DNA of 64,000 nucleotides, taken from the NCBI RefSeq assembly GCF_000568815.1, contig NZ_CP007201.1, positions 2,923,654 to 2,987,653 on the forward strand. Direction: 5' to 3'. Position numbers and translations under genes: made by a program. Positions 1 through 64,000 of this stretch are shown in pieces. Every line of letters starts with the position of its first letter. Position 1 is the first letter of the stretch. The stretch comes from Sulfurospirillum multivorans DSM 12446. Lineage in GTDB: Bacteria; Campylobacterota; Campylobacteria; Campylobacterales; Sulfurospirillaceae. Below the pieces are notes generated by a model. It was given only the letters and a program-made list of their open reading frames with translations, had not been told where the DNA came from and did not search any database.

Positions 1-89
1 TGGAAATTGATGAAGGGTATCAGTTTATTACACGTTCGCGTATTTTTAGCGATGAAGAAAACAGGCTTTTGAGAGAACAGGAGAAGTGA
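1..89 (+). CDS. 3' end of an unidentified protein (partial)
   Basis: A reading frame entering from the left edge (first full codon at base 3) is open for 28 codons and ends with TGA at 87-89. The visible C-terminus is charged (ends LLREQEK) and carries no motif I recognise. It reads toward the minus-strand gene at 109-543 and its stop codon lies inside the hairpin at 80-102, so that hairpin probably ends its transcript. Too little is present to name it. Confidence 0.5.
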   Translation, partial: EIDEGYQFITRSRIFSDEENRLLREQEK

Positions 90-102
90 AATTCACTTCT
101 CC
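80..102. terminator. Bidirectional terminator between convergent genes
   Basis: An 11-bp perfect inverted repeat (GGAGAAGTGAA and its complement) with a one-base centre sits between the stops of two convergent genes. T-rich sequence follows on the + side. It overlaps the stop codon of the left-edge gene. Confidence 0.6.
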
Positions 103-108
103 ACTTTG

Positions 109-543
109 TTAGAGTTTCTCTTTATAATCAATAGCGGTGACACTTAGATTATCAAGCGTAATCACTGTCATTAGATCCTCTTTTTTAGGAAAATACGCCA
201 CATCCTTTTCATTCTCCAAAAGCCCTATCGCATAAGGATATTTCTTAAACTTTGGCATCATAAACATACTCATGACGATACTTGGAACAGCGGTTGCGTC
301 CATAAGATAAAGCGCACTGTTTTCGCTTAAGTAATTGGGATTGGCTTCAAAAAAAGCTTTCATCACATCGCCTTGAGATTTGGTGTAGGCAATGATAATC
401 TGCTTGGTTTGCGGTGTAATGCTCATTGTTTTTTCAAACTGATCTTTAATCGCAGGCGCTTGAATCGGCGAGCCCTCTTTCAATGTGTCAGCAAAGAGTC
501 CAAAAGGCAAAATGAGCGCGATGAGGAGTAGAAGTTTTTTCAT
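109..543 (-). CDS. Periplasmic protein of unknown function
   Basis: The 144-residue product begins with a typical Sec signal peptide (MKKLLLLIALILPFGLFA, cleavage near residue 18), so the mature protein should be periplasmic and about 126 residues long. There is no cysteine, haem motif or membrane anchor in the mature part. The pattern of alternating strands and helices could suit a thioredoxin-like fold, but I see no catalytic CxxC. It is monocistronic and divergent from the dehydrogenase at 696. I do not recognise a family, so the function is unknown. Confidence 0.75.
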   Translation of the reverse strand: MKKLLLLIALILPFGLFADTLKEGSPIQAPAIKDQFEKTMSITPQTKQIIIAYTKSQGDVMKAFFEANPNYLSENSALYLMDATAVPSIVMSMFMMPKFKKYPYAIGLLENEKDVAYFPKKEDLMTVITLDNLSVTAIDYKEKL

Positions 544-672
544 AGAATTCCTTTAATTGATAATTATTCTCTGATTGTATCTTTTCAAAGTAAATAGCAG
601 ATTAACAAAAATTGATCAATCTTCTCAGTAAAGTTTGAAAAAAGCATGCTATACTTTATTCACATTAGACGC

Positions 673-684
673 TTTACATGTAAA
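673..684. repeat. TTTACATGTAAA highly iterated palindrome (first of about 37 copies)
   Basis: The palindrome TTTACATGTAAA, usually extended to C...G on each side, or close variants of it, recurs throughout the window. Approximate starts: 673, 3761, 3781, 4643, 5366, 8834, 9601, 12378, 13555, 17728, 21185, 22285, 23868, 23889, 25428, 25449, 26723, 29156, 31260, 33159, 34845, 36718, 37431, 38304, 38866, 39776, 46778, 48439, 49998, 50906, 51404, 52008, 53422, 53628, 54809, 55596 and 58336. About half lie inside coding sequence, where they read as LHVK, FTCK or similar, and half lie between genes, some as the core of longer hairpins. This copy lies just upstream of the ribosome-binding site of the gene at 696. 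Confidence 0.9.
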
Positions 685-695
685 AGGAAATTCCC

Positions 696-1619
696 ATGAA
701 AATTGCTGTGATTACCCCTCTTTTCTCGCGCTCACGTGAGCTGATGAACGAGCTTACCTTTCATTTTCCAGATGTCAAACACAATGCGGACAACACGCTT
801 AAAACCAAAGAAGATATGATCGCTTTTTTGCACGATGTCGATGGGGCGATTGTCGGGCGTGAAATGATCGACGATGAGATCTTAAGCGCGTGTCCTAGGC
901 TTAAAATCCTCTCACGTTACGGTGTCGGACTGGACAATCTTGACCTTGACGCGATGCAAAAAAGAGGCGTGAAGCTTGGTTGGAGTGGTGGAACGAACAG
1001 CAATTCGGTCGCCGAAATCACGCTTTCGTTGATGCTTTCACTCATCCGCAACCTGCACATTGCAACGACCCTTTTAAAACAGCACACATGGAAAGTCAAT
1101 GGAGGAAGTGAACTTAGCGGCAAAACCATCGGTCTGTTTGGTTTTGGAAACATCGCCAAGCGTCTGATTGAGCTTTTAAGCCCTTTTCACTGCACCATTC
1201 TTGTCTGCAACCGTACCCACGATGAAGCCGAAGCGCAAAAGTATGGCATCACCTTTGCAACCAAAGAGCGCATTTTAGAAGAAGCGGACATCATCTCTAT
1301 TCATCTGCCACTCACCCCTACGAGTCAAAACCTCTTCTCAACCGATGCATTTAAAGCGATGAAAAAAAGCGCATTTATTATTAACACAGCACGCGGTGGC
1401 ATCATCGATGAAGAAGCGCTCAAAGTGGCGCTTAAAAATGGTGAAATCGCAGGAGCGGGACTGGAAGCGTTTGAGGTAGAGCCTACGCAAAATTGGGAGC
1501 TGATCGACCTTCCAAACCTTGTCTGCACGCCGCATCTTGGGGGAAATTCTAAAGAAAGCATTTTAGCGATGGGCTACGCCTGTATCGATCATCTCAAGAA
1601 TTTTTTTATTATGAAATAA
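696..1619 (+). CDS. D-2-hydroxyacid dehydrogenase (phosphoglycerate dehydrogenase-like)
   Basis: The 307-residue protein has the two-domain fold of NAD-dependent D-2-hydroxyacid dehydrogenases. Visible are the dinucleotide loop GLFGFGNIAKRL (near residue 147), the catalytic Arg in NTARGGIIDEEAL, the Glu in GLEAFEVEP and the His in CTPHLGG near the end. It lacks the C-terminal ACT domain of full SerA and is about 100 residues shorter, so it may act on 3-phosphoglycerate, glyoxylate or another 2-keto acid; the substrate cannot be read from the sequence. AAGGAA lies at normal spacing before the ATG. No operon partner is evident. Confidence 0.85.
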   Translation: MKIAVITPLFSRSRELMNELTFHFPDVKHNADNTLKTKEDMIAFLHDVDGAIVGREMIDDEILSACPRLKILSRYGVGLDNLDLDAMQKRGVKLGWSGGTNSNSVAEITLSLMLSLIRNLHIATTLLKQHTWKVNGGSELSGKTIGLFGFGNIAKRLIELLSPFHCTILVCNRTHDEAEAQKYGITFATKERILEEADIISIHLPLTPTSQNLFSTDAFKAMKKSAFIINTARGGIIDEEALKVALKNGEIAGAGLEAFEVEPTQNWELIDLPNLVCTPHLGGNSKESILAMGYACIDHLKNFFIMK

Positions 1620-1680
1620 GTTATCAGAATTTTATTCTTTTTAGGTACAATAAGACCGATTTTGTGTTAGCAGGGAAGAA

Positions 1681-2937
1681 ATGGAAGATTCATTCAGTCA
1701 CGCCGAAAAAATAATTGATCAGTTTTTAACAGAGTTCGATCCAAATCGTTACCTCTTTCTGGATGTGCTTTACCGTTTTGAAGAAGAGGATCTTGAGCCG
1801 ATTATCTCTGCCATTTCTCATTGTAAACTCCCCAAGCGTTATGCTTCGTATGTCGATGTTTTACACGAAAAATTTGCCAATAAAGTCGATCTGAATGCCT
1901 CGGATCTTTTTATCTGCACGGATGATGAAATCTACATCAAACGTTATTTTCAAGTTGAAATACCTGAAAACAGTGCAGATCGCAGAGCGTGCGGCATTCC
2001 AAATGAAACGCTTGCTGGCTATAAAAAACAGTATTTCCCGAACAATGAATACAAAGAGCGTTTATTGACCCTGCTCCCTTTTGCCATCAACAGTACCCTC
2101 AACGTCAAGAAAATCAATCCGATGGAGTTTAAAACACTCTTCATTCCAACCTTCGTCAACCTTGCAGACATCGTGATCATCGAATCAACAGAGATAGAAG
2201 ACTTGCGAAGCATTCGTGGGCTGAGTTTTTTTATTTTGCGCGAAATATTTGAAGATTTGATGCTGCTTGTCGCTGAGGATATTTTGCTGCACTTTTCCAA
2301 CCAAGAGAAAAAGGCGATTGATTTTCTAAGTCACTTTGGTATTCACGAAACCATCGATGCGAAGGGAAACCGTTACAAACCAAATCCTATCTTAGATGAG
2401 AGCAAACGGGCTTGGAATATGACGACAATTCGCTCCACCATGATTCAATTTAAAAAGTCCAAACAGACACTTTACGATAGACGCAACGATATTGCCATTA
2501 TCAAGAAAAAACTCGACCAACTCCGCAATGAATCCAAAGAGATCAGCCAGCAGATCAAAAAAGAGCACCTTGGTCTCAAAGATGTCGAAGAAAAAGCCGA
2601 TCAAACGCGCACAACGCTTGAAAGACTTGAAACAAACGATGCAAAAGAGGTGAAGTTTTTAGAAGATGGTGAGGAGAAAAATTTTGATCGCAGAAGTTTA
2701 ATGGCACAACTCTACCGAAAAGAAGACTCGATTTTAAACCAAAGAACACGTCACCAAAAAGCACTCAAAGAGCTCGACCTAGCCCTTGCCAATAAGCAAA
2801 AAGAGATCTACGTCTGGGAGCGGCGTTTTGGCGAAACCGAAAAATCGCTTGTCATCCTCGAATCCCAAGGACACCCTATTGATGGGCAATACGAGCGAAT
2901 TCGAAGAGCGCTTGCTAAAACGCTCTCGCAAAGGTAA
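1681..2937 (+). CDS. Conserved protein with long C-terminal coiled coil
   Basis: A 418-residue soluble protein without signal peptide or membrane segments. Residues 1 to about 240 are mixed alpha/beta and acidic. Residues from about 255 to the end are rich in K, E, Q and R with heptad-like spacing, giving a probable coiled coil broken near residue 320. I recognise no catalytic motif. It begins 61 bp after the dehydrogenase on the same strand and its stop nearly abuts the convergent SHOCT gene. A scaffold or cytoskeletal role would suit the shape, but this is guesswork; function unknown. Confidence 0.75.
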   Translation: MEDSFSHAEKIIDQFLTEFDPNRYLFLDVLYRFEEEDLEPIISAISHCKLPKRYASYVDVLHEKFANKVDLNASDLFICTDDEIYIKRYFQVEIPENSADRRACGIPNETLAGYKKQYFPNNEYKERLLTLLPFAINSTLNVKKINPMEFKTLFIPTFVNLADIVIIESTEIEDLRSIRGLSFFILREIFEDLMLLVAEDILLHFSNQEKKAIDFLSHFGIHETIDAKGNRYKPNPILDESKRAWNMTTIRSTMIQFKKSKQTLYDRRNDIAIIKKKLDQLRNESKEISQQIKKEHLGLKDVEEKADQTRTTLERLETNDAKEVKFLEDGEEKNFDRRSLMAQLYRKEDSILNQRTRHQKALKELDLALANKQKEIYVWERRFGETEKSLVILESQGHPIDGQYERIRRALAKTLSQR

Positions 2938-2941
2938 TACG

Positions 2942-3163
2942 TTAAGCCGATAATTTTTGTTTGATCTTCTCAAAAGCCTCTTCGTCGATCTCACCACGCG
3001 CAAAACGCTTACGGGCTATCTCCAATGCTTCGTCTTCTTTTTCGCGATGATGGCAAGACGATTTGCCTCCTCGCATCATCATAAAGAGCACTAAAATCAC
3101 CATCGGAAATATAATCATCCACGGCATAAAAAACCCATGCCCCATCCATTCATATCCATACAT
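2942..3163 (-). CDS. Small membrane protein with SHOCT domain
   Basis: The start is placed at the internal ATG at 3161-3163 because AAGGAG lies just before it on the minus strand; a longer frame to 3235 has no such site. The 73-residue product begins MYGYEWMGHGFFMPW, has one membrane segment (PMVILVLFMMM) and ends with a SHOCT motif (residues about 44-72, ALEIARKRFARGEIDEEAF). SHOCT domains are short oligomerisation modules at the C-terminus of many small bacterial membrane proteins. It lies directly downstream of tex on the same strand. Role unknown. Confidence 0.8.
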   Translation of the reverse strand: MYGYEWMGHGFFMPWMIIFPMVILVLFMMMRGGKSSCHHREKEDEALEIARKRFARGEIDEEAFEKIKQKLSA

Positions 3164-3231
3164 TTTGGCTCCTTGAAATAACGTTGTACCATTGTAGTCC
3201 TTTTGTGTGAACAACGTGTTAATTAAACTGC

Positions 3232-5346
3232 TCAAACCTCTTTAAGACTCAAGCTCACTTTGCCTTTTTCTTTGTCCACTTCGATGACACGAATGCGCGT
3301 TAACTGTTGGTTGATGCTGAGCACTTCCAACGGATGCGCGATGCGCTTGTCACTCATCTGCGAGATGTGAATCAGCCCATCGTTTTTAAGTCCAATGTCC
3401 ACGAACGCCCCAAAATCGGCAATATTTCGTACCACACCCGAAACGATAGAGCCTTCACTGAGTTCACTAATATCCGTCAGATCAGAACGAAACGCAATCG
3501 GTGGCAAGCTCTCTCGTGGGTCAAATCCAGGTTTTAAAAGCTCGGCGATAATGTCTTGAAGCGTTGCTTCGCCAATGCCCTGCTCTTTTGCTAATGCGAT
3601 AATCTGCTCTTTGGAAAGCGTTGCCAAATCAGCACGTTTTAAAAGCTTCTGCGCCGTCGCATAACTCTCAGGGTGAACGCCCGTATTGTCGAGCACACTT
3701 TTGCCCTCACGAATGCGAAAAAACCCTGCACATTGCTCGTACGCTTTGGCACCTAACCCCTTTACATGTAAGAGTTCGCTTTTACATGTAAACGCCCCTT
3801 TGCTTTCACGGTGCTCGACGATGGCTTTGGCAAGTTTTGCGCCAACACCTGCCACATAGGAAAGTAGAGAGATCGAAGCGCTGTTGGGGTCAACCCCGAT
3901 GCGATTCACCAAATCTTCAATGACTTCATTCAGTTTCTTCTCCAACTGTTTTTGATCGACATCGTGTTGGTATTGACCAATTCCTAGCGACTTTGGATCA
4001 ATCTTAACGAGTGCTGCCATCGGGTCACGCAGACGTTGCGCGATGGAAATGGCACCCCGTATCGTCACGTCAAGATTCGGGTACTCTTCGGTGGCGATTT
4101 TCGACGCAGAGTAGATGGAAGCGCCCGCCTCTGAAACCACGGTATAGGCAAGATTCAGCCCCTCTTCGCGGTTAAGTCGTGCAAAAAACTCTTGGCTTTC
4201 GCGCGAACCCGTGCCATTGCCAATCGCCACGGCGGTGATGTGGTACTTCTGCGTAAACTCTTTAATGACTTTAGCAGACTTTTCATAGTCACTTTGCGGT
4301 GGTGTCGGGTAGATAACCGCGTGGGTTAGGTACGTGCCATGTTCATCGACAACCGCGAGTTTACACCCTGTGCGATACGCTGGGTCAACACCTAAAATCA
4401 CGCGCTTGGTAACGGGCGGTGTGTTGAGAAGTTGTGAAAGGTTTTTACCAAAGGTCGCAATCGCTTGCGTGTCAGCTTTTTCTTTGATAAGTGCGTGAAT
4501 TTCGCGCTCTAATGAAGGAAACAAAAGTCGTTTAAACCCATCCAAATAGGCTTCAAGTAAGAGTGTTTTCGAGCTTTTAGCATTGCGCGGAATGCGGTAA
4601 CGCTCTATCGCACTTTCCACCCTCTCCATGTCGTGCAGTATCTTTACATGTAACTCTTTTTCGCTCACACCTCGCATCATCGCGAGGTAACGATGGGAGG
4701 GAATAGACGCGATTTTTTCGGCTTTACCCGCAAGTTTGGCGTAAAGTCCATCAGCTTTGAGCATTTTAGTCGCTTTGATCTCAAACGAAGCGTAATCATG
4801 CAGTTGCGCCCTCCAATACTCACGCTCTTTCGCATCGTCACTGTAACGCTCCGCGATAATGTCTTGCGCACCTGCAATCGCCTCTTTGACACTTCCAATT
4901 TTCTCATTCACAAAACCCTGCGCCTTTTTCTCAAACGCTTCTAGCTCTAACTCTGCACGCTCTAAAACATCGGCTAATGGACTGAGCCCCGCCGCAATCG
5001 CTACTGCCGCGCGCGTATTTTTCTTCTCTTTGTAGGGTCTGTAAATATCTTCCAACTCTTGCAGTGTCTCCGCCTTTTCAACCGCTTTTTTCACCTCATC
5101 GTTCACTTCGATTTTTTCAGCAATCAGTCGTAAAATCTCCTCTTTGCGATCATGCAATTTTTTCGCATACGCATAAATGCTATCAAATTCACGAAGCTGT
5201 TCATCGCTCGCTCCACCCGTCATCTCTTTGCGATACCGCGCGATAAAAGGGATGGTAGAGCCCTCTTCAAGGAGTTTTAAAATGTTGATAATGTTCTCTT
5301 TGGCAATGCCTGTTTTTTGAACTAAAATGGGAATAAGTGGGTTCAT
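3232..5346 (-). CDS. tex: Tex family S1 RNA-binding protein
   Basis: The 704-residue protein follows the Tex/YhgF layout: an N-terminal helical region beginning NPLIPILVQKTGIAKENI, a YqgF-like RNase H fold near residues 320-450 (VILGVDPAYRTGCKLAVVD), helix-hairpin-helix repeats near 490-560 (SYVAGVGAKLAKAIV, LLHVKGLGAKAYEQCAGF) and a C-terminal S1 domain at about 630-704 (GSIVSGVVRNIADFGAFVD). Tex proteins bind nucleic acid and affect transcription and stress tolerance. It lacks the extra C-terminal tail of Escherichia coli YhgF. Three TTTACATGTAA copies lie in the coding sequence. Its first codons and upstream region are duplicated at 8797-8875. Confidence 0.95.
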   Translation of the reverse strand: MNPLIPILVQKTGIAKENIINILKLLEEGSTIPFIARYRKEMTGGASDEQLREFDSIYAYAKKLHDRKEEILRLIAEKIEVNDEVKKAVEKAETLQELEDIYRPYKEKKNTRAAVAIAAGLSPLADVLERAELELEAFEKKAQGFVNEKIGSVKEAIAGAQDIIAERYSDDAKEREYWRAQLHDYASFEIKATKMLKADGLYAKLAGKAEKIASIPSHRYLAMMRGVSEKELHVKILHDMERVESAIERYRIPRNAKSSKTLLLEAYLDGFKRLLFPSLEREIHALIKEKADTQAIATFGKNLSQLLNTPPVTKRVILGVDPAYRTGCKLAVVDEHGTYLTHAVIYPTPPQSDYEKSAKVIKEFTQKYHITAVAIGNGTGSRESQEFFARLNREEGLNLAYTVVSEAGASIYSASKIATEEYPNLDVTIRGAISIAQRLRDPMAALVKIDPKSLGIGQYQHDVDQKQLEKKLNEVIEDLVNRIGVDPNSASISLLSYVAGVGAKLAKAIVEHRESKGAFTCKSELLHVKGLGAKAYEQCAGFFRIREGKSVLDNTGVHPESYATAQKLLKRADLATLSKEQIIALAKEQGIGEATLQDIIAELLKPGFDPRESLPPIAFRSDLTDISELSEGSIVSGVVRNIADFGAFVDIGLKNDGLIHISQMSDKRIAHPLEVLSINQQLTRIRVIEVDKEKGKVSLSLKEV

Positions 5347-5406
5347 AAAATTAAATTCCTTAGGCTTTACATGTAAAGGTTTTTTGAGGGAGTATTTTAG
5401 CGGAAA
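5327..5406. repeat. Direct repeat, copy 1: tex start and upstream region
   Basis: About 80 bp covering the first codons of tex and its upstream region recur, in the same orientation and about 85-90 % identical by eye, at 8797-8875. Both copies contain GGAATTTAATTT before the tex ATG position (minus strand), the CTTTACATGTAAAG palindrome, a T-run and TATTTTAGCGGAAA. A short further match (AACTAAAC, minus strand) suggests similarity continues to the neighbouring stop codon. The two copies bracket the PAS and CheB/CheR genes. Confidence 0.8.
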
Positions 5407-5450
5407 TGAGCCAATAAATTGCTCACAGGGTAATGTATTGGCTTTAATGT

Positions 5451-5527
5451 TTAGTTATAACTTAGTGCTAATAGCTCAAGTGATGAATACCCTGTTCCAA
5501 AATCATCCATTGAAAACGTCACTCCCA
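5451..5527 (-). pseudogene. Remnant of an EAL (c-di-GMP phosphodiesterase) domain
   Basis: In a minus-strand frame different from that of the PAS gene, the 3' end reads LKKLGVTFSMDDFGTGYSSL then ELLALSYN and a stop. DDFGTGYSSL is the diagnostic motif of the EAL domain, which contains metal-binding Asp residues. The frame begins in the A-rich stretch where the PAS gene shifts out of frame. The rest of the EAL domain and any GGDEF domain are missing. Most likely the PAS gene at 5503 was once part of a PAS-(GGDEF)-EAL gene that suffered an internal deletion. Confidence 0.75.
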
Positions 5528-6096
5528 ATTTTTTGAGCTTCTTTTTGCGAGGAGATGTCACCTAGCGTGAGATGCAATGTTACGACGCCATGCACATCGT
5601 GTTGAATAGATACATTCAAATGTGCCCAAAAGAGTGTGTCATCTCCTTTGGTCATCTGCAACTCACATGGCTCTGTTTTGTGCGTTTTAAGAAGTTTTTG
5701 GAAGTATAAATACCACGTGTCTTGATTTTCACGAGCGATAAAGGTCGTGATAGACCGACCCAACAGTTTGCCCTTAGGCAAAACAAGCAATGTTGCCATC
5801 GTGAGGTTTGCTTGAAGAATTTTTCCCTCTTCGCTAAGCGTGCAATACCCAACGGGAGCGTGTTCATACAGATCAAAATAGCGTTCTTTGACGATGTAAA
5901 GCTCTTCTTTACTCTGCAGTAATTCCTCATTTTGTATTTCAAGTTCGATTTGATGAATACATAATTCTTGAAGAACTTTTTGAATCATTTCAAGAGAGTT
6001 TTCTTTTTTTTGTAACTGGACTTTCTTAAAAAAAAGATATTCTGCCTTTTCGCGTAATGTGGGTTGTAACGCTTCTGGATTGCTTATTGCTTTCAT
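5503..6096 (-). CDS. PAS-domain protein, truncated signalling protein
   Basis: The 197-residue product has an N-terminal coiled coil (about residues 25-75) followed by one PAS domain (about 76-190: FDLYEHAPVGYCTLSEEGKI ... LGDISSQKEA). No output domain follows: the frame stops at TGA 5503-5505, while an EAL motif continues in another frame, so this is probably the surviving 5' part of a c-di-GMP enzyme. Its start overlaps the stop of the CheB/CheR gene by 4 bp, so both are co-translated. It may still act as a PAS partner of that protein, or be non-functional. Confidence 0.75.
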   Translation of the reverse strand: MKAISNPEALQPTLREKAEYLFFKKVQLQKKENSLEMIQKVLQELCIHQIELEIQNEELLQSKEELYIVKERYFDLYEHAPVGYCTLSEEGKILQANLTMATLLVLPKGKLLGRSITTFIARENQDTWYLYFQKLLKTHKTEPCELQMTKGDDTLFWAHLNVSIQHDVHGVVTLHLTLGDISSQKEAQKIGSDVFNG

Positions 6097-8660
6097 TGGG
6101 ATACACCTAAAGTAGAATCATCCAAGCGCTCGGTGGTCGCTACTGCATACATTTTACCCGTCTCATCCATCAGTGCCGTTGCAGTAATCCAAACATCTCT
6201 TATCGACCCATCTTTGGCGAGGCGCTGTGTCAGATAGGGCGCTAAAATCTCATGACGACTGAGCTGAATGATTTTTTTCAGTGCTTCTTTGCGTGTGGAC
6301 TCAGGTACATGGTCGTTCATCGTTAGCTTTAACGCCTCTGTTTCGCTCCAACCGTACATCTGCGTGGCACTTTTATTCCAAGCAAGGATATTGCCTTTTA
6401 AATCATGCATAATGATCGCATCATTGGCATCATTTACAATCACCGCCAAACGGCGCAAGGCTTTAATTTCTGTAATATCCACAAAACTCACCACCACACC
6501 TTCAACAACATTTTCAAGGGTTCGATAGGGAATGATATGCATCATATACCACTTATCGGTCGTTGAACATACTTTTATTTCCGTGGGGATGAGCGTATCA
6601 AGTACAGCTTGCGCATCTGCTTGTAAGGAGGTGTAATTAAGCAGATTGGGGACGATATGCCCTATGGGTCGTCCGATATCCCCCGTAATAAGATTGATGA
6701 TGAGCGCACACGAGGGGGTAAAGCGCATCACATGAAGCTTTTTGTCCAAAAAGAGTGTCGCAACGCCTGTGCCTGAGAGTAAATTGTTCATGTCATTGTT
6801 GGCTTGGGAAAGTGCGATAATTTTTGTTTGAAGTTCAGAATTGACCGTGGAAAGCTCTTCATTGAGGGATTGCATCTCTTCTTTGGAGGTTTCGAGCTCT
6901 TCGTTGGTTGATTGAAGTTCTTCGTTCATAGATTGTAACTCTTCGTTGAGCGATTGTAACTCTTCTACGCCTGTCTCTTCATTTTTCAAAGGAGAACTTT
7001 TTGGCACTAAACCAGCCTCGCTGTAGAGATAAAGCTTATCCCCTCCAGCGTTAACAAACACATTGGCTAAAGGTTGCTTGTTTTGTTCACGTACCAATGG
7101 AATGTTAGAGGAAGAAAAGCGTCTGCTTTCCAACGTAGGAAGAGGAAGAACATGCTCCATCAGCTTTCGTCTTGAATCATCTGGATTGACAACACAGCGA
7201 TAGAGTTTTGCTTTTTGGTCAATGACGGAGAAAAGATGTTCAAATTCTCCAACACCCTCAGAACTACCTAAAAAAAGAACGCCATTAGGATTGAGGGCAT
7301 ACTGAAATAAAGGGATGATTTTTTTCTGCAAAGTGGGGTTCATGTAAATCAAAAGATTGCGACAGCAGATCAGGTCAAGTTTGGAAAAAGGAGGATCTCG
7401 GGTGATATTTTGTTCAGAGAAAATGACCATATCGCGAACATTTTTATTGATGCGGTAGGTCTTACCATCAGACCCTAACGTGAAATAAGATGCTAGTCGT
7501 TTGGGCGAAACATCCTCTACGATATCCGAAGTATAAAGACCTGCACGCGCGTTTGCAATGGCTCGTTCATCAATGTCGGTTGCAAAGATTTGAATCGCAA
7601 AAGAGAGTTTAGATACCTCTTTGTATTCTGCTAAAAGTATCGCCAAAGAATACGCCTCTTCACCACTCGAACAGCCACAAGACCACGCTCGAAAGGGATT
7701 GCTCATCGACTTGCCCGTTAAAAGTTCAGGAATGATTTTTTTCAATGCTTCAAAGGCACTTTTATCACGAAAAAAGTGCGTGACGCCTATTAAGACATCT
7801 TGAAACAGTGCCTCAATTTCATCGGGTGTTGTTTTCAAATAGGTCGCATACTTTTCCAACGACTCAATGCCTACAACATCCATCCTTCTCGCAATGCGAC
7901 GATGAATGGTATTGGGTTTGTACTGTGAAAAATCATGACCTGTTTGTTCACGAAGAAGGATAAAAATCTTTTTAAGAACATTTTCATGTTTGAGTGCAAA
8001 ATCAAAAGGAGGCTCAGTTAAAAGCGTGTCTCGTGTAGACTTGATGTAATTCATGAGTGCAACGCCCATCTCTTCAGGTGGCAGGGTATGATCAACCAAA
8101 CCCGTCCCTATAGCACTACTTGGCATACCGTCATATTGGGCAGAAGCGATACTTTGCGCCATCACCATACCGCCATTTTCCTTGATATCTACAATCCCTT
8201 TTGTGCCATCACTTCCTGTGCCTGAGAGCACGATACCAATGGCATTGTGGTGTTGGTCTTTGGCTAAAGCGTTAAAAAAGAAGTTAATAGGGAGGTGTAG
8301 ACCTTTTTTTTTGGTGCGATTTGACAGTTTAAATGCCCCATCCATCAGTGAGATATCGTGCGCTGGAGGGATGATATAAACACAATTGGGCTCAACCATC
8401 ATGCCATCCGTTATCTCAAAAACGCTCATAGGTGTATATTTTCCGATAATCTCGACAAGGCTACTTTTAAAATCAGGAGAGAGATGCTGAATTAACACAA
8501 AAGCACACGGAACGGGATCCTGAGGCATACGAGAAAAAAAAGCTTCAAATGCCGCCAATCCACCAGCAGAAGCCCCAATACTAACAATGGGAAACGTTTT
8601 TGTGTCTGTCTCTTTGGGCGGAGTCTGATTTTTCTTTTTTAGCATCACGGTATCTCCCAT
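6093..8660 (-). CDS. CheB-CheR fusion with C-terminal PAS domains
   Basis: The 855-residue protein joins a CheB methylesterase domain (about residues 22-205; Ser in SIGASAGG, His in QHLSPDFKS, Asp in GTGSDGT) to a CheR methyltransferase domain (about 215-490; SCGCSSGEEAYSLA for S-adenosylmethionine, LICCRNLLIYMNP). A coiled coil of repeated NEELQS units follows (about 570-625), then two PAS domains (about 640-740 and 750-850, the second with WNKSATQMYGW). Such fusions adjust chemoreceptor-like or other signalling methylation. No receiver domain is present, so control probably comes through the PAS domains. It lies between two copies of an 80-bp direct repeat, suggesting acquisition as a cassette. 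Confidence 0.92.
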   Translation of the reverse strand: MGDTVMLKKKNQTPPKETDTKTFPIVSIGASAGGLAAFEAFFSRMPQDPVPCAFVLIQHLSPDFKSSLVEIIGKYTPMSVFEITDGMMVEPNCVYIIPPAHDISLMDGAFKLSNRTKKKGLHLPINFFFNALAKDQHHNAIGIVLSGTGSDGTKGIVDIKENGGMVMAQSIASAQYDGMPSSAIGTGLVDHTLPPEEMGVALMNYIKSTRDTLLTEPPFDFALKHENVLKKIFILLREQTGHDFSQYKPNTIHRRIARRMDVVGIESLEKYATYLKTTPDEIEALFQDVLIGVTHFFRDKSAFEALKKIIPELLTGKSMSNPFRAWSCGCSSGEEAYSLAILLAEYKEVSKLSFAIQIFATDIDERAIANARAGLYTSDIVEDVSPKRLASYFTLGSDGKTYRINKNVRDMVIFSEQNITRDPPFSKLDLICCRNLLIYMNPTLQKKIIPLFQYALNPNGVLFLGSSEGVGEFEHLFSVIDQKAKLYRCVVNPDDSRRKLMEHVLPLPTLESRRFSSSNIPLVREQNKQPLANVFVNAGGDKLYLYSEAGLVPKSSPLKNEETGVEELQSLNEELQSMNEELQSTNEELETSKEEMQSLNEELSTVNSELQTKIIALSQANNDMNNLLSGTGVATLFLDKKLHVMRFTPSCALIINLITGDIGRPIGHIVPNLLNYTSLQADAQAVLDTLIPTEIKVCSTTDKWYMMHIIPYRTLENVVEGVVVSFVDITEIKALRRLAVIVNDANDAIIMHDLKGNILAWNKSATQMYGWSETEALKLTMNDHVPESTRKEALKKIIQLSRHEILAPYLTQRLAKDGSIRDVWITATALMDETGKMYAVATTERLDDSTLGVSQ

Positions 8661-8796
8661 GTAAAAATATAAGCATTTCCTTAGAGTATACTATGATATA
8701 CCCTCTAAAGAGGGTGGTGTTAGGAAATAGCGCGAAATTTCAAAAAAACAAGCTAACGTACGATGTCACAATATCAGCTTGATGAGAGTCCTATCT

Positions 8797-8875
8797 ATGG
8801 GGATAAGTGGATTTATGAAATTAAATTCCTTGCTTTACATGTAAAGATTTTTTGGAGGGGTATTTTAGCGGAAAC
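8797..8875. repeat. Direct repeat, copy 2: displaced tex 5' fragment
   Basis: This is the second copy of the repeat at 5327-5406. It includes a degenerate version of the first tex codons (TTTATGAAATTAAATTCC in place of TTCATAAAATTAAATTCC, + strand) but no tex gene follows, so it is a fragment. It ends about 20 bp from the hepT stop. The simplest reading is that hepT once lay directly upstream of tex and that the CheB/CheR-PAS cassette now separates them. Confidence 0.75.
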
Positions 8876-8894
8876 TTAGGATAGAGTTTAACGT

Positions 8895-9245
8895 TTAGTT
8901 CCTTTCCACCAACTCTTCTTTCATCATTTCTATTTGAGTTTTAAGCATTGGAAACTGTTCGGTAATCACTTTCCAAACAATCTCTTCATCGATTTCAAAG
9001 TACCAATGAATGAGTTTATCGCGCATTTTTGCCATGAGAGACCAAGGGATTTGAAGGTATTTTGAGGCTATTTCATCGGGAATTTGTTTAGTGGCTTCGC
9101 CGATGACTTCTATTTCGCGTACACACGCACTGACTGTTTTATCATCCGCCTTGAAGCGTTCAAAGTCATAGCCAGAGGTGAAAGATTCTATCTTCTGAAT
9201 ACTTTTAAGAATGTCATCCAGATACAAAAGATAATTGCGTTTCAT
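8895..9245 (-). CDS. hepT: HepT HEPN toxin, copy 1
   Basis: A 116-residue all-helical HEPN protein of the DUF86 family. The ribonuclease motif RX4HXY is intact at R75, H80 and Y82 (RDKLIHWY). In characterised MntA-HepT pairs HepT is an RNase toxin and its motif tyrosine is AMPylated by MntA, which inactivates it. It overlaps mntA by 4 bp (ATGA), with the antitoxin gene first. A near-identical locus lies at 21258-21898, where hepT carries a stop at codon 65. Confidence 0.92.
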   Translation of the reverse strand: MKRNYLLYLDDILKSIQKIESFTSGYDFERFKADDKTVSACVREIEVIGEATKQIPDEIASKYLQIPWSLMAKMRDKLIHWYFEIDEEIVWKVITEQFPMLKTQIEMMKEELVERN

Positions 9246-9535
9246 ACCGCAATCGCTTCTTTGAGAATGCTTTGGGAGAGTTCGGCGCGGAGTTTTCGTT
9301 TGGGGACTAAGTCGACATTTTTACCCAATGCGATTTTAAGTTTTTCTTCGAGTTCGATAAAGGTTAACAAATCAGGTGTTTGTGAAAAATCAACGAGCAC
9401 ATCCACATCACTATTTTGGGTTGCTTCATCTCGTGCCATTGAGCCAAAAAGAGCCAATGATGTGATGTGATAATTTGATGCAAGCTGAGCTTTTAAAGCA
9501 GATAATTTTTGCAAAATCAACTCTTTTTCACTCAT
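9242..9535 (-). CDS. mntA: MntA minimal nucleotidyltransferase antitoxin, copy 1
   Basis: A 97-residue minimal nucleotidyltransferase. The signature GS(X10)DXD is present as G31-S32 followed by D43 and D45 (NSDVDVLVDF), as expected for an enzyme that AMPylates HepT. Its stop overlaps the hepT start by 4 bp. A TACAAT -10-like box lies upstream on the minus strand (9566-9571), in sequence shared with the second locus. By my count 85 of 97 residues match the paralogue at 21605-21898. Confidence 0.92.
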   Translation of the reverse strand: MSEKELILQKLSALKAQLASNYHITSLALFGSMARDEATQNSDVDVLVDFSQTPDLLTFIELEEKLKIALGKNVDLVPKRKLRAELSQSILKEAIAV

Positions 9536-9595
9536 CTTTTCTTCCCCTAAATTTTTAATTTTATTGTACCAAAAAAGTCTATTACTTCGATAATG

Positions 9596-9617
9596 TTAGC
9601 TTTACATGTAAAGCTAA
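9596..9617. terminator. 22-bp perfect palindrome, probable terminator
   Basis: TTAGCTTTACATG and its complement form a 22-bp perfect palindrome built on the iterated TTTACATGTAAA core. It sits immediately after the stop of the minus-strand gene at 9621 and upstream of mntA, which suits a terminator for that gene. Confidence 0.5.
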
Positions 9618-9620
9618 AAA

Positions 9621-10178
9621 TCATTTCTGAATTGTATGAGCATCTACAGCCAAAGGAACTCTTCGTATCACAAAGCCTGTTGGGGTTTTGTAGATTTCAA
9701 AGCGTTGGTTGAGCGTGATTTCTTGGTAGACGGAGCTTCCGTATTCGATATCGACAAAGGGGTTCCAGCCAAGCAGCGTGAAGCGGTCTAGCAATGTGTT
9801 TTCGCCAAGATCGTGTGAGAGTTTTTGCTGAGTGTTTTGATCTTCGCTTTTTTTATAGCGCCCTTCAAAGCGCTCTAAAACGTAGCGTGAGTCCAGTTTT
9901 AGAAGTGTTGACCAGTATTTCATTTTCATAAATTTAGCATCGATGCGCCACTGTTCACCATAGATCTTAAAATCTCCAACCACTTTGCCATTTTCGCCAT
10001 TCAAATGCGCGATATGAAAACCACTGCTATCGTAGGGTTTGGTAAAGTAAACTGTTGCAACGAGTGTCTCTTGCGTGAGGGCGGTATAGGTCCAGGAAAA
10101 CAGCACTACCAAAACAGCATTTAACACAAGACTTGCAAGGATCAGCCCAAAAGAGATTCGCATTAAAAATCGTCTCAT
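9621..10178 (-). CDS. Membrane-anchored periplasmic protein of unknown function
   Basis: The 185-residue protein has one N-terminal membrane segment (about residues 8-30, SFGLILASLVLNAVLVVLFSW) preceded by arginines, so the rest should face the periplasm. The soluble part is rich in aromatic residues and alternating strands and ends with GFVIRRVPLAVDAHTIQK. There are no cysteines, haem motifs or catalytic signatures. Similar single-span proteins in this phylum are sometimes labelled as efflux proteins without support. Monocistronic; function unknown. Confidence 0.7.
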   Translation of the reverse strand: MRRFLMRISFGLILASLVLNAVLVVLFSWTYTALTQETLVATVYFTKPYDSSGFHIAHLNGENGKVVGDFKIYGEQWRIDAKFMKMKYWSTLLKLDSRYVLERFEGRYKKSEDQNTQQKLSHDLGENTLLDRFTLLGWNPFVDIEYGSSVYQEITLNQRFEIYKTPTGFVIRRVPLAVDAHTIQK

Positions 10179-10440
10179 TTTTTCTCCAATAGCTCGTTTA
10201 TCTTCCCTCTATCATAACTCAATTATTCCATACAATGCTAAAAATCATGCTCGCTCTAAACCTTACGATAAACTTTTCTACTCGATTCCCAACGAAAAAA
10301 GTTTATTGATAACTCTCTTTATTATTTTAATTTACGTCATAAAATTACTCATAAAGTATAAGATGATGTAATATTTTGGTAATTTCCACTCAGTATTATT
10401 GTGTAAAAAATTGTACGATTGCGTCAATTAAAGGAACAAT

Positions 10441-12339
10441 ATGCATCTTGGATTTAAGCAAAAAATCATCGTATCCGCAGGCCTATTTTTAGGAGCATCT
10501 CTCTTCATTTTTGGAATGTTAAGTTTTATCAATCTCAAACAAGACCTACGGCAAGAGATAGAACAGACACAATTAGCCAAAGCACATGCGTTAAAACTGG
10601 AGATTGATTCGTGGTTTGATGCTCAAAAAATCGTCCTAGAGACAACCGCGGAAGACATTGCCCACTTGCCTGAATTTACAAATGTTACGATAAAACCTTA
10701 CCTTCAAACAGCGTTTAAAAAGACTAAAGCTACCGTAGCATACATGGGTGTGGAAGAGAATGGTTTGATGGTGTACAGTGACCAAACGAAACAGGAAGAG
10801 GGGTATGATCCTAGGAAACGACCGTGGTACATCAAGGCAAAAGCGGAAGGAAAATCTGTCCTCACCGATGTTTATACCGATGCCACCACAGGACAACCTA
10901 CTATTTCCATCGCCACACCTGTATTTGTAAATGGCGTGTTCACAGGTGTTGTTTCCAATGATGTCTACTTGACCCAAGTGATGGAGAAGATTAACGCGAC
11001 AAAATTTGAAGGTGGTTATGCCTTTGCAACCGATGCTATGGGAAAAAGAAATGTTCACCCTGATCCAAAATTAATTGGGAAAGTGCTGTATGACGCCAAT
11101 GAGTCGCTTAAGAATCTTGAGCTTCTTGTCAAAAATAGCCCTGAAGGCATTTATAACTATCAAGCAAGCAACGGAAAAGATAAAGTATTAGTTTTCAATA
11201 AGCTAGAAAATAGCTGGATTATTTTTGTGACCATAGACAAAGACGTTGCTTTCAAAGCTATCGATCAGATGTTCATCACGTTAACTATCTCTGGAAATAT
11301 TCTGCTTGGGCTTTCGCTTATTCTGTTGTGGTTTATTCTCAATGCGCAGTTTAAGCCTCTGGAGAGACTCAATGATGTCATCAAAAACCTTTCTAGCAAT
11401 GATGGTGATTTGACACAACGCCTTATGATACATTCAAGAGATGAGTTAGGCAAGATGAGTCAAAACATCAATCTCTTCATCGATAAAATTCATACCATCA
11501 TTACAACGGCAAAAATAAACAGTGCGGAAAATGCTTCCGTGGCACATGAGCTCTCTATCTCTGCGATTGATGTGGGTAAACGTGCTGAAGAAGAAACGCT
11601 TATCGTGACTAAAACCACCACGGAAACTACTTCATTAAAAGCCTATTTGAGAGAATCTAGACATAGTGCAGAAAGCTCTAAAAATGAATTACATGAGGTC
11701 ACACAAAGCCTTAATAAAGTCGAAGAAAATGTCTCCAACCTCTCAAGTCTTCTTCAAAATACCGCCCACAACGAAATCGAACTTGCGAATAAACTCACTC
11801 TTGTGAGTGATAATACCAATGAAGTGAAAAACGTCCTTAATGTCATCAATGACATCGCCGATCAAACCAATCTTCTTGCACTCAATGCCGCCATTGAAGC
11901 AGCAAGAGCGGGAGAACATGGAAGAGGATTTGCAGTGGTTGCGGATGAAGTACGCAAACTAGCTGAGCGTACGCAAAAGTCCTTGGTCGAGATCAATGCG
12001 ACCATCAATGTTGTCACACAATCCATCAATGATGTCAGTGTTGAGATGAATACTAACTCTGAAAATATCACTAAAATCTCTGGCATTTCCATCAATGTCC
12101 AGTCCAATGTTTCAGAAGTGGCAACCGTTCTTGCACGTACCATCACCAACACGCAAAAAACCATTCAAGACTACATCGATACATCCAATCAGATTGATGC
12201 CATTACCAAAGATATCGAAGCAATTAGTACATTGACCCATACCAATACACGTAGTGTCGAAGAGATCGCAGGAGCGAGTGAGCACCTTCATGAACTCACG
12301 GAAACACTCAATCATGAATTATCGAAGTTTAAATCATAA
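10441..12339 (+). CDS. Methyl-accepting chemotaxis protein with dCache sensor
   Basis: The 632-residue chemoreceptor has a first membrane segment at about residues 10-32, a periplasmic double-Cache ligand domain (about 35-275, with [11 protein letters not shown] typical of Cache_1), a second membrane segment at about 280-302, a HAMP-like linker and a long cytoplasmic coiled coil. The conserved signalling tip is seen as [20 protein letters not shown] and [16 protein letters not shown]. The last residues (ELSKFKS) are not a CheR/CheB-tethering pentapeptide. Ligands of such Cache domains are often amino or organic acids, but the ligand here is unknown. A 262-bp upstream gap holds its promoter. 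Confidence 0.93.
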
Positions 12340-12398
12340 TTTACACTCTGGACAAGCAAATGGCTTGTCCACTCTCTTTTACATGTAACGATCGAAGG

Positions 12399-13154
12399 CT
12401 ACTCGTCCTTAAACACAAACCCCTGAGCCATCAAAACTTTGCCTGTTTTTCGGTAGTAAATGCTCGAATACGCCTTTGAGGTAATCTCCGCGTAAGTAGG
12501 CATTGAGCCGCTTCCGGTTGCGTCTCTGAAGGCTTTAAAGGTTTTATCATACTCCAACACGCCTTTTTTCACTTTTTCGCTATCGTAGCTATCTTCCATC
12601 GCAAAACTCTCGAGTGCAACGCGTGGTTTAAGCGGTGCATTTTTAGCATCTTGTGTTGGAACGCCGATGGTACATCCTACGGCTAAGAACGTTTTTGGGG
12701 GAAGATTGAAGAGGTTTACCATCGTGTCGGAACTTTCACGCACCGCGCCGATACAGGTTGTGCCGTATCCCAACGCTTCGGCGGCGACTTGAAGGTGAAT
12801 GAGCATGATGCCCGCATCGACAGCCCCGACCATAATTCCCTCGGCACTCTGCTCGATGACGTGTTTTTTGCCCATGCTCTCGGTAATGATATTTGTGCGA
12901 TTAAAGTCGATGACAATGCCGACAAAAACATCGGCTGTGGCAATGTGCGCTTGATGGTTGCACAACTCGGAAATCTGTTTGAGTTTGGCTTTATCGCGTG
13001 TGTAAACGAGGCTTATTTGTTGCGCGTTGATGGACGTTGGAGCACGTTGAGCCGTTTTAAAGATAAGCTCTAAGTGCTCATCGCTGATCACTTCACCCGT
13101 AAATTGGCGGATGGATTTTCGATTTTGCAGTTGTTTGATCGTTGGATTTTCCAT
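12399..13154 (-). CDS. NfsA-like nitroreductase (NAD(P)H-flavin oxidoreductase)
   Basis: The 251-residue protein matches the FMN-dependent nitroreductase family: the N-terminal FMN-binding motif NRKSIRQFTGEVIS, the RAPTSINAQQ segment and the glycine-rich EALGYGTTCIGAVRESSDT. The long C-terminal tail (from about 180) resembles the NfsA/FRP subgroup, which reduces quinones, nitroaromatics or flavins with NADPH. It is followed upstream on the same strand by a quinol-monooxygenase-like gene 9 bp away, so the two are likely co-transcribed and may form a small redox-stress unit. Confidence 0.88.
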   Translation of the reverse strand: MENPTIKQLQNRKSIRQFTGEVISDEHLELIFKTAQRAPTSINAQQISLVYTRDKAKLKQISELCNHQAHIATADVFVGIVIDFNRTNIITESMGKKHVIEQSAEGIMVGAVDAGIMLIHLQVAAEALGYGTTCIGAVRESSDTMVNLFNLPPKTFLAVGCTIGVPTQDAKNAPLKPRVALESFAMEDSYDSEKVKKGVLEYDKTFKAFRDATGSGSMPTYAEITSKAYSSIYYRKTGKVLMAQGFVFKDE

Positions 13155-13162
13155 TGTTTCTC

Positions 13163-13456
13163 CTATAAGATTTTTTCTAATTTTTGAAGCGACATGCGCT
13201 CTATTTTATCACCCATAAATGCTTTATACACTTTAAAGTGCTCTTTTTCCATATGCGCCGCCAAAAGTGCTTCACTCTCCCACGTCTCAATGAAAACATA
13301 GGTGTTTTCTTGTTCGATATCTTGATGCACATCGTACTGCAAACAGCCTTTATCGTCTTGATGGGTTGCTTTATGCAACGTGGTTAGCGCCTCCAAAACA
13401 CCTTCACTTTTGGACTCTTTCAAAACGACGGTTGCGATTAAAACGATTTTTTTCAT
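13163..13456 (-). CDS. Antibiotic biosynthesis monooxygenase-like protein
   Basis: A 97-residue ferredoxin-like alpha/beta barrel protein of the ABM family, recognised from the order KKIVLIATVVLKES, CLQYDVHQDIEQENTYVFIE, WESEALLAAHMEKEHFK. Members such as YgiN act as quinol monooxygenases or bind haem; the exact reaction is not predictable. The gene is first in a two-gene unit with the nitroreductase downstream (9-bp gap). A TTTACATGTAAA copy lies at 13555, between this gene and the divergent TSUP gene. Confidence 0.82.
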   Translation of the reverse strand: MKKIVLIATVVLKESKSEGVLEALTTLHKATHQDDKGCLQYDVHQDIEQENTYVFIETWESEALLAAHMEKEHFKVYKAFMGDKIERMSLQKLEKIL

Positions 13457-13621
13457 CTGCTCTCTTTTTTAAGTTATCTGCAAAGTATAGAAGTTATGCA
13501 CTTAAAATACTCTTACGATACTTTTGGAATGTAAGAGAAAAATAGCATTTCTTCTTTACATGTAAACTTCATCTACTTTGTTATAATGTTCTATTCGTGT
13601 CGTATCGACGCAAAGGAGACG

Positions 13622-14362
13622 ATGGAAGTGTTGATAGAATGGTATATATTTGCGGTCTTTATCCTTTCAAGCTTTTTACAAACCACGACTGGATTTGGTT
13701 ATGCGATCATAACAGCACCGCTTTTAGCCCTTGTGTTAGACCCCAAAGATACGGTGATGATCACCATGCTGACCGGTCTTATCATACGACTGATGATGCT
13801 GAAAACAACGCATCATGATGGTAGTTTTAAAGCGATCTCGCCTTTTTTGATCACGAGTATTTTAGGGGCGATGCTTGGGGCGTATTGTCTGCGTGTCATC
13901 AATGTCGATCTGCTGAAACTCTTTATGGGCGGAATCTTACTTATTTTTACGTTCCTTTTGTGGAAAAACTATCACGTCACGATTCGTCATCATACGTTTG
14001 CAAAAGCCATCGCGGGCGGATTGAGTGGTTTTTTGGCGACGACCACGAGTCTCAATGGGCCACCGATTATTTTATATTATCTCAACGCCAAAGCAGAAGA
14101 ACATGCACGTGTTTTAAGAGGCAATTTGACGCGGTATTTTTTACTGATCAATCTCGTCTCGATCATTTTGTCGTACATAGCAGGCACCCTCAAATTACAA
14201 GAACTCTGGGTCATCTTGCTTTTTTCTATTCCGGCATTGGCTATAGGATTTTATCTGGGGGGAAAGTTGTTTCACCGTATTAATGCGGAAATTTTCAAAA
14301 AAATAGCATTGGGGATGGTTGTGGTGAGCAGTGTCGTGCTGATCTTTAAAGCAGTCAGCTAA
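13622..14362 (+). CDS. TSUP family (TauE/SafE) membrane transporter
   Basis: A multi-span protein (about 246 residues, seven to eight hydrophobic segments) with two related halves, typical of sulfite/anion exporters of the TSUP family: FLQTTTGFGYAIITAPLLAL in the first half and GGLSGFLATTTSLNGPPIIL in the second. The frame extends back to 13586, but AAAGGAG at 13612-13618 favours a start at the ATG 13622 or the GTG 13628. TATAAT upstream (about 13582) is a likely -10 box. Substrate unknown; sulfite or sulfoacetate-type anions are known for relatives. Confidence 0.85.
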   Translation: MEVLIEWYIFAVFILSSFLQTTTGFGYAIITAPLLALVLDPKDTVMITMLTGLIIRLMMLKTTHHDGSFKAISPFLITSILGAMLGAYCLRVINVDLLKLFMGGILLIFTFLLWKNYHVTIRHHTFAKAIAGGLSGFLATTTSLNGPPIILYYLNAKAEEHARVLRGNLTRYFLLINLVSIILSYIAGTLKLQELWVILLFSIPALAIGFYLGGKLFHRINAEIFKKIALGMVVVSSVVLIFKAVS

Positions 14363-14400
14363 AGAAGCCCTAGATAACTAGGACTTCTTCGCTTTTTTTT
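14363..14400 (+). terminator. Rho-independent terminator of the TSUP gene
   Basis: A 12-bp stem with one mismatch (AAGAAG, then CCTAG, 4-base loop ATAA, CTAGG, CTTCTT) is followed by GC and eight T. It lies right after the TSUP stop and overlaps the 3' end of the small minus-strand gene at 14378-14473. Confidence 0.85.
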
Positions 14401-14473
14401 CTTCGCGTTTCTCTTTGAGCGACTTCTCGGGTTTCTTCTTGACTTCTTTTTTCATATCTTTACTTTTTGCCAT
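14378..14473 (-). CDS. 31-residue lysine-rich small protein
   Basis: A short frame starting ATG at 14471-14473 (minus) has a strong AAAGGAG site five bases upstream and encodes 31 residues starting MAKSKDMKKEVKKKPEK, with about half of all residues Lys and a further third Glu, Arg or Ser. There is no membrane segment. The ribosome-binding site argues for real translation despite the low complexity. Its last codons lie inside the terminator of the convergent TSUP gene. Nucleic-acid or membrane-surface binding is possible; function unknown. Confidence 0.65.
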   Translation of the reverse strand: MAKSKDMKKEVKKKPEKSLKEKREEKKAKKS

Positions 14474-14614
14474 GGTCTCTCCTTTTTGAAGTTGGTTACT
14501 ACGCATTTATTGTACAAAGGTTATGCTTAATTTGGATCAATATTGATATTCGTCAAGGACATAATTTTCTATTTATTATATATTTTTAAAAGTTCATCCA
14601 AAAAGGGAAACGTT

Positions 14615-14911
14615 ATGAAAAAAGTTCTTTTAGGTTTACTCCTCGCTTCTGTTTCAACTCTATTTGCGGCAGACGGTGCTGAAATTTATAAAGCAAAGTG
14701 TCTCTCCTGTCACGGGGATAAAGCATCTAAAGCAGCACTCAACAAATCTCAAATTATTGCGGGATGGGATGCAGAAAAAATCATCGCTTCTGTCAATGGT
14801 TATAAAAATGGCGAAGGTGGCGCAATGAAAGGCGTTATGAAACCTATCGCTTCAGGTCTCAGTGATGATGATTTAAAAGCAGTTGCAGCGACCATCGCTT
14901 CTTACAAATAG
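14615..14911 (+). CDS. Periplasmic class I cytochrome c
   Basis: The start is placed at ATG 14615 (AAGGG at good spacing; the frame extends to 14543 without a site). The 98-residue precursor has signal peptide MKKVLLGLLLASVSTLFA and a mature protein of about 80 residues with one haem site, CLSCH, near its N-terminus and a C-terminal helix. A methionine axial ligand probably lies in GAMKGVMKPIA. Small cytochromes of this type carry electrons between periplasmic oxidoreductases. A hairpin follows and a Crp/Fnr regulator is next, which might control it. Confidence 0.92.
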   Translation: MKKVLLGLLLASVSTLFAADGAEIYKAKCLSCHGDKASKAALNKSQIIAGWDAEKIIASVNGYKNGEGGAMKGVMKPIASGLSDDDLKAVAATIASYK

Positions 14912-14922
14912 TCACCTGTACC

Positions 14923-14955
14923 GATAAGAAGAAGTAGAGTTTGCTTCTTCTTATC
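14923..14955 (+). terminator. Hairpin after cytochrome c gene
   Basis: A 12-bp perfect inverted repeat (GATAAGAAGAAG with its complement) and a 9-base loop follows the cytochrome c stop by 11 bp. No clear T-tract follows, so it may terminate weakly or stabilise the transcript. Confidence 0.6.
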
Positions 14956-14993
14956 TGCGTAGATTCACTGATTGTTTCTCGGAAAACTAGACA

Positions 14994-15653
14994 ATGATTC
15001 GTATTGAAAATCTTCCTTATTTCTCACATCTCAATCGCACTGAACTTGAAAAAATAAAAAAATATTGTACGCTGAAAAAATACACATCGGGTGATATACT
15101 TTTTTACGAAGGCGAAACACCACAGTATCTTTACATTCTTCTAAAAGGTACGCTTAAAGTGTATCAAACAACCGCCAAAGCAAACCACGTTTTCATTCTT
15201 TTTTTGACACAGTCTGGGGAAATTATTGGAGATTACGCTTTGTATGCCAAGAGTCCTTATCCTAACACCGCGCAATTTGTCACCGAAGGAGAAGTGCTTA
15301 AAATCAATTTTTTTCCTATTCAAAAAGAGATGCTCAACAATGCTATCTTAAACCTTTATATCATCCAATCTCTCATAAAAAAACAAAGAGTTTTTTTAAA
15401 TGTCATTCATAATGAAATTAGTACCAATACCGAAGCGAAAGTTGCAAAATTTTTACTCGAACATGAAACCATTGTTCAAACACTTAAACAAATCGAAATA
15501 GCTTCCATCCTCAATACAACACCCGAAACACTCTCACGCATGCTTTCAAAATTTAAATCTTTAGGATTTATACATATTGACACAAAGCACATCATCACTT
15601 TACAAAAAAAAGAAGCTCTTCAAACCTATTATCGTACCATTGTGCAAAATTGA
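14994..15653 (+). CDS. Crp/Fnr family transcription regulator
   Basis: The 219-residue protein has an N-terminal cyclic-nucleotide-binding-like beta barrel (about 8-125; YTSGDILFYEGETPQYLYIL) and a C-terminal winged helix with recognition region IASILNTTPETLSRMLSKFK (about 165-190). No cysteine cluster for an Fnr iron-sulfur cluster is present, so it is not a classic oxygen-sensing Fnr. In Campylobacterota such proteins often respond to nitrosative stress or other small molecules. Placement after cytochrome c suggests respiratory control, which is inference. Confidence 0.88.
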   Translation: MIRIENLPYFSHLNRTELEKIKKYCTLKKYTSGDILFYEGETPQYLYILLKGTLKVYQTTAKANHVFILFLTQSGEIIGDYALYAKSPYPNTAQFVTEGEVLKINFFPIQKEMLNNAILNLYIIQSLIKKQRVFLNVIHNEISTNTEAKVAKFLLEHETIVQTLKQIEIASILNTTPETLSRMLSKFKSLGFIHIDTKHIITLQKKEALQTYYRTIVQN

Positions 15654-15721
15654 TTCATATCAAGTCAAGGACAAATGGCATAATGTATAATGCCTTAGAG
15701 TAAAAGATAGGAGAGCTTATA

Positions 15722-16996
15722 ATGACATTATTGCGAACCGTTATTTTAATCTTTTTGACACTGCAAACGCTGTTTGGAAAAACACTTTCACTGCAAGAAG
15801 CGATTGATGCTACGCTTTTAACGCATCCCGATGCTAAACTCGCGCTGTATCAATTAAACATGGCATATGAAACGCTTGGCATCACAAAAGCGGCCACCTA
15901 TCCTGAGCTTAGCGTGAATGCGGAATATTACCCCACCAAAACACTCGTTTTACAAAACAATGGCAATTTTGTAACACGGGATCATTTTTCAACGCATTTA
16001 GATGTGACGATGACCTATACGTTGTGGGATTTTGGTCGTACACAAAAACGCATAAATGCGGCACAACAAGATGCAGAGTCTGCTTTAGCACTGAATGAAA
16101 ATGCCAAAGCATTGCTGGGTGAAAAAGTCTGGCAAGCGTACTATTCGTTGGCATACCTTCAACGCGTCAACACGGCCAATGCCCTCTCTCTTGCCTTTTA
16201 CCAAGCACTCTACGATCAATCGCGTCAAATGAAAACTGTGGGACTCAAAACCGAAGCCGATAGCGAACGTTTTTATGCTTCGTTGCTGGACGCCAAAGAT
16301 TTACTGGAAACCAGTCGCAATGAAGAGCGTAAATATACCCATTTACTGAGCATGCTCACTGGCTTTTTAGAACAGGACATTCGTATTGAAGATGATTTTA
16401 CAGCACTTTCGCACACCACGTTACCCTCTTTCCCCGATACCAAGTGGCGACAGATGCTCAAAGAGTATAACGCTGAACTTGAAGCCTTAGGCGCTAAAAT
16501 CAAGCAAAGTCAATCACTCTATGAATCATCCAAAGCAGAAAATTATGGCACCATTCTTTTCGCGGGTTCTTTGGGTAGTGATACCTCCATCTCCTCTTAT
16601 TCAAGCAATCAAATTGGCATTAAAGCCTCCATTCCTCTTTTAACCGGCGGGAGGATTTCCCATCAAATCGAAAAAGATAGAGTCGGTATTTTAGTGGCAG
16701 AAGAAGCATTGCGAGCGCGTGAATTAACGCTTTGGCAAGAGTTGTATGAAGCCATTTTAGATACAAAACGATTAGATACAACCATTGAGGCTAAGCAAAT
16801 GGCAGCACAGGCGCTTTCCAAAACCGTTGCCATTACCCAAGGGCGTTACAAAGAGGGGTTAGCCACGTACATTGAAGTGCTTGAAGCCCAACATGCTTAC
16901 GACAATGCCACCATTGCTCAAAGTGCCGCTATGTTGCAAAAAATAGCCTCTTTAGCCCATATTAAAAGACTTATTCCCAAAGGAGCTTCCCTATGA
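15722..16996 (+). CDS. TolC-family outer membrane efflux protein
   Basis: The 424-residue protein has a signal peptide (cleavage near residue 20) and two similar halves of long amphipathic helices split by short strands, the TolC layout. YTLWDFGRTQKRINAAQQDA and PLLTGGRISHQIEKDRVGI are the matching strand-helix motifs of the two repeats. It is the first gene of a four-gene export operon: its stop overlaps the adaptor start by 4 bp. The complex should span both membranes; the cargo is unknown. Confidence 0.9.
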   Translation: MTLLRTVILIFLTLQTLFGKTLSLQEAIDATLLTHPDAKLALYQLNMAYETLGITKAATYPELSVNAEYYPTKTLVLQNNGNFVTRDHFSTHLDVTMTYTLWDFGRTQKRINAAQQDAESALALNENAKALLGEKVWQAYYSLAYLQRVNTANALSLAFYQALYDQSRQMKTVGLKTEADSERFYASLLDAKDLLETSRNEERKYTHLLSMLTGFLEQDIRIEDDFTALSHTTLPSFPDTKWRQMLKEYNAELEALGAKIKQSQSLYESSKAENYGTILFAGSLGSDTSISSYSSNQIGIKASIPLLTGGRISHQIEKDRVGILVAEEALRARELTLWQELYEAILDTKRLDTTIEAKQMAAQALSKTVAITQGRYKEGLATYIEVLEAQHAYDNATIAQSAAMLQKIASLAHIKRLIPKGASL

Positions 16997-18141
16997 ACAG
17001 GGCATCTGTTATGAAAAATACATTGATTTTAGTGGCGATTATGGCGATTGGAAGCTTTTTTTATTTTAAAGTGTATCTACCCAAAATTACATTTGCTTCG
17101 ATCTCACCCATTGTTCAAGATGTGAATGAAACAGCGTTTGGGGTTGGAACGATAGAAGCGAAAGAGATGATTGTTTTAGCACCTAAAACAACAGCCAAAG
17201 TGCTCTCTCTTTTTGCCGATCAAGGCGAAATCGTTGTGAAAGGGAAGGCGCTTGCGGTGATGGATCCTTCGGATCTGCTCGCATCCAAAGAAGAAGCTTT
17301 GATGGCGATGAAAAAAAGCCAGATGTCACTGCTTTCCCAACAAAGTCTCCTTAAAGATTTGGAAGCCAAATATACGCTAGCGCATACAACACTGATTCGC
17401 TATCAACATCTCATTTCAGAAGGTTTCGTGGCACAAGCGGAGTTAGATACGGCGTTTTCAGCCGAACAAAGCGCCAAAGCTCAAATGGAAAATGCAACGT
17501 GGCAAGTGAGTCTTATGCAAGCAGATATCGCGCGCAATGAGGCTCTGGTAAAAAACAGCAACGCTAAAATTGAAGATCTTACGCTCAAAGCCCCTGAGAC
17601 CATGGTGGTTCTTTCTCGTGATGCCGAAGTGGGAAGTACGGTTCTTTCGGGCTCACCCGTCTTTCGGCTGATCAATCCCAACGCCATTTGGGTCAAAATC
17701 TACATCAATGAACGACAAAGCGGAACGTTACATGTAGGCCAATCTGCTTCTATTACCCTACGTTCACACTCTTCAACGCCTTATCGTGGGCACATCGCGC
17801 GCATTGGGCTCGAGAGTGATCGCATCACAGAAGAGCGAGAGGTTGACATTGCGTTTGATCAGCCACAACACCCTCTTTACGTGGGAGAACGGGCGGAAGC
17901 GACGATTGAGCTGGCACAGCATACCCGTGTCTTAACCCTTCCGCTTTTAGCGCTTACAACACATCAAGGTGTCAAAGGTGTTTGGCTTGCCAACGAGGGA
18001 CATGCACATTTTAAACCGCTAAGTTTTCAGACAATCAGTGCCAATGGTCTCATCATAGTCACCGAAGGCGTAACGGAGAAAGACACCATTCTTGTACCTG
18101 CGGGACGCGATATAACGGAAGGTATGCGGATTAAATTATGA
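16993..18141 (+). CDS. HlyD-like periplasmic adaptor subunit
   Basis: The 382-residue membrane fusion protein has an N-terminal membrane anchor (about 10-27), split lipoyl domains (VGTIEAKEMIVLAPKTTAKV and the later LTLKAPETMVV), a long alpha hairpin (about 95-185) and a beta barrel with AEVGSTVLSGSPVFRLINP. It connects the TolC protein upstream with the ABC permease downstream; gene overlaps of 4 bp on both sides show tight coupling. A divergent copy of the iterated palindrome (TTACATGTAGG) lies within it at 17728. Confidence 0.9.
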   Translation: MNRASVMKNTLILVAIMAIGSFFYFKVYLPKITFASISPIVQDVNETAFGVGTIEAKEMIVLAPKTTAKVLSLFADQGEIVVKGKALAVMDPSDLLASKEEALMAMKKSQMSLLSQQSLLKDLEAKYTLAHTTLIRYQHLISEGFVAQAELDTAFSAEQSAKAQMENATWQVSLMQADIARNEALVKNSNAKIEDLTLKAPETMVVLSRDAEVGSTVLSGSPVFRLINPNAIWVKIYINERQSGTLHVGQSASITLRSHSSTPYRGHIARIGLESDRITEEREVDIAFDQPQHPLYVGERAEATIELAQHTRVLTLPLLALTTHQGVKGVWLANEGHAHFKPLSFQTISANGLIIVTEGVTEKDTILVPAGRDITEGMRIKL

Positions 18142-19274
18142 TTAGTTTAGCACAAAGAGACATCGCTCATTCTCTGGGTAAATTTCTCACAACATCTGCA
18201 GGCATTGGAATGCTTTTGGGCGTTGTTTTAATTATGATTGGGGTTTATCGAGGGTTGGTGGATGATGCCAATGTTTTACTCAAAGACACCCAAGCCCAAT
18301 TATGGATTGCGCAACAAGACACATTAGGTCCTTTTGCTGAAAATTCGCGCTTGCATGAAGATGTCAAATACCAAATCAAAGCCTTTGAAGGCATCAAAGA
18401 TGTCTCAGCCCTTACCTTTCAAAACCTTCAGCTTTACCGCAACAATCAGCCCATACGCGTTTTTGCGATGGGGTATGATATTCATTCTTTTTACACACCG
18501 CATCTTCTTGTAGAAGGCAGACCGATTCTTGCAAATCATTTTGAAATGATCGTTGATAAAAAAACGGGATTTAAATTGCATGATGAAATTGTCATTGGTA
18601 GAGATGTTTTTAATGTCGTCGGCATCACAAAAGATGCAGTCTCGTCTAGCGGCGATTTGATGGTCTATTTTTCACTGCCTGATGCACAAAAACTTCAATT
18701 TTTATCGAGCAATGAACAAATTCGCAATGATCGTGCCAGAGGTACTAAAGCAACCGACACAACAACCATCAACGCAGTCATTGCAACCGTGGAAGAAGGT
18801 GCGGATCTCAAAGCAATCGGGCAAGAAATCGAACGATGGAAACATGTCAAGGTCTTTACCCAAGAGGAACAATCCTCGCTCTTAACCAAAAATCTCATCG
18901 AACGTTCCGCCAAACAGATCGGCATGTTTACCGTGATTTTATTGCTCGTCGCTTCCGTGATTATCTCACTCATTATTTACACCATGACTATGGGCAAAAT
19001 CAAGGAAATCGCCATTTTAAAACTCATCGGTGCTTCCAATGGAGAGATTGTCAAAATGATTGTGCAACAATCCGTTCTTTTAGGGATCTTATCGTTTATC
19101 GCCGGCATGATTTTCTCACACAATTTAATGGATTTATTTCCCAAACGAACTATTTTAATGAGTGCTGATGCGTTCAGCCTTTTGGTGATTGTCATCATCG
19201 TGAGTATCCTAGGTTCACTTTTTGGCGTGCGTTCAGCGCTCAAAATTGATCCTGCTAGCGCCATTGGAGGGTAA
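18138..19274 (+). CDS. ABC exporter permease (MacB/DevC-like)
   Basis: The 378-residue protein has one N-terminal membrane helix (about 18-38), a large periplasmic domain, and three C-terminal helices starting near residue 260, the topology of FtsX/MacB-type permeases. KIKEIAILKLIGASNGEIVK is the typical cytoplasmic coupling segment. No ATPase domain is fused; the ATPase is the next gene, starting one base after this stop. The arrangement resembles DevBCA exporters. Substrate unknown. Confidence 0.9.
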   Translation: MISLAQRDIAHSLGKFLTTSAGIGMLLGVVLIMIGVYRGLVDDANVLLKDTQAQLWIAQQDTLGPFAENSRLHEDVKYQIKAFEGIKDVSALTFQNLQLYRNNQPIRVFAMGYDIHSFYTPHLLVEGRPILANHFEMIVDKKTGFKLHDEIVIGRDVFNVVGITKDAVSSSGDLMVYFSLPDAQKLQFLSSNEQIRNDRARGTKATDTTTINAVIATVEEGADLKAIGQEIERWKHVKVFTQEEQSSLLTKNLIERSAKQIGMFTVILLLVASVIISLIIYTMTMGKIKEIAILKLIGASNGEIVKMIVQQSVLLGILSFIAGMIFSHNLMDLFPKRTILMSADAFSLLVIVIIVSILGSLFGVRSALKIDPASAIGG

Positions 19275-19275
19275 T

Positions 19276-19977
19276 ATGCCATCATCACATCCAAGTGTCA
19301 TTAAAGTAGAACAGCTTTCAAAAACCTATGGAAAAGGTGAAAATGCTGTTATGGCCATTAAAGAATGCTCATTTGAAATTTTCAAGGGAGAAACCGTTGC
19401 GCTTTTAGGCCCCAGTGGTTCGGGAAAAACAACGCTTATCACCATGATAGGCTGCATCACGGAACCAACGCAGGGGAAATTATATCTGGATGGTGAACTC
19501 ATATATGATCAACACTGGTGCATCAGCGATACACGGAAATTACGCCGTCAAAAGATCGGCTTTATCTTCCAATCGCACAATCTCATCCCCTTTTTAAACG
19601 TCGAAGAGAACATAACGCTCGTTCCGCTGATGAATAAAACCAACCCCAAAGAAGCGACGCTCAAAGCGAAAGAGCTGTTGGAGTATTTGGGTGTGGGGAA
19701 CAAACTCACCGCGATGCCCTCACAACTTTCAGGCGGGCAGAGTCAACGCGTGGCCATCGCTAGATCGCTCGCCAATAATCCAAAAATCATTTTAGCCGAT
19801 GAGCCAACCGCCGCCTTGGACGGCGAACGTGCCCTTTCGGTGATGCATTTACTTAAAAAACTTGCCACCGAACAAGACGTTGCTATCTTGGTCGTCACGC
19901 ATGATGAACGGATGATTCCGTTATTTGATCGAATTATTCGTGTGAATGATGGGTTTGTGAGCGAAGAGCTAAAATAA
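19276..19977 (+). CDS. ABC exporter ATP-binding protein (LolD/MacB type)
   Basis: The start at ATG 19276 is chosen because GGAGGG precedes it and it abuts the permease stop; the frame also extends upstream inside the permease. The 233-residue ATPase shows Walker A GPSGSGKTT, Q-loop FIFQSHNLIP, signature LSGGQSQRVAIARSL, Walker B IILADEPTAALD and the H-loop VVTHDERM. It should power the TolC-adaptor-permease complex encoded upstream. Last gene of the operon. Confidence 0.93.
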   Translation: MPSSHPSVIKVEQLSKTYGKGENAVMAIKECSFEIFKGETVALLGPSGSGKTTLITMIGCITEPTQGKLYLDGELIYDQHWCISDTRKLRRQKIGFIFQSHNLIPFLNVEENITLVPLMNKTNPKEATLKAKELLEYLGVGNKLTAMPSQLSGGQSQRVAIARSLANNPKIILADEPTAALDGERALSVMHLLKKLATEQDVAILVVTHDERMIPLFDRIIRVNDGFVSEELK

Positions 19978-20069
19978 ATATTTTGCCTTAAAAAGGTACC
20001 AAACTATGCACATGATCTTAAGCTCCTATACTATAAAATAATTTTATCGATCATAGGCAAGGAGTCCTT

Positions 20070-21173
20070 TTGGAAAACAACAAACATCATCTCATCGCCG
20101 AGTTTGAAAAAGAGCTCAAGCAGTATGAAAGCTTTAGCGACAAAATGGACATCTTACTCAAAGAACTCCTAGACCAAGAGAACATCTCGTACCACTCCAT
20201 CGAAAACCGTGTCAAAGAAAAAAGCAGTTTGTCGAAAAAAATTGACGGTAAAAACAAGTACCAAAACCTGGACGAGATCACCGATATTGTGGGGTGTCGC
20301 ATCATCAGCTACTTTGAAATCGATGTTGAAAAAATTGTCAATCTGATCTTTAAAGAGTTCAAAATAGACGAAGTCAATTCCATCGACAAAAAGAAAATCT
20401 TAGACCCTGACCGTTTTGGCTACCTCTCCTACCACATCATCTGCTCCATCAACGATGAAAGGGCACAGCTTAGAGAGTATAAAAACTACAAAAATCTCAA
20501 ATTTGAAATCCAAGTGCGAACCATTCTCCAACACGCATGGGCGGAGATAGAACACGACATAGGCTACAAGTCGAACATCGCCGTTCCTAGGGAGTTCCGT
20601 CGAAAATTCTCACGCATAGCGAGCATTCTTGAAATTGCCGATGATGAATTTAGCAGACTCAAACTTGACATCCATAATTACGTTGAAACCATCTCTAAAC
20701 AGGGGTTTGAAAACATCGACATTAACGCCGAAAGCCTCAAACTTTTCATCGAACAATCAAACGATCTTGAAGAGATAGAAGCCTACATTATCGAAAAACT
20801 AGAGCTCACATCCATTGCTTTTTCAGAGCAGATGCAAGCGGCAAACATCAGCCTTTTTTTAAATATTATCAACACGTTTACAACCTATAAAGAGATATTG
20901 GAAGTTCAAAACTCCATTCAAAAAAACAAAAAGCTCATCAAACAATTCATCGTCAAATGGGCACATGCGAGAGGTAAATTGCTGGAGCGATTTCGTGAAA
21001 ATTTCGAGCAAAAAGATGGTTTCATCATCGGTTACGCTTTGATGATCGAGTTTTTAGAAACCAACCACAAAGAGGGACTCGGAGCATTTTTCCCAAGTCT
21101 TTCTGCTCACGAAAAAGAAGAAGCAGTGGCTTTGGCTTTGAAAATCTATAAGGAAATTACGCGTAATAAGTGA
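20070..21173 (+). CDS. Stand-alone RelA/SpoT-domain nucleotide synthetase
   Basis: The 367-residue protein has an N-terminal RelA/SpoT synthetase domain (about 1-200): RVKEKSSLSKKI, the metal Asp in EITDIVGCRII, the G-loop FGYLSYHII and EIQVRTILQHAWAEIEHD. The catalytic residues look intact. There is no HD hydrolase, TGS or ACT domain, so it is not a long Rel/SpoT; residues 200-367 form a helical domain I do not recognise. It should make (p)ppGpp or a related product, but toxic relatives modify other targets. The start is TTG with AAGGAG seven bases before it. It lies beside the second mntA-hepT locus. Confidence 0.82.
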   Translation: MENNKHHLIAEFEKELKQYESFSDKMDILLKELLDQENISYHSIENRVKEKSSLSKKIDGKNKYQNLDEITDIVGCRIISYFEIDVEKIVNLIFKEFKIDEVNSIDKKKILDPDRFGYLSYHIICSINDERAQLREYKNYKNLKFEIQVRTILQHAWAEIEHDIGYKSNIAVPREFRRKFSRIASILEIADDEFSRLKLDIHNYVETISKQGFENIDINAESLKLFIEQSNDLEEIEAYIIEKLELTSIAFSEQMQAANISLFLNIINTFTTYKEILEVQNSIQKNKKLIKQFIVKWAHARGKLLERFRENFEQKDGFIIGYALMIEFLETNHKEGLGAFFPSLSAHEKEEAVALALKIYKEITRNK

Positions 21174-21178
21174 AGGTG

Positions 21179-21202
21179 AAAATCTTTACATGTAAAGATT
21201 TT
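21179..21202. terminator. 24-bp perfect palindrome, probable bidirectional terminator
   Basis: A 24-bp perfect palindrome centred on ACATGT (half-site AAAATCTTTACA) lies between the convergent synthetase gene and the hepT pseudogene. A-run and T-run arms would give a U-tailed hairpin on either strand. Confidence 0.6.
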
Positions 21203-21257
21203 GTATAGAATTTAGCCTATTTTATTTTTTAGAAACATCAAAATCATACAAACGAAT

Positions 21258-21608
21258 TTAAGTTTCTTCTTCTAACTCTTTTTTCATCACCTCTATTTGA
21301 GTTTTAAGTAGAGGGAACTGCTCAGTAATCACTTTCCAAACGATCTCTTCGTCGATTTCAAAGTACCAGTGAATGAGTTTGTCGCGCATTTTTGCCATGA
21401 GTGACCATGGAATTTAAAGGTATTTTGAGGCTATTTCATCAGGAATTTGTTTGGTGGCTTCACCGATGACTTCGAGTTCACGCACACAAGCACTCACCGT
21501 TTTATCATCAGCCTTGAAGTGTTCAAAGTCGTAGCCCGAAGTAAAAGCTTCTATCTTGTGAATGCTTTTAAGGATGTCATCCAGATACAAAAGATAATTG
21601 CGTTTCAT
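21258..21608 (-). pseudogene. hepT: hepT copy 2, interrupted by a nonsense codon at position 65
   Basis: The frame is closely similar to the intact hepT at 8895-9245 and has the same full length of 116 codons, but codon 65 is TAA at 21414-21416 where copy 1 has CAA (a single C-to-T change on the coding strand). The predicted product is 64 residues and lacks the RX4HXY ribonuclease motif, whose codons (RDKLIHWY) remain intact after the stop. The downstream frame is open to a TAA at 21258-21260. A possible internal ATG at codon 71 precedes the motif. Toxin function is probably lost. Confidence 0.88.
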
Positions 21609-21898
21609 ACCGCAATCGCCTCTTTGAGGATGTTTTGGCAGAGCTCCGCTCGAAGTTTTCGCTTAGGCACTAAATCAACATTTTTACCCAATGCGCTTTT
21701 GAGTTTTTCTTCGAGTTCGATAAAGGTCAACAAATCAGGTGTTTGCGAGAAATCAACGAGAAGATCAATATCGCTTTTTTCAGTCGCTTCACCTCGTGCC
21801 GTTGAGCCAAAAAGGGCGAGTGATGTGATGTGATAATGCCCAGCAAATTGTGCTTTTAAAGCAGATAATTTTTGCAAAATCAGCTCTTTTTCACTCAT
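21605..21898 (-). CDS. mntA: MntA minimal nucleotidyltransferase antitoxin, copy 2
   Basis: A 97-residue nucleotidyltransferase with the GS(X10)DXD motif intact (GSTARGEATEKSDIDLLVDF). It overlaps the broken hepT by 4 bp exactly as in copy 1. Because its toxin is truncated, the antitoxin may be a leftover or may still AMPylate the HepT of copy 1, 12.4 kb away in the same orientation. Ribosome-binding sequence GGAGGG lies upstream on the minus strand. Confidence 0.9.
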   Translation of the reverse strand: MSEKELILQKLSALKAQFAGHYHITSLALFGSTARGEATEKSDIDLLVDFSQTPDLLTFIELEEKLKSALGKNVDLVPKRKLRAELCQNILKEAIAV

Positions 21899-21951
21899 GG
21901 AAGCCCTCCTTCAATTTTGACTTTATTGTACCAAAAAAGCCTATAAGTTGG

Positions 21952-21957
21952 TATAAT
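21952..21957 (+). promoter_or_regulatory. -10 box of the DTW-domain gene (probably leaderless)
   Basis: TATAAT (in GGTATAATCCG) ends only seven bases before the ATG at 21965. Transcription would start at about the start codon, and no ribosome-binding site is visible, so the mRNA may be leaderless. Confidence 0.55.
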
Positions 21958-21964
21958 CCGCGTT

Positions 21965-22648
21965 ATGCAAACAATTTACGGTGATAGAGCAAAATGTTAT
22001 CAATGTCATAGACCCAAAAGCTCGTGTATGTGCGGCCATATTTGCCCCATAGAAACGCACACTAAATTCATCGTTTTGATGCACCCCAAAGAGTTTAAAA
22101 AAACCAAAAATGGTACGGGGCATTTGACGCATTTATCGCTTCCAAACTCTGAGCTTTTTATGGGTATCGACTTTAGTGACAATGCGCGCATTAACGAAAT
22201 TATCGAGGCGTATGAGAGTTTCATTCTCTACCCATCCTCTCATGCTATCAACCTCAGCCATCAAAATCCGCTCGCTGAAACATCTTTACATGTAAAAAAG
22301 CCCATGGCGATTTTTCTCATTGATTCGACGTGGGCGTGTTCGCTTAAAATGATGCGTGAAAGTAAGAATTTGCACGCTCTGGCGCACATCAGTTTTGATT
22401 CTACCAAGCGTTCAGAGTTTAAGATCAAAGAGCAGCCGCTGGAGTACTGTCTCTCAACCATTGAGTCCACACTCACGGTTTTAGAGCTTCTGAGTCAGTG
22501 GCAGATCGAGACGATAAAACACGAGCAGTTAGAAGCGTTTCTCACTCCGTTTCACGCGATGATTCATTATCAATTAGTGTGCATCCAAAACCCATTGCAT
22601 CAAGCGGTGAGGTTTAAGCCCAAAAAATCAAAGGCTGTTGATGCGTAA
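21965..22648 (+). CDS. DTW-domain tRNA aminocarboxypropyltransferase-like protein
   Basis: The 227-residue protein carries the DTW-domain features: N-terminal zinc-type cysteines (CYQCHRPKSSCMCGHI), the HPKEFKKTKNGTGHL segment, and DSTWACSLKMM, a DxTW motif. Bacterial DTW proteins (TapT/TuaA) install acp3U on tRNA using S-adenosylmethionine. A TTTACATGTAAA copy in the gene reads as LHVK. The stop overlaps the start of nagZ by 8 bp. Confidence 0.85.
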   Translation: MQTIYGDRAKCYQCHRPKSSCMCGHICPIETHTKFIVLMHPKEFKKTKNGTGHLTHLSLPNSELFMGIDFSDNARINEIIEAYESFILYPSSHAINLSHQNPLAETSLHVKKPMAIFLIDSTWACSLKMMRESKNLHALAHISFDSTKRSEFKIKEQPLEYCLSTIESTLTVLELLSQWQIETIKHEQLEAFLTPFHAMIHYQLVCIQNPLHQAVRFKPKKSKAVDA

Positions 22649-23726
22649 CATTATCTCCTTTATCCTATTTTTGACACTCTATTCCCTTCCCCTTCAGGCG
22701 ATGCCAGAGGATGCTGTTTTAAAAAAGATGATCGGACGCATGCTCGTCATTGGTTTTGATGATGCGACGATTGATGCGCAAAGTGCTATCGTTCAAGAGC
22801 TTCAAACCTATGAACTGGGTGGGGTTATTTTATTTGATCGATTTTATAAAGAGAGAGAACGGATAAAAAATATTAGCTCTCCTGCACAGCTGCAAGAGCT
22901 GACCAAACAACTCAAACACTATGCGCAAAAGCCGCTGCTGATTTCGATTGATCAAGAGGGTGGAAAGGTTGCGAGGCTCAAAAAACGTGATGGATTTAGC
23001 GAATTTCCTTCCGCTTTTTCATTCTCCAAAAGCTCCTTCGAACATGCCAAAGAACGCTACACGCAGATGGCGCAGATGCTAAAAGAATACGGCATCAACT
23101 GCGACTTTGGTCCCGTAGTCGACTTGGCGATCAACGCTGAAAACAGAGTGATCGTTGGGCTAGAGCGCTCCTATGGAAAAGAGAGTGAGGCGGTGACACA
23201 GTACGCTCAAATTTTTAGTGATGCGCTTAAAAGCAAAGGCGTTATCAGCGTACTCAAGCACTTTCCTGGGCATGGATCTTCTCTGGGCGATTCGCATCAA
23301 GGCTTTGTCGATGTCACACAAACGTGGAGCGAAAAAGAGCTAGAGCCTTACCAAAATCTCATCAATACCAATACTGTTTCGATGATCATGTCTGCGCATG
23401 TTTATAACGCAAAACTCGATGACACCTACCCCGCAACGCTCTCATATGCCATCAATTCCACACTTTTGAGAGGCAAAATGCACTACCATGGCGTGCTCAT
23501 AAGTGATGATTTGCAAATGGAAGCGATTGCAAACTATTACACCCTCAAAGAGACAGTCACCTTGGCGATCAATTCAGGCATCGATATGCTTCTTTTTGGC
23601 AACCAGCTCTCAAAAACACAAACTAATGCCATCGTTGAGACCATTTTTTCACAAATTAAAAGCGGTAAAATTCCGCTTGCACGCATCCTTGAAGCCAATG
23701 AACGCATTGCAAGATTACCACTTTAA
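22641..23726 (+). CDS. nagZ: Beta-N-acetylhexosaminidase, glycoside hydrolase family 3
   Basis: The start is ATG 22641 inside the end of the DTW gene. The 361-residue product has an N-terminal signal peptide (about 1-20), unlike the cytoplasmic NagZ of enterics. GH3 features are clear: LISIDQEGGKVARL, the acid/base loop KHFPGHGSSLGDSH and the nucleophile Asp in LISDDLQMEAI. It removes N-acetylglucosamine from muropeptides during cell-wall recycling. Export suggests it acts in the periplasm, as reported for some GH3 enzymes. Confidence 0.9.
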   Translation: MRNIISFILFLTLYSLPLQAMPEDAVLKKMIGRMLVIGFDDATIDAQSAIVQELQTYELGGVILFDRFYKERERIKNISSPAQLQELTKQLKHYAQKPLLISIDQEGGKVARLKKRDGFSEFPSAFSFSKSSFEHAKERYTQMAQMLKEYGINCDFGPVVDLAINAENRVIVGLERSYGKESEAVTQYAQIFSDALKSKGVISVLKHFPGHGSSLGDSHQGFVDVTQTWSEKELEPYQNLINTNTVSMIMSAHVYNAKLDDTYPATLSYAINSTLLRGKMHYHGVLISDDLQMEAIANYYTLKETVTLAINSGIDMLLFGNQLSKTQTNAIVETIFSQIKSGKIPLARILEANERIARLPL

Positions 23727-23729
23727 TAG

Positions 23730-23759
23730 ACTTCTTGTAAAACTCAATTTACAAGAAGT
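23730..23759 (+). terminator. Hairpin downstream of nagZ
   Basis: A 12-bp perfect inverted repeat (ACTTCTTGTAAA) with a 6-base loop begins four bases after the nagZ stop. No T-run follows on the + strand, so it may be a processing or stability hairpin rather than a strong terminator. Confidence 0.55.
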
Positions 23760-23763
23760 AAAA

Positions 23764-23855
23764 GCACTAAAAGTGCGTGGGCATTCTGCCGAGGAAAACC
23801 TCGTATTAACATCGTCTTTAGAGCTTTGCTTTAAAGACGTATCAAGAGTTCTGCA
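23764..23855. repeat. Multi-hairpin repeat, copy A
   Basis: Consecutive short hairpins: GCACT-AAA-AGTGC (23764-23776), GAGG-AAAA-CCTC (about 23791-23802), CGTCTTTA with TAAAGACG (about 23813-23839) and AGTTCT-GCA-AGAACT (about 23847-23861). The element is similar in sequence and order to 52043-52130; hairpin 1 differs by a compensatory T-A to C-G change. No coding content is seen. Confidence 0.65.
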
Positions 23856-23866
23856 AGAACTTTAAT

Positions 23867-23900
23867 GTTTACATGTAAGGATTTTTCTTTACATGTAAAC
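23867..23900. terminator. Stem-loop from two facing TTTACATGTAAA copies
   Basis: GTTTACATGTAAGG and its near-complement TTTACATGTAAAC form a 13-15-bp stem around a T-rich loop. A nearly identical unit stands at 25427-25460, on the other side of the symporter pseudogene. Confidence 0.55.
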
Positions 23901-24177
23901 CATTTAACCCCTCTTTTAGACCACTTTCGTTATAACTTCACGATTTGTTTTTTAAAAAATACTTAAAAATCTCAACGTAACTAAGGGTTAAGCTCGGTGC
24001 TTTTGTAACGTTTCTTTACACTAAACTGTATCAAAAAGAAACTGTGTCACGTTTCGCTACATTTAAGTGTGTCAAAAAGGTACGTTTGTCTCTCAAAAAC
24101 GTCGTATTTCTCAAAAATGTCGCTTTGAAGTCGCTTTGTATTTTTAGAATGCACGCATCTTATCACAAGGAATAAAA
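23901..24177. other. Gene-free upstream region of the symporter
   Basis: No frame, RNA gene or clear promoter stands out. The stretch is AT-rich and contains repeated short words (GTGTCA, AAAAAGAAACTG, CTCAAAAACGTCG / CTCAAAAATGTCG). The latter pair, about 25 bp apart near 24093 and 24113, could be a regulator site. AAGGAAT precedes the symporter ATG at 24178. Confidence 0.4.
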
Positions 24178-25414
24178 ATGATCTCATGGTGGAAACACAT
24201 GGCTCTGTGGAAAAAGATCTTCATAGGACTCTGTTTGGGTCTCATCGTCGGACTTCTGTTCAAAGACGTAGCACTCATGCTTAAGCCTCTAGGAACGCTC
24301 TTTATTAACCTCATCAAAATGTTGATTGTTCCTCTCATCTTTGCCACATTGGTAACGGGCATCACGTCGATGGAAGATTTGAGCAAAATGCGTCGCATTG
24401 GTCTCAAAACATTTTCAATCTACTTAGTGACCACCGCGATTGCCGTAGCAATTGGTCTTGCCTTTGGTATTTTCTTTGAGCCAGGCGCTGGGGTCGCACT
24501 GAATAACACAGCGGCTGTTGTAGCGAAAAAAGCACCACCGCTTATCGATACACTCTTAGCACTTATTACCACAAATCCTGTCGAAAGCCTCGCGAAAGGC
24601 GACATTTTACAAATTATCTTTTTTGCTATTTTCTTAGGCATTTCCATCAGCCTAGCAGGCGAAAAAGGCAAACCCGTCGCGGCCTTTTTTGACTCTTTTT
24701 CCGAAGTGATGTTCAAAATGACAGAAATCGTCATCTCATTTGCACCTATCGGTGTTTTTGGTTTGATGGCATGGGTTTCTGCGTCGTATGGAATTGATGT
24801 GCTCATTAGCCTTGCCAAAGTCATCGCATGTGTCTACATTGCATCGATCATTCACATGGCACTGACGATGGGCGGAGGAATTGCTTTGCTCGCAAGGCTC
24901 AACCCTATCACGTTTTTCAAAGGTGTTGCTTCGGCGCAAACGGTTGCATTTACCACTACCAGTAGCTCAGGAACTCTTCCCATAACAACCAGTAATGCTA
25001 TCCATAATCTGGGTGTTTCCAAGCCGATCGCAAGCTTTGTTCTGCCACTCACTGGGTGCGACCATCAATATGGATGGAACCGCGATTTACCAAGGTATTT
25101 GTGCGATGTTCGTGGCGCAAGCCTTTGGCGTTGATCTTACTTTTGCAAACTACATGACCATCATCCTCACCGCAACGCTTGCCTCTATCGGTACAGCAGG
25201 TGTTCCCGGTGCTGGACTTATCATGCTTTCATTGGTTTTAACTTCGGTAAATTTACCATTAGAAGGGATTGCCATTATCGCAGGAATTGATCGTATTTTA
25301 GATATGGCACGCACCACGGTGAACGTTACAGGAGATGCGATGACAGCGGTTCTCGTGGCTCAAAGCGAAGGCGAGCTTGATGAGAAAATCTACAACCAAG
25401 ACAACGTCGAATAG
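24178..25414 (+). pseudogene. Dicarboxylate/amino acid:cation symporter (DAACS), frameshifted
   Basis: Two overlapping frames together encode one member of the glutamate/C4-dicarboxylate:sodium symporter family (DctA/GltP type). The first carries residues to [15 protein letters not shown] and SFVLPL; the second resumes with [19 protein letters not shown], the conserved motif that must follow. At 25046-25053 the word CACT stands twice in tandem; deleting one copy restores [11 protein letters not shown] and an open frame to 25414. The 4-bp duplication shifts the frame and leads to a stop at 25132-25134, removing the last transport helices. A sequencing error is possible. Confidence 0.88.
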
Positions 25415-25426
25415 ACCACTTTAATA

Positions 25427-25460
25427 GTTTACATGTAAGGATTTTTCCTTACATGTAAAC
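25427..25460. terminator. Perfect stem-loop from two TTTACATGTAA copies
   Basis: A 15-bp perfect stem (GTTTACATGTAAGGA) with a TTTT loop lies between the convergent symporter pseudogene and antiporter gene. It probably terminates both. Confidence 0.65.
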
Positions 25461-25466
25461 GTTAGA

Positions 25467-26666
25467 TTAAGTACACTCCATTGTAAAATAACGCTTCAAT
25501 ATAAACGGTGGAATCACGGTTGTCATTACAATCACAAAAATAAGCATGGCATAGATGTCATTTGGAAGAACGCCATTAACACGCCCCATCTCTGCAAAAA
25601 TAAGTCCAACTTCACCACGTGGTATCATTGAAACACCGATAATAGCGTTATTTTTAATGCACTTTTGAAAGATAAAAAACGCTCCTGCAAACTTACTCAA
25701 AAAAGCAATCGCACTAAAACTAATGCTCAGAAGCCAAAACGTCCACGATGAAAAATCAATCACACGTAAATCCATCGACAGACCCACCATCACAAAAAAA
25801 ATGGGCGTGAAAATTTGGATAATAGGCGTCATATTGGTTTTTACATCGTTTAAAAGCTGCTCATTCGAGCCTAAAGCGGTACCAAAAGGGAGAAAAAAAC
25901 GTCTTGAAAGCGCCACTCCTGCGGCAAAAGAACCTAAAATAGCAGGGGCGCCAACCAGATGCGATAAATACGAAAAGAGGAGAATTAACGCGATAATAAT
26001 CGTAGGAAGATACCCCGGAACCATCATGCGCGCATGGTATTTATGAATCATAAACGAAAGCAATTTGGCAAGAATGGGGGCTAAAATCAAAAATGAAACC
26101 ACCATCGCACTGACAGAGAACGTGTGGTAAAAACTTACTTCATGCGTCATTGAAAAATCGTAAATAAAAACCAATAAAATAATCCCTATAATATCATCAA
26201 TCACTGCGGCGCCAATGACGATTTGAGCAATATTGGTCTGCTCCATATGAATGTCTTTAAGCACCCTGAGTGTAATGCCAATACTCGTAGCCGTCAATGT
26301 TCCACCAATAAAAAGGGCGATATTGAACGATAGATCAAACAGATAGTATGCGGTGACAAATCCACTGATCAAGGGAAGGAACACCCCTAAAATCGCCACA
26401 ATAAACGACTTAAGTCCCGCATCTTTCAGTCTTTTAAAGTCGGTTTCCAACCCCACTTCAAACAGAAGCAAGATAATGCCAATCTCCGCTAAAATTTTCA
26501 ATACTTCATTCGGCGTAATCACACCAAAAACCGATGAGCCTAAGAGTACACCTGCAAGTAATTCGCCCAAAACAGAGGGAATGCCAAATTTTGCAAATAA
26601 TTCACTTAGAAACCGAGCGACAATAAGAATGAGAAAAAGCGCTAAAAAAAATTCATGAATTTGCAT
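25467..26666 (-). CDS. CPA2-family cation:proton antiporter
   Basis: About 399 residues with roughly 12 membrane segments and no soluble C-terminal domain. The CPA2 motifs GELLAGVLLGSSVFG, GTLTATSIGITLRVL and AAVIDDIIGIILL (with the ion-binding DD pair) mark a NapA/KefB-like sodium or potassium/proton antiporter. It lacks the RCK (TrkA-N) domain of KefB/KefC, so it is closer to NapA-type exchangers. Start is ATG 26666, or the GTG just before it; the ribosome-binding site is weak. Confidence 0.9.
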   Translation of the reverse strand: MQIHEFFLALFLILIVARFLSELFAKFGIPSVLGELLAGVLLGSSVFGVITPNEVLKILAEIGIILLLFEVGLETDFKRLKDAGLKSFIVAILGVFLPLISGFVTAYYLFDLSFNIALFIGGTLTATSIGITLRVLKDIHMEQTNIAQIVIGAAVIDDIIGIILLVFIYDFSMTHEVSFYHTFSVSAMVVSFLILAPILAKLLSFMIHKYHARMMVPGYLPTIIIALILLFSYLSHLVGAPAILGSFAAGVALSRRFFLPFGTALGSNEQLLNDVKTNMTPIIQIFTPIFFVMVGLSMDLRVIDFSSWTFWLLSISFSAIAFLSKFAGAFFIFQKCIKNNAIIGVSMIPRGEVGLIFAEMGRVNGVLPNDIYAMLIFVIVMTTVIPPFILKRYFTMECT

Positions 26667-26736
26667 CACTCATTGTAGCAAAAGTTTGATACCAACTATG
26701 ACAAAAGCAATCCTCTAAACTCTTTACATGTAAAGA

Positions 26737-27366
26737 TTACCCAAACGCTAACCACACCCCAACGCCCAGCATCAATGTCCCTGCGATGCGGTTCATCAGC
26801 CTCACATTGTCGCCTTTTTGCAAAAAGATCCGCAAGGTATTGCCACCACTCGCGTAGATAATCATACAGACAAATTCAAGCGTTAAAATAATGGCTAAAA
26901 GCACGGATATCTGAGGTATAAGTGGCTTAGTTTGGTTGATAAAAGGCGGAAGAAGAGCGATGAAAAACGCCCACCCTTTTGGGTTAGCAATCGCCGTGAT
27001 AAAGCCTTGAAGTGCCAAAGAAGTCGCGGAGATAGTAGATGAACACTCCGTTTTTGAAAGCGCCATCTTGCCACGGTTCAGCCAGAGTTGCACACCCAAA
27101 TAGCCCAAATAAAGCCCGCCTGCGTATTTAAAAATCGTAAAAATATCAGGATGATTGATCATAATCGCCGCGACCCCAATGACCGAAGAGAGCGCTACAA
27201 TCGCCACTCCGACTAGCTCGCCTGCCATCATGTAAAACGTGCGCTTAAGCCCGATGCTCATGCCCAAACTCATCGCGAGTGTCATGCACATACCCGGAGT
27301 CACCGAGACAAAAAAGAAGGTGGGAAGAAAAATCGCCATAATCGAAAAATCAACTGCAGAAGCCAC
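26737..27366 (-). CDS. LysE/RhtB-family amino acid exporter
   Basis: GTG at 27364-27366 is preferred as start because AAAGGAT lies seven bases upstream and homologous proteins begin just before FLPTFFFVSVTPGMCM; a longer frame to 27402 lacks a site. The 209-residue product has six hydrophobic segments and the LysE/RhtB motif PGMCMTLAMSLGMSIGLKR. Members export lysine, threonine, homoserine or similar metabolites; the substrate here is not deducible. A TTTACATGTAAA copy follows its stop. Confidence 0.85.
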   Translation of the reverse strand: MASAVDFSIMAIFLPTFFFVSVTPGMCMTLAMSLGMSIGLKRTFYMMAGELVGVAIVALSSVIGVAAIMINHPDIFTIFKYAGGLYLGYLGVQLWLNRGKMALSKTECSSTISATSLALQGFITAIANPKGWAFFIALLPPFINQTKPLIPQISVLLAIILTLEFVCMIIYASGGNTLRIFLQKGDNVRLMNRIAGTLMLGVGVWLAFG

Positions 27367-27500
27367 GTCACATCCTTTAAACAAAATGGCATTATAGCTC
27401 ATCTCTTCTTTCTAAAAAAGAGAAGTTAGTTTTAAACGGTTTCATTTAATTTCAAGAAAGTTTCGTACAATGAAACATTAATTTACGCAAAGGTTAAGTC

Positions 27501-28166
27501 ATGACTGTCTCTGAAGCATTCAAAGCACGAAAATCCTCACGCGCTTTTTTACCCCAAGAGGTTTCACCAACACTCATCGAAGCGATTTTAAACGATGCCA
27601 AACACGCACCCTCAGGTGTCAATATGCAACCATGGCACGTGTACGTCGTCAGTGGAGAAAAAAAACACACACTTGAAACCAAAGTCATCGAAGCTTTTGA
27701 GCAAGGTCGCAAAGAGGTCATGGACTATGCGTACTACCCGTCCACGTGGGGAGAGCCCTATAAAAGTCGCCGAAAAGAGACAGGGCTTTTGATGTACAGC
27801 ACACTGGGCATTTCAAAAGAGGACAAATTAAGGCAAATCGAGCAATGGAAGCTCAACTACCGCGCATTTGACGCACCCGTGGTACTCTACTTTTTTATCG
27901 ACGCTAACCTTGAAAAAGGCTCGTATCTCGACTATGGCATGTTCTTGCAGTCCGTTATGTTGAGCGCTACGGAGAAAGGGTTAGCAACCTGCCCTCAAGC
28001 CGCTTTGGCTGAGTTTCCAAGCATCGTTAAAGAGGAACTTGGCACCCCAGAGAACATGCTTCTGCTTTGCGGTATGGCGCTCGGATATGAAGATAAAGAG
28101 GCGCTTATCAACAGCTACCGAACGCCTCGCATTAGCCTTGATTCGTTTGTAACATTCTACCGTTGA
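27501..28166 (+). CDS. Nitroreductase family FMN protein
   Basis: A 221-residue nitroreductase with FMN phosphate-binding residues in ARKSSRAFLPQEVSPTLIE and the HAPSGVNMQPWHVYVV segment, and the ATEKGLATCPQAALAEF segment before the C-terminal EDKEALINSYRTPR. It is shorter than the NfsA-like protein at 12399 and belongs to the NfnB/BluB-like half of the family. It probably reduces quinones, nitro compounds or flavin using NAD(P)H. Single gene, divergent from the LysE gene. Confidence 0.85.
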   Translation: MTVSEAFKARKSSRAFLPQEVSPTLIEAILNDAKHAPSGVNMQPWHVYVVSGEKKHTLETKVIEAFEQGRKEVMDYAYYPSTWGEPYKSRRKETGLLMYSTLGISKEDKLRQIEQWKLNYRAFDAPVVLYFFIDANLEKGSYLDYGMFLQSVMLSATEKGLATCPQAALAEFPSIVKEELGTPENMLLLCGMALGYEDKEALINSYRTPRISLDSFVTFYR

Positions 28167-28225
28167 GCGCATTCTTGCATCTAACCCATTTTCAAGTACA
28201 ATACCGTAAAACAAAAGGATAACGT

Positions 28226-28678
28226 ATGCGTCTACTTGGCAATGTTCTGTGGTTTCTTTTAGGTGGCGTTTTTATGGGGCTTTCGTGGTGGTTTTTTGGC
28301 GTCATTGCCTTGCTCACGATTGTCGGGATTCCTTGGGCAAAAGCCTGCTTTGTCATCGGTCAATTTACGTTCTTCCCCTTTGGCAAAGAGTCCATCAGCC
28401 GCAAATCACTGCATCAAAAAGAGGACATCGGCACGGGAACATTGGGGCTTATCGGTAACGTTTTTTGGTTTGTTTTTGCTGGTATTTGGCTTGCCATTGG
28501 GCACATTATGTCTGCCATTGCGTGCTTTGTAACGATCATCGGCATTCCGTTTGCGATCCAACACCTTAAATTGGCTGTCATTTCACTCGCACCCATTGGA
28601 CAAACCATCGTCGATAAAGAGGTCGCCGCGGTGATTCGTCAAAAAGAGGCGGAAGATTTTGTGGAGCAATCACGCTAA
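28226..28678 (+). CDS. YccF-domain inner membrane protein
   Basis: The 150-residue protein has two tandem YccF domains, each with the pattern GNVLWFLLGG / GNVFWFVFAG followed by TIVGIPWAKACF / TIIGIPFAIQHL. Four membrane segments are expected. Homologues are conserved, but their function is not established. AAAGGAT precedes the ATG. The acetyltransferase gene begins three bases after the stop, so the two are co-transcribed. Confidence 0.88.
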   Translation: MRLLGNVLWFLLGGVFMGLSWWFFGVIALLTIVGIPWAKACFVIGQFTFFPFGKESISRKSLHQKEDIGTGTLGLIGNVFWFVFAGIWLAIGHIMSAIACFVTIIGIPFAIQHLKLAVISLAPIGQTIVDKEVAAVIRQKEAEDFVEQSR

Positions 28679-28681
28679 ACA

Positions 28682-29152
28682 ATGCCCATAACGATCCATC
28701 CTTTTGAGACCTTGTTTACCACTGAAATTGTCAACCTCCATCACGCCTGCGTACATGCGATTGACCCCTCCATCTATTCGCTCGAACAGCAAGAAGCGTG
28801 GGCGCACACGCCGCCTAATTATCCGTATTGGGAGAAAAGGCTTTCTCTTAAAAAACCGTTTGTGGCGATGGTGGAAGCAAAAATTGTCGGATTTATAGAG
28901 CTCGAAGAGAACGGACATATCGACTGCGCCTACACTCATCCAGCGTATCAAAAGTGTGGCGTGATGAGCGAACTTTATACGTATGCCCAAAATGTGGCGC
29001 AGCAAAAAGGCATCAAACGCTTATTCCTCGAAGCCTCCATCGTCGCAAAACCCTTTTTTGAAAAGCGCGGATTTGTCACACTCACGCGCAATGAAATCAA
29101 GAGAAATGCTCAAATGATCGTCAATTTTTCGATGGAAAAAATACTCAGCTGA
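28682..29152 (+). CDS. GNAT-family N-acetyltransferase
   Basis: The 156-residue protein has the GNAT core: KPFVAMVEAKIVGFIEL (strand pair), HIDCAYTHPAYQKCGVMSELYTYA containing the acetyl-CoA loop (Q-x-C-G-V in place of Q-x-x-G-x-G/A) and the C-terminal LFLEASIVAKPFFEKRGFV. Substrate unknown. It follows the YccF gene by three bases. A TTTACATGTAAA copy lies four bases after the stop. Confidence 0.85.
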   Translation: MPITIHPFETLFTTEIVNLHHACVHAIDPSIYSLEQQEAWAHTPPNYPYWEKRLSLKKPFVAMVEAKIVGFIELEENGHIDCAYTHPAYQKCGVMSELYTYAQNVAQQKGIKRLFLEASIVAKPFFEKRGFVTLTRNEIKRNAQMIVNFSMEKILS

Positions 29153-29249
29153 ATCTTTACATGTAAAACCATTTTAACCTCATTTCTTCTTGACCCTGTA
29201 ATATGTTCGTACTATAATCACCCTAACGCTATCGTAATAAGGATCGTTT

Positions 29250-29753
29250 ATGTATCTACTATTGGTCGCAAGTTTAAATGAAAACATGAAGTTGGCACGA
29301 AGGATCGAAAAAAGCCTAGAAACACTGGGCGTTAAAAGCAAAATCATCAATTTAGTCGATTTGAACATCACCCTATACGACTCAACAAAAGAGGAAAATG
29401 ACGGCATTCCAAGCAAAATCACAGAGCTCTCAAGCACCATGAAAAACGCTTCAGGCTACATCGTCGTATCGCCCGAGTACAACTACTCCATTCCGCCAAC
29501 ACTCACCAACGTCATCGCATGGCTCTCCCGAAACGGTGAGGATTTCAGAGAACTCTTCACCCTAAAATACGTCCAACTCGCAACGCACTCAGGTGTAGGC
29601 GGAAATGACGTCTGCAACGCGATGCGTTTACAGTTTTCAAAACTCGGAGCCATTGTCGCACCCAGAGAGATTGTAACAACGCCCAAAAAAGAGGTTGAAG
29701 AAGCTAGTTTGCAGAGGATTTTGAGCCAGTTTGTGGGGATTTCGCAGAAGTAA
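29250..29753 (+). CDS. NAD(P)H-dependent FMN reductase
   Basis: A 167-residue flavodoxin-like protein of the NADPH-dependent FMN reductase family: N-terminal VASLNENMKLARRIEKSLE, the flavin-binding SGYIVVSPEYNYSIPPTLTNVIAWLSR and KYVQLATHSGVGGNDVC. Such enzymes reduce FMN, quinones or azo compounds. It stands alone, upstream of a convergent VapC-type toxin gene. Confidence 0.87.
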   Translation: MYLLLVASLNENMKLARRIEKSLETLGVKSKIINLVDLNITLYDSTKEENDGIPSKITELSSTMKNASGYIVVSPEYNYSIPPTLTNVIAWLSRNGEDFRELFTLKYVQLATHSGVGGNDVCNAMRLQFSKLGAIVAPREIVTTPKKEVEEASLQRILSQFVGISQK

Positions 29754-29760
29754 CAGCGCG

Positions 29761-30183
29761 TTATTTTGAATTTGCATCCACAAAAATCAAAAATTCCTGT
29801 GGTGACATCACTTTGATAGTGGCGTTTTTAAACCCTGTGGCATCGCGCGTGACGATGGCGTCCACGTCAGTGTATTTGGCGCTAGTGTAAATGACACTGT
29901 CTTCAAAATCACTCCCAACGCTGCGCACACTCTCCACTAAAACAGGTTTGGTGAGGTTGGTGATTTCAAACAGGGTGAGCAAGTTTTCCATCGTCTGATT
30001 GCATCGTTTTTTATCGAGATGTTTGCCCAAAAGGTAGTAGAGTGTGGTGAGTGTTGTGGGGCATAAAAAGCCTTGGATCTGCTTTGATTCTATCTTTAAA
30101 AAGATCGCTTGCGCCAATTCACTAAAAGGTTCGAGGTCCAAAAGAAGGTCTAAAACAACGTTCGTATCGAGTAATACTCTCAT
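29761..30183 (-). CDS. PIN-domain toxin (VapC type)
   Basis: The 140-residue protein has the PIN RNase fold: first acidic residue in LLDTNVVLDLLLD, a second set in FEDSVIYTSAKY and the last in VDAIVTRDATGF. These acidic residues bind the metal for ribonuclease activity. Its start overlaps the upstream antitoxin-like gene by 4 bp, the usual VapBC order. It is convergent with the FMN reductase, with 7 bp between stops. Confidence 0.88.
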   Translation of the reverse strand: MRVLLDTNVVLDLLLDLEPFSELAQAIFLKIESKQIQGFLCPTTLTTLYYLLGKHLDKKRCNQTMENLLTLFEITNLTKPVLVESVRSVGSDFEDSVIYTSAKYTDVDAIVTRDATGFKNATIKVMSPQEFLIFVDANSK

Positions 30184-30410
30184 AAATATTTCTTTTCAAG
30201 ATACGCTTGATACGCCTCTTCCCCAGCTCCTTTTAAAATGCCCCGAAGTTGTGAAGTTTTAGACGATGGCGCTGTTTTTTCCTCTTTTTTCAAGATAGAC
30301 TCAAAAAACTGCGTGACCATTTTTGAAACGGAAGTGTTGTGTTTTTTTGCATACAGTTTCATATTTTCGATCAACTGCACATCCGTATAAAGCGTTATTT
30401 TTGAACTCAT
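30180..30410 (-). CDS. Ribbon-helix-helix antitoxin (DUF6364-like)
   Basis: The 76-residue protein begins with a strand (KITLYTDVQLIENMKLYAKKHNTSVSKMVTQFFESIL in two pieces) typical of the ribbon-helix-helix DNA-binding fold, followed by a Lys/Ser-rich toxin-binding tail. It overlaps the PIN toxin gene by 4 bp. Together they form a toxin-antitoxin module; the antitoxin should repress its own promoter, where an inverted repeat stands at 30428-30452. Confidence 0.82.
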   Translation of the reverse strand: MSSKITLYTDVQLIENMKLYAKKHNTSVSKMVTQFFESILKKEEKTAPSSKTSQLRGILKGAGEEAYQAYLEKKYL

Positions 30411-30427
30411 TTCCCGCTCCTTTTAGT

Positions 30428-30452
30428 CGTATATATTTTTTATTATTATACG
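30428..30452. promoter_or_regulatory. Candidate operator of the PIN toxin-antitoxin pair
   Basis: Inverted arms CGTATA and TATACG, 13 bp apart in an A/T-only centre, lie 18-42 bp upstream of the antitoxin ATG. This is the place and shape expected for a ribbon-helix-helix autorepression site. Confidence 0.45.
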
Positions 30453-30560
30453 GTATTTTTTGTTTTGTGTCAAAAGGGAATTTAGAGATAATCTTGTATA
30501 ATTGAAAGATATAAGAGATTATTGAGTGTGGGTTAACGAAAATTTGAAAGGGGATTTTTT

Positions 30561-30992
30561 ATGTTCGATATAGCAACTATATCCACTGCGGTTGGTAGTG
30601 TTAAAACTGCAATCGAAATTGCAAAACTTATAAAAGAGAGTTCAGGGTCTCTGCAAAAAGCAGAGCTTGATTTAAAACTAGCTGAACTTATTACCTCTCT
30701 TGCTGATGTCAAACTGCAAATGGCAGATATTAAAGATGCTCTTCTGGAAAGTGAAAACGAGAAAAAAGAACTCAAAGCAAAATTGGCATTACAAGCCAAA
30801 CTTGAATTTGAAATGCCTTACTATTGGACGATAGAAGAAGATGGTGAAAAAGATGGACCATTTTGCCAACTCTGTTACGATAAAGAAAAAAAGCTTATTC
30901 GATTACAAGATCTACAAGATGGTGAATGGTTGTGCCATTCCTGTGGAAAACTTTTTAAGGACAAAACTTATACTTCAAGAAATTATTATTGA
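30561..30992 (+). CDS. Coiled-coil protein with C-terminal zinc ribbon
   Basis: The 143-residue protein starts with a hydrophobic helix (MFDIATISTAVGSVKTAIEI), continues as a coiled coil to about residue 85 (LADVKLQMADIKDALLESE) and ends in a compact four-cysteine unit, CQLC ... CHSC, about 23 residues apart. The zinc ribbon resembles those of short phage- or island-borne proteins. The gene is low in GC relative to its neighbours and stands alone after a TATAAT box (about 30497). No function is known to me. Confidence 0.75.
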   Translation: MFDIATISTAVGSVKTAIEIAKLIKESSGSLQKAELDLKLAELITSLADVKLQMADIKDALLESENEKKELKAKLALQAKLEFEMPYYWTIEEDGEKDGPFCQLCYDKEKKLIRLQDLQDGEWLCHSCGKLFKDKTYTSRNYY

Positions 30993-31014
30993 GAGGCTTA
31001 TATCTAAACCTCTC
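30991..31014. terminator. Weak hairpin between convergent genes
   Basis: GAGAGG and CCTCTC, 12 bases apart, lie between the stops of the zinc-ribbon gene and the RND gene, overlapping the latter. Short stem, no T-tract. Confidence 0.35.
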
Positions 31015-34000
31015 ACTCCTCAATTTTCTGCATCCGATAATACAACACAGGAATCACCAAAAGCGTCAATATCGCGGAACTCACCACACCGCCGATCATC
31101 GGAGCGGCGATGCGTTGCATGACTTCGCTTCCGACACCATCCAACCACATAATCGGTAAAAGTCCTCCAAGGATGGCGAAAACGGTCATCAGTTTGGGGC
31201 GAACTCTCAGCACTGCACCTTCAAAGATGGCTTCTTGAATATTTTTTGCCGTTCGCTCTTTTACATGTAAAATGGCTTCTTCAAGATAGATGATCATAAC
31301 AATCGCCGTTTCCACCGCGATGCCGATGAGTGCCAAAAAGCCCACGATGACAGCGATGGAAAGGTTAAAGTTCAAGACATCCACATACAAAAACCCACCC
31401 ACAGCGGCAAGTGGCAAAGTCAAAAAGACCAAAAGTGCATTTTTAAACGAACCAAGCCCTAAGTAAATGAGCACAAACGTCACCAAAAGTGTTAGCGGAA
31501 GAATGAATTGAAGGCGCTCCATCGCACTTTCCAAGTATTCGCTCTCCCCTGCCCAACCGATGTAAAAACCTGTTGGAAACTCCACACTCTCTTTTAAAAT
31601 CTTGCTCGCTTCTTCTTTATAGGTTTTAGACGAAAAGCCCTCTTTGAGCGTGATGTAGATGTAGTTGACTTTCTTGCCCATCTCAGACTTTAATTCACTC
31701 GCGCCCACGTCGTAACCCAGTTCTACAAAGTGCCCCAGACGTTGAAACCCGTACGGCGTTTTGATGGTCAACTCACTGATGGCATTCAGGTCTTTACGAC
31801 TCTCTTCTTCCAGTCTTAACGTGATCGCATAACGCTCGATGCCTTGGTAAAAGGTGCTCACTTTCGAGCCACCGATGGCGTTGTCCACGAAGTTAAGTAT
31901 CTCTTCTTTCGTGAGACCATACGCGGCGATGTTTTCAGGCTTGAGCGTCATATTTAGGTAATAACCGCTATTTGCCTTGTCTGCAAAGATGCTTTTCGTT
32001 CCCTCGTAATTAGCGAGTACACTGGCGATTTTATTGGCGCTATCTTCTAGCGCTTGGTCATTGTCGCCATACAGTTTGATGCCAAGTGGTGTTCGTATGC
32101 CAGTGATGAGCATGTCGATGCGCCCGCGAATCGGGTATGTCCATGAGTTCGTAAGCCCTAACATTTGGAGTTGTTCGTTCATCTCATCTCTGAGTTTCTC
32201 GTAGCTCATACCTGAACGCCACTGCTCTTTGGGTTTGAGCTGTATGATGGTCTCGATCATCGAAAGCGGTGCTGGGTCTGTCGCACTCTCCGCTCGCCCT
32301 GCTTTGGCAAACGTACTTTCCACTTCAGGAAAGCTCTTGATAACTTCATTGCTCTTTTGCGCGTACTCTTTTGCCATCTCTATACTGATGCCAAACGGTG
32401 TGACGGGCATATACATAAACGTCTGCTCATTCAGAGGTGGCATAAACTCCCAGCGCTGTTTCGTAAACGTGTAATAACCGAGTACCAAAAAGCCGATGAA
32501 CGCAACCATAGCGATGTACCAAAAACGCATATGCAGTCGTAAAAGTGGCGCATAAAGCCAGATGAAAAAGTTATTAAGTGGATTTTTATGTTCTTCAAGG
32601 ATTTTGCCTTTGACAAAAAAGAGCATCAAAAGCGGAACCAGCGTGATGGAAAGCACTGCGCCGATGAGCATCGCGAAGGTTTTGGTGTACGCCAACGGTT
32701 TAAAGAGCGCGCCCTCTTGACCGCTGAGTGCGAAGATAGGCAAGAAGCTGACCACGATGAGTAAAAGGGCAAAAAAGATGGGGCGACCCACTTGTTTGGA
32801 CGAAGCGATGATGATGGCTTTGCGCTCTTCTTCGCTTTTTGGCTCGCCATGCGAGAGCTTTTTATGGACGTTTTCGATCATCACGATACACGCATCAACC
32901 ATCGCACCAATAGCTATGGCAATGCCACCCAAACTCATGATGTTCGACTCCAACCCAAAAAGCTTCATGCACAAAAAGGTCAAAGCAATGGTAAGTGGTA
33001 AAACGATAATGACGACCAAGGCACTTCTAAAATGAAGTAAAAAGAGCATCACCACTGCCAAAACGACGATGCTCTCTTCCAAAAGGGCACGTTTGAGGTT
33101 ATTGATCGCTTTGGTAATGAGGTCGCTTCTATCGTACGTCGTCACCACTTCCACATCGTTTACATGTAAAGATTCTAGCTTCTCTTTGACCGCTTGGATG
33201 ACCTTGTAAGCGTTCTCTTTGTGGCGCACAACCACAACGCCTCCGACCACTTCGCCTTCACCGTTCAGCTCTGCCAAACCACTTCGGTAGGTAGGAACCA
33301 CACGCACATCGGCGATGTCAGAGAGTTTGAGAGGAATGCCATTCACCGTTTTGATGGTAATGTTTGAAAGGTCTTCTAATGAAGCGGCAAAACCTCTGGC
33401 TTGGATGATCTGCTCAAAGCCATTTTCAAGCACGACACGCCCACCCAAATCACTGTTGTTTTTGGAAAGTGCGCTCATAAGATCGTCGATGCTGAGATCA
33501 TACTTGTAGAGTGCGTCCGGACGAAGTGTGACTTCATAGTCTTTGACAAAACCGCCCACACTCGCCACTTCACTCACCCCTTCAACACCCAAAAGTGCGT
33601 AGCGGTAGAGGTAATCTTGAATGCTTCGAAGCTCATCTAAGCCTCTGTTTTTAGACGTAAGTGCATACTCAAACGCCCAACCGATGCCCGTTGCATCAGG
33701 GCCTAGTTTGATGGTCGCATTTTTGGGTGCATTTTTAGAGACGTTTTGGATGACTTCATTCACCCTGTCACGCGCCCAGTAAAGGTCGGTGCCATCTTCA
33801 AAGATGATGTAAACGATGGCATTTTCATACGAGGTAAACGCGCGCACGGTTTTGGTTTTTGCGACCGAGAGTAACGCATTGGTCAGTTCATAAACGAGCT
33901 GATCTTGGATGATTTTAGGTGACTGTCCCAAATACTTCACATTCACGATGACTTGCGGTGGTGTCAGGTCTGGCAAAGCATCCAGTGGTGTCTGCCGAAT

Positions 34001-34090
34001 CGCCCAGAACGAGAGAAATGCGGCGATGAGCAAGGTGAGCAGAAGAAGCGCCTTGTTTTTGACGCTTTTTTCAATGATACTCTCGATCAT
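31013..34090 (-). CDS. Heavy-metal RND efflux pump, inner membrane subunit (CusA/CzcA)
   Basis: At 1025 residues with 12 membrane segments and two large periplasmic loops it has the size and layout of the HME-RND pumps. Family motifs include SIIEKSVKNKALLLL, DALPDLTPPQVIVNVKYLGQSP and, in the fourth-helix region, GGIAIAIGAMVDACIVMIEN with the proton-relay Asp. NALIGGSK-like and KVNYIYITLKEG segments follow. It ejects Cu(I)/Ag(I) or divalent metals from the periplasm; Met-rich stretches do not decide which. Last gene of a four-gene operon; 4-bp overlap with the adaptor. Confidence 0.92.
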   Translation of the reverse strand: MIESIIEKSVKNKALLLLTLLIAAFLSFWAIRQTPLDALPDLTPPQVIVNVKYLGQSPKIIQDQLVYELTNALLSVAKTKTVRAFTSYENAIVYIIFEDGTDLYWARDRVNEVIQNVSKNAPKNATIKLGPDATGIGWAFEYALTSKNRGLDELRSIQDYLYRYALLGVEGVSEVASVGGFVKDYEVTLRPDALYKYDLSIDDLMSALSKNNSDLGGRVVLENGFEQIIQARGFAASLEDLSNITIKTVNGIPLKLSDIADVRVVPTYRSGLAELNGEGEVVGGVVVVRHKENAYKVIQAVKEKLESLHVNDVEVVTTYDRSDLITKAINNLKRALLEESIVVLAVVMLFLLHFRSALVVIIVLPLTIALTFLCMKLFGLESNIMSLGGIAIAIGAMVDACIVMIENVHKKLSHGEPKSEEERKAIIIASSKQVGRPIFFALLLIVVSFLPIFALSGQEGALFKPLAYTKTFAMLIGAVLSITLVPLLMLFFVKGKILEEHKNPLNNFFIWLYAPLLRLHMRFWYIAMVAFIGFLVLGYYTFTKQRWEFMPPLNEQTFMYMPVTPFGISIEMAKEYAQKSNEVIKSFPEVESTFAKAGRAESATDPAPLSMIETIIQLKPKEQWRSGMSYEKLRDEMNEQLQMLGLTNSWTYPIRGRIDMLITGIRTPLGIKLYGDNDQALEDSANKIASVLANYEGTKSIFADKANSGYYLNMTLKPENIAAYGLTKEEILNFVDNAIGGSKVSTFYQGIERYAITLRLEEESRKDLNAISELTIKTPYGFQRLGHFVELGYDVGASELKSEMGKKVNYIYITLKEGFSSKTYKEEASKILKESVEFPTGFYIGWAGESEYLESAMERLQFILPLTLLVTFVLIYLGLGSFKNALLVFLTLPLAAVGGFLYVDVLNFNLSIAVIVGFLALIGIAVETAIVMIIYLEEAILHVKERTAKNIQEAIFEGAVLRVRPKLMTVFAILGGLLPIMWLDGVGSEVMQRIAAPMIGGVVSSAILTLLVIPVLYYRMQKIEE

Positions 34091-35073
34091 TTCATTGCCC
34101 CTGCGTTATTTTGGGCATCGGCATCAAACATAAAGAGCGCATTGGCGACTACAACATCGCCCTCTTTTAGGCCTTTGATGATTTCAAAGGTGTCGTTATT
34201 CAGGCGTTTCGCTTCGATCTCGCGTGGTTCGTATTCGCCTTCAAATTCACCTTTGACAAAGACACTCGTCTTTGCGCCTTTGGTCATCACCGCACTTTTT
34301 GGAAGGGCTAAATACTCACGTTTGGCTGTTCCAAAACGTGCTTTGGCAAAGGCATTTTCGTAGATTTCAAGCTCTTTATTTTCAATGACTAAACGCACAT
34401 CCACACTTTTCGTTTGCGGATCAACTTTTGGGTAGATAAAATCAATTTTTGCTTTGTAGGGTTTTGAACTCATATCAAAAAAGATGTCAGCCGTTTGGGC
34501 AGTTTTGACAAAGTCGAGGTCTTTTTCATACACTTTGACAATGAGCCATAAGTTGGCGTAGTCACTGATCTCATAGAGTTTTGTTCCTTTAGGAACGAAC
34601 GCACCTTGGTTGACGGCTTTTTGGGTAACGATGCCACTGTATGGCGAAACGATGGTGATGTTTTCAGGCACATTTTTATCCGCGATAATCTTCGCAATGG
34701 TCTTCTCATCAACGCCTAAAAGTTTAAGCTTCTGAGTAATGCTCTGAACCATGCTGTCACTTTTAATGCGAAGCGCGTTGATGAGTTCTAGCTCTGCGGT
34801 GTAAATCTCTTGCGAATAGAGCTTTGCAAGCGGCTCACCTTTTTTTACATGTAAAAAGTTTTTGTTCACATACAGTTGCTCGATAAACGCGTCATAACGC
34901 AAGCTTACCTCTTTGACACCCTCTTCGTTGGCCTTGGTGTAGCCGTAAAACTCTTTGGCGGAACCTTCCAATACCTTTTTCACTTCGATGGTTTTGACAT
35001 TGAAAATCTGCTTGGCATCAAGCGTGGAGCCTAACAGTAAAAGTGCTGTTAAAATAAGATGGGTGACTTTCAT
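34087..35073 (-). CDS. RND periplasmic adaptor (CusB-like)
   Basis: The 328-residue membrane fusion protein has a signal peptide (about 1-20), an alpha hairpin near residues 90-145 (SQEIYTAELELINALRIKSD), a lipoyl half-site (VSPYSGIVTQKAVNQGAFV) and a beta-barrel domain. It lacks the N-terminal metal-binding extension of the Escherichia coli CusB. It links the pump downstream to the TolC protein upstream. Overlaps of 4 bp with both neighbours show translational coupling. Confidence 0.9.
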   Translation of the reverse strand: MKVTHLILTALLLLGSTLDAKQIFNVKTIEVKKVLEGSAKEFYGYTKANEEGVKEVSLRYDAFIEQLYVNKNFLHVKKGEPLAKLYSQEIYTAELELINALRIKSDSMVQSITQKLKLLGVDEKTIAKIIADKNVPENITIVSPYSGIVTQKAVNQGAFVPKGTKLYEISDYANLWLIVKVYEKDLDFVKTAQTADIFFDMSSKPYKAKIDFIYPKVDPQTKSVDVRLVIENKELEIYENAFAKARFGTAKREYLALPKSAVMTKGAKTSVFVKGEFEGEYEPREIEAKRLNNDTFEIIKGLKEGDVVVANALFMFDADAQNNAGAMK

Positions 35074-36251
35074 AGCTCGACTCCTAAAAGGGTGTAGATT
35101 TTGATGATAGACTCGTTATACGCGAACGTGTTAGCGTTGATCTGTTTTTGCGCTTCAATGATTTGACTGAGTACATTGAGAAGACTCAAAAGGGCATCAT
35201 TTTGAGAAAGTGCGGTACTTTGAAGCACTTCGTACATCTTCTCATTTTCATACAAAACTTCTTTGGCAAGCGAGATTTTGTCGTACTGAAGCTCTTTATT
35301 TAAAAGCTCGTCTTTGAGCTCAAACAGTAAGCTTTTATGCACCGACTGTACACTTTGTTCGGACGCGGCATGAGTCAGTGTGGCTTTTTGGATGGAGGCG
35401 TTTTCTTTGCCGTAAATTGGAAGCGGTACGGAAATGCCTACAAAAGCGTAGTCATCTCTGCCTTGTCTTCGGTTATAGCCTAGTGTTACCGTGACATCGG
35501 GCGTTTTATTCGCTTTTTCATAACGCAAGTTCAACAACTCTTTATTGCTTTGGATGATTTGTGCTTGAAGCTTGGGTGATTTTTCCAAAAGCTTCTCTTC
35601 ATCACTGAGAAGGTAGGGTAACAAGCCCTCATGTGCTCTTATCTCAGGCATTTTCGTAACGATGATGCTCTCTAGCTTTCGCTCTATAGAAGCTTTGTCA
35701 CGAAGCAGTGTCTTTTTCTCAATGGCAAGATTTTTTTGCAAAATTGTATTGTTCAGCGTATCGACATAATGCGCGCTCGTGGTGTTATATGAGAGGTGTG
35801 CATTTTTCAGGTCTTCCAACACTTTTTCATACTTGGTTACTAAAGTAAGGTCTTGATTGATGCGGATATAGCTTTGCTCCAACACACCAATTTCTCGTTG
35901 CATTTCAAGTTTTTTGGCTCTAAGCTCTAGCTTTTTAATCGCCAAATCTTGCAATGCAATCGACTCTTTGATGTCCAGTTTTCCACCCGTTGGGATTGTT
36001 TGGGAAAGAGAAATCGCCTCATTTTGCATCTCTTTATTTCGCGTGAGAGGTTCATTTAAAAAGATGTCGTTGACCCCAACAGAAAGCATAGGGTTTTCCC
36101 AAATCTTGCTTATATCAACCTCTTTTTCAAGCGCTTTAACCTCAGCTTCGAGTGCCTTTAACTCATAGTTATGACTGTAGGCTAAAGAGGTTAACTCACT
36201 TTGCGCCCATGCGTAGCCCGCTAGGGCTACGACTAAAAGAGCTCGTTTCAT
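35070..36251 (-). CDS. TolC-family outer membrane protein of the metal efflux operon
   Basis: The 393-residue protein has a signal peptide ending in YAWA and the two-repeat helical structure of outer membrane efflux factors (SYIRINQDLTLVTKYEKVLE, LLNLRYEKANKTPDVTVTLG, VGISVPLPIYGKENASIQKA). It completes the CusCBA-like tripartite pump. Its ATG overlaps the stop of the YtkA-like gene by one base (TAATG), and its 3' end overlaps the adaptor gene. Confidence 0.9.
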   Translation of the reverse strand: MKRALLVVALAGYAWAQSELTSLAYSHNYELKALEAEVKALEKEVDISKIWENPMLSVGVNDIFLNEPLTRNKEMQNEAISLSQTIPTGGKLDIKESIALQDLAIKKLELRAKKLEMQREIGVLEQSYIRINQDLTLVTKYEKVLEDLKNAHLSYNTTSAHYVDTLNNTILQKNLAIEKKTLLRDKASIERKLESIIVTKMPEIRAHEGLLPYLLSDEEKLLEKSPKLQAQIIQSNKELLNLRYEKANKTPDVTVTLGYNRRQGRDDYAFVGISVPLPIYGKENASIQKATLTHAASEQSVQSVHKSLLFELKDELLNKELQYDKISLAKEVLYENEKMYEVLQSTALSQNDALLSLLNVLSQIIEAQKQINANTFAYNESIIKIYTLLGVEL

Positions 36252-36637
36252 TAGAGGTTCACGCTTGATTTTAAGCGTTGTTTTTTGCCATCAGTGGTTT
36301 CGACCACGATGCTAATCTGCCATGTACCATTCATTGAAAAAACAACATTCGCTTCATAAGCGCCATTGGTGTATTTCGCATCGACTTTTTCTTCCATCGC
36401 ATGCATTCCAGGCATTGCTGGCATAGAAGCAATGATGCTTACTTTGGCATCTTTAACCTCTTTTGCACCCTCCATGACTTTAACTTTGATGAGATTCATC
36501 CCCTGAGAGACAGGCTTTAGCGTGCTGTATTCGACCTCTAATGGTCCCGCCATCCCTTTTTTAGACAACGCCTCTGCCGCATATAAACCACCGAGGCTTA
36601 ACGCCACCGCTAAAAACATCCCTAAAATCTTCTTCAT
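36251..36637 (-). CDS. YtkA/FixH-like periplasmic protein of the metal efflux operon
   Basis: The second of two adjacent ATGs (36637) is chosen because AAGGAG stands six bases upstream; a longer frame has no site. The 128-residue precursor has a signal peptide ending near LYAAEA and an immunoglobulin-like YtkA domain with a Met/His-rich loop, ASMPAMPGMHAME, followed by GAYEANVVFSMNGTWQISI. Such loops bind copper in related proteins. As first gene of the efflux operon it may deliver metal to the pump or sense it. Confidence 0.85.
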   Translation of the reverse strand: MKKILGMFLAVALSLGGLYAAEALSKKGMAGPLEVEYSTLKPVSQGMNLIKVKVMEGAKEVKDAKVSIIASMPAMPGMHAMEEKVDAKYTNGAYEANVVFSMNGTWQISIVVETTDGKKQRLKSSVNL

Positions 36638-36821
36638 CATGTACTCCTTGTAAAGTTTATAAGGGAAGTATAGAGGTCGTGTGTGCAATATTTGTGGAGT
36701 GGCGAGAGAAAAAAGCTTTACATGTAAAAAGAAAATGTGCCTTGAAAATTCAATGATTTATTGATATTTTATATATAATGAATGACCAATAAATAGAGAT
36801 ATATAAAGGAGTTATCATTTT

Positions 36822-37352
36822 ATGAAAATCGATCTATTAACAATATTATTATCATCTGGAGTTTTGGCTGCAATTATTACATCAATCATTAACTTGATTT
36901 CAATTAGAACTACAAATAAAAGACTACTCTTAATTGAGGAGTTAAAAAATGATAATACTATTAACACATTTCGATATACCAAGCTATTTGACTTAAACGC
37001 TGAATTAAATAATCTGCCTGATGTTGATTATACCATGCTAGACAATCATGAGGGGAAGCTTGTTTGGAGTAAAGATAAGGTAATTAAAGTCGTTGGTGAA
37101 AGCACTAATAGATTCTCGATGTTTATTAAAATTTATAATAAATCAAAACCATTATTTGACGAAAATATCATTTCAGAATTACAAAACCTCATTAATAGTG
37201 AACGGGCAATAAGTAATGAACTGGTGGAAATTTTATATGCAGGAAGAGAGGGGAATTCTGATATTTCAAACCTTATGGCAATTAGAGTTGAACTTGAGAA
37301 AAAGTTACAAGAATCTATTGTAATTCAGCTTAAAGCATTGATAAAAGCATAA
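36822..37352 (+). CDS. AT-rich gene for a single-span protein of unknown function
   Basis: The 176-residue product has one N-terminal membrane segment (about 5-27, LLTILLSSGVLAAIITSIINL) and a helical cytoplasmic part without cysteines or catalytic motifs. AAAGGAG nine bases upstream and a TATAAT box (about 36774) support expression. The base composition is clearly more AT-rich than both neighbours, and the gene sits exactly between the efflux operon and its likely two-component regulator, so it is probably a late insertion. Function unknown. Confidence 0.72.
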   Translation: MKIDLLTILLSSGVLAAIITSIINLISIRTTNKRLLLIEELKNDNTINTFRYTKLFDLNAELNNLPDVDYTMLDNHEGKLVWSKDKVIKVVGESTNRFSMFIKIYNKSKPLFDENIISELQNLINSERAISNELVEILYAGREGNSDISNLMAIRVELEKKLQESIVIQLKALIKA

Positions 37353-37359
37353 TGCCTCT

Positions 37360-38022
37360 ATGAAAATCCTACTCCTAGAAGATGACCCTATTTTAAGCGA
37401 GATAATTGAAGAGTTTTTAGTCGAACATGGTTTACATGTAAAGCTCTTTTACGATGGCAAAGAAGCGCTTGATGCCATTTTTGAGGGCAAGTTTGACATC
37501 TTGGTTTTGGACATCAACGTCCCAAGCCTGAGCGGTTTTGAGCTTTTAAAAACGCTTAAAGAGGCGAATATCGCCACGCCTACTATCTTCATCACGTCAC
37601 TCGATCAAATCAGCGATGTGAAAAAAGGCTTTGCGTTGGGAGCGGAAGATTACCTCAAAAAACCGTTTGAGCTTGAAGAGCTTTTGGTTCGCATACAGCG
37701 CACGAAAAAGTTGCATCACATCGAAGAAAATGCGCTTTTAAAACTCGCTTCAAACATCAGTTACGATCCGCAGAACTATCAGATCGTAACACCTGAGACG
37801 TTGTACAAACTTCGCAAAAAAGAGGCGCAGCTTTTGGAGTATTTTATTTCCCATCAAAACCGCATGCTCAGTTTTGAAGAGATCATCGAAGAGGTGTGGC
37901 GCTTTGATGAAGTGCCGACCTATGCGACGGTGCGCACCTACATCAAAAACTTGCGCAGTTACGGACTTGAAGGTCTTATAGAGAATATCAAAGGAGTTGG
38001 TTATCGCTTTAAGTGCCTATGA
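37360..38022 (+). CDS. OmpR-family response regulator
   Basis: The 220-residue regulator has a receiver domain with acidic pocket (LLEDDPIL), phosphoacceptor Asp in DILVLDINVPSLSG and Lys in YLKKPFELEEL, and a C-terminal winged helix ending YIKNLRSYGLEGLIENIKGVGYRF. It lies divergently from the metal efflux operon and its 3' end overlaps the histidine kinase frame by 26 bp, so it probably controls the efflux genes, as CusR does. A TTTACATGTAAA copy near the start reads as LHVK. Confidence 0.92.
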   Translation: MKILLLEDDPILSEIIEEFLVEHGLHVKLFYDGKEALDAIFEGKFDILVLDINVPSLSGFELLKTLKEANIATPTIFITSLDQISDVKKGFALGAEDYLKKPFELEELLVRIQRTKKLHHIEENALLKLASNISYDPQNYQIVTPETLYKLRKKEAQLLEYFISHQNRMLSFEEIIEEVWRFDEVPTYATVRTYIKNLRSYGLEGLIENIKGVGYRFKCL

Positions 38023-39178
38023 AAAACGCTCGCTTGCGAGGTTTTTACTCATCTACCTTGGTTCTATTTACGCGTTCATCTGCCTGCTCGCGTGGATGTT
38101 TTACACCATCGAGATCAAAAATCTACACGAAAACTATGCCCTAAAAATGCGCGCAACGGCGTCTAACATCGCGCACAAAATCGTCACCGCGCACATGATG
38201 GAAGATGACACGCTTCAAAAATGCCTCGCAGGAAAGCCTGCTGAACAGTGCTTTGGCTTAGAAAAAGAGTACCAACTCGGACTTTTTGGAGAAAACAACA
38301 CACCTTTACATGTAAGCTTTTCGGAACCTGTGGATTTTACCAAAACGTTTTACTTTGCCAATGACAGTTTTTACGCGCGCGATGAGAGCAGTCAAGAACA
38401 TCTGGGCATTCACACCATCGTGCTCAAATACGCGCATATCTCCAGTGCGATCAACGCGCTTCGTTGGCACGTTTTGCTCTATTTGTCACTTAGCCTCGCG
38501 TTTGCAACGGTTTTAGGCTACGTGCTTGCTAAGCAATTTCTTAAACCCATTCAAGAAGAGATCCACCATCTGGACACCTTCATCAAAGACTCGACACATG
38601 AGCTGAACACGCCCATTACGGCAATTTTGATGAGCATCGGAACGCTTAAAAATGTGGATGAGAAGAAGCTCAAGCGCATTGAACTGAGCGCCAAACGCAT
38701 CGCAACACTCTATGGCAACCTCAGCTACATGCTTTTGCATGACAAACAAAATGAAGACAAAAGCGATGTCGATGTGAAAAAGCTTATCGCCCAGAGGCTC
38801 GAATATTTTGCGGATTTAATGGCAAGTAAACAGATCGACTTAAGTCTAAAGCTGGAAGAAAAATCTTTACATGTAAACGAAGAGAGCCTTATCAAACTCA
38901 TCGACAACCTGCTTTCTAACGCGATCAAATACAACCGTTTGGGCGGAACCATCGAAGTTTCATTGAACGCTGAAAAGCTGAGTGTTAAAGACAATGGCAT
39001 CGGCATAGCAAGCTCTAAACTAGGCGACATCACCAAACGCTATAAACGCGCCAATAGCGATAAAGGCGGCTTTGGCATCGGTTTGGACATCGCGAATAGC
39101 ATTTGTAAAACGAATGATTTCAGGCTTGAAATTAGCTCCATCGAAGGCGAAGGCTCTACGTTTAGCGTCTTTTTCTAA
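37997..39178 (+). CDS. Sensor histidine kinase
   Basis: About 393 residues with two membrane segments (about 14-35 and 155-175), a short periplasmic sensor domain, and a catalytic core with H-box STHELNTPITAIL, N-box NLLSNAIKYNR and G-box GFGIGLDIANS. The only in-frame start near the family's usual N-terminus (YEKRSLARFLLIYLGS) is TTG at 37997, inside the regulator gene; the ATG at 38020 is out of frame. It should phosphorylate the regulator just upstream. Two TTTACATGTAA copies lie within. Its stop overlaps that of the convergent iron ATPase. Confidence 0.88.
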   Translation: MVIALSAYEKRSLARFLLIYLGSIYAFICLLAWMFYTIEIKNLHENYALKMRATASNIAHKIVTAHMMEDDTLQKCLAGKPAEQCFGLEKEYQLGLFGENNTPLHVSFSEPVDFTKTFYFANDSFYARDESSQEHLGIHTIVLKYAHISSAINALRWHVLLYLSLSLAFATVLGYVLAKQFLKPIQEEIHHLDTFIKDSTHELNTPITAILMSIGTLKNVDEKKLKRIELSAKRIATLYGNLSYMLLHDKQNEDKSDVDVKKLIAQRLEYFADLMASKQIDLSLKLEEKSLHVNEESLIKLIDNLLSNAIKYNRLGGTIEVSLNAEKLSVKDNGIGIASSKLGDITKRYKRANSDKGGFGIGLDIANSICKTNDFRLEISSIEGEGSTFSVFF

Positions 39179-40128
39179 GCAAATGTAATGAGCTTACTTT
39201 CATCAACCTCAAAACCTATCACATCACCCTCTCTTAAGGTGACATCAAAACTGTATGCACTCAGCATCACCCCTTCAAAATCCAAAATAATTTCATAAAA
39301 ATTTCCGTAAAAAACAATCTCTTTTATGCGTGCCTTACGCGTAAAATCTGGGCTTAAACGCAACGCATCTAAACGACAATACGCCTCACCAAAACCTAAA
39401 CTTTGGGGCAATGCGTTGATTTTGCCTAAAAAATTGGCGCAGTAGAGAGAACTCGGGTGATTGTAAACCTCTTTGGGTGTGCCGATTTGCAAGATGTCAC
39501 CACCATCCATAATGGCAATGCGATCGGACAGGTAAAACGCATCTTCTTTGTCGTGCGTGATGAAAAGGGCTGTGATGCCAAAGAGTTTGATCATCTCTTT
39601 AAGCTCTGCCCTTAAAATGGCTCTCAGTTCCGTGTCGATGTTGCTCAGGGGTTCATCAAGCAGCAAAATCTTAGGCTTATCCAAGATAGCACGCGCCAAT
39701 GCAACACGCTGCTGCTGACCACCGCTGATCTCATGAGGGTACTTGGAAGCAAGTGCTTCTATCTTGGTTTTTTCCATTACATGTAAAAGCTCTTCTTGGC
39801 TCGCTTTGCTTCCAAAAGCGATGTTTTGAGCGATGCTCAGATGGGGTAAAAGCGCGTAGTTTTGGAAGACAATGGCGATCTCTCGCTGATTGGGAGGAAG
39901 ATTGGTTTTGGCATCATAGACGACCTTATCGCCAATCCAAATTGTTCCACTGTCAGGATTTTCAAGACCGGAGAGCATACGTAAAAGCGTTGTTTTTCCA
40001 CTGCCGCTTCTGCCTAAAATGGTAAAAATTTCACCTTCGTTGATGGAAAAGCTAATGTCATTGGCAACACAAACGCTTCCTTTGCAAAAACGTTTGTGTA
40101 AATTTTCGATGCTAACGATAGGTTTCAT
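39175..40128 (-). CDS. fbpC: Iron(III) ABC transporter ATP-binding protein
   Basis: The 317-residue ATPase shows Walker A GRSGSGKTTLL, signature ISGGQQQRVALARAI, Walker B ILLLDEPLSNID and H-loop FITHDKEDAF. A C-terminal OB-like regulatory region follows from about residue 235. Its start overlaps the permease stop by 4 bp. With the permease and binding protein upstream it makes a FbpABC-type ferric ion importer. Confidence 0.9.
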   Translation of the reverse strand: MKPIVSIENLHKRFCKGSVCVANDISFSINEGEIFTILGRSGSGKTTLLRMLSGLENPDSGTIWIGDKVVYDAKTNLPPNQREIAIVFQNYALLPHLSIAQNIAFGSKASQEELLHVMEKTKIEALASKYPHEISGGQQQRVALARAILDKPKILLLDEPLSNIDTELRAILRAELKEMIKLFGITALFITHDKEDAFYLSDRIAIMDGGDILQIGTPKEVYNHPSSLYCANFLGKINALPQSLGFGEAYCRLDALRLSPDFTRKARIKEIVFYGNFYEIILDFEGVMLSAYSFDVTLREGDVIGFEVDESKLITFA

Positions 40129-41687
40129 CTTCTACCTCGTACAAATTTTGAATTGAGTAATAAGACCGCAATGGCAGTTGTCACCACCAATAAGAGCGAT
40201 GGAAAGGCACTTTTATAGAGTATTTCGTTGCTGGCTAACTCGTAAATGCGAATGGCAATGGTGTCATAATTAAACGGTCTTAAAAGCAAGGTCGCTGGAA
40301 GCTCTTTGGCAAGGTCGATGTAAAGAATCAAAAAACCACTGAGCAAATAAGGTCGCATCAGTGGTAAATAGACTTTAAAAATACGCCCCCATTCGCTCGT
40401 TCCAAAGACAATGGTTGCATCATCAATGCTTTTGTCTATCTTGCTAAAACCATTTTCAACCGAGCCAATACTTGCGGCAAAATAACGGCTCAAATACGCA
40501 AATATCAACGCAAAAAATGAGCCTCCCAGTACGACTTTACCAAAACTTTGGTCGATAAAATTGGTAAAAAGTAAAATACCTATACCGATGATAGCACCAG
40601 GAATTGAGTAACCCAGAATGGAGAGTTTATGACTCATCACTCCTAACTTGCTTGGGTAAAAACGCGAAGCATAGACCATTCCAAACGCTAAAGCGATGAT
40701 GATGAAGGAGGAGAGAACATTGAGACTCAGTGTGCAGTAAAGATAGGTTAAAGAACTCCAATCCAGTGTGCCAAAATCGAGATAAAACCAGTACAGAAGC
40801 ACGCCCGTTGGGATGAAAAGTGTCAAAGTGCTTATGAGCATCGAGAGTCCAAAAGCGATGCCATTTTGAAAGCCTCTTAGTTTTACTTTAGGCGCTTTTT
40901 GACTGCTGTGGGTGACGCTGATAAAACGAAATTTGGCTCTTAATCGAGATTCTGCAAGCATCATGCTAAAAACCATAAGGAGCATAATAATCGCAAGGTT
41001 AATCGCCTCATTTAGATTGCCATAGCCAAACCAACTCTTAAAAATACCCACACTAAAGGTATCGACACCAAAGTACGCCACTGTTCCGTAGTCACTCAAA
41101 ACTTCCATCATGGCAAGCACAAGCCCCGCAAAAATGGCAGGGTATGCCAAAGGCAGATAGACCGTGAAAAAGGCTTTGCAAAAGGAGAGCTGTTTGAGTG
41201 AAACCAGTTCAACCACCGTTGAAGAGATGGAGGCAAATGAGACACGTGCCAAAATGAAGACATACGGAAACATCGCAAAAGAGAGAATAGCCGTAACGCC
41301 GTAAATATTTAAGATGTCAAGTTTAACTTTGGGCTGGGAGAGAAGCGTTGCTAAGATGCCATGAAACTCAAAAAATCCCACATAACTGTAGCCTAAGATG
41401 TAGGCGGGAAAGGCTAAAGGGAGTACAAAAATGAGGCTAAAAAAACGACTTCCAACATACTCAAAACGCGCACTCATAAACGCTGTACTGATGCCTAAAA
41501 GAAGCACTAAAAATGCTGTTCCGAAGAGAACAAAAGCCGTATTTTTTGTGTAAAGTAGAAGCTCTGATAGGTTGATCGAAGTCACCCTAAAATCATTTTG
41601 TGCGATAAAGTAGATGACAAGCGAAACAATGGGAAGAGAGATTACCAGCCCCAAAAGAGGGGCTAGTAAATATTTAAACTTTTGCAT
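40125..41687 (-). CDS. fbpB: Iron(III) ABC transporter permease
   Basis: The 520-residue permease has about 12 membrane segments and two copies of the binding-protein-dependent transport motif (EYVSLKQLSF..FFTVYLPLAYPAI style and TSEWGRIFKVYLPLMRPYLL), the fused double permease typical of FbpB. It sits in the inner membrane. Start and stop are coupled to both neighbours by 1-4-bp overlaps. Confidence 0.9.
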   Translation of the reverse strand: MQKFKYLLAPLLGLVISLPIVSLVIYFIAQNDFRVTSINLSELLLYTKNTAFVLFGTAFLVLLLGISTAFMSARFEYVGSRFFSLIFVLPLAFPAYILGYSYVGFFEFHGILATLLSQPKVKLDILNIYGVTAILSFAMFPYVFILARVSFASISSTVVELVSLKQLSFCKAFFTVYLPLAYPAIFAGLVLAMMEVLSDYGTVAYFGVDTFSVGIFKSWFGYGNLNEAINLAIIMLLMVFSMMLAESRLRAKFRFISVTHSSQKAPKVKLRGFQNGIAFGLSMLISTLTLFIPTGVLLYWFYLDFGTLDWSSLTYLYCTLSLNVLSSFIIIALAFGMVYASRFYPSKLGVMSHKLSILGYSIPGAIIGIGILLFTNFIDQSFGKVVLGGSFFALIFAYLSRYFAASIGSVENGFSKIDKSIDDATIVFGTSEWGRIFKVYLPLMRPYLLSGFLILYIDLAKELPATLLLRPFNYDTIAIRIYELASNEILYKSAFPSLLLVVTTAIAVLLLNSKFVRGRR

Positions 41688-42706
41688 TATCTCCAGTTTG
41701 CCTTTGTTGCGATTTCAACCGCTTTTTTGGTGTATTTCCCTACTTCTGCTAGAGGTAATGTATCTTCTTTAAAGGTACCAAACGTTGCAACCGTTCCAGA
41801 AGCTTTTACAGCAGGGTTCGCTGGATACTCGTGGTTAGCTTCGGCAAAGAGGGTTTGTGCCTCAACGCTACTTAAAAACTCGATCAATTTAATCGCATTC
41901 TCTTTGTTCTTAGCATACTTTGTTACACCTGCACCACTGATGTTGATGTGCGTTCCCTCCGCTTTTTGTGCAGGGAAAAAGAGCTTGACACTTCTAGCGA
42001 TTTCAACGTCTTTGGGATCTTTGCTGTTAAGCATTATGCCTAAATAATAGGTATTGACAATCGCTAAGTCACCCTCCCCACTTGCCACTGCTTTGATTTG
42101 GTCTCTATCATTTCCTTTTGGATCTCTCGCAAAATTTGCCACTAATCCTTTAGCAAATTCCAACGCTTTGGCTTCACCGTGATTCGCGATGATAGACGCT
42201 AAAAGCGATTTATTGTACGCTGCAGATGAGCTACGGGTAAGAATCTTACCTTTAAACTTTGGATCGCTTAGATCAAGGTAACTTCCCAGCTCTTTTTCAG
42301 AGATTTTCTCTGGATTGTAAACAAATATACGCGCACGTTTTGTCAAACCAAACCATTCATTGTCACTATCTCTTAAGTGCGCAGGAATATTTGCGCTTAA
42401 CGTTTTAGAGTCAATTTTTTGAAGCAATCCTTCCACTTTTGCTTCGTATAAATTGCCAATATCCGAGGTAATTAACATATCAGCAGGTGAATTAGCACCC
42501 TCAATTTTGAGCTTTGAAACAAGCTCTTCTGCTTTGGCAGTAATAACATTAACTTTAATGCCACTCTTTTTTTCAAACGCGGCAAAGAGCAGTTTATCAC
42601 TGTCGTAATGTCTGTGTGAATAGACATTGATTTCACTTGCCAGTGCAAAGCTCGATGCAATGCTAAGCCCTAAAAATGCTTTTAAGATGTTGGAGGAAAT
42701 ACTCAT
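41687..42706 (-). CDS. fbpA: Iron(III)-binding periplasmic protein
   Basis: The 339-residue precursor has a signal peptide ending FALA and a transferrin-like periplasmic binding fold: EINVYSHRHYDSDKLLFAAFEKKSGI at the N-terminus, DMLITSDIGNLYEAK and the tyrosine pair in NTYYLGI that ligates iron in family members. First gene of fbpABC; a Fur-box-like sequence lies at 42767-42786, and sodC is divergent. Confidence 0.9.
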   Translation of the reverse strand: MSISSNILKAFLGLSIASSFALASEINVYSHRHYDSDKLLFAAFEKKSGIKVNVITAKAEELVSKLKIEGANSPADMLITSDIGNLYEAKVEGLLQKIDSKTLSANIPAHLRDSDNEWFGLTKRARIFVYNPEKISEKELGSYLDLSDPKFKGKILTRSSSAAYNKSLLASIIANHGEAKALEFAKGLVANFARDPKGNDRDQIKAVASGEGDLAIVNTYYLGIMLNSKDPKDVEIARSVKLFFPAQKAEGTHINISGAGVTKYAKNKENAIKLIEFLSSVEAQTLFAEANHEYPANPAVKASGTVATFGTFKEDTLPLAEVGKYTKKAVEIATKANWR

Positions 42707-42766
42707 TATAGCTATCCTTATACTAATTTTGTGATGGAAGCATAATATAAAACTCTTTAATAAGTT

Positions 42767-42786
42767 GTAATAACCATTATCAATTA
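42767..42786. promoter_or_regulatory. Candidate Fur box upstream of fbpA
   Basis: On the minus strand the sequence reads TTGATAATGGTTATTAC, close to the Fur consensus GATAATGATTATC. It lies about 60 bp upstream of the fbpA start, so iron repression is likely. Confidence 0.55.
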
Positions 42787-42973
42787 AAAAGCTAAAGCCT
42801 ATTTTATTTTTTGATACGGTTCATTCTAGTGCGCTTATTACCTTTTAAAAGAGAAGTGATTTTGTATACAAACCAAGAGTAGCCTTATCCAAAACAACTA
42901 CTCTTAAACTATTAAATAAACCTTAAATACCTTGGAGTAGAATGAATTCTATCTTAATCTTTAGGAGGCATTT

Positions 42974-43504
42974 ATGGTCAAAAAATTTGCAGTAGCCCTC
43001 ATGGTAGCAGCTCTGCCTTTCGCTCTTTTTGCAGCTGAGACCAAAGTATCACTTAATCTTGCAACGACTGATGGCGTTGGTGAGAAAATCGGTGACATTA
43101 CCATTAGTGAAACAAAATATGGACTCCTTTTTACACCTTCTTTAAAAGGCGTTCCAGCAGGTATTCATGGTTTCCATGTCCATGCGAACCCTAGTTGTGA
43201 ACCCTCAAAAGCAGCCGATGGTAAAGTAACTCCTGCAGGAGCGGCAGGTGGACACTTCGACCCAAAAGCGACCAATGCACACAAAGGTCCTTACAGTGAT
43301 GATGGTCACTTAGGCGATCTTCCTGCACTTTATGCCGATGCAAATGGTGAAATCACGACGCCTGTTCTTGCTCCAAGACTGACGTCATTGGATCAAATTA
43401 AAAAACACGCCTTGATGCTTCACGCAGGTGGAGACAACCACTCTGACCATCCAGCAATGCTTGGCGGTGGCGGTGCTCGCGTTGCATGCGGCATTATCAA
43501 ATAG
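42974..43504 (+). CDS. sodC: Periplasmic Cu/Zn superoxide dismutase
   Basis: The 176-residue precursor has signal peptide MVKKFAVALMVAALPFALFA. The metal ligands are recognised in GFHVHANPSCEPS, the zinc loop GGHFDPKATNAHKGPYSDDGHLGDLP and HAGGDNHSDHPAMLGGGGARVACG; the disulfide cysteines are the ones in PSCEPS and VACG. It converts superoxide in the periplasm to oxygen and peroxide. TTAGGAGG precedes the ATG. It diverges from the iron operon, which suits a link between iron and oxidative stress. Confidence 0.95.
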   Translation: MVKKFAVALMVAALPFALFAAETKVSLNLATTDGVGEKIGDITISETKYGLLFTPSLKGVPAGIHGFHVHANPSCEPSKAADGKVTPAGAAGGHFDPKATNAHKGPYSDDGHLGDLPALYADANGEITTPVLAPRLTSLDQIKKHALMLHAGGDNHSDHPAMLGGGGARVACGIIK

Positions 43505-43515
43505 TCTTACCTTTA

Positions 43516-43540
43516 AAAGGGAGGGGTTCCCCCTCTCTTT
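43516..43540 (+). terminator. Terminator of sodC
   Basis: AAAGGGAGGGG pairs over 11 bp (one G-T pair) with CCCCTCTCTTT around a 3-base loop, 11 bp after the sodC stop; T-rich sequence follows. Confidence 0.75.
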
Positions 43541-43654
43541 ACTCATTTTATTCCCATTCTTCACCATTTTTTTCGTCTTTATAGAGACGTTTTAAAAAAC
43601 TTCCCCCTTAAAATCAATTCCAAATTTTATACTTGAGTATTTTAATAAGTTTAC

Positions 43655-43683
43655 TTGACAATACCTTACTAAAATGCTATTAT
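43655..43683 (+). promoter_or_regulatory. Promoter of the sulfate-to-methionine operon
   Basis: TTGACA (43655-43660) and TATTAT (43678-43683) are separated by exactly 17 bp, a strong sigma-70 match, 25 bp before the first ATG. TACTTGA stands twice, at about 43630 and 43652, 22 bp apart (two helical turns), the second overlapping the -35 box, which could be a regulator site. Confidence 0.75.
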
Positions 43684-43707
43684 TCTCCAAATTAAAAAAG
43701 AGGCAAC

Positions 43708-43935
43708 ATGGTAGAGCACAAAAAACGCAGTATCGCTAAAGCAATCTCTTGGAGAACACTCGGAACGGTTGACACCATGTTGATCAGTTTTATCGTCACG
43801 GGAAGCCCACTTGCCGCCGTCTCTATTGGGGCATTTGAGTTGATTACTAAAACAGCTTTGTATTATTTTCATGAAAGAGCATGGAATAAAATCGATTTTG
43901 GTCGAGCGAAAAAAGAGCCAGAGTATCAAATATGA
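43708..43935 (+). CDS. DUF2061 membrane protein
   Basis: The 75-residue protein has two hydrophobic segments and the DUF2061 signature KRSIAKAISWRTLGTVDTMLISFIVTG (in pieces) and FELITKTALYYFHERAWNK. DUF2061 proteins are frequently encoded with sulfate-assimilation genes, but their role is not established. It is the first gene of the sulfur operon and overlaps cysH by 4 bp, so it is made together with the APS reductase; a role in sulfur transport or membrane association of the pathway is possible. Confidence 0.88.
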   Translation: MVEHKKRSIAKAISWRTLGTVDTMLISFIVTGSPLAAVSIGAFELITKTALYYFHERAWNKIDFGRAKKEPEYQI

Positions 43936-44627
43936 GCCAAGCATACGACATTAAGATCGCAGAAGCGATCAACACTTTAAAAGAACTTATCGGAGATAAA
44001 GCGCTTAATGTTACGTTGGCATTTAGCCATCAAAGTGAAGATGCCATCAATATCTCTCTAGCGCAAAAAGCGGGCATTGATTTTGATGTTTTTACGCTTG
44101 AAACCCACAAACTTTTTGATGAATCCTTAGCGTATGAAAAAGAGATCGAAGCTTTTTTTGGCGTAGAGATCAAACGCTTTAGCGCAAATGATGAACAGAT
44201 CAAGGATTTGGAAGCAAAGGTCGGAGAATTTGGCATCTTTGATGACATTGATCTCCGCAAAGAGTGTTGTCATGTACGCAAACTCATTCCTTTGGCGCGT
44301 GCGCTTAAGGGTTACCACGGCTGGATCAGCGGTATTCGCATCGCGCAGTCAATTACGAGAAGCGACACAAAACTGGTAGAATTTGATGGTAAGTTTGAAC
44401 TCTTAAAGTTCAACCCCCTCACCCATTTTAGTGATGAGGACGTCGAGCGTTATATGACTGAATTTGCCATTCCTCAAAACAGTTTATACGCTAAAGGCTT
44501 TAAAAGCATCGGCTGTAAGCCCTGTACACGCGCCATTTCTGAGGGTGAAGATATACGAGCGGGTCGATGGTGGTGGGAGAATCCCGAACATAAAGAGTGC
44601 GGATTGCATCTGCATAAGGAGAAGTAA
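43932..44627 (+). CDS. cysH: Adenylyl-sulfate (APS) reductase, thioredoxin-dependent type
   Basis: The 231-residue protein has the PP-loop-like VTLAFSHQSEDAINI, a CC pair in RKECCHVRKL and CKPC in IGCKPCTRAI, the four-cysteine set that binds a [4Fe-4S] cluster in APS reductases, and the C-terminal catalytic ECGLH. The cluster cysteines indicate the APS-type rather than PAPS-type enzyme, in keeping with the absence of a CysC kinase here. It reduces APS to sulfite. It overlaps the DUF2061 gene and precedes cysD by three bases. Confidence 0.93.
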   Translation: MSQAYDIKIAEAINTLKELIGDKALNVTLAFSHQSEDAINISLAQKAGIDFDVFTLETHKLFDESLAYEKEIEAFFGVEIKRFSANDEQIKDLEAKVGEFGIFDDIDLRKECCHVRKLIPLARALKGYHGWISGIRIAQSITRSDTKLVEFDGKFELLKFNPLTHFSDEDVERYMTEFAIPQNSLYAKGFKSIGCKPCTRAISEGEDIRAGRWWWENPEHKECGLHLHKEK

Positions 44628-44630
44628 GTA

Positions 44631-45509
44631 ATGGATCATTTAGACAGACTCGAAGCCCAGAGTATCTATATTTTGCGAGAAGCATACAGAAGCTTCCCAA
44701 ACCTTGCCATGCTTTGGAGCATCGGTAAAGATAGCACCGTACTCTTGTGGCTCACACGAAAAGCATTTTTTGGGCATGTTCCTTACCCGTTGGTACACAT
44801 CGACACGGCGTTTAAAATTCCTGAGATGATCAAATACCGCGATGAAATCGCGATTCAATGGGACTTAAACTTAGTCGTTGGACAAAACAAAGAAGCGCTT
44901 GCAAAGGGTGAAACGTTTGTCAATGGACTTGATCGCCTCAGCTGCTGTAAAAAGCTCAAAAGCGACGCGCTCAAAAATACGCTTGATGGAACATGGGCAC
45001 GCCGTAAATGGAATCCTTACAAAAAAGTATGGGAAGATGAATTGAACGGAGCGCCTTATACGGGTGTGATCGTCGGCGTTAGGGCGGATGAAGAAGGCAG
45101 TCGTTCCAAAGAACGCGTTTTCTCAGCACGTGATGAAAAGAGCGAATGGGATGCCAGTACCCAACCACCAGAACTGTGGAATCAGTACAAAACCGATTTT
45201 GCACCCGGAACGCATGTGCGCATTCACCCACTTTTGGAGTGGACGGAGCTGAACATTTGGGAGTATATCGAGAGGGAAAATATTCCTATTATCAACCTCT
45301 ATTTTGATCAAGGTAATGGCAAACGATACCGTTCTTTAGGATGTTTTCCATGTACGGCACCTGTCGATTCACAGGCTCGTAATCCAAAAGAGATCATCGA
45401 AGAGCTAACCTCTGGTAAGTTTAAAGACATCGCGGAACGTTCAGGCCGAGCGCAAGATAAAGACGGTGGTGGCACACTCGAGCGACTTAGAAAAGAAGGA
45501 TATATGTAA
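44631..45509 (+). CDS. cysD: Sulfate adenylyltransferase subunit 2
   Basis: The 292-residue protein has the ATP-pyrophosphatase loop [13 protein letters not shown], the [16 protein letters not shown] segment and the [16 protein letters not shown] and [10 protein letters not shown] cysteine-containing segments typical of CysD. It adenylates sulfate to APS using energy from the CysN GTPase, whose start overlaps its stop by one base. Length is usual for the family. Confidence 0.95.
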
Positions 45510-46882
45510 TGCAAAGACTCAATATTGTCATCACAGGACACGTCGACCACGGTAAAAGTACGCTCATTGGGCGTCTGCTTGCCGACACTGACTCATTGCC
45601 ACAAGGAAAACTAGAGAGCGTGAAAAAGATGTGTGAAAACAACGCACGTCCGTTTGAGTACGCTTTCTTGCTTGACGCTTTAGCCGATGAGCAAAAACAA
45701 GGCATTACGATAGACAGTGCGCGCGTCTTTTTTCAGAGTAAAAAACGTGAATACATCATCATCGATGCCCCTGGTCACATCGAATTTTTGAAAAACATGA
45801 TCAGTGGAGCGTCTCGTGCGGAGGCGGCTTTACTTCTCATTGACGCCAAAGAGGGTGTGGCTGAAAACTCTAAACGTCATGGAATGCTTCTTTCCCTTTT
45901 GGGCATCAAACAAGTGGCGATTGTGGTCAATAAAATGGACTTGGTCAACTTTAGTGAAATCGCGTTTACAAAACTGAAAGTCGAGTACAGCGAATACCTT
46001 GCAACGCTGGGCATTAAAAGCGACATTTTTATCCCAATCAGCGCAAGAGAAGGTGTAAACCTCATCGAGCATTCTGCTTCGACTCCTTGGTATAAAGGAC
46101 CAACCGTTTTAGAAATTTTAGATAGTTTCAAAAGCGTGGAAGAAAAAGAGAATGATGACTTTAGAATGCCATTACAAGATGTTTATAAATTTACACGTGA
46201 CAATGATGACCGTCGAATTTATGCGGGAACCGTAACCAGTGGCGAGCTCAATGTGGGTGATGAAGTGGTTTTTTACCCTTCTTTGAAACGCTCTAAAGTT
46301 GCAAGCATCGAGAGCTTTAACACCGAAGTCAAAACGAGTGTCAAAGAGAGTGAAGCGATTGGTTTTACGCTTCAAACACAAATTTACGTACGAAACGGTG
46401 ACGTGGTAGCCAGAGCTGATCAAAGTGCGCCAAAAGTGAGTAACCGTTTTGAAGCCAACCTCTTTTGGTTAGGCGCAAAGCCGTTGGAACTCGATAAACC
46501 GTACAAAATTAAGATTGGTTCGGCGCAAAGTACGATCTATCTTGAAGAGATCAAACGCGTCATTGATGGCGATACGTTAGACCGCGCTGATGAACCAAGT
46601 GTAGGACGTCATGAAGCGGCGTGTGTTATCTTTAGAGTACACGATCTTGTAGCGATGGAGCAATTTGGCGAGAACCAGAAGTTAGGTCGTTTTGTGATCG
46701 TTGATGAATATGACATCGCAGGCGGTGGCATCATCACTGAGGTGCTAGAGCAGTACACCACACGTCGTACAAAAGCTTTACATGTAAATGATGTTTTGGT
46801 CGACAAAGCAGGCGAAAGTGCAGAGTTTGAAGAGGAGCTTTTTGCACTTCTTCGCAAACATTTTCCCCATCAATTTAATTAA
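45509..46882 (+). CDS. cysN: Sulfate adenylyltransferase subunit 1 (GTPase)
   Basis: The 457-residue GTPase shows G1 [14 protein letters not shown]3 [12 protein letters not shown] and G4 VNKMDLV, followed by two EF-Tu-like barrel domains. No APS kinase (CysC) domain is fused at the C-terminus. It couples GTP hydrolysis to APS formation by CysD. A TTTACATGTAAA copy near its end reads as LHVN. The sulfur-carrier gene follows after 10 bp. Confidence 0.95.
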
Positions 46883-46892
46883 GGAATGAACT

Positions 46893-47099
46893 ATGAAATT
46901 AACCATTAACGGCGACGTAAAAGAGATTAAGGACGGAATCGTTCTTTCAGAATTATTGGTCATCGAAGATGTTGAACAACCTGATATGGTCTCCGTCCAA
47001 CTCAATGACGAATTTTTAATCAAAGATACCTATGCAACAACAACGCTTAAAGAGGGCGATGAGATCAACTTTTTATACTTCATGGGAGGTGGTGCGTGA
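46893..47099 (+). CDS. hcyS: Sulfur-carrier protein of methionine synthesis (HcyS)
   Basis: A 68-residue ubiquitin-like protein ending in GGGA. In ThiS/MoaD relatives the C-terminal GG carries the sulfur; here an extra Ala caps it, as in the HcyS carrier described in Wolinella succinogenes, where a JAMM peptidase (HcyD) removes the Ala, HcyF adenylates the exposed glycine and a thiocarboxylate is formed for MetY. All these partners are encoded immediately downstream. Overlaps hcyF by 4 bp. A ThiS role is less likely, given the context. Confidence 0.9.
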   Translation: MKLTINGDVKEIKDGIVLSELLVIEDVEQPDMVSVQLNDEFLIKDTYATTTLKEGDEINFLYFMGGGA

Positions 47100-47902
47100 G
47101 AGATTTTAGCGATGAAGAATTAGAGCGTTATTCACGTCACATCATCCTCCAAGATGTGGGTATTGAAGGGCAAGAGAAAATTGCTAACTCTAAAGTTTTA
47201 GTCATTGGTGCGGGTGGGCTTGGCTCTCCTGTAGCACTTTACTTAGCCGCAGCAGGTGTGGGCGAAATCGGCATCGTGGATGGCGATGTCGTCGATCTTT
47301 CAAACCTTCAACGTCAAGTCATTCATGCCACAGCAGATATTGGGGTTCCTAAAGTACTTTCGGCTAAAGCGAAAATGGAAGCGATTAACCCGAATGTTAA
47401 AGTCACCGTGTACCAAAAGTTTTTAGATGCTTCCAACATTTTGGACATCGTCAAAGGCTATGACTTTGTCATCGATGGAACCGACAATTTCTCGGCAAAA
47501 TTTTTGATTAACGATGCGTGTATCTTGGCAAATGTACCTTATTCTCACGGTGGTATTTTGCGTTTTGGCGGACAAACGATGACGATTAAGCCACACGAGA
47601 GTGCGTGTTATGCGTGTGTGTTTGACAGCCCTCCTCCAGCCAATGCGATTCCTACATGTTCAAGTGCCGGTATATTGGGCGCGGTTGCTGGCATGCTTGG
47701 AACCATCCAAGCCGCAGAAGCTTTAAAATACATCGTCGGTGTGGGTGAACCACTCTACAACAGACTCTTAACCTTTGATGCCAAAACGATGAACTTTAGA
47801 AATGTGAATTTCAAGAAAAACCCTAAATGTCGCGTCTGTGGTGGAGAGGGAATCAAAGAGATACGAGATTACGAAGCCGTTGTCTGTGAGGCAAAGCTAT
47901 GA
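47096..47902 (+). CDS. hcyF: E1-like adenylyltransferase for the sulfur carrier (HcyF)
   Basis: The 268-residue protein is of the ThiF/MoeB family: nucleotide loop VIGAGGLGSPVALYLAAAG, catalytic Arg region NLQRQVIHATADIG, ATP-contact DGTDNFSAKF, and zinc cysteines in CYACVF and CRVCGG. The sequence IPTCSSAGILGAVAGMLG holds the family's catalytic-region Cys. No rhodanese domain is fused. It should activate the C-terminus of the carrier encoded just upstream; 4-bp overlaps link it to both neighbours. Confidence 0.9.
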   Translation: MRDFSDEELERYSRHIILQDVGIEGQEKIANSKVLVIGAGGLGSPVALYLAAAGVGEIGIVDGDVVDLSNLQRQVIHATADIGVPKVLSAKAKMEAINPNVKVTVYQKFLDASNILDIVKGYDFVIDGTDNFSAKFLINDACILANVPYSHGGILRFGGQTMTIKPHESACYACVFDSPPPANAIPTCSSAGILGAVAGMLGTIQAAEALKYIVGVGEPLYNRLLTFDAKTMNFRNVNFKKNPKCRVCGGEGIKEIRDYEAVVCEAKL

Positions 47903-48294
47903 TAAAAATCCCACAAAGCGTGTACGATGAAATCGTCGCACATGCGCTAAAAGATGCCCCGATTGAAGCGTGTGGTTATCTTGCTGGGATCAATGGCGAA
48001 GTGAAATACGCCATCCCTATGAAAAATACGGATGCAAGCAATGAACACTTCAGCTTTGATCCACAAGAGCAGTTTGACGCGTTTAAAAAGACGCAAAAAG
48101 AGGGTCTTAGACTCATTTCTGTCTACCACTCTCACCCAGAAACACCTGCTCGTCCGAGCGAGGAAGACATTCGTTTAGCGTTTGATCCTAATGTCAGTTA
48201 TATTATCGTCTCACTTGCAGGCGAAGTTCCTGATATGAAGTCATTTATTATTAAAAATAAAACGGTTGAAAAAGAAGAAATTAACATTATTTAA
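47899..48294 (+). CDS. hcyD: JAMM metallopeptidase (HcyD)
   Basis: The 131-residue protein has the JAMM/MPN+ zinc motif: Glu in APIEACGYLAG and HSHPETPARPSEEDI (HxH, then S-x-x-D spacing). This protease family removes C-terminal residues from ubiquitin-like carriers; here the target is the terminal Ala of the GGGA-ending carrier two genes upstream. It ends the tight four-gene overlap run; a 173-bp gap with a large hairpin follows before sir. Confidence 0.9.
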   Translation: MIKIPQSVYDEIVAHALKDAPIEACGYLAGINGEVKYAIPMKNTDASNEHFSFDPQEQFDAFKKTQKEGLRLISVYHSHPETPARPSEEDIRLAFDPNVSYIIVSLAGEVPDMKSFIIKNKTVEKEEINII

Positions 48295-48298
48295 AGTC

Positions 48299-48431
48299 AT
48301 GAAGAAGCCAGCTTCGAAATAAATCCTCTTGCAACACGGTTGAGACACGATGGGAGCCCCGAAACGCTCCGCTTATTCGTCCCATCGGCTCAAAGTGTTT
48401 TATTCGGATTTTTTCTACGCGACTTCTTCAT
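48299..48431 (+). ncRNA. Long nested hairpin between hcyD and sir
   Basis: Six nested complementary blocks give one elongated stem: ATGAAGAAG (48299) with CTTCTTCAT (48423); GAAATAAATCC (48316) with GGATTTTTTC (48406), one bulge; AACAC (48333) with GTGTT (48395); TTGAG (48340) with CTCAA (48389); GATGGGA (48349) with TCCCATC (48380); CGAA with TTCG at the apex. About 40 base pairs in 133 nt. It could be a structured RNA, an mRNA processing/attenuation element, or a MITE-like insertion. No frame is coded. Confidence 0.7.
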
Positions 48432-48467
48432 CAAAACGTTTACATGTAACGATAAGGAGTTACGATT

Positions 48468-50753
48468 ATGAGCAGATATACTATCCCTGAAATGGTCTAT
48501 GAAGACCTTGAAATTTTCAAAAAAAACCATGCCGAATTTTTGGCAGGCACACTTGATGAGCTTACCTTTAAAACAATGCGCGTTCCCTTTGGCGTCTATG
48601 AACAACGTGAAGCCAATACCTTTATGGTGCGCATCAAACTTGCTGGCGGTATCTTAACCCCCAAACAACTTTTAACGCTCTCTGACTTAGCTGAAAAGTA
48701 CGCACACGAGGCGATTCATATCACCACACGTGGTGGTGCTCAGCTTCACTATGTCAAGATCGAAGATATCATTGACATTATCACAAAACTGCACAGCATT
48801 GATCTCAGTGGTCGTGGCGGTGGAGGAAACACTGTTCGTAACGTTATGGCAGACCCACTTGCGGGTACGGCAAAAGATGAGATTTTTGATGTCTCTCCGT
48901 ATGCCCTTGCGATTACGACAAAAATGCTCGAGCAAAAAGATTCGTTTGCATTGCCACGAAAATTCAAAATTACGTTTAGCGGCTCCGAAGCCGATCGTGG
49001 GTATGCGACGATTCACGATGTAGGCTTTATCGCGAAAATTGAAAACGGTGTCAAAGGCTTTAAACTCTTTGTCGCTGGTGGTATGGGTGCGAAGTCTCGT
49101 GTAGGAAGCAAATTTCTTGATTTTGTGCCTGACACCGAAGTCTTTTTGTACTCTCAAGCGATTAAACAAGTGTTTGATCAAAATGGTAACCGCAAAAACA
49201 AACATGCCGCGCGCCTTCGCTTCTTGATTGAAGAGTTGGGCATGGATGAGTTTAGAAGACTGGTCAATGTTGAAATTGAAGCACTCAAAGCCAAAGGTGG
49301 CTGGGAAATGCCAGTTGCCGAGATTGAGCGCACGCAGGGCGACACCACGCATGAACCTTTTAGCGTGCCAGAATCCATTTCAAAATGGTGGAACCGTTAC
49401 GTTTACGCCCAAAAACAAGAGGGGCTTTATGGATGTAAAGTGCCTGTGCATTTAGGGGATATTCACTTTAATAATGCTCGTGCCCTTGCAAATGCCCTGC
49501 TTCCGTTTGGTGAAGATGTTCTTCGTTTTACAGGCGATCAAAACCTCTACATTAGAAACCTTACAGCGCCTCAAATGGCAAGTTTACACGACATCTTGCA
49601 AAAATTTTCTGTTGAAGTCTCTAAACCAACGCTCTTTGGTGATATGGTCGCATGTACAGGTGCGACAACGTGTCAACTCGGCATCGCTCGTCCTCGTGGT
49701 GCAGTCGATGCGATTCAAAAACGTCTCAATAAACTCATCGATGAGCGTGACTATGATGCCCTTCAAGGATTTAAAATCCATTTATCGGGTTGTCCGAACA
49801 GTTGTGGAAAACACCTTATCGGCGATCTTGGATTTTTTGGAAAAGTCCAACGTAATGAGGGCTACTCCTACCCAGCGTACAACGTCGTAGCAGGTTCACG
49901 CACATCAGGAGAAGGCAGTGTATACGCCCAAAAAGCAGGTGATGTTGCAGCCTTTCATGTTCCTGCCTTTGTCGAAGAAGTTTTGGATACGTGGCTTTTA
50001 CATGTAAAGGCTTATAAGAGTTTTGCAGACTGGATTGACGATGGGGGACTTTCTATCATCACAGAGATCAGTAAAAAATACGTGGATATTCCTTCGTTCA
50101 AAGAGGACAAAAACCCTTACTTTGACTATGATGCCGTTGAACTTTTCTCTTTAAAAGGTCGAGGTACGGGTGAGTGTAGTGCAGGTATGTACGACCTCAT
50201 CGAAGCCGATAAGAAGGCGCTTAAAGAAGCACTTGAGAAAGAGGAAAAAGACTATGAGTTGATTCGTCTTTTGGCGGCTCGTATGCTACTCGTCACACGT
50301 GGAGAGGACGCTAGGGATAAAGCGGGTGTTCTAAAAGCCTTTAAAACACTTTTTGTCGATACAACCCTGCTCAATGCTTACTTTGGCACGATGCTAGAGG
50401 GTGATGCGGATGAAAAATCGATCGAGCTGGCAGAAGAAGTTATCAAGCTTTACGAAACAATGGACAATACACTTAAATTTGCCAAAGAGAAAGAGTTGGC
50501 AGCAGCGGTGGCTACGCAGACTGAAGCAAAATCAGCCCATTTTAAAGACCTCAGCGGTGTGGCGTGCCCGATGAACTTTGTCAAAACAAAGATGGAACTC
50601 TCCAAAATCGGAAGCGGTGAAGTCTTGGAAATTTTACTCGATGATGGCGCACCGATTGACAACGTACCAAAATCAGTCGCAAGTGAAGGACATACCGTCG
50701 AAGCGACTACCAAAGAGGGTAATGGCTGGCGTGTAAGGATCGTGAAAAAATGA
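48468..50753 (+). CDS. Sulfite reductase with C-terminal TusA-like domain
   Basis: The 761-residue protein has a nitrite/sulfite reductase core with two ferredoxin-like repeats (THITTRGGAQLHYVKIED, RFTGDQNLYIRNL) and four cysteines, C396, C402, C442 and C446 (ACTGATTCQLG, SGCPNSCGKH), for the siroheme-[4Fe-4S] centre. After the core comes a helical segment (about 590-680) with LIRLLAARMLLVTRGEDARD, then a TusA-type domain (about 693-761) with its C-P motif, Cys700 (VACPMNF). Reduces sulfite to sulfide; the TusA cysteine may receive or hand on sulfur to the carrier pathway. ATGA overlap with cysG. Confidence 0.92.
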   Translation: MSRYTIPEMVYEDLEIFKKNHAEFLAGTLDELTFKTMRVPFGVYEQREANTFMVRIKLAGGILTPKQLLTLSDLAEKYAHEAIHITTRGGAQLHYVKIEDIIDIITKLHSIDLSGRGGGGNTVRNVMADPLAGTAKDEIFDVSPYALAITTKMLEQKDSFALPRKFKITFSGSEADRGYATIHDVGFIAKIENGVKGFKLFVAGGMGAKSRVGSKFLDFVPDTEVFLYSQAIKQVFDQNGNRKNKHAARLRFLIEELGMDEFRRLVNVEIEALKAKGGWEMPVAEIERTQGDTTHEPFSVPESISKWWNRYVYAQKQEGLYGCKVPVHLGDIHFNNARALANALLPFGEDVLRFTGDQNLYIRNLTAPQMASLHDILQKFSVEVSKPTLFGDMVACTGATTCQLGIARPRGAVDAIQKRLNKLIDERDYDALQGFKIHLSGCPNSCGKHLIGDLGFFGKVQRNEGYSYPAYNVVAGSRTSGEGSVYAQKAGDVAAFHVPAFVEEVLDTWLLHVKAYKSFADWIDDGGLSIITEISKKYVDIPSFKEDKNPYFDYDAVELFSLKGRGTGECSAGMYDLIEADKKALKEALEKEEKDYELIRLLAARMLLVTRGEDARDKAGVLKAFKTLFVDTTLLNAYFGTMLEGDADEKSIELAEEVIKLYETMDNTLKFAKEKELAAAVATQTEAKSAHFKDLSGVACPMNFVKTKMELSKIGSGEVLEILLDDGAPIDNVPKSVASEGHTVEATTKEGNGWRVRIVKK

Positions 50754-52018
50754 GTACCTTAGGCATCGCACTCACACCAAAACGCATGCTTTTGATTGGA
50801 GCGGGCAAAGTCGCCGCACAGAAAGCGCGCGTACTGGACAGTCTTGATTTTGCGTACGAAATCGTCGCAGAATCAAGGCTCGATGCCTATTTTGATTCCA
50901 AAATATTTACATGTAAAGCGTTTGAGGATGCTGATGCAGAGGGCTTTGAAGTCATTATTGATGCGACAGGCAATGAGCAGGTGACCCAGCGTTTGGTTGC
51001 GCTCAAACCTCATCTTCATTTTTGGCTCAATGTCGTAGACGTGCCCGAACTGTGTGATTTTTACTTTAGCGCGCTGACGCGTCGTGGCGACATTCAAGTC
51101 GCCGTCAGCAGTGGAGGCAGTTCGCCAACCTTGGCGCAAGTCATTCGCGACAAAATTGAGAAGATTTTGCCACGTGATTTGACTTCACTCATCGACAGAC
51201 TGAAAAACGAGCGTAAAAAACCAGACCGTGACTTAGAAAAACTCAAAGAGATCGCCAAAGCAGGTGTGGGAAAAGTCTTTTTGATCGGCTGTGGAACAGG
51301 GTATGTGGGTAACCTCACGCTCGACGCCTTAAATGCCTTTGAACTGCTCGATGTTGCGTTGGTGGATGCATTGGTCTCCGAGGAAATTCGCGCCCTGATT
51401 CCGCTTACATGTAAAGTCGTCGATGTGAGCAAAAAGAAAGGTTTTCACTCCAAAAGCCAAGATGAGATCAACGCGCTTTTGGTCGACTACGCCAAACAAG
51501 GGTTGGTTGTCGGACGGCTCAAAGGTGGTGACCCACTTCTGTTTGGTCGCTTGGGTGAAGAGAAGCAGGTTTTGAGTGCGCATGGTATCTCCTTTGAGGT
51601 GATTAATGGCATTACTTCAGCACTTAGGTCATGCACCGTTTCAGGCATTGTGCCAACGATTCGCGACATTTCCAAAGGGGTGACCATCGTTTCAGCGCAC
51701 CTGCGAGAAACGCTTTTTAACGATGACTGGGTGAGCATTTTAAAACAGCCACTGCACACAGTAATCGTTTTGATGGCGCACAGTTTTGCGAAAAAGATTG
51801 AAGATTCGATTGCAAAACAGGGCATCGACCCAAATCTTCCCGCCGCGTTTGTCTCGAAGATTGACCTGCCCGATCAAATCACCATAGTGGGAACTGTGGG
51901 AAAATTGGATAAAATGGCAACATTGTGCGCCACACCAGCGGTATTAATCATCGGTGAGTGTGTCGCAAAAGAGAACATTCTACCCGCTGAAAATAGTGGC
52001 AAAATCATTTACATGTAA
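50750..52018 (+). CDS. cysG: Siroheme synthase (methyltransferase + dehydrogenase)
   Basis: The 422-residue protein joins an N-terminal precorrin-2 dehydrogenase/ferrochelatase domain (LLIGAGKVAAQKARVLDSL, VAVSSGGSSPTLAQVIRDKIE) to a C-terminal uroporphyrinogen-III methyltransferase (KVFLIGCGTGYVGNLTLDAL, VVGRLKGGDPLLFGRLGEE). It makes siroheme for the sulfite reductase encoded just upstream, with which it overlaps by 4 bp. Three iterated palindromes lie within the gene and the last one spans its stop codon. Confidence 0.92.
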   Translation: MSTLGIALTPKRMLLIGAGKVAAQKARVLDSLDFAYEIVAESRLDAYFDSKIFTCKAFEDADAEGFEVIIDATGNEQVTQRLVALKPHLHFWLNVVDVPELCDFYFSALTRRGDIQVAVSSGGSSPTLAQVIRDKIEKILPRDLTSLIDRLKNERKKPDRDLEKLKEIAKAGVGKVFLIGCGTGYVGNLTLDALNAFELLDVALVDALVSEEIRALIPLTCKVVDVSKKKGFHSKSQDEINALLVDYAKQGLVVGRLKGGDPLLFGRLGEEKQVLSAHGISFEVINGITSALRSCTVSGIVPTIRDISKGVTIVSAHLRETLFNDDWVSILKQPLHTVIVLMAHSFAKKIEDSIAKQGIDPNLPAAFVSKIDLPDQITIVGTVGKLDKMATLCATPAVLIIGECVAKENILPAENSGKIIYM

Positions 52019-52023
52019 AGGCT

Positions 52024-52151
52024 AATCAGCTGTCTAAAAAAAGCACCAACGGTGCGCGGGCTCGCTGCCGAAGCGAACTCAGCGTTAGCGAAGAGTTCAA
52101 AGCTTTGCTTTGAGCGCGTGTCAAAACGTAGGGTTTTTTCGATAGCTGATT
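52024..52151 (+). ncRNA. Multi-branched structured element between cysG and metY
   Basis: An 18-bp outer stem (AATCAGCTGTCTAAAAAA at 52024 with TTTTTTCGATAGCTGATT ending 52151; one mismatch, one G-T) encloses GCACC-AAC-GGTGC (52043-52055), TCGCT-GCCGA-AGCGA (about 52062-52076) and GTTCAAAGC-TTT-GCTTTGAGC (about 52095-52115). The inner part resembles the element at 23764-23855. It lies just upstream of metY and could be regulatory RNA or a REP-like element. Confidence 0.65.
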
Positions 52152-52174
52152 TACATTCAAAAGAAGGATATTTT

Positions 52175-53395
52175 ATGGGATTTACGACCAAAGCATTGCA
52201 TGCCAAACCTGCACACAAAGATCAACACGGCGCAATGCGCTTCCCTATCTACCAATGTTCAGCGTTTGAGTTTGAAAAATCAGAAGACCTTGAAGCTGTT
52301 TTCAAAGGTCAAAAGATGGGGCATGTCTACACACGCTCTTCCAACCCGTCCATCGAAGAGTTTGAACTCAAAATCAAAGCGATCAGTGGTGCGTTTGGGG
52401 TCATTGCAACTGCAACGGGAATGGCAGCGATTGCGAACGCGCTTTTTGCACTGGTTAAAAGTGGCGACAACATCATCACCACCAAGTACCTTTTTGGCAA
52501 TACGCTCTCGTTGTTTCAAACACTTTTCAGTGATTTTGGCGTGGAAGTACGTTATGTGGATTTAAGCGATATTGAAGCGATTCGTGCGAATATCGATGCT
52601 AAAACACGTCTGCTTTTCTGTGAAAGTATCAGCAATCCTCAATTGATTGTGCCTGATTTTAGCGCGATTAAAGCGGTCTTAAAAGAGCATCATGTGCCTC
52701 TCATCGTCGATACAACGGCAACCCCTTGGAATATCTTTGACGCCAAAAAACACGGTGTCGACATTGAAATTATCTCCGCAACCAAATACATTTCGGGTGG
52801 CGGACATGTTTTGGGCGGTTTGATCGTCGATAACGGTACCTTTAACTGGAAAAATCATGTAACGCTAGAGCCTTTTTTCAAAAAATTTGGTCCTTTTGCC
52901 TTTATGGCGCGTCTTCGTAAAGAGACCTTCCGAAATTTAGGCTCTTCGTTGACGGCGCAAAGTGCCTACTTGCTCTCTTTAGGGCTTGAAACGCTGGACT
53001 TAAGAGTGCAGAGAAGCTGTCAAAATGCCCTAGCTGTGGCAAAACATCTGCAAAGTAAGGCTGAGATTATCAGCGTTGAGTATCCGCTTTTGGAAAACTC
53101 GAACTATTTTGCGAACGCGTCTAAACAGTTTAGTGGCGGTGGCGGCATTGTCAGCTTTAGCTTTAGCGATAAAGAGACAACCTATGCGTTTTTAAACCGC
53201 CTGAACATCATCAAACGAGGCACGAACGTCCAAGACAATAAATCGTTGGCGATTGCGACGTATCATACGATTTACGCCGAATATTCCGATGAGCAAAAAG
53301 CCGCTTATGGGCTTACGGAAGGGATGATTCGCCTCTCTGTGGGTATTGAAGATTTGGAAGACTTGCTCGAAGATATTGACCAAGCATTAGCCTAA
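52175..53395 (+). CDS. metY: O-acetylhomoserine sulfhydrylase (MetY)
   Basis: ATG 52175 is chosen because AGAAGGA precedes it and homologous proteins start GFTTKALHA; the frame is open upstream through the structured element. The 406-residue PLP enzyme shows HVYTRSSNPSIEEFELKIKA, the phosphate-binding and cofactor Asp region PLIVDTTATPWN and the PLP-lysine in ISATKYISGGGHVLGG. In the HcyS pathway this enzyme accepts sulfur from the carrier thiocarboxylate and forms homocysteine from O-acetylhomoserine. It closes the operon. Confidence 0.92.
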   Translation: MGFTTKALHAKPAHKDQHGAMRFPIYQCSAFEFEKSEDLEAVFKGQKMGHVYTRSSNPSIEEFELKIKAISGAFGVIATATGMAAIANALFALVKSGDNIITTKYLFGNTLSLFQTLFSDFGVEVRYVDLSDIEAIRANIDAKTRLLFCESISNPQLIVPDFSAIKAVLKEHHVPLIVDTTATPWNIFDAKKHGVDIEIISATKYISGGGHVLGGLIVDNGTFNWKNHVTLEPFFKKFGPFAFMARLRKETFRNLGSSLTAQSAYLLSLGLETLDLRVQRSCQNALAVAKHLQSKAEIISVEYPLLENSNYFANASKQFSGGGGIVSFSFSDKETTYAFLNRLNIIKRGTNVQDNKSLAIATYHTIYAEYSDEQKAAYGLTEGMIRLSVGIEDLEDLLEDIDQALA

Positions 53396-53500
53396 TAGAA
53401 CGTTGTGAGTGGATGAAACCCTTTACATGTAAAGATTAAATTCACTCAAAAGCGGTCGTTTTAAAGTAACGAAAGTAAACATGGGGTAAAATTCCATCGC

Positions 53501-53576
53501 GCTGGTGTAGCTCAGTTGGTAGAGCAGTTGATCCGTAATCAACAGGTCGGGGGTTCGAGCCCCTTCACCAGCTCCA
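53501..53576 (+). tRNA. tRNA-Thr (anticodon CGT)
   Basis: A 76-nt cloverleaf: acceptor GCTGGTG with CACCAGC, D-arm TAGCTCAGTTGGTAGAGCAG, anticodon stem GTTGA/TCAAC around loop TCCGTAA (anticodon CGT, decoding ACG), T-arm GGGGGTTCGAGCCCC, and encoded CCA end. Confidence 0.95.
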
Positions 53577-53613
53577 GCCTCTCACGAAATTCCCCATGTT
53601 TCTAACCTAATTC

Positions 53614-53648
53614 TTAACTTTTCATCCTTACATGTAACGAAAAGTTAA
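53614..53648. terminator. Hairpin downstream of tRNA-Thr
   Basis: TTAACTTTTC and GAAAAGTTAA form a 10-bp perfect stem around a 15-base loop that contains a TTACATGTAA copy. It stands about 40 bp after the tRNA and before mnmA. Confidence 0.5.
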
Positions 53649-53754
53649 AAGTTTAGCCCTGACCCCTTTTAATGGTGCCCTATTTTGGGCTAACACGAAA
53701 CGTAAAGACTTTTACTCTTTAGACGTCGAATCCTGAATAAAAGAGAACACATCT

Positions 53755-54774
53755 ATGAAAATTGCACTATTAATGAGCGGTGGCATTGACTCTAGTTACT
53801 CCGCTTATTTGCTCAAAAACCAAGGCCATGAGGTCATTGGCATCTATCTCAAACTCCATGAGGATGAGAAAAAACATGCGATCAACATCGCCAACATTGA
53901 AAAAGTCAGCCATCATTTGGGCATAGAAACCCATATTTTAGATGCCAAAGCCCTCTTTAAAGAGCATGTCTATGACTATTTTGTACGCTCCTACGAGCAA
54001 GGACGCACCCCCAATCCGTGTGCGTTTTGTAACCCTCGAATGAAATTTGGGTTTGCCTTTGAAAAAGCGATGGAGATGGGATGCGAAAGAATTGCCACAG
54101 GGCATTATGCGCGCGTTGAAAACGGACATATCCAAGAGGCGTTTGACATGTCAAAAGACCAAAGTTATTTCCTTTTTGGACTGAAAAAAGAGGTGGTCGA
54201 GAAGATTATTTTCCCACTGGGTGGCATGCTTAAAAATGACATCAAACCCATTGCACTCAAAGAATTACCGTGGTTGGGTACGCTTGAAAGCTACAAAGAG
54301 TCTCAAGAGATCTGCTTTGTGACCGATACCTACATTGAAATTCTTAAAAAACATCTGGATGTCGATCAAAAAGGCGTTGTCAAAGATGTTGCGGGAAACG
54401 TGATAGGCGAGCACAAAGGCTATATGCACTACACGATTGGTAAACGAAAAGGTTTAACGATTAATGGAGCGCATGACCCACACTTTGTCGTGAACATCGA
54501 CGCGAAGACCAATACGGTGATTGCAGGAACCAAAGAAGACCTGATTCAAACCAAAGTCATCGCCGAGAATTTCTCGCTAGGCGAAGATTTTCAAGAGGGC
54601 GAATATGGCGTCAAAGTACGCTATAGAAGTGCTAAAACCAAAGCGCATGTGAGCGTTGTGGATGGCAAGATCATTGCAGAACTGCACGAAGGCGTTTACG
54701 GACTGGCAAGCGGTCAAGCGCTGGTTGTTTACCAAGATGACCTTGTCATCGGCGGCGGCTGGATCGAAGCGTAA
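53755..54774 (+). CDS. mnmA: tRNA-specific 2-thiouridylase
   Basis: The 339-residue protein has the PP-loop [14 protein letters not shown], the first catalytic Cys in [16 protein letters not shown] (the CN motif), the second in [11 protein letters not shown], and [10 protein letters not shown] near the central domain. It thiolates uridine 34 of tRNA-Glu, Lys and Gln. It has the short, Campylobacterota-type N-terminal region. The PP-loop has Ile where Val is usual, which is conservative. No operon partner. Confidence 0.93.
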
Positions 54775-54821
54775 AAATTTTCAGGGGCAGTTTGAACGCT
54801 GCCCTATCTTTACATGTAACG

Positions 54822-55586
54822 CTACAAAACCCCCACAATCAATAAAAAAGCCACGATGCCAAGCATCCACGCTATGATGAAACGAATAAACTCAATACTC
54901 ACTTTTTTCAAGAAAAACTTCCCAATTAACGTTCCTAAAAATGCACTAAGGGTTGCGATAGCGATCAATTCCCATTGCGCCAGTGCACTTTCCCAATGCT
55001 TCGCATAAAGGCTTAAACGCGAGAGATCAACGATAACGGCAATGCTCACGCCTGTGGCTAAGAAAACCTCTTTTGAAAGCGCATTTTGCGTTAAAAAGAG
55101 ACTTCTAAATGCCCCTTGATGACCACTAAGCCCTCCAAAAAAACCACTGAGTGCGCCTCCGAGCCAAAGCTTTTTAAAGGCATTCGGAACGTGAAGGGTT
55201 GTGCTCGATTCAATGACTAAAAAAAGTGCTATCACCAAACCAATAATGAGTTTAAGCGGTGTGATCGTAAACGTGAAGTCAAAAAAAGTATAGGTCAAAC
55301 CCCATTTCCACTCGCTTAAACCCTCCAAACACCAAGCACCCAAAAGGGCAAAAAGAACCGCAGGCAAACCAAAACGTACCAAAATAGCATAATTGCTGTA
55401 ACGCGCAAGGAGGGAAAATTTAAGAAGGTTATTGGAAAAATGCACCAACGCGGTAATCGCGATTGCAATGGGTAGCGGAAAAAAGAGCGCAATGATAGGC
55501 ATCAAAAGCGTGCTTAGTCCAAAACCTGAAAAAAAAGTCAAAAGTGACGCGCTAAAAGCAACGCCAGCGACAAGAACAAACTCCAT
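54822..55586 (-). CDS. TSUP family membrane protein, second copy type
   Basis: A 254-residue protein with about eight hydrophobic segments and TSUP hallmarks: FSASLLTFFSGFGLSTLLMP and GGALSGFFGGLSGHQGAFRSLFL. ATG 55586 is used; the upstream TTG is a weaker choice. It is distinct from the TSUP gene at 13622. Members move sulfite, sulfonates or other anions, and the nearby sulfur operon makes sulfite plausible but unproven. Confidence 0.85.
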   Translation of the reverse strand: MEFVLVAGVAFSASLLTFFSGFGLSTLLMPIIALFFPLPIAIAITALVHFSNNLLKFSLLARYSNYAILVRFGLPAVLFALLGAWCLEGLSEWKWGLTYTFFDFTFTITPLKLIIGLVIALFLVIESSTTLHVPNAFKKLWLGGALSGFFGGLSGHQGAFRSLFLTQNALSKEVFLATGVSIAVIVDLSRLSLYAKHWESALAQWELIAIATLSAFLGTLIGKFFLKKVSIEFIRFIIAWMLGIVAFLLIVGVL

Positions 55587-55613
55587 CAAAAGGCCTTTAC
55601 ATGTAAGAGGGAG

Positions 55614-56321
55614 TTACCCCTCTTTTTTCCAAATATTCGCTAAGACCAGTACACTCATCAAAAGAATAGACGAAACCATAAGCCCGCCCATCGCAAAGAT
55701 GAGATAGACAAGTTCTGGGATAAATTTTGAAAACCACCATGAAAAAATATCTAAAAAGGCTGCACCAAATGAGCCGATAATCAGAACATTTTTGACACTC
55801 TCTTTGTAGGTCGTATAGGCAAAAAGCAAAGTGATAATCACCAAGAAAGTTGAAATCCCAAACATATGAATATGCGCCTGCTTAGACATCTTTGACCATG
55901 AATAGCCAGCATCCGTATGCGATACGATTTGCTCATAGGTATCAAACGGCATCGAAGGAATGGCTTTACTCATCTTAGAGGTTTTACTATGACAGTTCGC
56001 ACAATCTTGCTTGATAATTTGTGCCGCTTCTTCATAGAGTTTACCCTCTTTTTTAGCACCCTCTTTGATCCAGTTATGCACCGTGTCAATGTCTTCATCC
56101 GCTGTGACATGCTCATACATACTGCCTCGCATTGCAGCGACTAAGGTTGGTGTCGTGTATTTGCTTTGTATCTGTGCAATCGTCGGGATATTCAGCCCTT
56201 TTTTTTGCCCAGAAAGCTCAAGCCCTAGTAAAATGACCGATGAAATGGTAGCCGTTATAACAAAGAGCAAAAACAGCGATACCGCTGCCTTTGCTTGGAA
56301 ATTAAACTGTTGAATGCTCAC
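55614..56321 (-). CDS. Membrane-bound cytochrome c-like protein
   Basis: The 235-residue protein has an N-terminal membrane anchor (about 12-34), a periplasmic part with one haem site CANCHS near residue 110, and four further membrane helices from about 150 to 230, with a conserved-looking HIHMFGISTFL that could ligate b-type haem. It lies 11 bp downstream of the haem-binding dehydrogenase-like gene, which should be its electron partner. It may pass electrons between the quinone pool and the periplasm. A hairpin overlaps its stop. Confidence 0.8.
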   Translation of the reverse strand: MSIQQFNFQAKAAVSLFLLFVITATISSVILLGLELSGQKKGLNIPTIAQIQSKYTTPTLVAAMRGSMYEHVTADEDIDTVHNWIKEGAKKEGKLYEEAAQIIKQDCANCHSKTSKMSKAIPSMPFDTYEQIVSHTDAGYSWSKMSKQAHIHMFGISTFLVIITLLFAYTTYKESVKNVLIIGSFGAAFLDIFSWWFSKFIPELVYLIFAMGGLMVSSILLMSVLVLANIWKKEG

Positions 56322-56332
56322 TGTCCCACCTT

Positions 56333-57397
56333 TTATTTAAAAAGAAGCTCAATGCTTCCGTCATGATACATATGGTTAATCGCCGAATTATCAAAGACAG
56401 AGACGCCAAAGAAGTATGGTTTTTTCAAATCACTAAATTGAACATCTTGCTCTGCTGATTTTGGATGGGTTGTTACTAAAGCTCTTTTCATCACAAGTGT
56501 CCATTTACCATTTGCCCAAGACGCATTGGTTTCGATGTCACCACGAGAACCACTCAGTTTACCAACCACAATACCGGGAACCATATCACCCGCTTTAAAG
56601 GTATCGACAAAAGGAACTTTATCTTCTTCGAGTATCCATGTTTTGGTTTTATCTGGATTTTTGCTCATAAATTCTGGCGCTGTTTTGTCTGCATTGACGT
56701 TTGCTTTATCGCCACCACCCAGTTTTTCATCGCCAGAACGTCCCCAGTCTTTGCTCACTTTTGGATCGGTATTGCTGTTGACGTATTGATCATCGGTCAT
56801 CCCTGTGGAGAGTCCTGTTCGAACACTTTTCCAATGCCACATATCAATGGTCTCACCAGCCGCACGGGTGTATTTTCGACCAGGAGAGGTATCGCTGATG
56901 CCATTGTTCATACCATCTTTTGCCATATGACAGGCAATGGCACACCCTTTTTTCTCAAAACCTTTGGTGTTAATGTTCCAAAAAAATGCTGCTTTGTCTT
57001 CATAATAGGTATTTTCATGCTTTGTTTCATCAACATCTTTCATTTTTTTCCACGTACCATCGGCTTGTTTAATCCATGGTTCACGGTTCGTGCTCATCGT
57101 TGGATCATCGTATTGAAGTTTGATATAGATATTTTTATCATCATGCACCGACTTTAAAACAGCCGTTGTTTTGGTGATGCCCTTGTAGTTATTTGGCTTA
57201 TAAGGTGTTTCGCTTAGAGGAACGCTTACCTCTTTCGCTTTTGCCCAGATAGCATCATTAGCATCCAATGTTGCAGGTGAGCCTTTAGCACTCTCTAACG
57301 TATACTCCGCCGCAAACATACTCGATGCCAATAACATCGTACTTGCCATAACAACCGATAGCCCCGCAGTTGAAATTTTGTGTAAAAATCCCTTCAT
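56333..57397 (-). CDS. Ethylbenzene-dehydrogenase-related haem-binding protein
   Basis: The 354-residue precursor has a signal peptide (cleavage near residue 30) and the EB_dh fold of the gamma subunits of DMSO-reductase-type enzymes: LSETPYKPNNYKGITKT, KYDDPTMSTNRE and VKRALVTTHP-like strands. It has a c-type haem motif with three residues between the cysteines (CAIACH), not two. No molybdenum subunit is encoded here, so it may work alone with the cytochrome downstream. Divergent from a two-component system that may control it. Confidence 0.82.
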   Translation of the reverse strand: MKGFLHKISTAGLSVVMASTMLLASSMFAAEYTLESAKGSPATLDANDAIWAKAKEVSVPLSETPYKPNNYKGITKTTAVLKSVHDDKNIYIKLQYDDPTMSTNREPWIKQADGTWKKMKDVDETKHENTYYEDKAAFFWNINTKGFEKKGCAIACHMAKDGMNNGISDTSPGRKYTRAAGETIDMWHWKSVRTGLSTGMTDDQYVNSNTDPKVSKDWGRSGDEKLGGGDKANVNADKTAPEFMSKNPDKTKTWILEEDKVPFVDTFKAGDMVPGIVVGKLSGSRGDIETNASWANGKWTLVMKRALVTTHPKSAEQDVQFSDLKKPYFFGVSVFDNSAINHMYHDGSIELLFK

Positions 57398-57504
57398 AAA
57401 AACTCCTTTTTGATAAATGTGAACTGAAGTATCACATTGTTTTATTTCGTCAACATTAACGCTTTATTAATTTTTTTTAATATTTCTTTAGCTACGATGA
57501 AAAG

Positions 57505-58176
57505 ATGAAACTCTTAATCATTGAAGATGACCCAAAAATTATTGCTTTTGTTCAAAAAGGGCTCCAAGAAGAGGGCTTTATCGTCGATACGGCCAGTGAC
57601 GGTGAAGAAGGGCTTTACCTTGCAGAACAGCATGCGTATGACCTTCTCATTATTGATTGGATGTTGCCCAAACTGGATGGTTTAAAGATGTGTGAAAAGC
57701 TTCGTGAGAAAAAAAACCATACTCCCATTTTGATGCTCACCGCTAAAACCAGTGTGGAAGAGCGCATCACAGGGCTTGGTTGTGGAGCCGATGACTACTT
57801 GATAAAACCTTTTGTCTTTGCCGAGTTAGTGGCACGCATACGCTCCTTACTTCGTCGCTCATCCTATAATTTCAACGAATGCTTGAGCCTTGATACCCTT
57901 GAAGTCAATGTCTTAAAAAGAGTCGTCACCCGTTCGCAAAAGCCGATTTCGCTGACGTCTAAAGAGTTTGATATTTTGGTGTACCTGCTGCTCAATCAAA
58001 ACAATATCATCACCCACACCCAACTCCAAGAGAAAATTTGGGGCATCAATGAAGCAACATCAAGCAATATTATTAACGTTTTTATTCACCATCTGCGCCA
58101 TAAAATAGACAGCGAAGGCGAGAAGCCTCTTATAAAAACCATTCGTGGTTCTGGCTATAAAATAGAGTCGTGCTAG
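57505..58176 (+). CDS. OmpR-family response regulator
   Basis: The 223-residue regulator has receiver residues in IIEDDPKIIAFV, Asp in LLIIDWMLPKLDG and Lys in YLIKPFVFAEL and a C-terminal OmpR winged helix with SNIINVFIHHLRHKID. It is followed after one base by its kinase. It diverges from the haem-protein operon with a 107-bp gap and is the likely controller of that operon. Confidence 0.92.
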   Translation: MKLLIIEDDPKIIAFVQKGLQEEGFIVDTASDGEEGLYLAEQHAYDLLIIDWMLPKLDGLKMCEKLREKKNHTPILMLTAKTSVEERITGLGCGADDYLIKPFVFAELVARIRSLLRRSSYNFNECLSLDTLEVNVLKRVVTRSQKPISLTSKEFDILVYLLLNQNNIITHTQLQEKIWGINEATSSNIINVFIHHLRHKIDSEGEKPLIKTIRGSGYKIESC

Positions 58177-58177
58177 C

Positions 58178-59599
58178 ATGGAGATTATCCTCTTTGTGTA
58201 TGGTCTCTCTTTTTTTATCTTAGGCGTTTTGGTTTTATTTGTCAGAACAACCGATAGCGCAATCTTTTTTGCACGAAAGATCTGGCTTTTAGGCATCTTT
58301 GCCATTTTGCATGCTTTTGTTGAGTGGATTTTTCTTTACATGTACCTTTATCCCGAGTATGAACCTCTTTTAAGCCCACTAAAGTTTGTTCTTCTGCTCT
58401 TCTCGTATCTCTTTTTATTTGAATTTTCGCGTTTTATCGTACGTGAAAGCTTTCAAAAACAGAGCTCCAAACTTCATTTTTTACACACACTTTATGCCGC
58501 GCCGGTTATTTACATCATCAGTCTCTCAAGCCTTTTGACCCTGATTTTGATTCACCCCTCCTTGGAGGATGCCATTGCCGCTATTCGGTACACCTACGGT
58601 TTTTTTGGATCTTTGTTTTTGGGAGTTGGGCTTTATTATTATGGGGAATCCCTGAAGAAAAGTGAATACGTCGAGCGCCTCAAAATTTACTTTAAAATCC
58701 CAGGTGTTGCGTTTATCTGCTACGCGCTTTTAGCAGGAATTGCTGTCTCGCCGACCCACTATTTCCCAGGGAACATCATCAACACCGTGTGGTTTTTAGA
58801 CACTTTTGGTGTCCCTGTGCAGTTTTTTCGAGCCCTGTGTGCTTTGGTCATTACGATCTGCTCCATTAAGGCGTTACAAATTTTTAGCGATGAAACGCAT
58901 CTTAAAATGCTCCAATCGCTTCGGCAGATCAAACGCTTCTCGTCCGATGTCTCCCATGAACTCAAAACACCCTTAACGGCGATGAAAGGAGAACTCGAAG
59001 TCGCCCTCAAAGAGCCTCGCACAAACGAGGAGTACCAAACTGTTTTGTACTCCAATCTGGAAGAGGTCGATACCTTGCAAAGTATCGTCAAAAACCTTCT
59101 TATGCTCACTTATCTTGAAAAAGAGTCGCTTAAAAGCAAATTTACACAGCAAAATTTGGATGATGTGCTTCTTAAAGCCATCGAAGATCTCATCGTTATT
59201 GGATCTCAGAAAAATATCATCTTTGAGATAAGAGAACTGGAGAACCTCATCGTCATTGGGGATGAAATTTTATTGAAAACGGTTTTTTCCAACCTCATTG
59301 AAAATGCGATCAAGTACAGCCCGTACCATACCACGATCTTTATTTCACTCACAGCTGCAAATCACATGGCGCATTTTTGTATTGAAGATGAAGGCAATGG
59401 CATTGATGAAGAGAAGCTTCACCTCATCTTTGAGCGCTTTTACCGTGCGGATGATTCGCGCTCCAAGCAGATCAAAGGGTTTGGACTGGGATTATCGATT
59501 GTTCAGCAGATCGTTGATGTGCATGATGGCACCATCACGGTCAAAAACCGACACCCGCAAGGGCTTGAAATAAACGTAATGCTCCCGTTAGCTTTCTAA
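58178..59599 (+). CDS. Multi-span sensor histidine kinase
   Basis: The 473-residue kinase has seven N-terminal membrane helices (about 3-240) in a 7TM-type arrangement with little periplasmic sequence, then H-box SDVSHELKTPLTAMKGE, N-box LIENAIKYSPY, G1 EDEGNGID, F-box FERFYRADDS and G2 GFGLGLSIVQQI. A membrane-embedded or redox signal is likely. It starts one base after the regulator stop, and its end overlaps the convergent C_GCAxxG_C_C gene by 12 bp. Confidence 0.92.
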   Translation: MEIILFVYGLSFFILGVLVLFVRTTDSAIFFARKIWLLGIFAILHAFVEWIFLYMYLYPEYEPLLSPLKFVLLLFSYLFLFEFSRFIVRESFQKQSSKLHFLHTLYAAPVIYIISLSSLLTLILIHPSLEDAIAAIRYTYGFFGSLFLGVGLYYYGESLKKSEYVERLKIYFKIPGVAFICYALLAGIAVSPTHYFPGNIINTVWFLDTFGVPVQFFRALCALVITICSIKALQIFSDETHLKMLQSLRQIKRFSSDVSHELKTPLTAMKGELEVALKEPRTNEEYQTVLYSNLEEVDTLQSIVKNLLMLTYLEKESLKSKFTQQNLDDVLLKAIEDLIVIGSQKNIIFEIRELENLIVIGDEILLKTVFSNLIENAIKYSPYHTTIFISLTAANHMAHFCIEDEGNGIDEEKLHLIFERFYRADDSRSKQIKGFGLGLSIVQQIVDVHDGTITVKNRHPQGLEINVMLPLAF

Positions 59600-60031
59600 A
59601 AGCAGTTCAACCTCTTTAACCGCGTAAACCACATAAAGATCGCACTTACAGGCTTTGCAATTTCCCTCTTGAAATTTCTCACCCGCATCAGGAGAACCGA
59701 GCGAAAAGCCCAAAAGCGAAGCGCATTCACAGCTTCCAAACGCTTTCTCAAAATGCGTTTTAAATAACTGCACATTGTGATACAGTGGATCTTTGGGAGC
59801 ACTTGCAGTGGTGCGTCCTTGCAAGAGTGAAAGTGCCATAACACCGCCACTAAACGCACCGCACAGCCCTCCTTCACTTCGCGCCATTCCACTGCCAAAT
59901 CCTGAGGCGATGGCGGGAATCAGTGGCGAATCAATGCCATGTTTTTCAGCAACCGCCTTCAAAACCGCTTCACTGCACACATACCCATTGGAAAAATACT
60001 CCAATGCTTTTTGCTCAACTGTTTCACTCAT
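59588..60031 (-). CDS. C_GCAxxG_C_C family redox protein
   Basis: The 147-residue protein has the cysteine layout of this family: YVCSEAVL, GLCGAFSGGVMALSLL, then CECASLLG and a C-terminal CKACKC. The pattern suggests a redox-active or metal-binding protein; the exact function is unknown. It is separated from the diguanylate cyclase upstream by 9 bp, so both share a transcript. Confidence 0.85.
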   Translation of the reverse strand: MSETVEQKALEYFSNGYVCSEAVLKAVAEKHGIDSPLIPAIASGFGSGMARSEGGLCGAFSGGVMALSLLQGRTTASAPKDPLYHNVQLFKTHFEKAFGSCECASLLGFSLGSPDAGEKFQEGNCKACKCDLYVVYAVKEVELLLES

Positions 60032-60040
60032 TTTAACTCC

Positions 60041-61474
60041 TTAGGCAACGATCACTTGATCTTTGCCGGCTTTTTTGGCTTCGTACAGTGCTAGATCGAC
60101 TTTATGCACCAACCCATCTTGGCTCTCCAAACTGGTGAGCTCACCAAGCCCGATGCTGACGGTCAGTTTTTGTTGCAACATATCTTGCAACAGTGCGTCT
60201 TCCCTGATAGCATGACAGATTTTTTGCGCGATCTCCATCGCTTTTTGAGGGAGAACATCAACCAGTAAAAGAGCAAACTCTTCGCCACCCCAACGTGCGA
60301 TGATATCTGAGACTCTCAGTTCCGTGCGTAAAATCTCAGCCACTCGCATCAGAGTATCATCGCCCACAAGATGTCCAAACGTGTCATTGACCTCTTTAAA
60401 ATCATCAATATCAATGAGTAAAAGGGTGAGCCTATTGACCCCTTTTTTGTAAAGCTTGTAGCGTTTTTCAAACTGTTCGTTAAACTTTCTGCGATTGGCA
60501 AGCCCTGTGAGTGCATCCTCATTGGCGAGTTGCACCAGCTGATTTTGGTAAATATTGATCGTGTAGATGATGATGAGCGTAACCAAAAGAGTGACCAAAA
60601 GCGAGATGGAAAGATTGACGTAAAAGGTCTTTTTGATCTCATTAATGTACTCTTTTTTGTTGATCTCAACAAAGAGATGCAGTTTGAGTTTGTCGATGTA
60701 TTTGGTGTTGAGCAGGTACTCGCCCTCTTTTCCTTTGTACTCGAATTGACTCTTTTCACCTTTAAAAACGCTCTCTTTGATCTCTTTGAGCCCTTCAATA
60801 GTGCTAATGTTTCCTCGTTTGTTAAGCCCCTTAGCAAAAAGCGTTATTTCACCACTTTCGGAGACAAAATAGACATCGTATTTGTACTTGGTTTTAAAAG
60901 AGTTGAGCATCGCTTCGATGTTCATGATCTTCACACCCACACCTGTCGCACCGATTATCTCATTTTTATAATTCATCACTTTATAGTTGATAAACATGAT
61001 CAAAGATTCGCTGAGATTGGCATTGTAGTCTAGATTGATCTCGTATGGCTCAGGCTGCGCCATAAAACGAAAATACCACGCATCGGCACTGTTCTCTTTG
61101 TTGACCACATCGATGAGACCACGTGCGTGGTAGTAGTTTTTGGTTTTATCTGAGACCAAAAAAGTGGTAAAAATATCGTATTTTTGCTGAATCTCAGTGA
61201 GATAGCGCACGATCCCGTTCATATCGGTTTCGCCCTCCATGAGCCAATCGCGCAAGAAGGTGTCATGCGACATCAACGACGAAACCAAAAGCGGCTCGAT
61301 CATGCGTTGCTGAATCTCGGTGTAGATATTGTCCACCGAAAGTGGCAACGAGGTATTTTGTAACTGCGCTTGCGTGTCACGCACATTTTTCAGGTAATTG
61401 ATGATGGAGCCTGTAATCGAGACGCCTAAAAGCAACCCTGCTATGATGAGTACAACTTTGGTTTTTAATCGCAT
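60041..61474 (-). CDS. Membrane diguanylate cyclase with Cache sensor
   Basis: The 477-residue protein has membrane segments at about 7-25 and 285-307 around a periplasmic Cache-like sensor and a C-terminal GGDEF domain (about 320-477) with active-site GGEEF in ARWGGEEFALLL. An RVSD inhibitory site (RxxD) stands five residues before it, so product inhibition is likely. It makes c-di-GMP. It is the first gene of a two-gene unit. ATG has a modest site. Confidence 0.92.
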   Translation of the reverse strand: MRLKTKVVLIIAGLLLGVSITGSIINYLKNVRDTQAQLQNTSLPLSVDNIYTEIQQRMIEPLLVSSLMSHDTFLRDWLMEGETDMNGIVRYLTEIQQKYDIFTTFLVSDKTKNYYHARGLIDVVNKENSADAWYFRFMAQPEPYEINLDYNANLSESLIMFINYKVMNYKNEIIGATGVGVKIMNIEAMLNSFKTKYKYDVYFVSESGEITLFAKGLNKRGNISTIEGLKEIKESVFKGEKSQFEYKGKEGEYLLNTKYIDKLKLHLFVEINKKEYINEIKKTFYVNLSISLLVTLLVTLIIIYTINIYQNQLVQLANEDALTGLANRRKFNEQFEKRYKLYKKGVNRLTLLLIDIDDFKEVNDTFGHLVGDDTLMRVAEILRTELRVSDIIARWGGEEFALLLVDVLPQKAMEIAQKICHAIREDALLQDMLQQKLTVSIGLGELTSLESQDGLVHKVDLALYEAKKAGKDQVIVA

Positions 61475-61684
61475 GTAGCCTCCTAAGATGTGCGATTATA
61501 ACACAAACTAGTCGAATGCTGTGTCAAAAGAAGCACTCCATAAACGCCATTTTAGGTGAAAATATTTTTTACTTATTTAAATAAATTTATACAAATTAAT
61601 TAAAAGTAAAATAAAAGTTACAAATAAGTTATATACAACTGTTAGAATTCTCCGTCTTTCAAATCTTATTCAAGGATAGAAAAA

Positions 61685-62941
61685 ATGAAATTAGCTAAAT
61701 GTAGCTTGGCGGTTATCATGACAGTTGGTGCATTAACTTCGCTTAATGCTGCAGATACACTTGCCGATGCTTTTAAAAATGGAAAAGTCAGCGGAGCACT
61801 TGAGGCTTGGTACTGGGATAGAGGATATGCTGGTAACAAAAGTGAAGGTCTCTTCAATACCGGTATCAAACTTTCGTATGAGACGGATACACTCTATGGT
61901 TTTTCTTTGGGAGCAACATTCCAGTCTTCGCACTCTCCGTTTGCATCTGAAGAGGCTAAGATCGCTTATAAAGGGGATCAATACGGACCTGGTGAGGTTT
62001 TATCTGAAGCATATTTAGCGTACACCGCTGGGAAAACAACAGCAAAAATTGGTCGTCAATATATTGCAACGCCTCTTATTGCTTCAAGTCCATCACGAAT
62101 GATCAAACAATCCTTTGAGGGTGCAACCCTTGTTAATAAAGATCTTCCACAAACAATGCTCTTTGCAGCCTACGTCGATAAATACCAAAATAGAACAGAT
62201 ACCGCAGGCAGTGTTGCAGACTTTACCAATAACTTCTGGATCGCCTCGCCTCTTCCTGGCGCCACATCCGCCGTTGCTGGCAATACAAAAGCGTGGAATA
62301 CCCTTGATGGAGATGCTTACAGTTTAATGGCGGTTAACCAATCTATCCCTTATCTTAAACTTACAGGTCAATGGGTAGGTATTACCGATCTTGCAGACAT
62401 CTATTACGGTGAAATTGCGTTTAGTGGCAAAACGGATAGCTTTAGGTATGGTCTTGCTGGTCAATACGAAGTAACGGACTTTGACAATACGATGAATACA
62501 AACGACTCAGGCTATTACGGTCTAAAAATGAATCTTGGCGTTGGTGCATTTAATACCTATGTTGCTTACTCCGAAATTGACGAAGACACTACGGCGATCC
62601 CTGGTGTTGGTGGTGGACCTTATGGAACAATTTATACAAGCCAAGTCTGATATACCCCAGGTACCTTTAATGCAGGGGCTAAAGCTTATGCTATCGATGC
62701 AAACTATAATTTTAAAGAGTTCGGTCTTCTCGCAGGTATCCGCTATTCTAATGTTGATATTCCTACAGGAAATGGCACTACTGCCGCTTACGAAATAGAC
62801 TACACAACTCTTTATCTCAACTACAAATTTGCAGGTGCCCTCAAAGGTCTTGCCATAGATGTAGGCTATGAGGATGGTGATTTTAGTAAAGCAAATTCAG
62901 ATACCAGCGAATTTAGATTTAACGTTAATTATAACTTTTAA
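61685..62941 (+). pseudogene. Outer membrane porin interrupted by in-frame TGA
   Basis: The frame encodes a 418-residue beta-barrel porin of the OprD/major outer membrane porin kind: signal peptide ending LNA, alternating strands with aromatic girdles, and C-terminal Phe (NVNYNF). At codon 322 (62648-62650) the codon is TGA in SQV-stop-YTPGTFNAGAKAYA where Trp (TGG) is expected, and the same frame then stays open to the TAA at 62939-62941. The protein would be cut to 321 residues and lose the last strands needed for insertion. It may be a recent mutation or a sequencing error. Confidence 0.85.
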
Positions 62942-62955
62942 TGAAAGGACCTACC

Positions 62956-64000
62956 ATGTATAAAAAAATTAGTTTAGCGCTTATTACAGCAACGTTTTTG
63001 ATGACAGGTTGCGCAACTGCAACACAAACATCAACCAAAATTGATTCTTCCATCAAAGCGGAAGATATGCCTTATGATGCAAGCAAAGTTGATATTGCAA
63101 GTCTTAAAGAACCTTTGCCTCGTGTCGTTAAATATCTTGAAGAAAAGAGTATTCCTTCTAGTATGCTTGTTGATTATAAGTATGTTAGAGATGCTATTGG
63201 AAACGGTACTCAAAAAGGAGCCAAGGCTCTTTTACTGGATGCACGTCCTACGAAGAGCTACCTTGTTATGCCAGGAATCCCAGCAAGCCTCAATGTTCCA
63301 GGAACTGCGCAAGATGCATTTGACTCAGCGTACCCTCAGATTGAAAAACTTCCTAAAAATCACCCTATATTAGTTCATGGCGGTGGTTACCAATGTCTTT
63401 ATGGACCTCGTTTGGTCACCTTTCTTCAAGCGAAAGGATTTACAAATATTAAACTCTATCTAGGCTCAACGCCAGAGTATATTCAACAACCTGATGGCTA
63501 TAAAGATATTACCGTCTATATGGCTAAAGGCATGTTTACGAAAAATGAAGCCGTTTTCCTTGATGCAAGACCTCTTGCGATGTTCCAAAAAGAGACAATT
63601 GTTGGTGCTCATTATATGAATGATACAGAATTTGAAAAGCTCAAAGGTCGTTTACCCGCTGATCTTAAAACACCTATTGTCACGTTTTGTGCAGGACTAG
63701 AATGTGAAAAGTCACACAACCTTGCGAAAGAACTCAAAAAAATGGGCTACAAAAATGTCAGCACTTTTTCAGGTGGACTTCCTGCATGGAAAGAGTTAAA
63801 ACTTCCAACCACCGGTGGAGCTAAAGTAGAAGTGCCTAAAGTTGCCGTTGCTGATAAATTCTTAGATGGTGTTAAACTGGGCTTAGATGAAGGAACGGTT
63901 GATGGAGAGTGGTACAAAGCAGCCATTCTGAGTGGTAAACTTGCTTCAAATATTGCAGTCATTGATGTACGAACACCTTCTGAGTACAAAAGTGGACATC
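62956..64000 (+). CDS. Multi-rhodanese lipoprotein (partial, runs off the end)
   Basis: Starts at ATG 62956, 14 bp after the porin, and is open to the window edge (348 codons). The N-terminus has a lipobox (FLMTGC), so it should be a lipoprotein. Three rhodanese-like domains are seen: first LLLDARPTKSYLVMPG with Cys147 in CLYGPR (C-x-x-G-x-R); second VFLDARPLAMFQKETIVGAH with Cys245 and Cys250 in FCAGLECEKSHN; third VIDVRTPSEYKSGH at the edge. It should act on sulfane sulfur such as thiosulfate or polysulfide, in line with the phylum's sulfur respiration. Confidence 0.85.
   Translation, partial: MYKKISLALITATFLMTGCATATQTSTKIDSSIKAEDMPYDASKVDIASLKEPLPRVVKYLEEKSIPSSMLVDYKYVRDAIGNGTQKGAKALLLDARPTKSYLVMPGIPASLNVPGTAQDAFDSAYPQIEKLPKNHPILVHGGGYQCLYGPRLVTFLQAKGFTNIKLYLGSTPEYIQQPDGYKDITVYMAKGMFTKNEAVFLDARPLAMFQKETIVGAHYMNDTEFEKLKGRLPADLKTPIVTFCAGLECEKSHNLAKELKKMGYKNVSTFSGGLPAWKELKLPTTGGAKVEVPKVAVADKFLDGVKLGLDEGTVDGEWYKAAILSGKLASNIAVIDVRTPSEYKSGH

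Follow-up and report, generated by a model that had tools for sequence, protein, structure and literature searches.

Dispersed folded repeats of bacteria are usually explained by RAYT or as scraps of transposons. The REP/BIME sequences of enterobacteria and pseudomonads are short, folded, intergenic and dispersed, stand at times in tandem or in inverted pairs, and carry GTAG before a hairpin. MITEs of DDE (IS5-like) insertion sequences carry no gene, lie between genes, share terminal inverted repeats with a full-length element, are bordered by 3-bp duplications and have a recognizable empty site. These features recur in the repeat family described here, which we approached from one copy in Sulfurospirillum multivorans DSM 12446, whose genome is a single contig of 3,175,729 bases. 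"The window" denotes the whole stretch that was analyzed, the 64 kb at bases 2923654-2987653, and coordinates refer to it unless another contig is named.

Within the window, a sulfate-assimilation operon runs in the order cysH, cysD, cysN, a ThiF-like gene, a desampylase-like gene, a sulfite/nitrite reductase gene, cysG and metY. Between cysN and the ThiF-like gene there is a small ORF (46893-47100) that ends in GGGA and resembles a sulfur-carrier protein; with its ThiF and desampylase-like neighbors, it is reminiscent of an HcyS-type homocysteine route. The gap between cysG (end 52018) and metY (start 52175) is occupied by a folded element, whose core lies 51 nt upstream of metY. Our overall reading, which we consider probable, is that this element belongs to a nonautonomous mobile folded repeat, many of whose copies in the genus are MITEs presumably moved by a DDE transposase, and that the metY copy is an end-less bystander between the arms of a second repeat, B. 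The features are as follows:

52175..53395, + strand: metY, O-acetylhomoserine sulfhydrylase family (NCBIfam TIGR01326, 8.8e-109, under its curated cut-off; plus related families)
52040..52123, + strand: repeat core, metY copy, model positions 1-84 (covariance model R1, 97.1 bits)
52043..52055, + strand: P1 hairpin, GCACC/GGTGC (98.5% of cells paired in 69 rows; both-side changes in 5/5 pairs)
52058..52080, + strand: P2 hairpin (double changes in 5/8 pairs of the 21-sequence alignment)
52059-52061 with 52067-52069, + strand: alternative pairing inside P2, probable pseudoknot (pair 20-30 by mutual information)
52082..52089, + strand: mini-hairpin of two pairs with a GTTA loop (inner pair T-A in 101, C-G in 54; n = 164)
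52093..52117, + strand: P3 hairpin with a GCTTTGC tip (96.9% of cells paired; double changes in 10/11 pairs)
52024..52041, + strand: left arm of the outer stem, remnant of repeat B (pairs with 52134-52151; GGCTAATC common to B at the same site in L189 and L193)
52130..52154, + strand: right arm, end of a B repeat (25/25 nt identical to B of genome G007 at the metY site)
48309..48425, - strand: further B copy, flanked by the desampylase-like gene and the gene for sulfite/nitrite reductase (87% identical to B of G007)
23761..23844, + strand: core of the nagZ copy (R1, 91.8 bits)
23728..23863, + strand: complete MITE around the nagZ core, both ends present, bordered by AAT at 23725-23727 and again at 23864-23866 (end search, duplication and sequence)

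A sequence-only reading of this stretch had described an 18-bp outer stem closing a group of hairpins before metY, and the stem held up: 17 of 18 positions pair between 52024-52041 and 52134-52151, 16 of them as Watson-Crick pairs. The predicted folding energy of the 139-nt element is -57.7 kcal/mol, compared with -39.1 (SD 3.8) for shuffled sequences (z = -4.9); for the nagZ copy, z is -5.8. Folded alone, the metY region is predicted as a single long hairpin, which is not the fold of the family. The same reading had likened the inner part to an element after nagZ, with a shared fold and a T-A/C-G covariation in hairpin 1. The two cores are indeed identical at 56 of 84 positions, ungapped, both are found by R1, and C-G and T-A are exchanged between them in hairpin 1. 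Beyond what that reading contained, the outer stem belongs to B, the core also occurs in other families of the order, and the fold probably includes a pseudoknot.

R1 was built from 21 sequences, and the covariance-model search of the genome and its relatives that had been proposed yielded 54 copies in this genome (E ≤ 0.001) and 6-77 copies per genome in 24 of 24 Sulfurospirillum genomes (up to 150 candidates scored in each). In an even draw of the phylum, scanned with stricter filters and up to 15 candidates scored per genome, copies were present in 48 of 298 genomes, comprising 13 of 13 Sulfurospirillum genomes and 35 genomes in families f4, f8 and f11; the four sampled genomes from other genera of its own family had none. 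Blastn with the metY copy gave 42 matches in the genome including itself (~31 of them substantial) and missed the nagZ copy, which R1 recovered. A pattern scan of the genome contigs returned 105 stretches, and 83 matches were taken from the 80 loci listed. In Rfam 15, the window gave only tRNA at gathering scores, and five loci searched at E ≤ 1 again gave only tRNA, leaving the core without a match. Plasmid and phage records held no match to the core. One contig of a viral collection (L398, 5683-5778) carries a single core at 70.6 bits and may be a host fragment.

Several variant arrangements were observed. Tandem core arrays with a period of ~88-92 bp and without MITE ends occur in S. cavolei (L129, L061) and in genome G266 (L309, L310). 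Genome G182 has four identical copies directly before an apparent 23S rRNA start, judged by eye, in what appear to be rRNA-operon spacers. A second core type (L160, L161, L162, L165 and L311 1406-1484) has the half made up of TTARCGTAG, P3 and CGTG in common with the first but a different 5' half, and the two types can stand as head-to-head neighbors (L311, L304). Our searches of the open-licence literature, PMC12306157, PMC7755780 and PMC8865925 included, gave no description of this repeat family. A 106-bp insertion difference upstream of cbiB between Sulfurospirillum strains is reported in PMC7755780; we rejected it as a copy of the family because the sequence from genome G004 differs and has no core match. 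The fold looks undescribed and common to an order of bacteria.

The family fold has three separate hairpins (P1, P2 and P3), a mini-hairpin of two pairs and, probably, a pseudoknot. Across the model, 95.2% of cells pair in the 21 sequences. A lack of further copies or of covariation had been named in advance as what would count against a conserved fold, and the opposite was seen: besides the copies counted above, double changes numbered 53 cells in the 21 sequences compared with 14.8 in shuffles (none of 500 as high), and 382 compared with 89 in 69 distinct rows that include the distant copies, an alignment fitted to the model and hence leaning toward it. Covariation is strong in the 26 pairs of the model. 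When 164 rows (none with more than eight gaps) were scanned for mutual information, with the structure playing no part in scoring, 15 of the top 16 positions went to model pairs. The remaining pair, 20-30 in eighth place (G-C in 145, A-T in 17, other in 2; n = 164), crosses P2, so that a pseudoknot between RGC (20-22) and GCY (28-30) may form; the alternative is another loop contact. Pairing is weaker in the outer part of P2, where one pair, at alignment columns 40-95, fails in 24 of 66 rows. A further contact, 37-47, changes from A-T to G-C in four distant copies, with T-T in 12 near copies as exceptions.

Among structural pairs, G-U was counted 285 times and A-C 34 times. Excluding P2a and the G-U-rich pair 61-71 left 131 versus 21, and weighting by similarity gave 45.5 versus 6.2. 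This excess of G-U on one strand argues that one strand is held to the fold. Of 164 copies, 140 fold better as the plus strand than as the minus strand, a count whose rows are related, which makes p-values too small and leaves the direction clear. A one-strand fold fits RNA, and it also fits single-stranded DNA.

The core has no fixed leader or terminator position. Neighbor arrangements were taken from a simple ORF caller (16 loci overlapped an ORF, and 26 were too near an end to count). Over the four possible arrangements, own copies were distributed 9/8/9/12 and distant loci 7/6/5/3; relatives' loci were distributed 38/17/23/24 (n = 102), with a slight lean to co-orientation with both neighbors (38/102). 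No replication-strand bias was seen in a hand count with the origin assumed at position 1.

Many copies in the genus carry a left hairpin, TAGACTTCTTGCAAAACTCATTTTGCAAGAAG, and a right hairpin, AAGAGTTCTGCAAGAACTCTA, whose outer ends are mutually inverted repeats. With up to four substitutions allowed, both ends were found in 17 of 43 own copies and at 39 of 128 places in relatives' loci; one or both were missing in 26 of the 43. Neither end was found in any of 26 distant copies, from which it follows that the core is older than the MITE. Exact 3-bp target duplications were present in 29 of 56 cases compared with 15.1 expected (maximum of 26 in 10,000 shuffles). The cleanest filled and empty pair is L098, filled, and L016, empty with a single ATT; the remaining pairs are less exact. 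After nagZ we found no clean empty site: six relatives are without the element there, but the next gene differs. At two loci (L167, L172), MITEs have their core wholly or mostly deleted and their ends nearly fused, and full copies occupy the same site in L060 and L103.

A 916-bp insertion sequence with ends AGACATCTTGCAAAAC and 3-bp duplications was found in four copies (L154-L157; G000:C1:1537645-1538560). Its two overlapping ORFs match HTH_Tnp_4 and DDE_Tnp_4, and we take it to stand near IS5. One copy lies in DNA otherwise 98-99.96% identical to genome G004, which has one AAT and no insertion at this site, indicating that the insertion sequence moved recently. Its ends read AGACATC, compared with AGACTTC or AGAGTTC in the MITE, and from this sequence likeness its transposase presumably moves the MITE. 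The genus copies thus show what MITEs of a DDE insertion sequence show, namely shared terminal inverted repeats, a duplication of fixed length and an empty site. The metY copy has no terminal inverted repeats of the DDE insertion sequence; its flanks are the arms of B.

We compared 19 loci of the genus at the metY site (L209 repeats the L197 locus). The core is present at five, each in its own species (L184-L188), with scores of 97.1, 96.0, 92.4, 85.0 and 67.0 bits; the lowest belongs to L187, which has a deletion in P2, and the range looks like drift and not like strict selection. Eight species have B instead of the core, in one orientation in five (L189, L190, L193, L195, L196) and inverted in three (L191, L192, L194). 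Six relatives (L197-L202) have metY without an insert, with a gap of 6-10 nt between the flanks.

B itself is a near-palindromic, low-copy dispersed repeat of ~120 nt with a match in 15 of 24 genomes, several of the listed matches being the metY-site arm only. Its outer arms vary among loci yet remain complementary, as judged by eye (L244-L253, L189-L196), and B-type sequence stands at two gaps of the same sulfate-assimilation operon. Upstream of metY in S. multivorans, the element matches B of G007 exactly at its right end and starts, on the left, like B of L189, which places the core between B arms; it either entered B or replaced its middle. This arm pair was not found elsewhere in the genome. 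A third dispersed repeat with these arms at its ends was considered and rejected, since other near-matches in the genome are imperfect and the two inspected show no element.

One strand of the 84-nt core is constrained to the fold, and we propose that this fold, as single-stranded RNA or DNA, would be what a copying or placing machinery recognizes. That the core is mobile we infer from the sequences of its copies. In Sulfurospirillum, the ends of an insertion sequence with a DDE transposase would have captured the core between them, many copies then spreading as MITEs of ~136-150 bp through the presumed action of that transposase. Because many genus copies are without one or both ends, the MITE route cannot account for all of them, and no carrier for the core was found in other families. 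The metY copy is a core without MITE ends, lodged between B arms in the cysG-metY gap. A dedicated role in metY control is improbable; at most, the element may put a spacer of ~150 nt of folded RNA between two cistrons of the operon.

The sequence-only reading had also entertained a sulfur-responsive RNA, that is, a cis-regulatory element sensing S-adenosylmethionine or homocysteine and controlling metY translation or termination. A strong fold 51 nt before metY in a sulfate-assimilation operon, a core kept at this site in five species, and B at two gaps of the operon all speak for such a role, to which we nevertheless give almost no credence: metY stands without the element in L197-L202 (6-10 nt between flanks), eight species carry a different insert in two orientations, the L187 core is damaged (67 vs. 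97 bits, with its P2 deletion), Rfam offers no match at E ≤ 1, and many other sites carry copies, in one orientation or the other, so that there is no conserved position before the genes of one pathway. The empty sites and the exchange of insert were decisive in rejecting it. The other idea put forward then, a dispersed REP/MITE-like family, stands as regards the many copies, the MITE ends with 3-bp duplications and the absence of a fixed orientation, and falls as regards a strict REP with a RAYT partner. Such a REP would be the target of a RAYT (a Y1 HUH transposase), with GTAG before P3 as the recognition tetranucleotide. CGTAG does precede P3 in most copies, as expected of a REP; at least one Y1 gene is present in 13 of 13 sampled genus genomes, and Y1 genes occur in 36 of 48 core-bearing versus 49 of 250 core-less genomes, counts uncorrected for kinship. 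However, a core lay within ~1.5 kb of a Y1/RAYT locus in 0 of 31 cases, many RAYT genes (that of S. multivorans included) are flanked by GGGGTCAG inverted repeats instead, and among the 35 genomes outside the genus that carry the core, 12 lack a Y1_Tnp match, one of these having 20 copies. Based on the search for PF01797 in 298 genomes and the core scan of the 31 Y1 loci, we rejected a REP of RAYT as very improbable, and on present evidence RAYT is not the vehicle. A RAYT-like Y1 gene beside an apparent gyrA (L183:1462-2220, also L377-L379) has GGGGTCAG inverted repeats as its borders.

Another explanation is a functional noncoding RNA, useful to the host or selfish, made from many loci and acting in trans, with the MITE as only a local vehicle. 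Strand-specific G-U pairs, the probable pseudoknot and the covarying 37-47 contact are consistent with it, as are a core kept in f4, f8 and f11 while its flanks are not and the copies in apparent rRNA-operon spacers of G182. We nonetheless regard it as unlikely, given that distant copies have no conserved promoter-like flank by eye, that orientation to genes is near random, and that most genomes of the phylum lack the core, as do the four sampled from other genera of its own family. Alternatively, the core could represent a class of Campylobacterales element that is new, a pseudoknotted RNA or single-stranded DNA that spreads and persists through its fold, independently of any one transposon and captured by insertion-sequence ends in Sulfurospirillum; we consider this a possible but doubtful account. 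If it were true, spread would need an as yet unknown enzyme that reads folded single strands, or an RNA function in trans, possibly catalytic.

We return to the nonautonomous mobile repeat that we favor. Here a probably knotted fold, kept by covariation across families and with no RAYT adjacent, is packaged as a MITE in one genus. The family makes it possible to test whether selection on bacterial repeats acts on RNA or single-strand structure. Its metY copy carries a warning as well: a folded leader before a biosynthetic gene is not by default a riboswitch, this one being an insertion absent from relatives.

With the structured RNAs of Rfam 15 (riboswitches and small ribozymes), the core shares covariation, a probable pseudoknot and conserved unpaired residues, whereas it is unmatched at E ≤ 1, is present in many copies per genome and has no fixed gene context. 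An integron attC site is one imperfect palindrome; the core has several separate helices. BOX, RUP, ERIC and Correia repeats are likewise intergenic, conserved in secondary structure and presumably mobile without an enzyme of their own, but they have other sequences and another host group, and covariation across families of an order is not known for them. Compared with REP/BIME sequences, the present core is 84 nt long, with several helices, a probable pseudoknot and no RAYT association found. Finally, in contrast to MITEs of DDE insertion sequences, the inside of this element is a strongly covarying fold and not a remnant of a transposase gene, and the same fold also stands end-less in other families.
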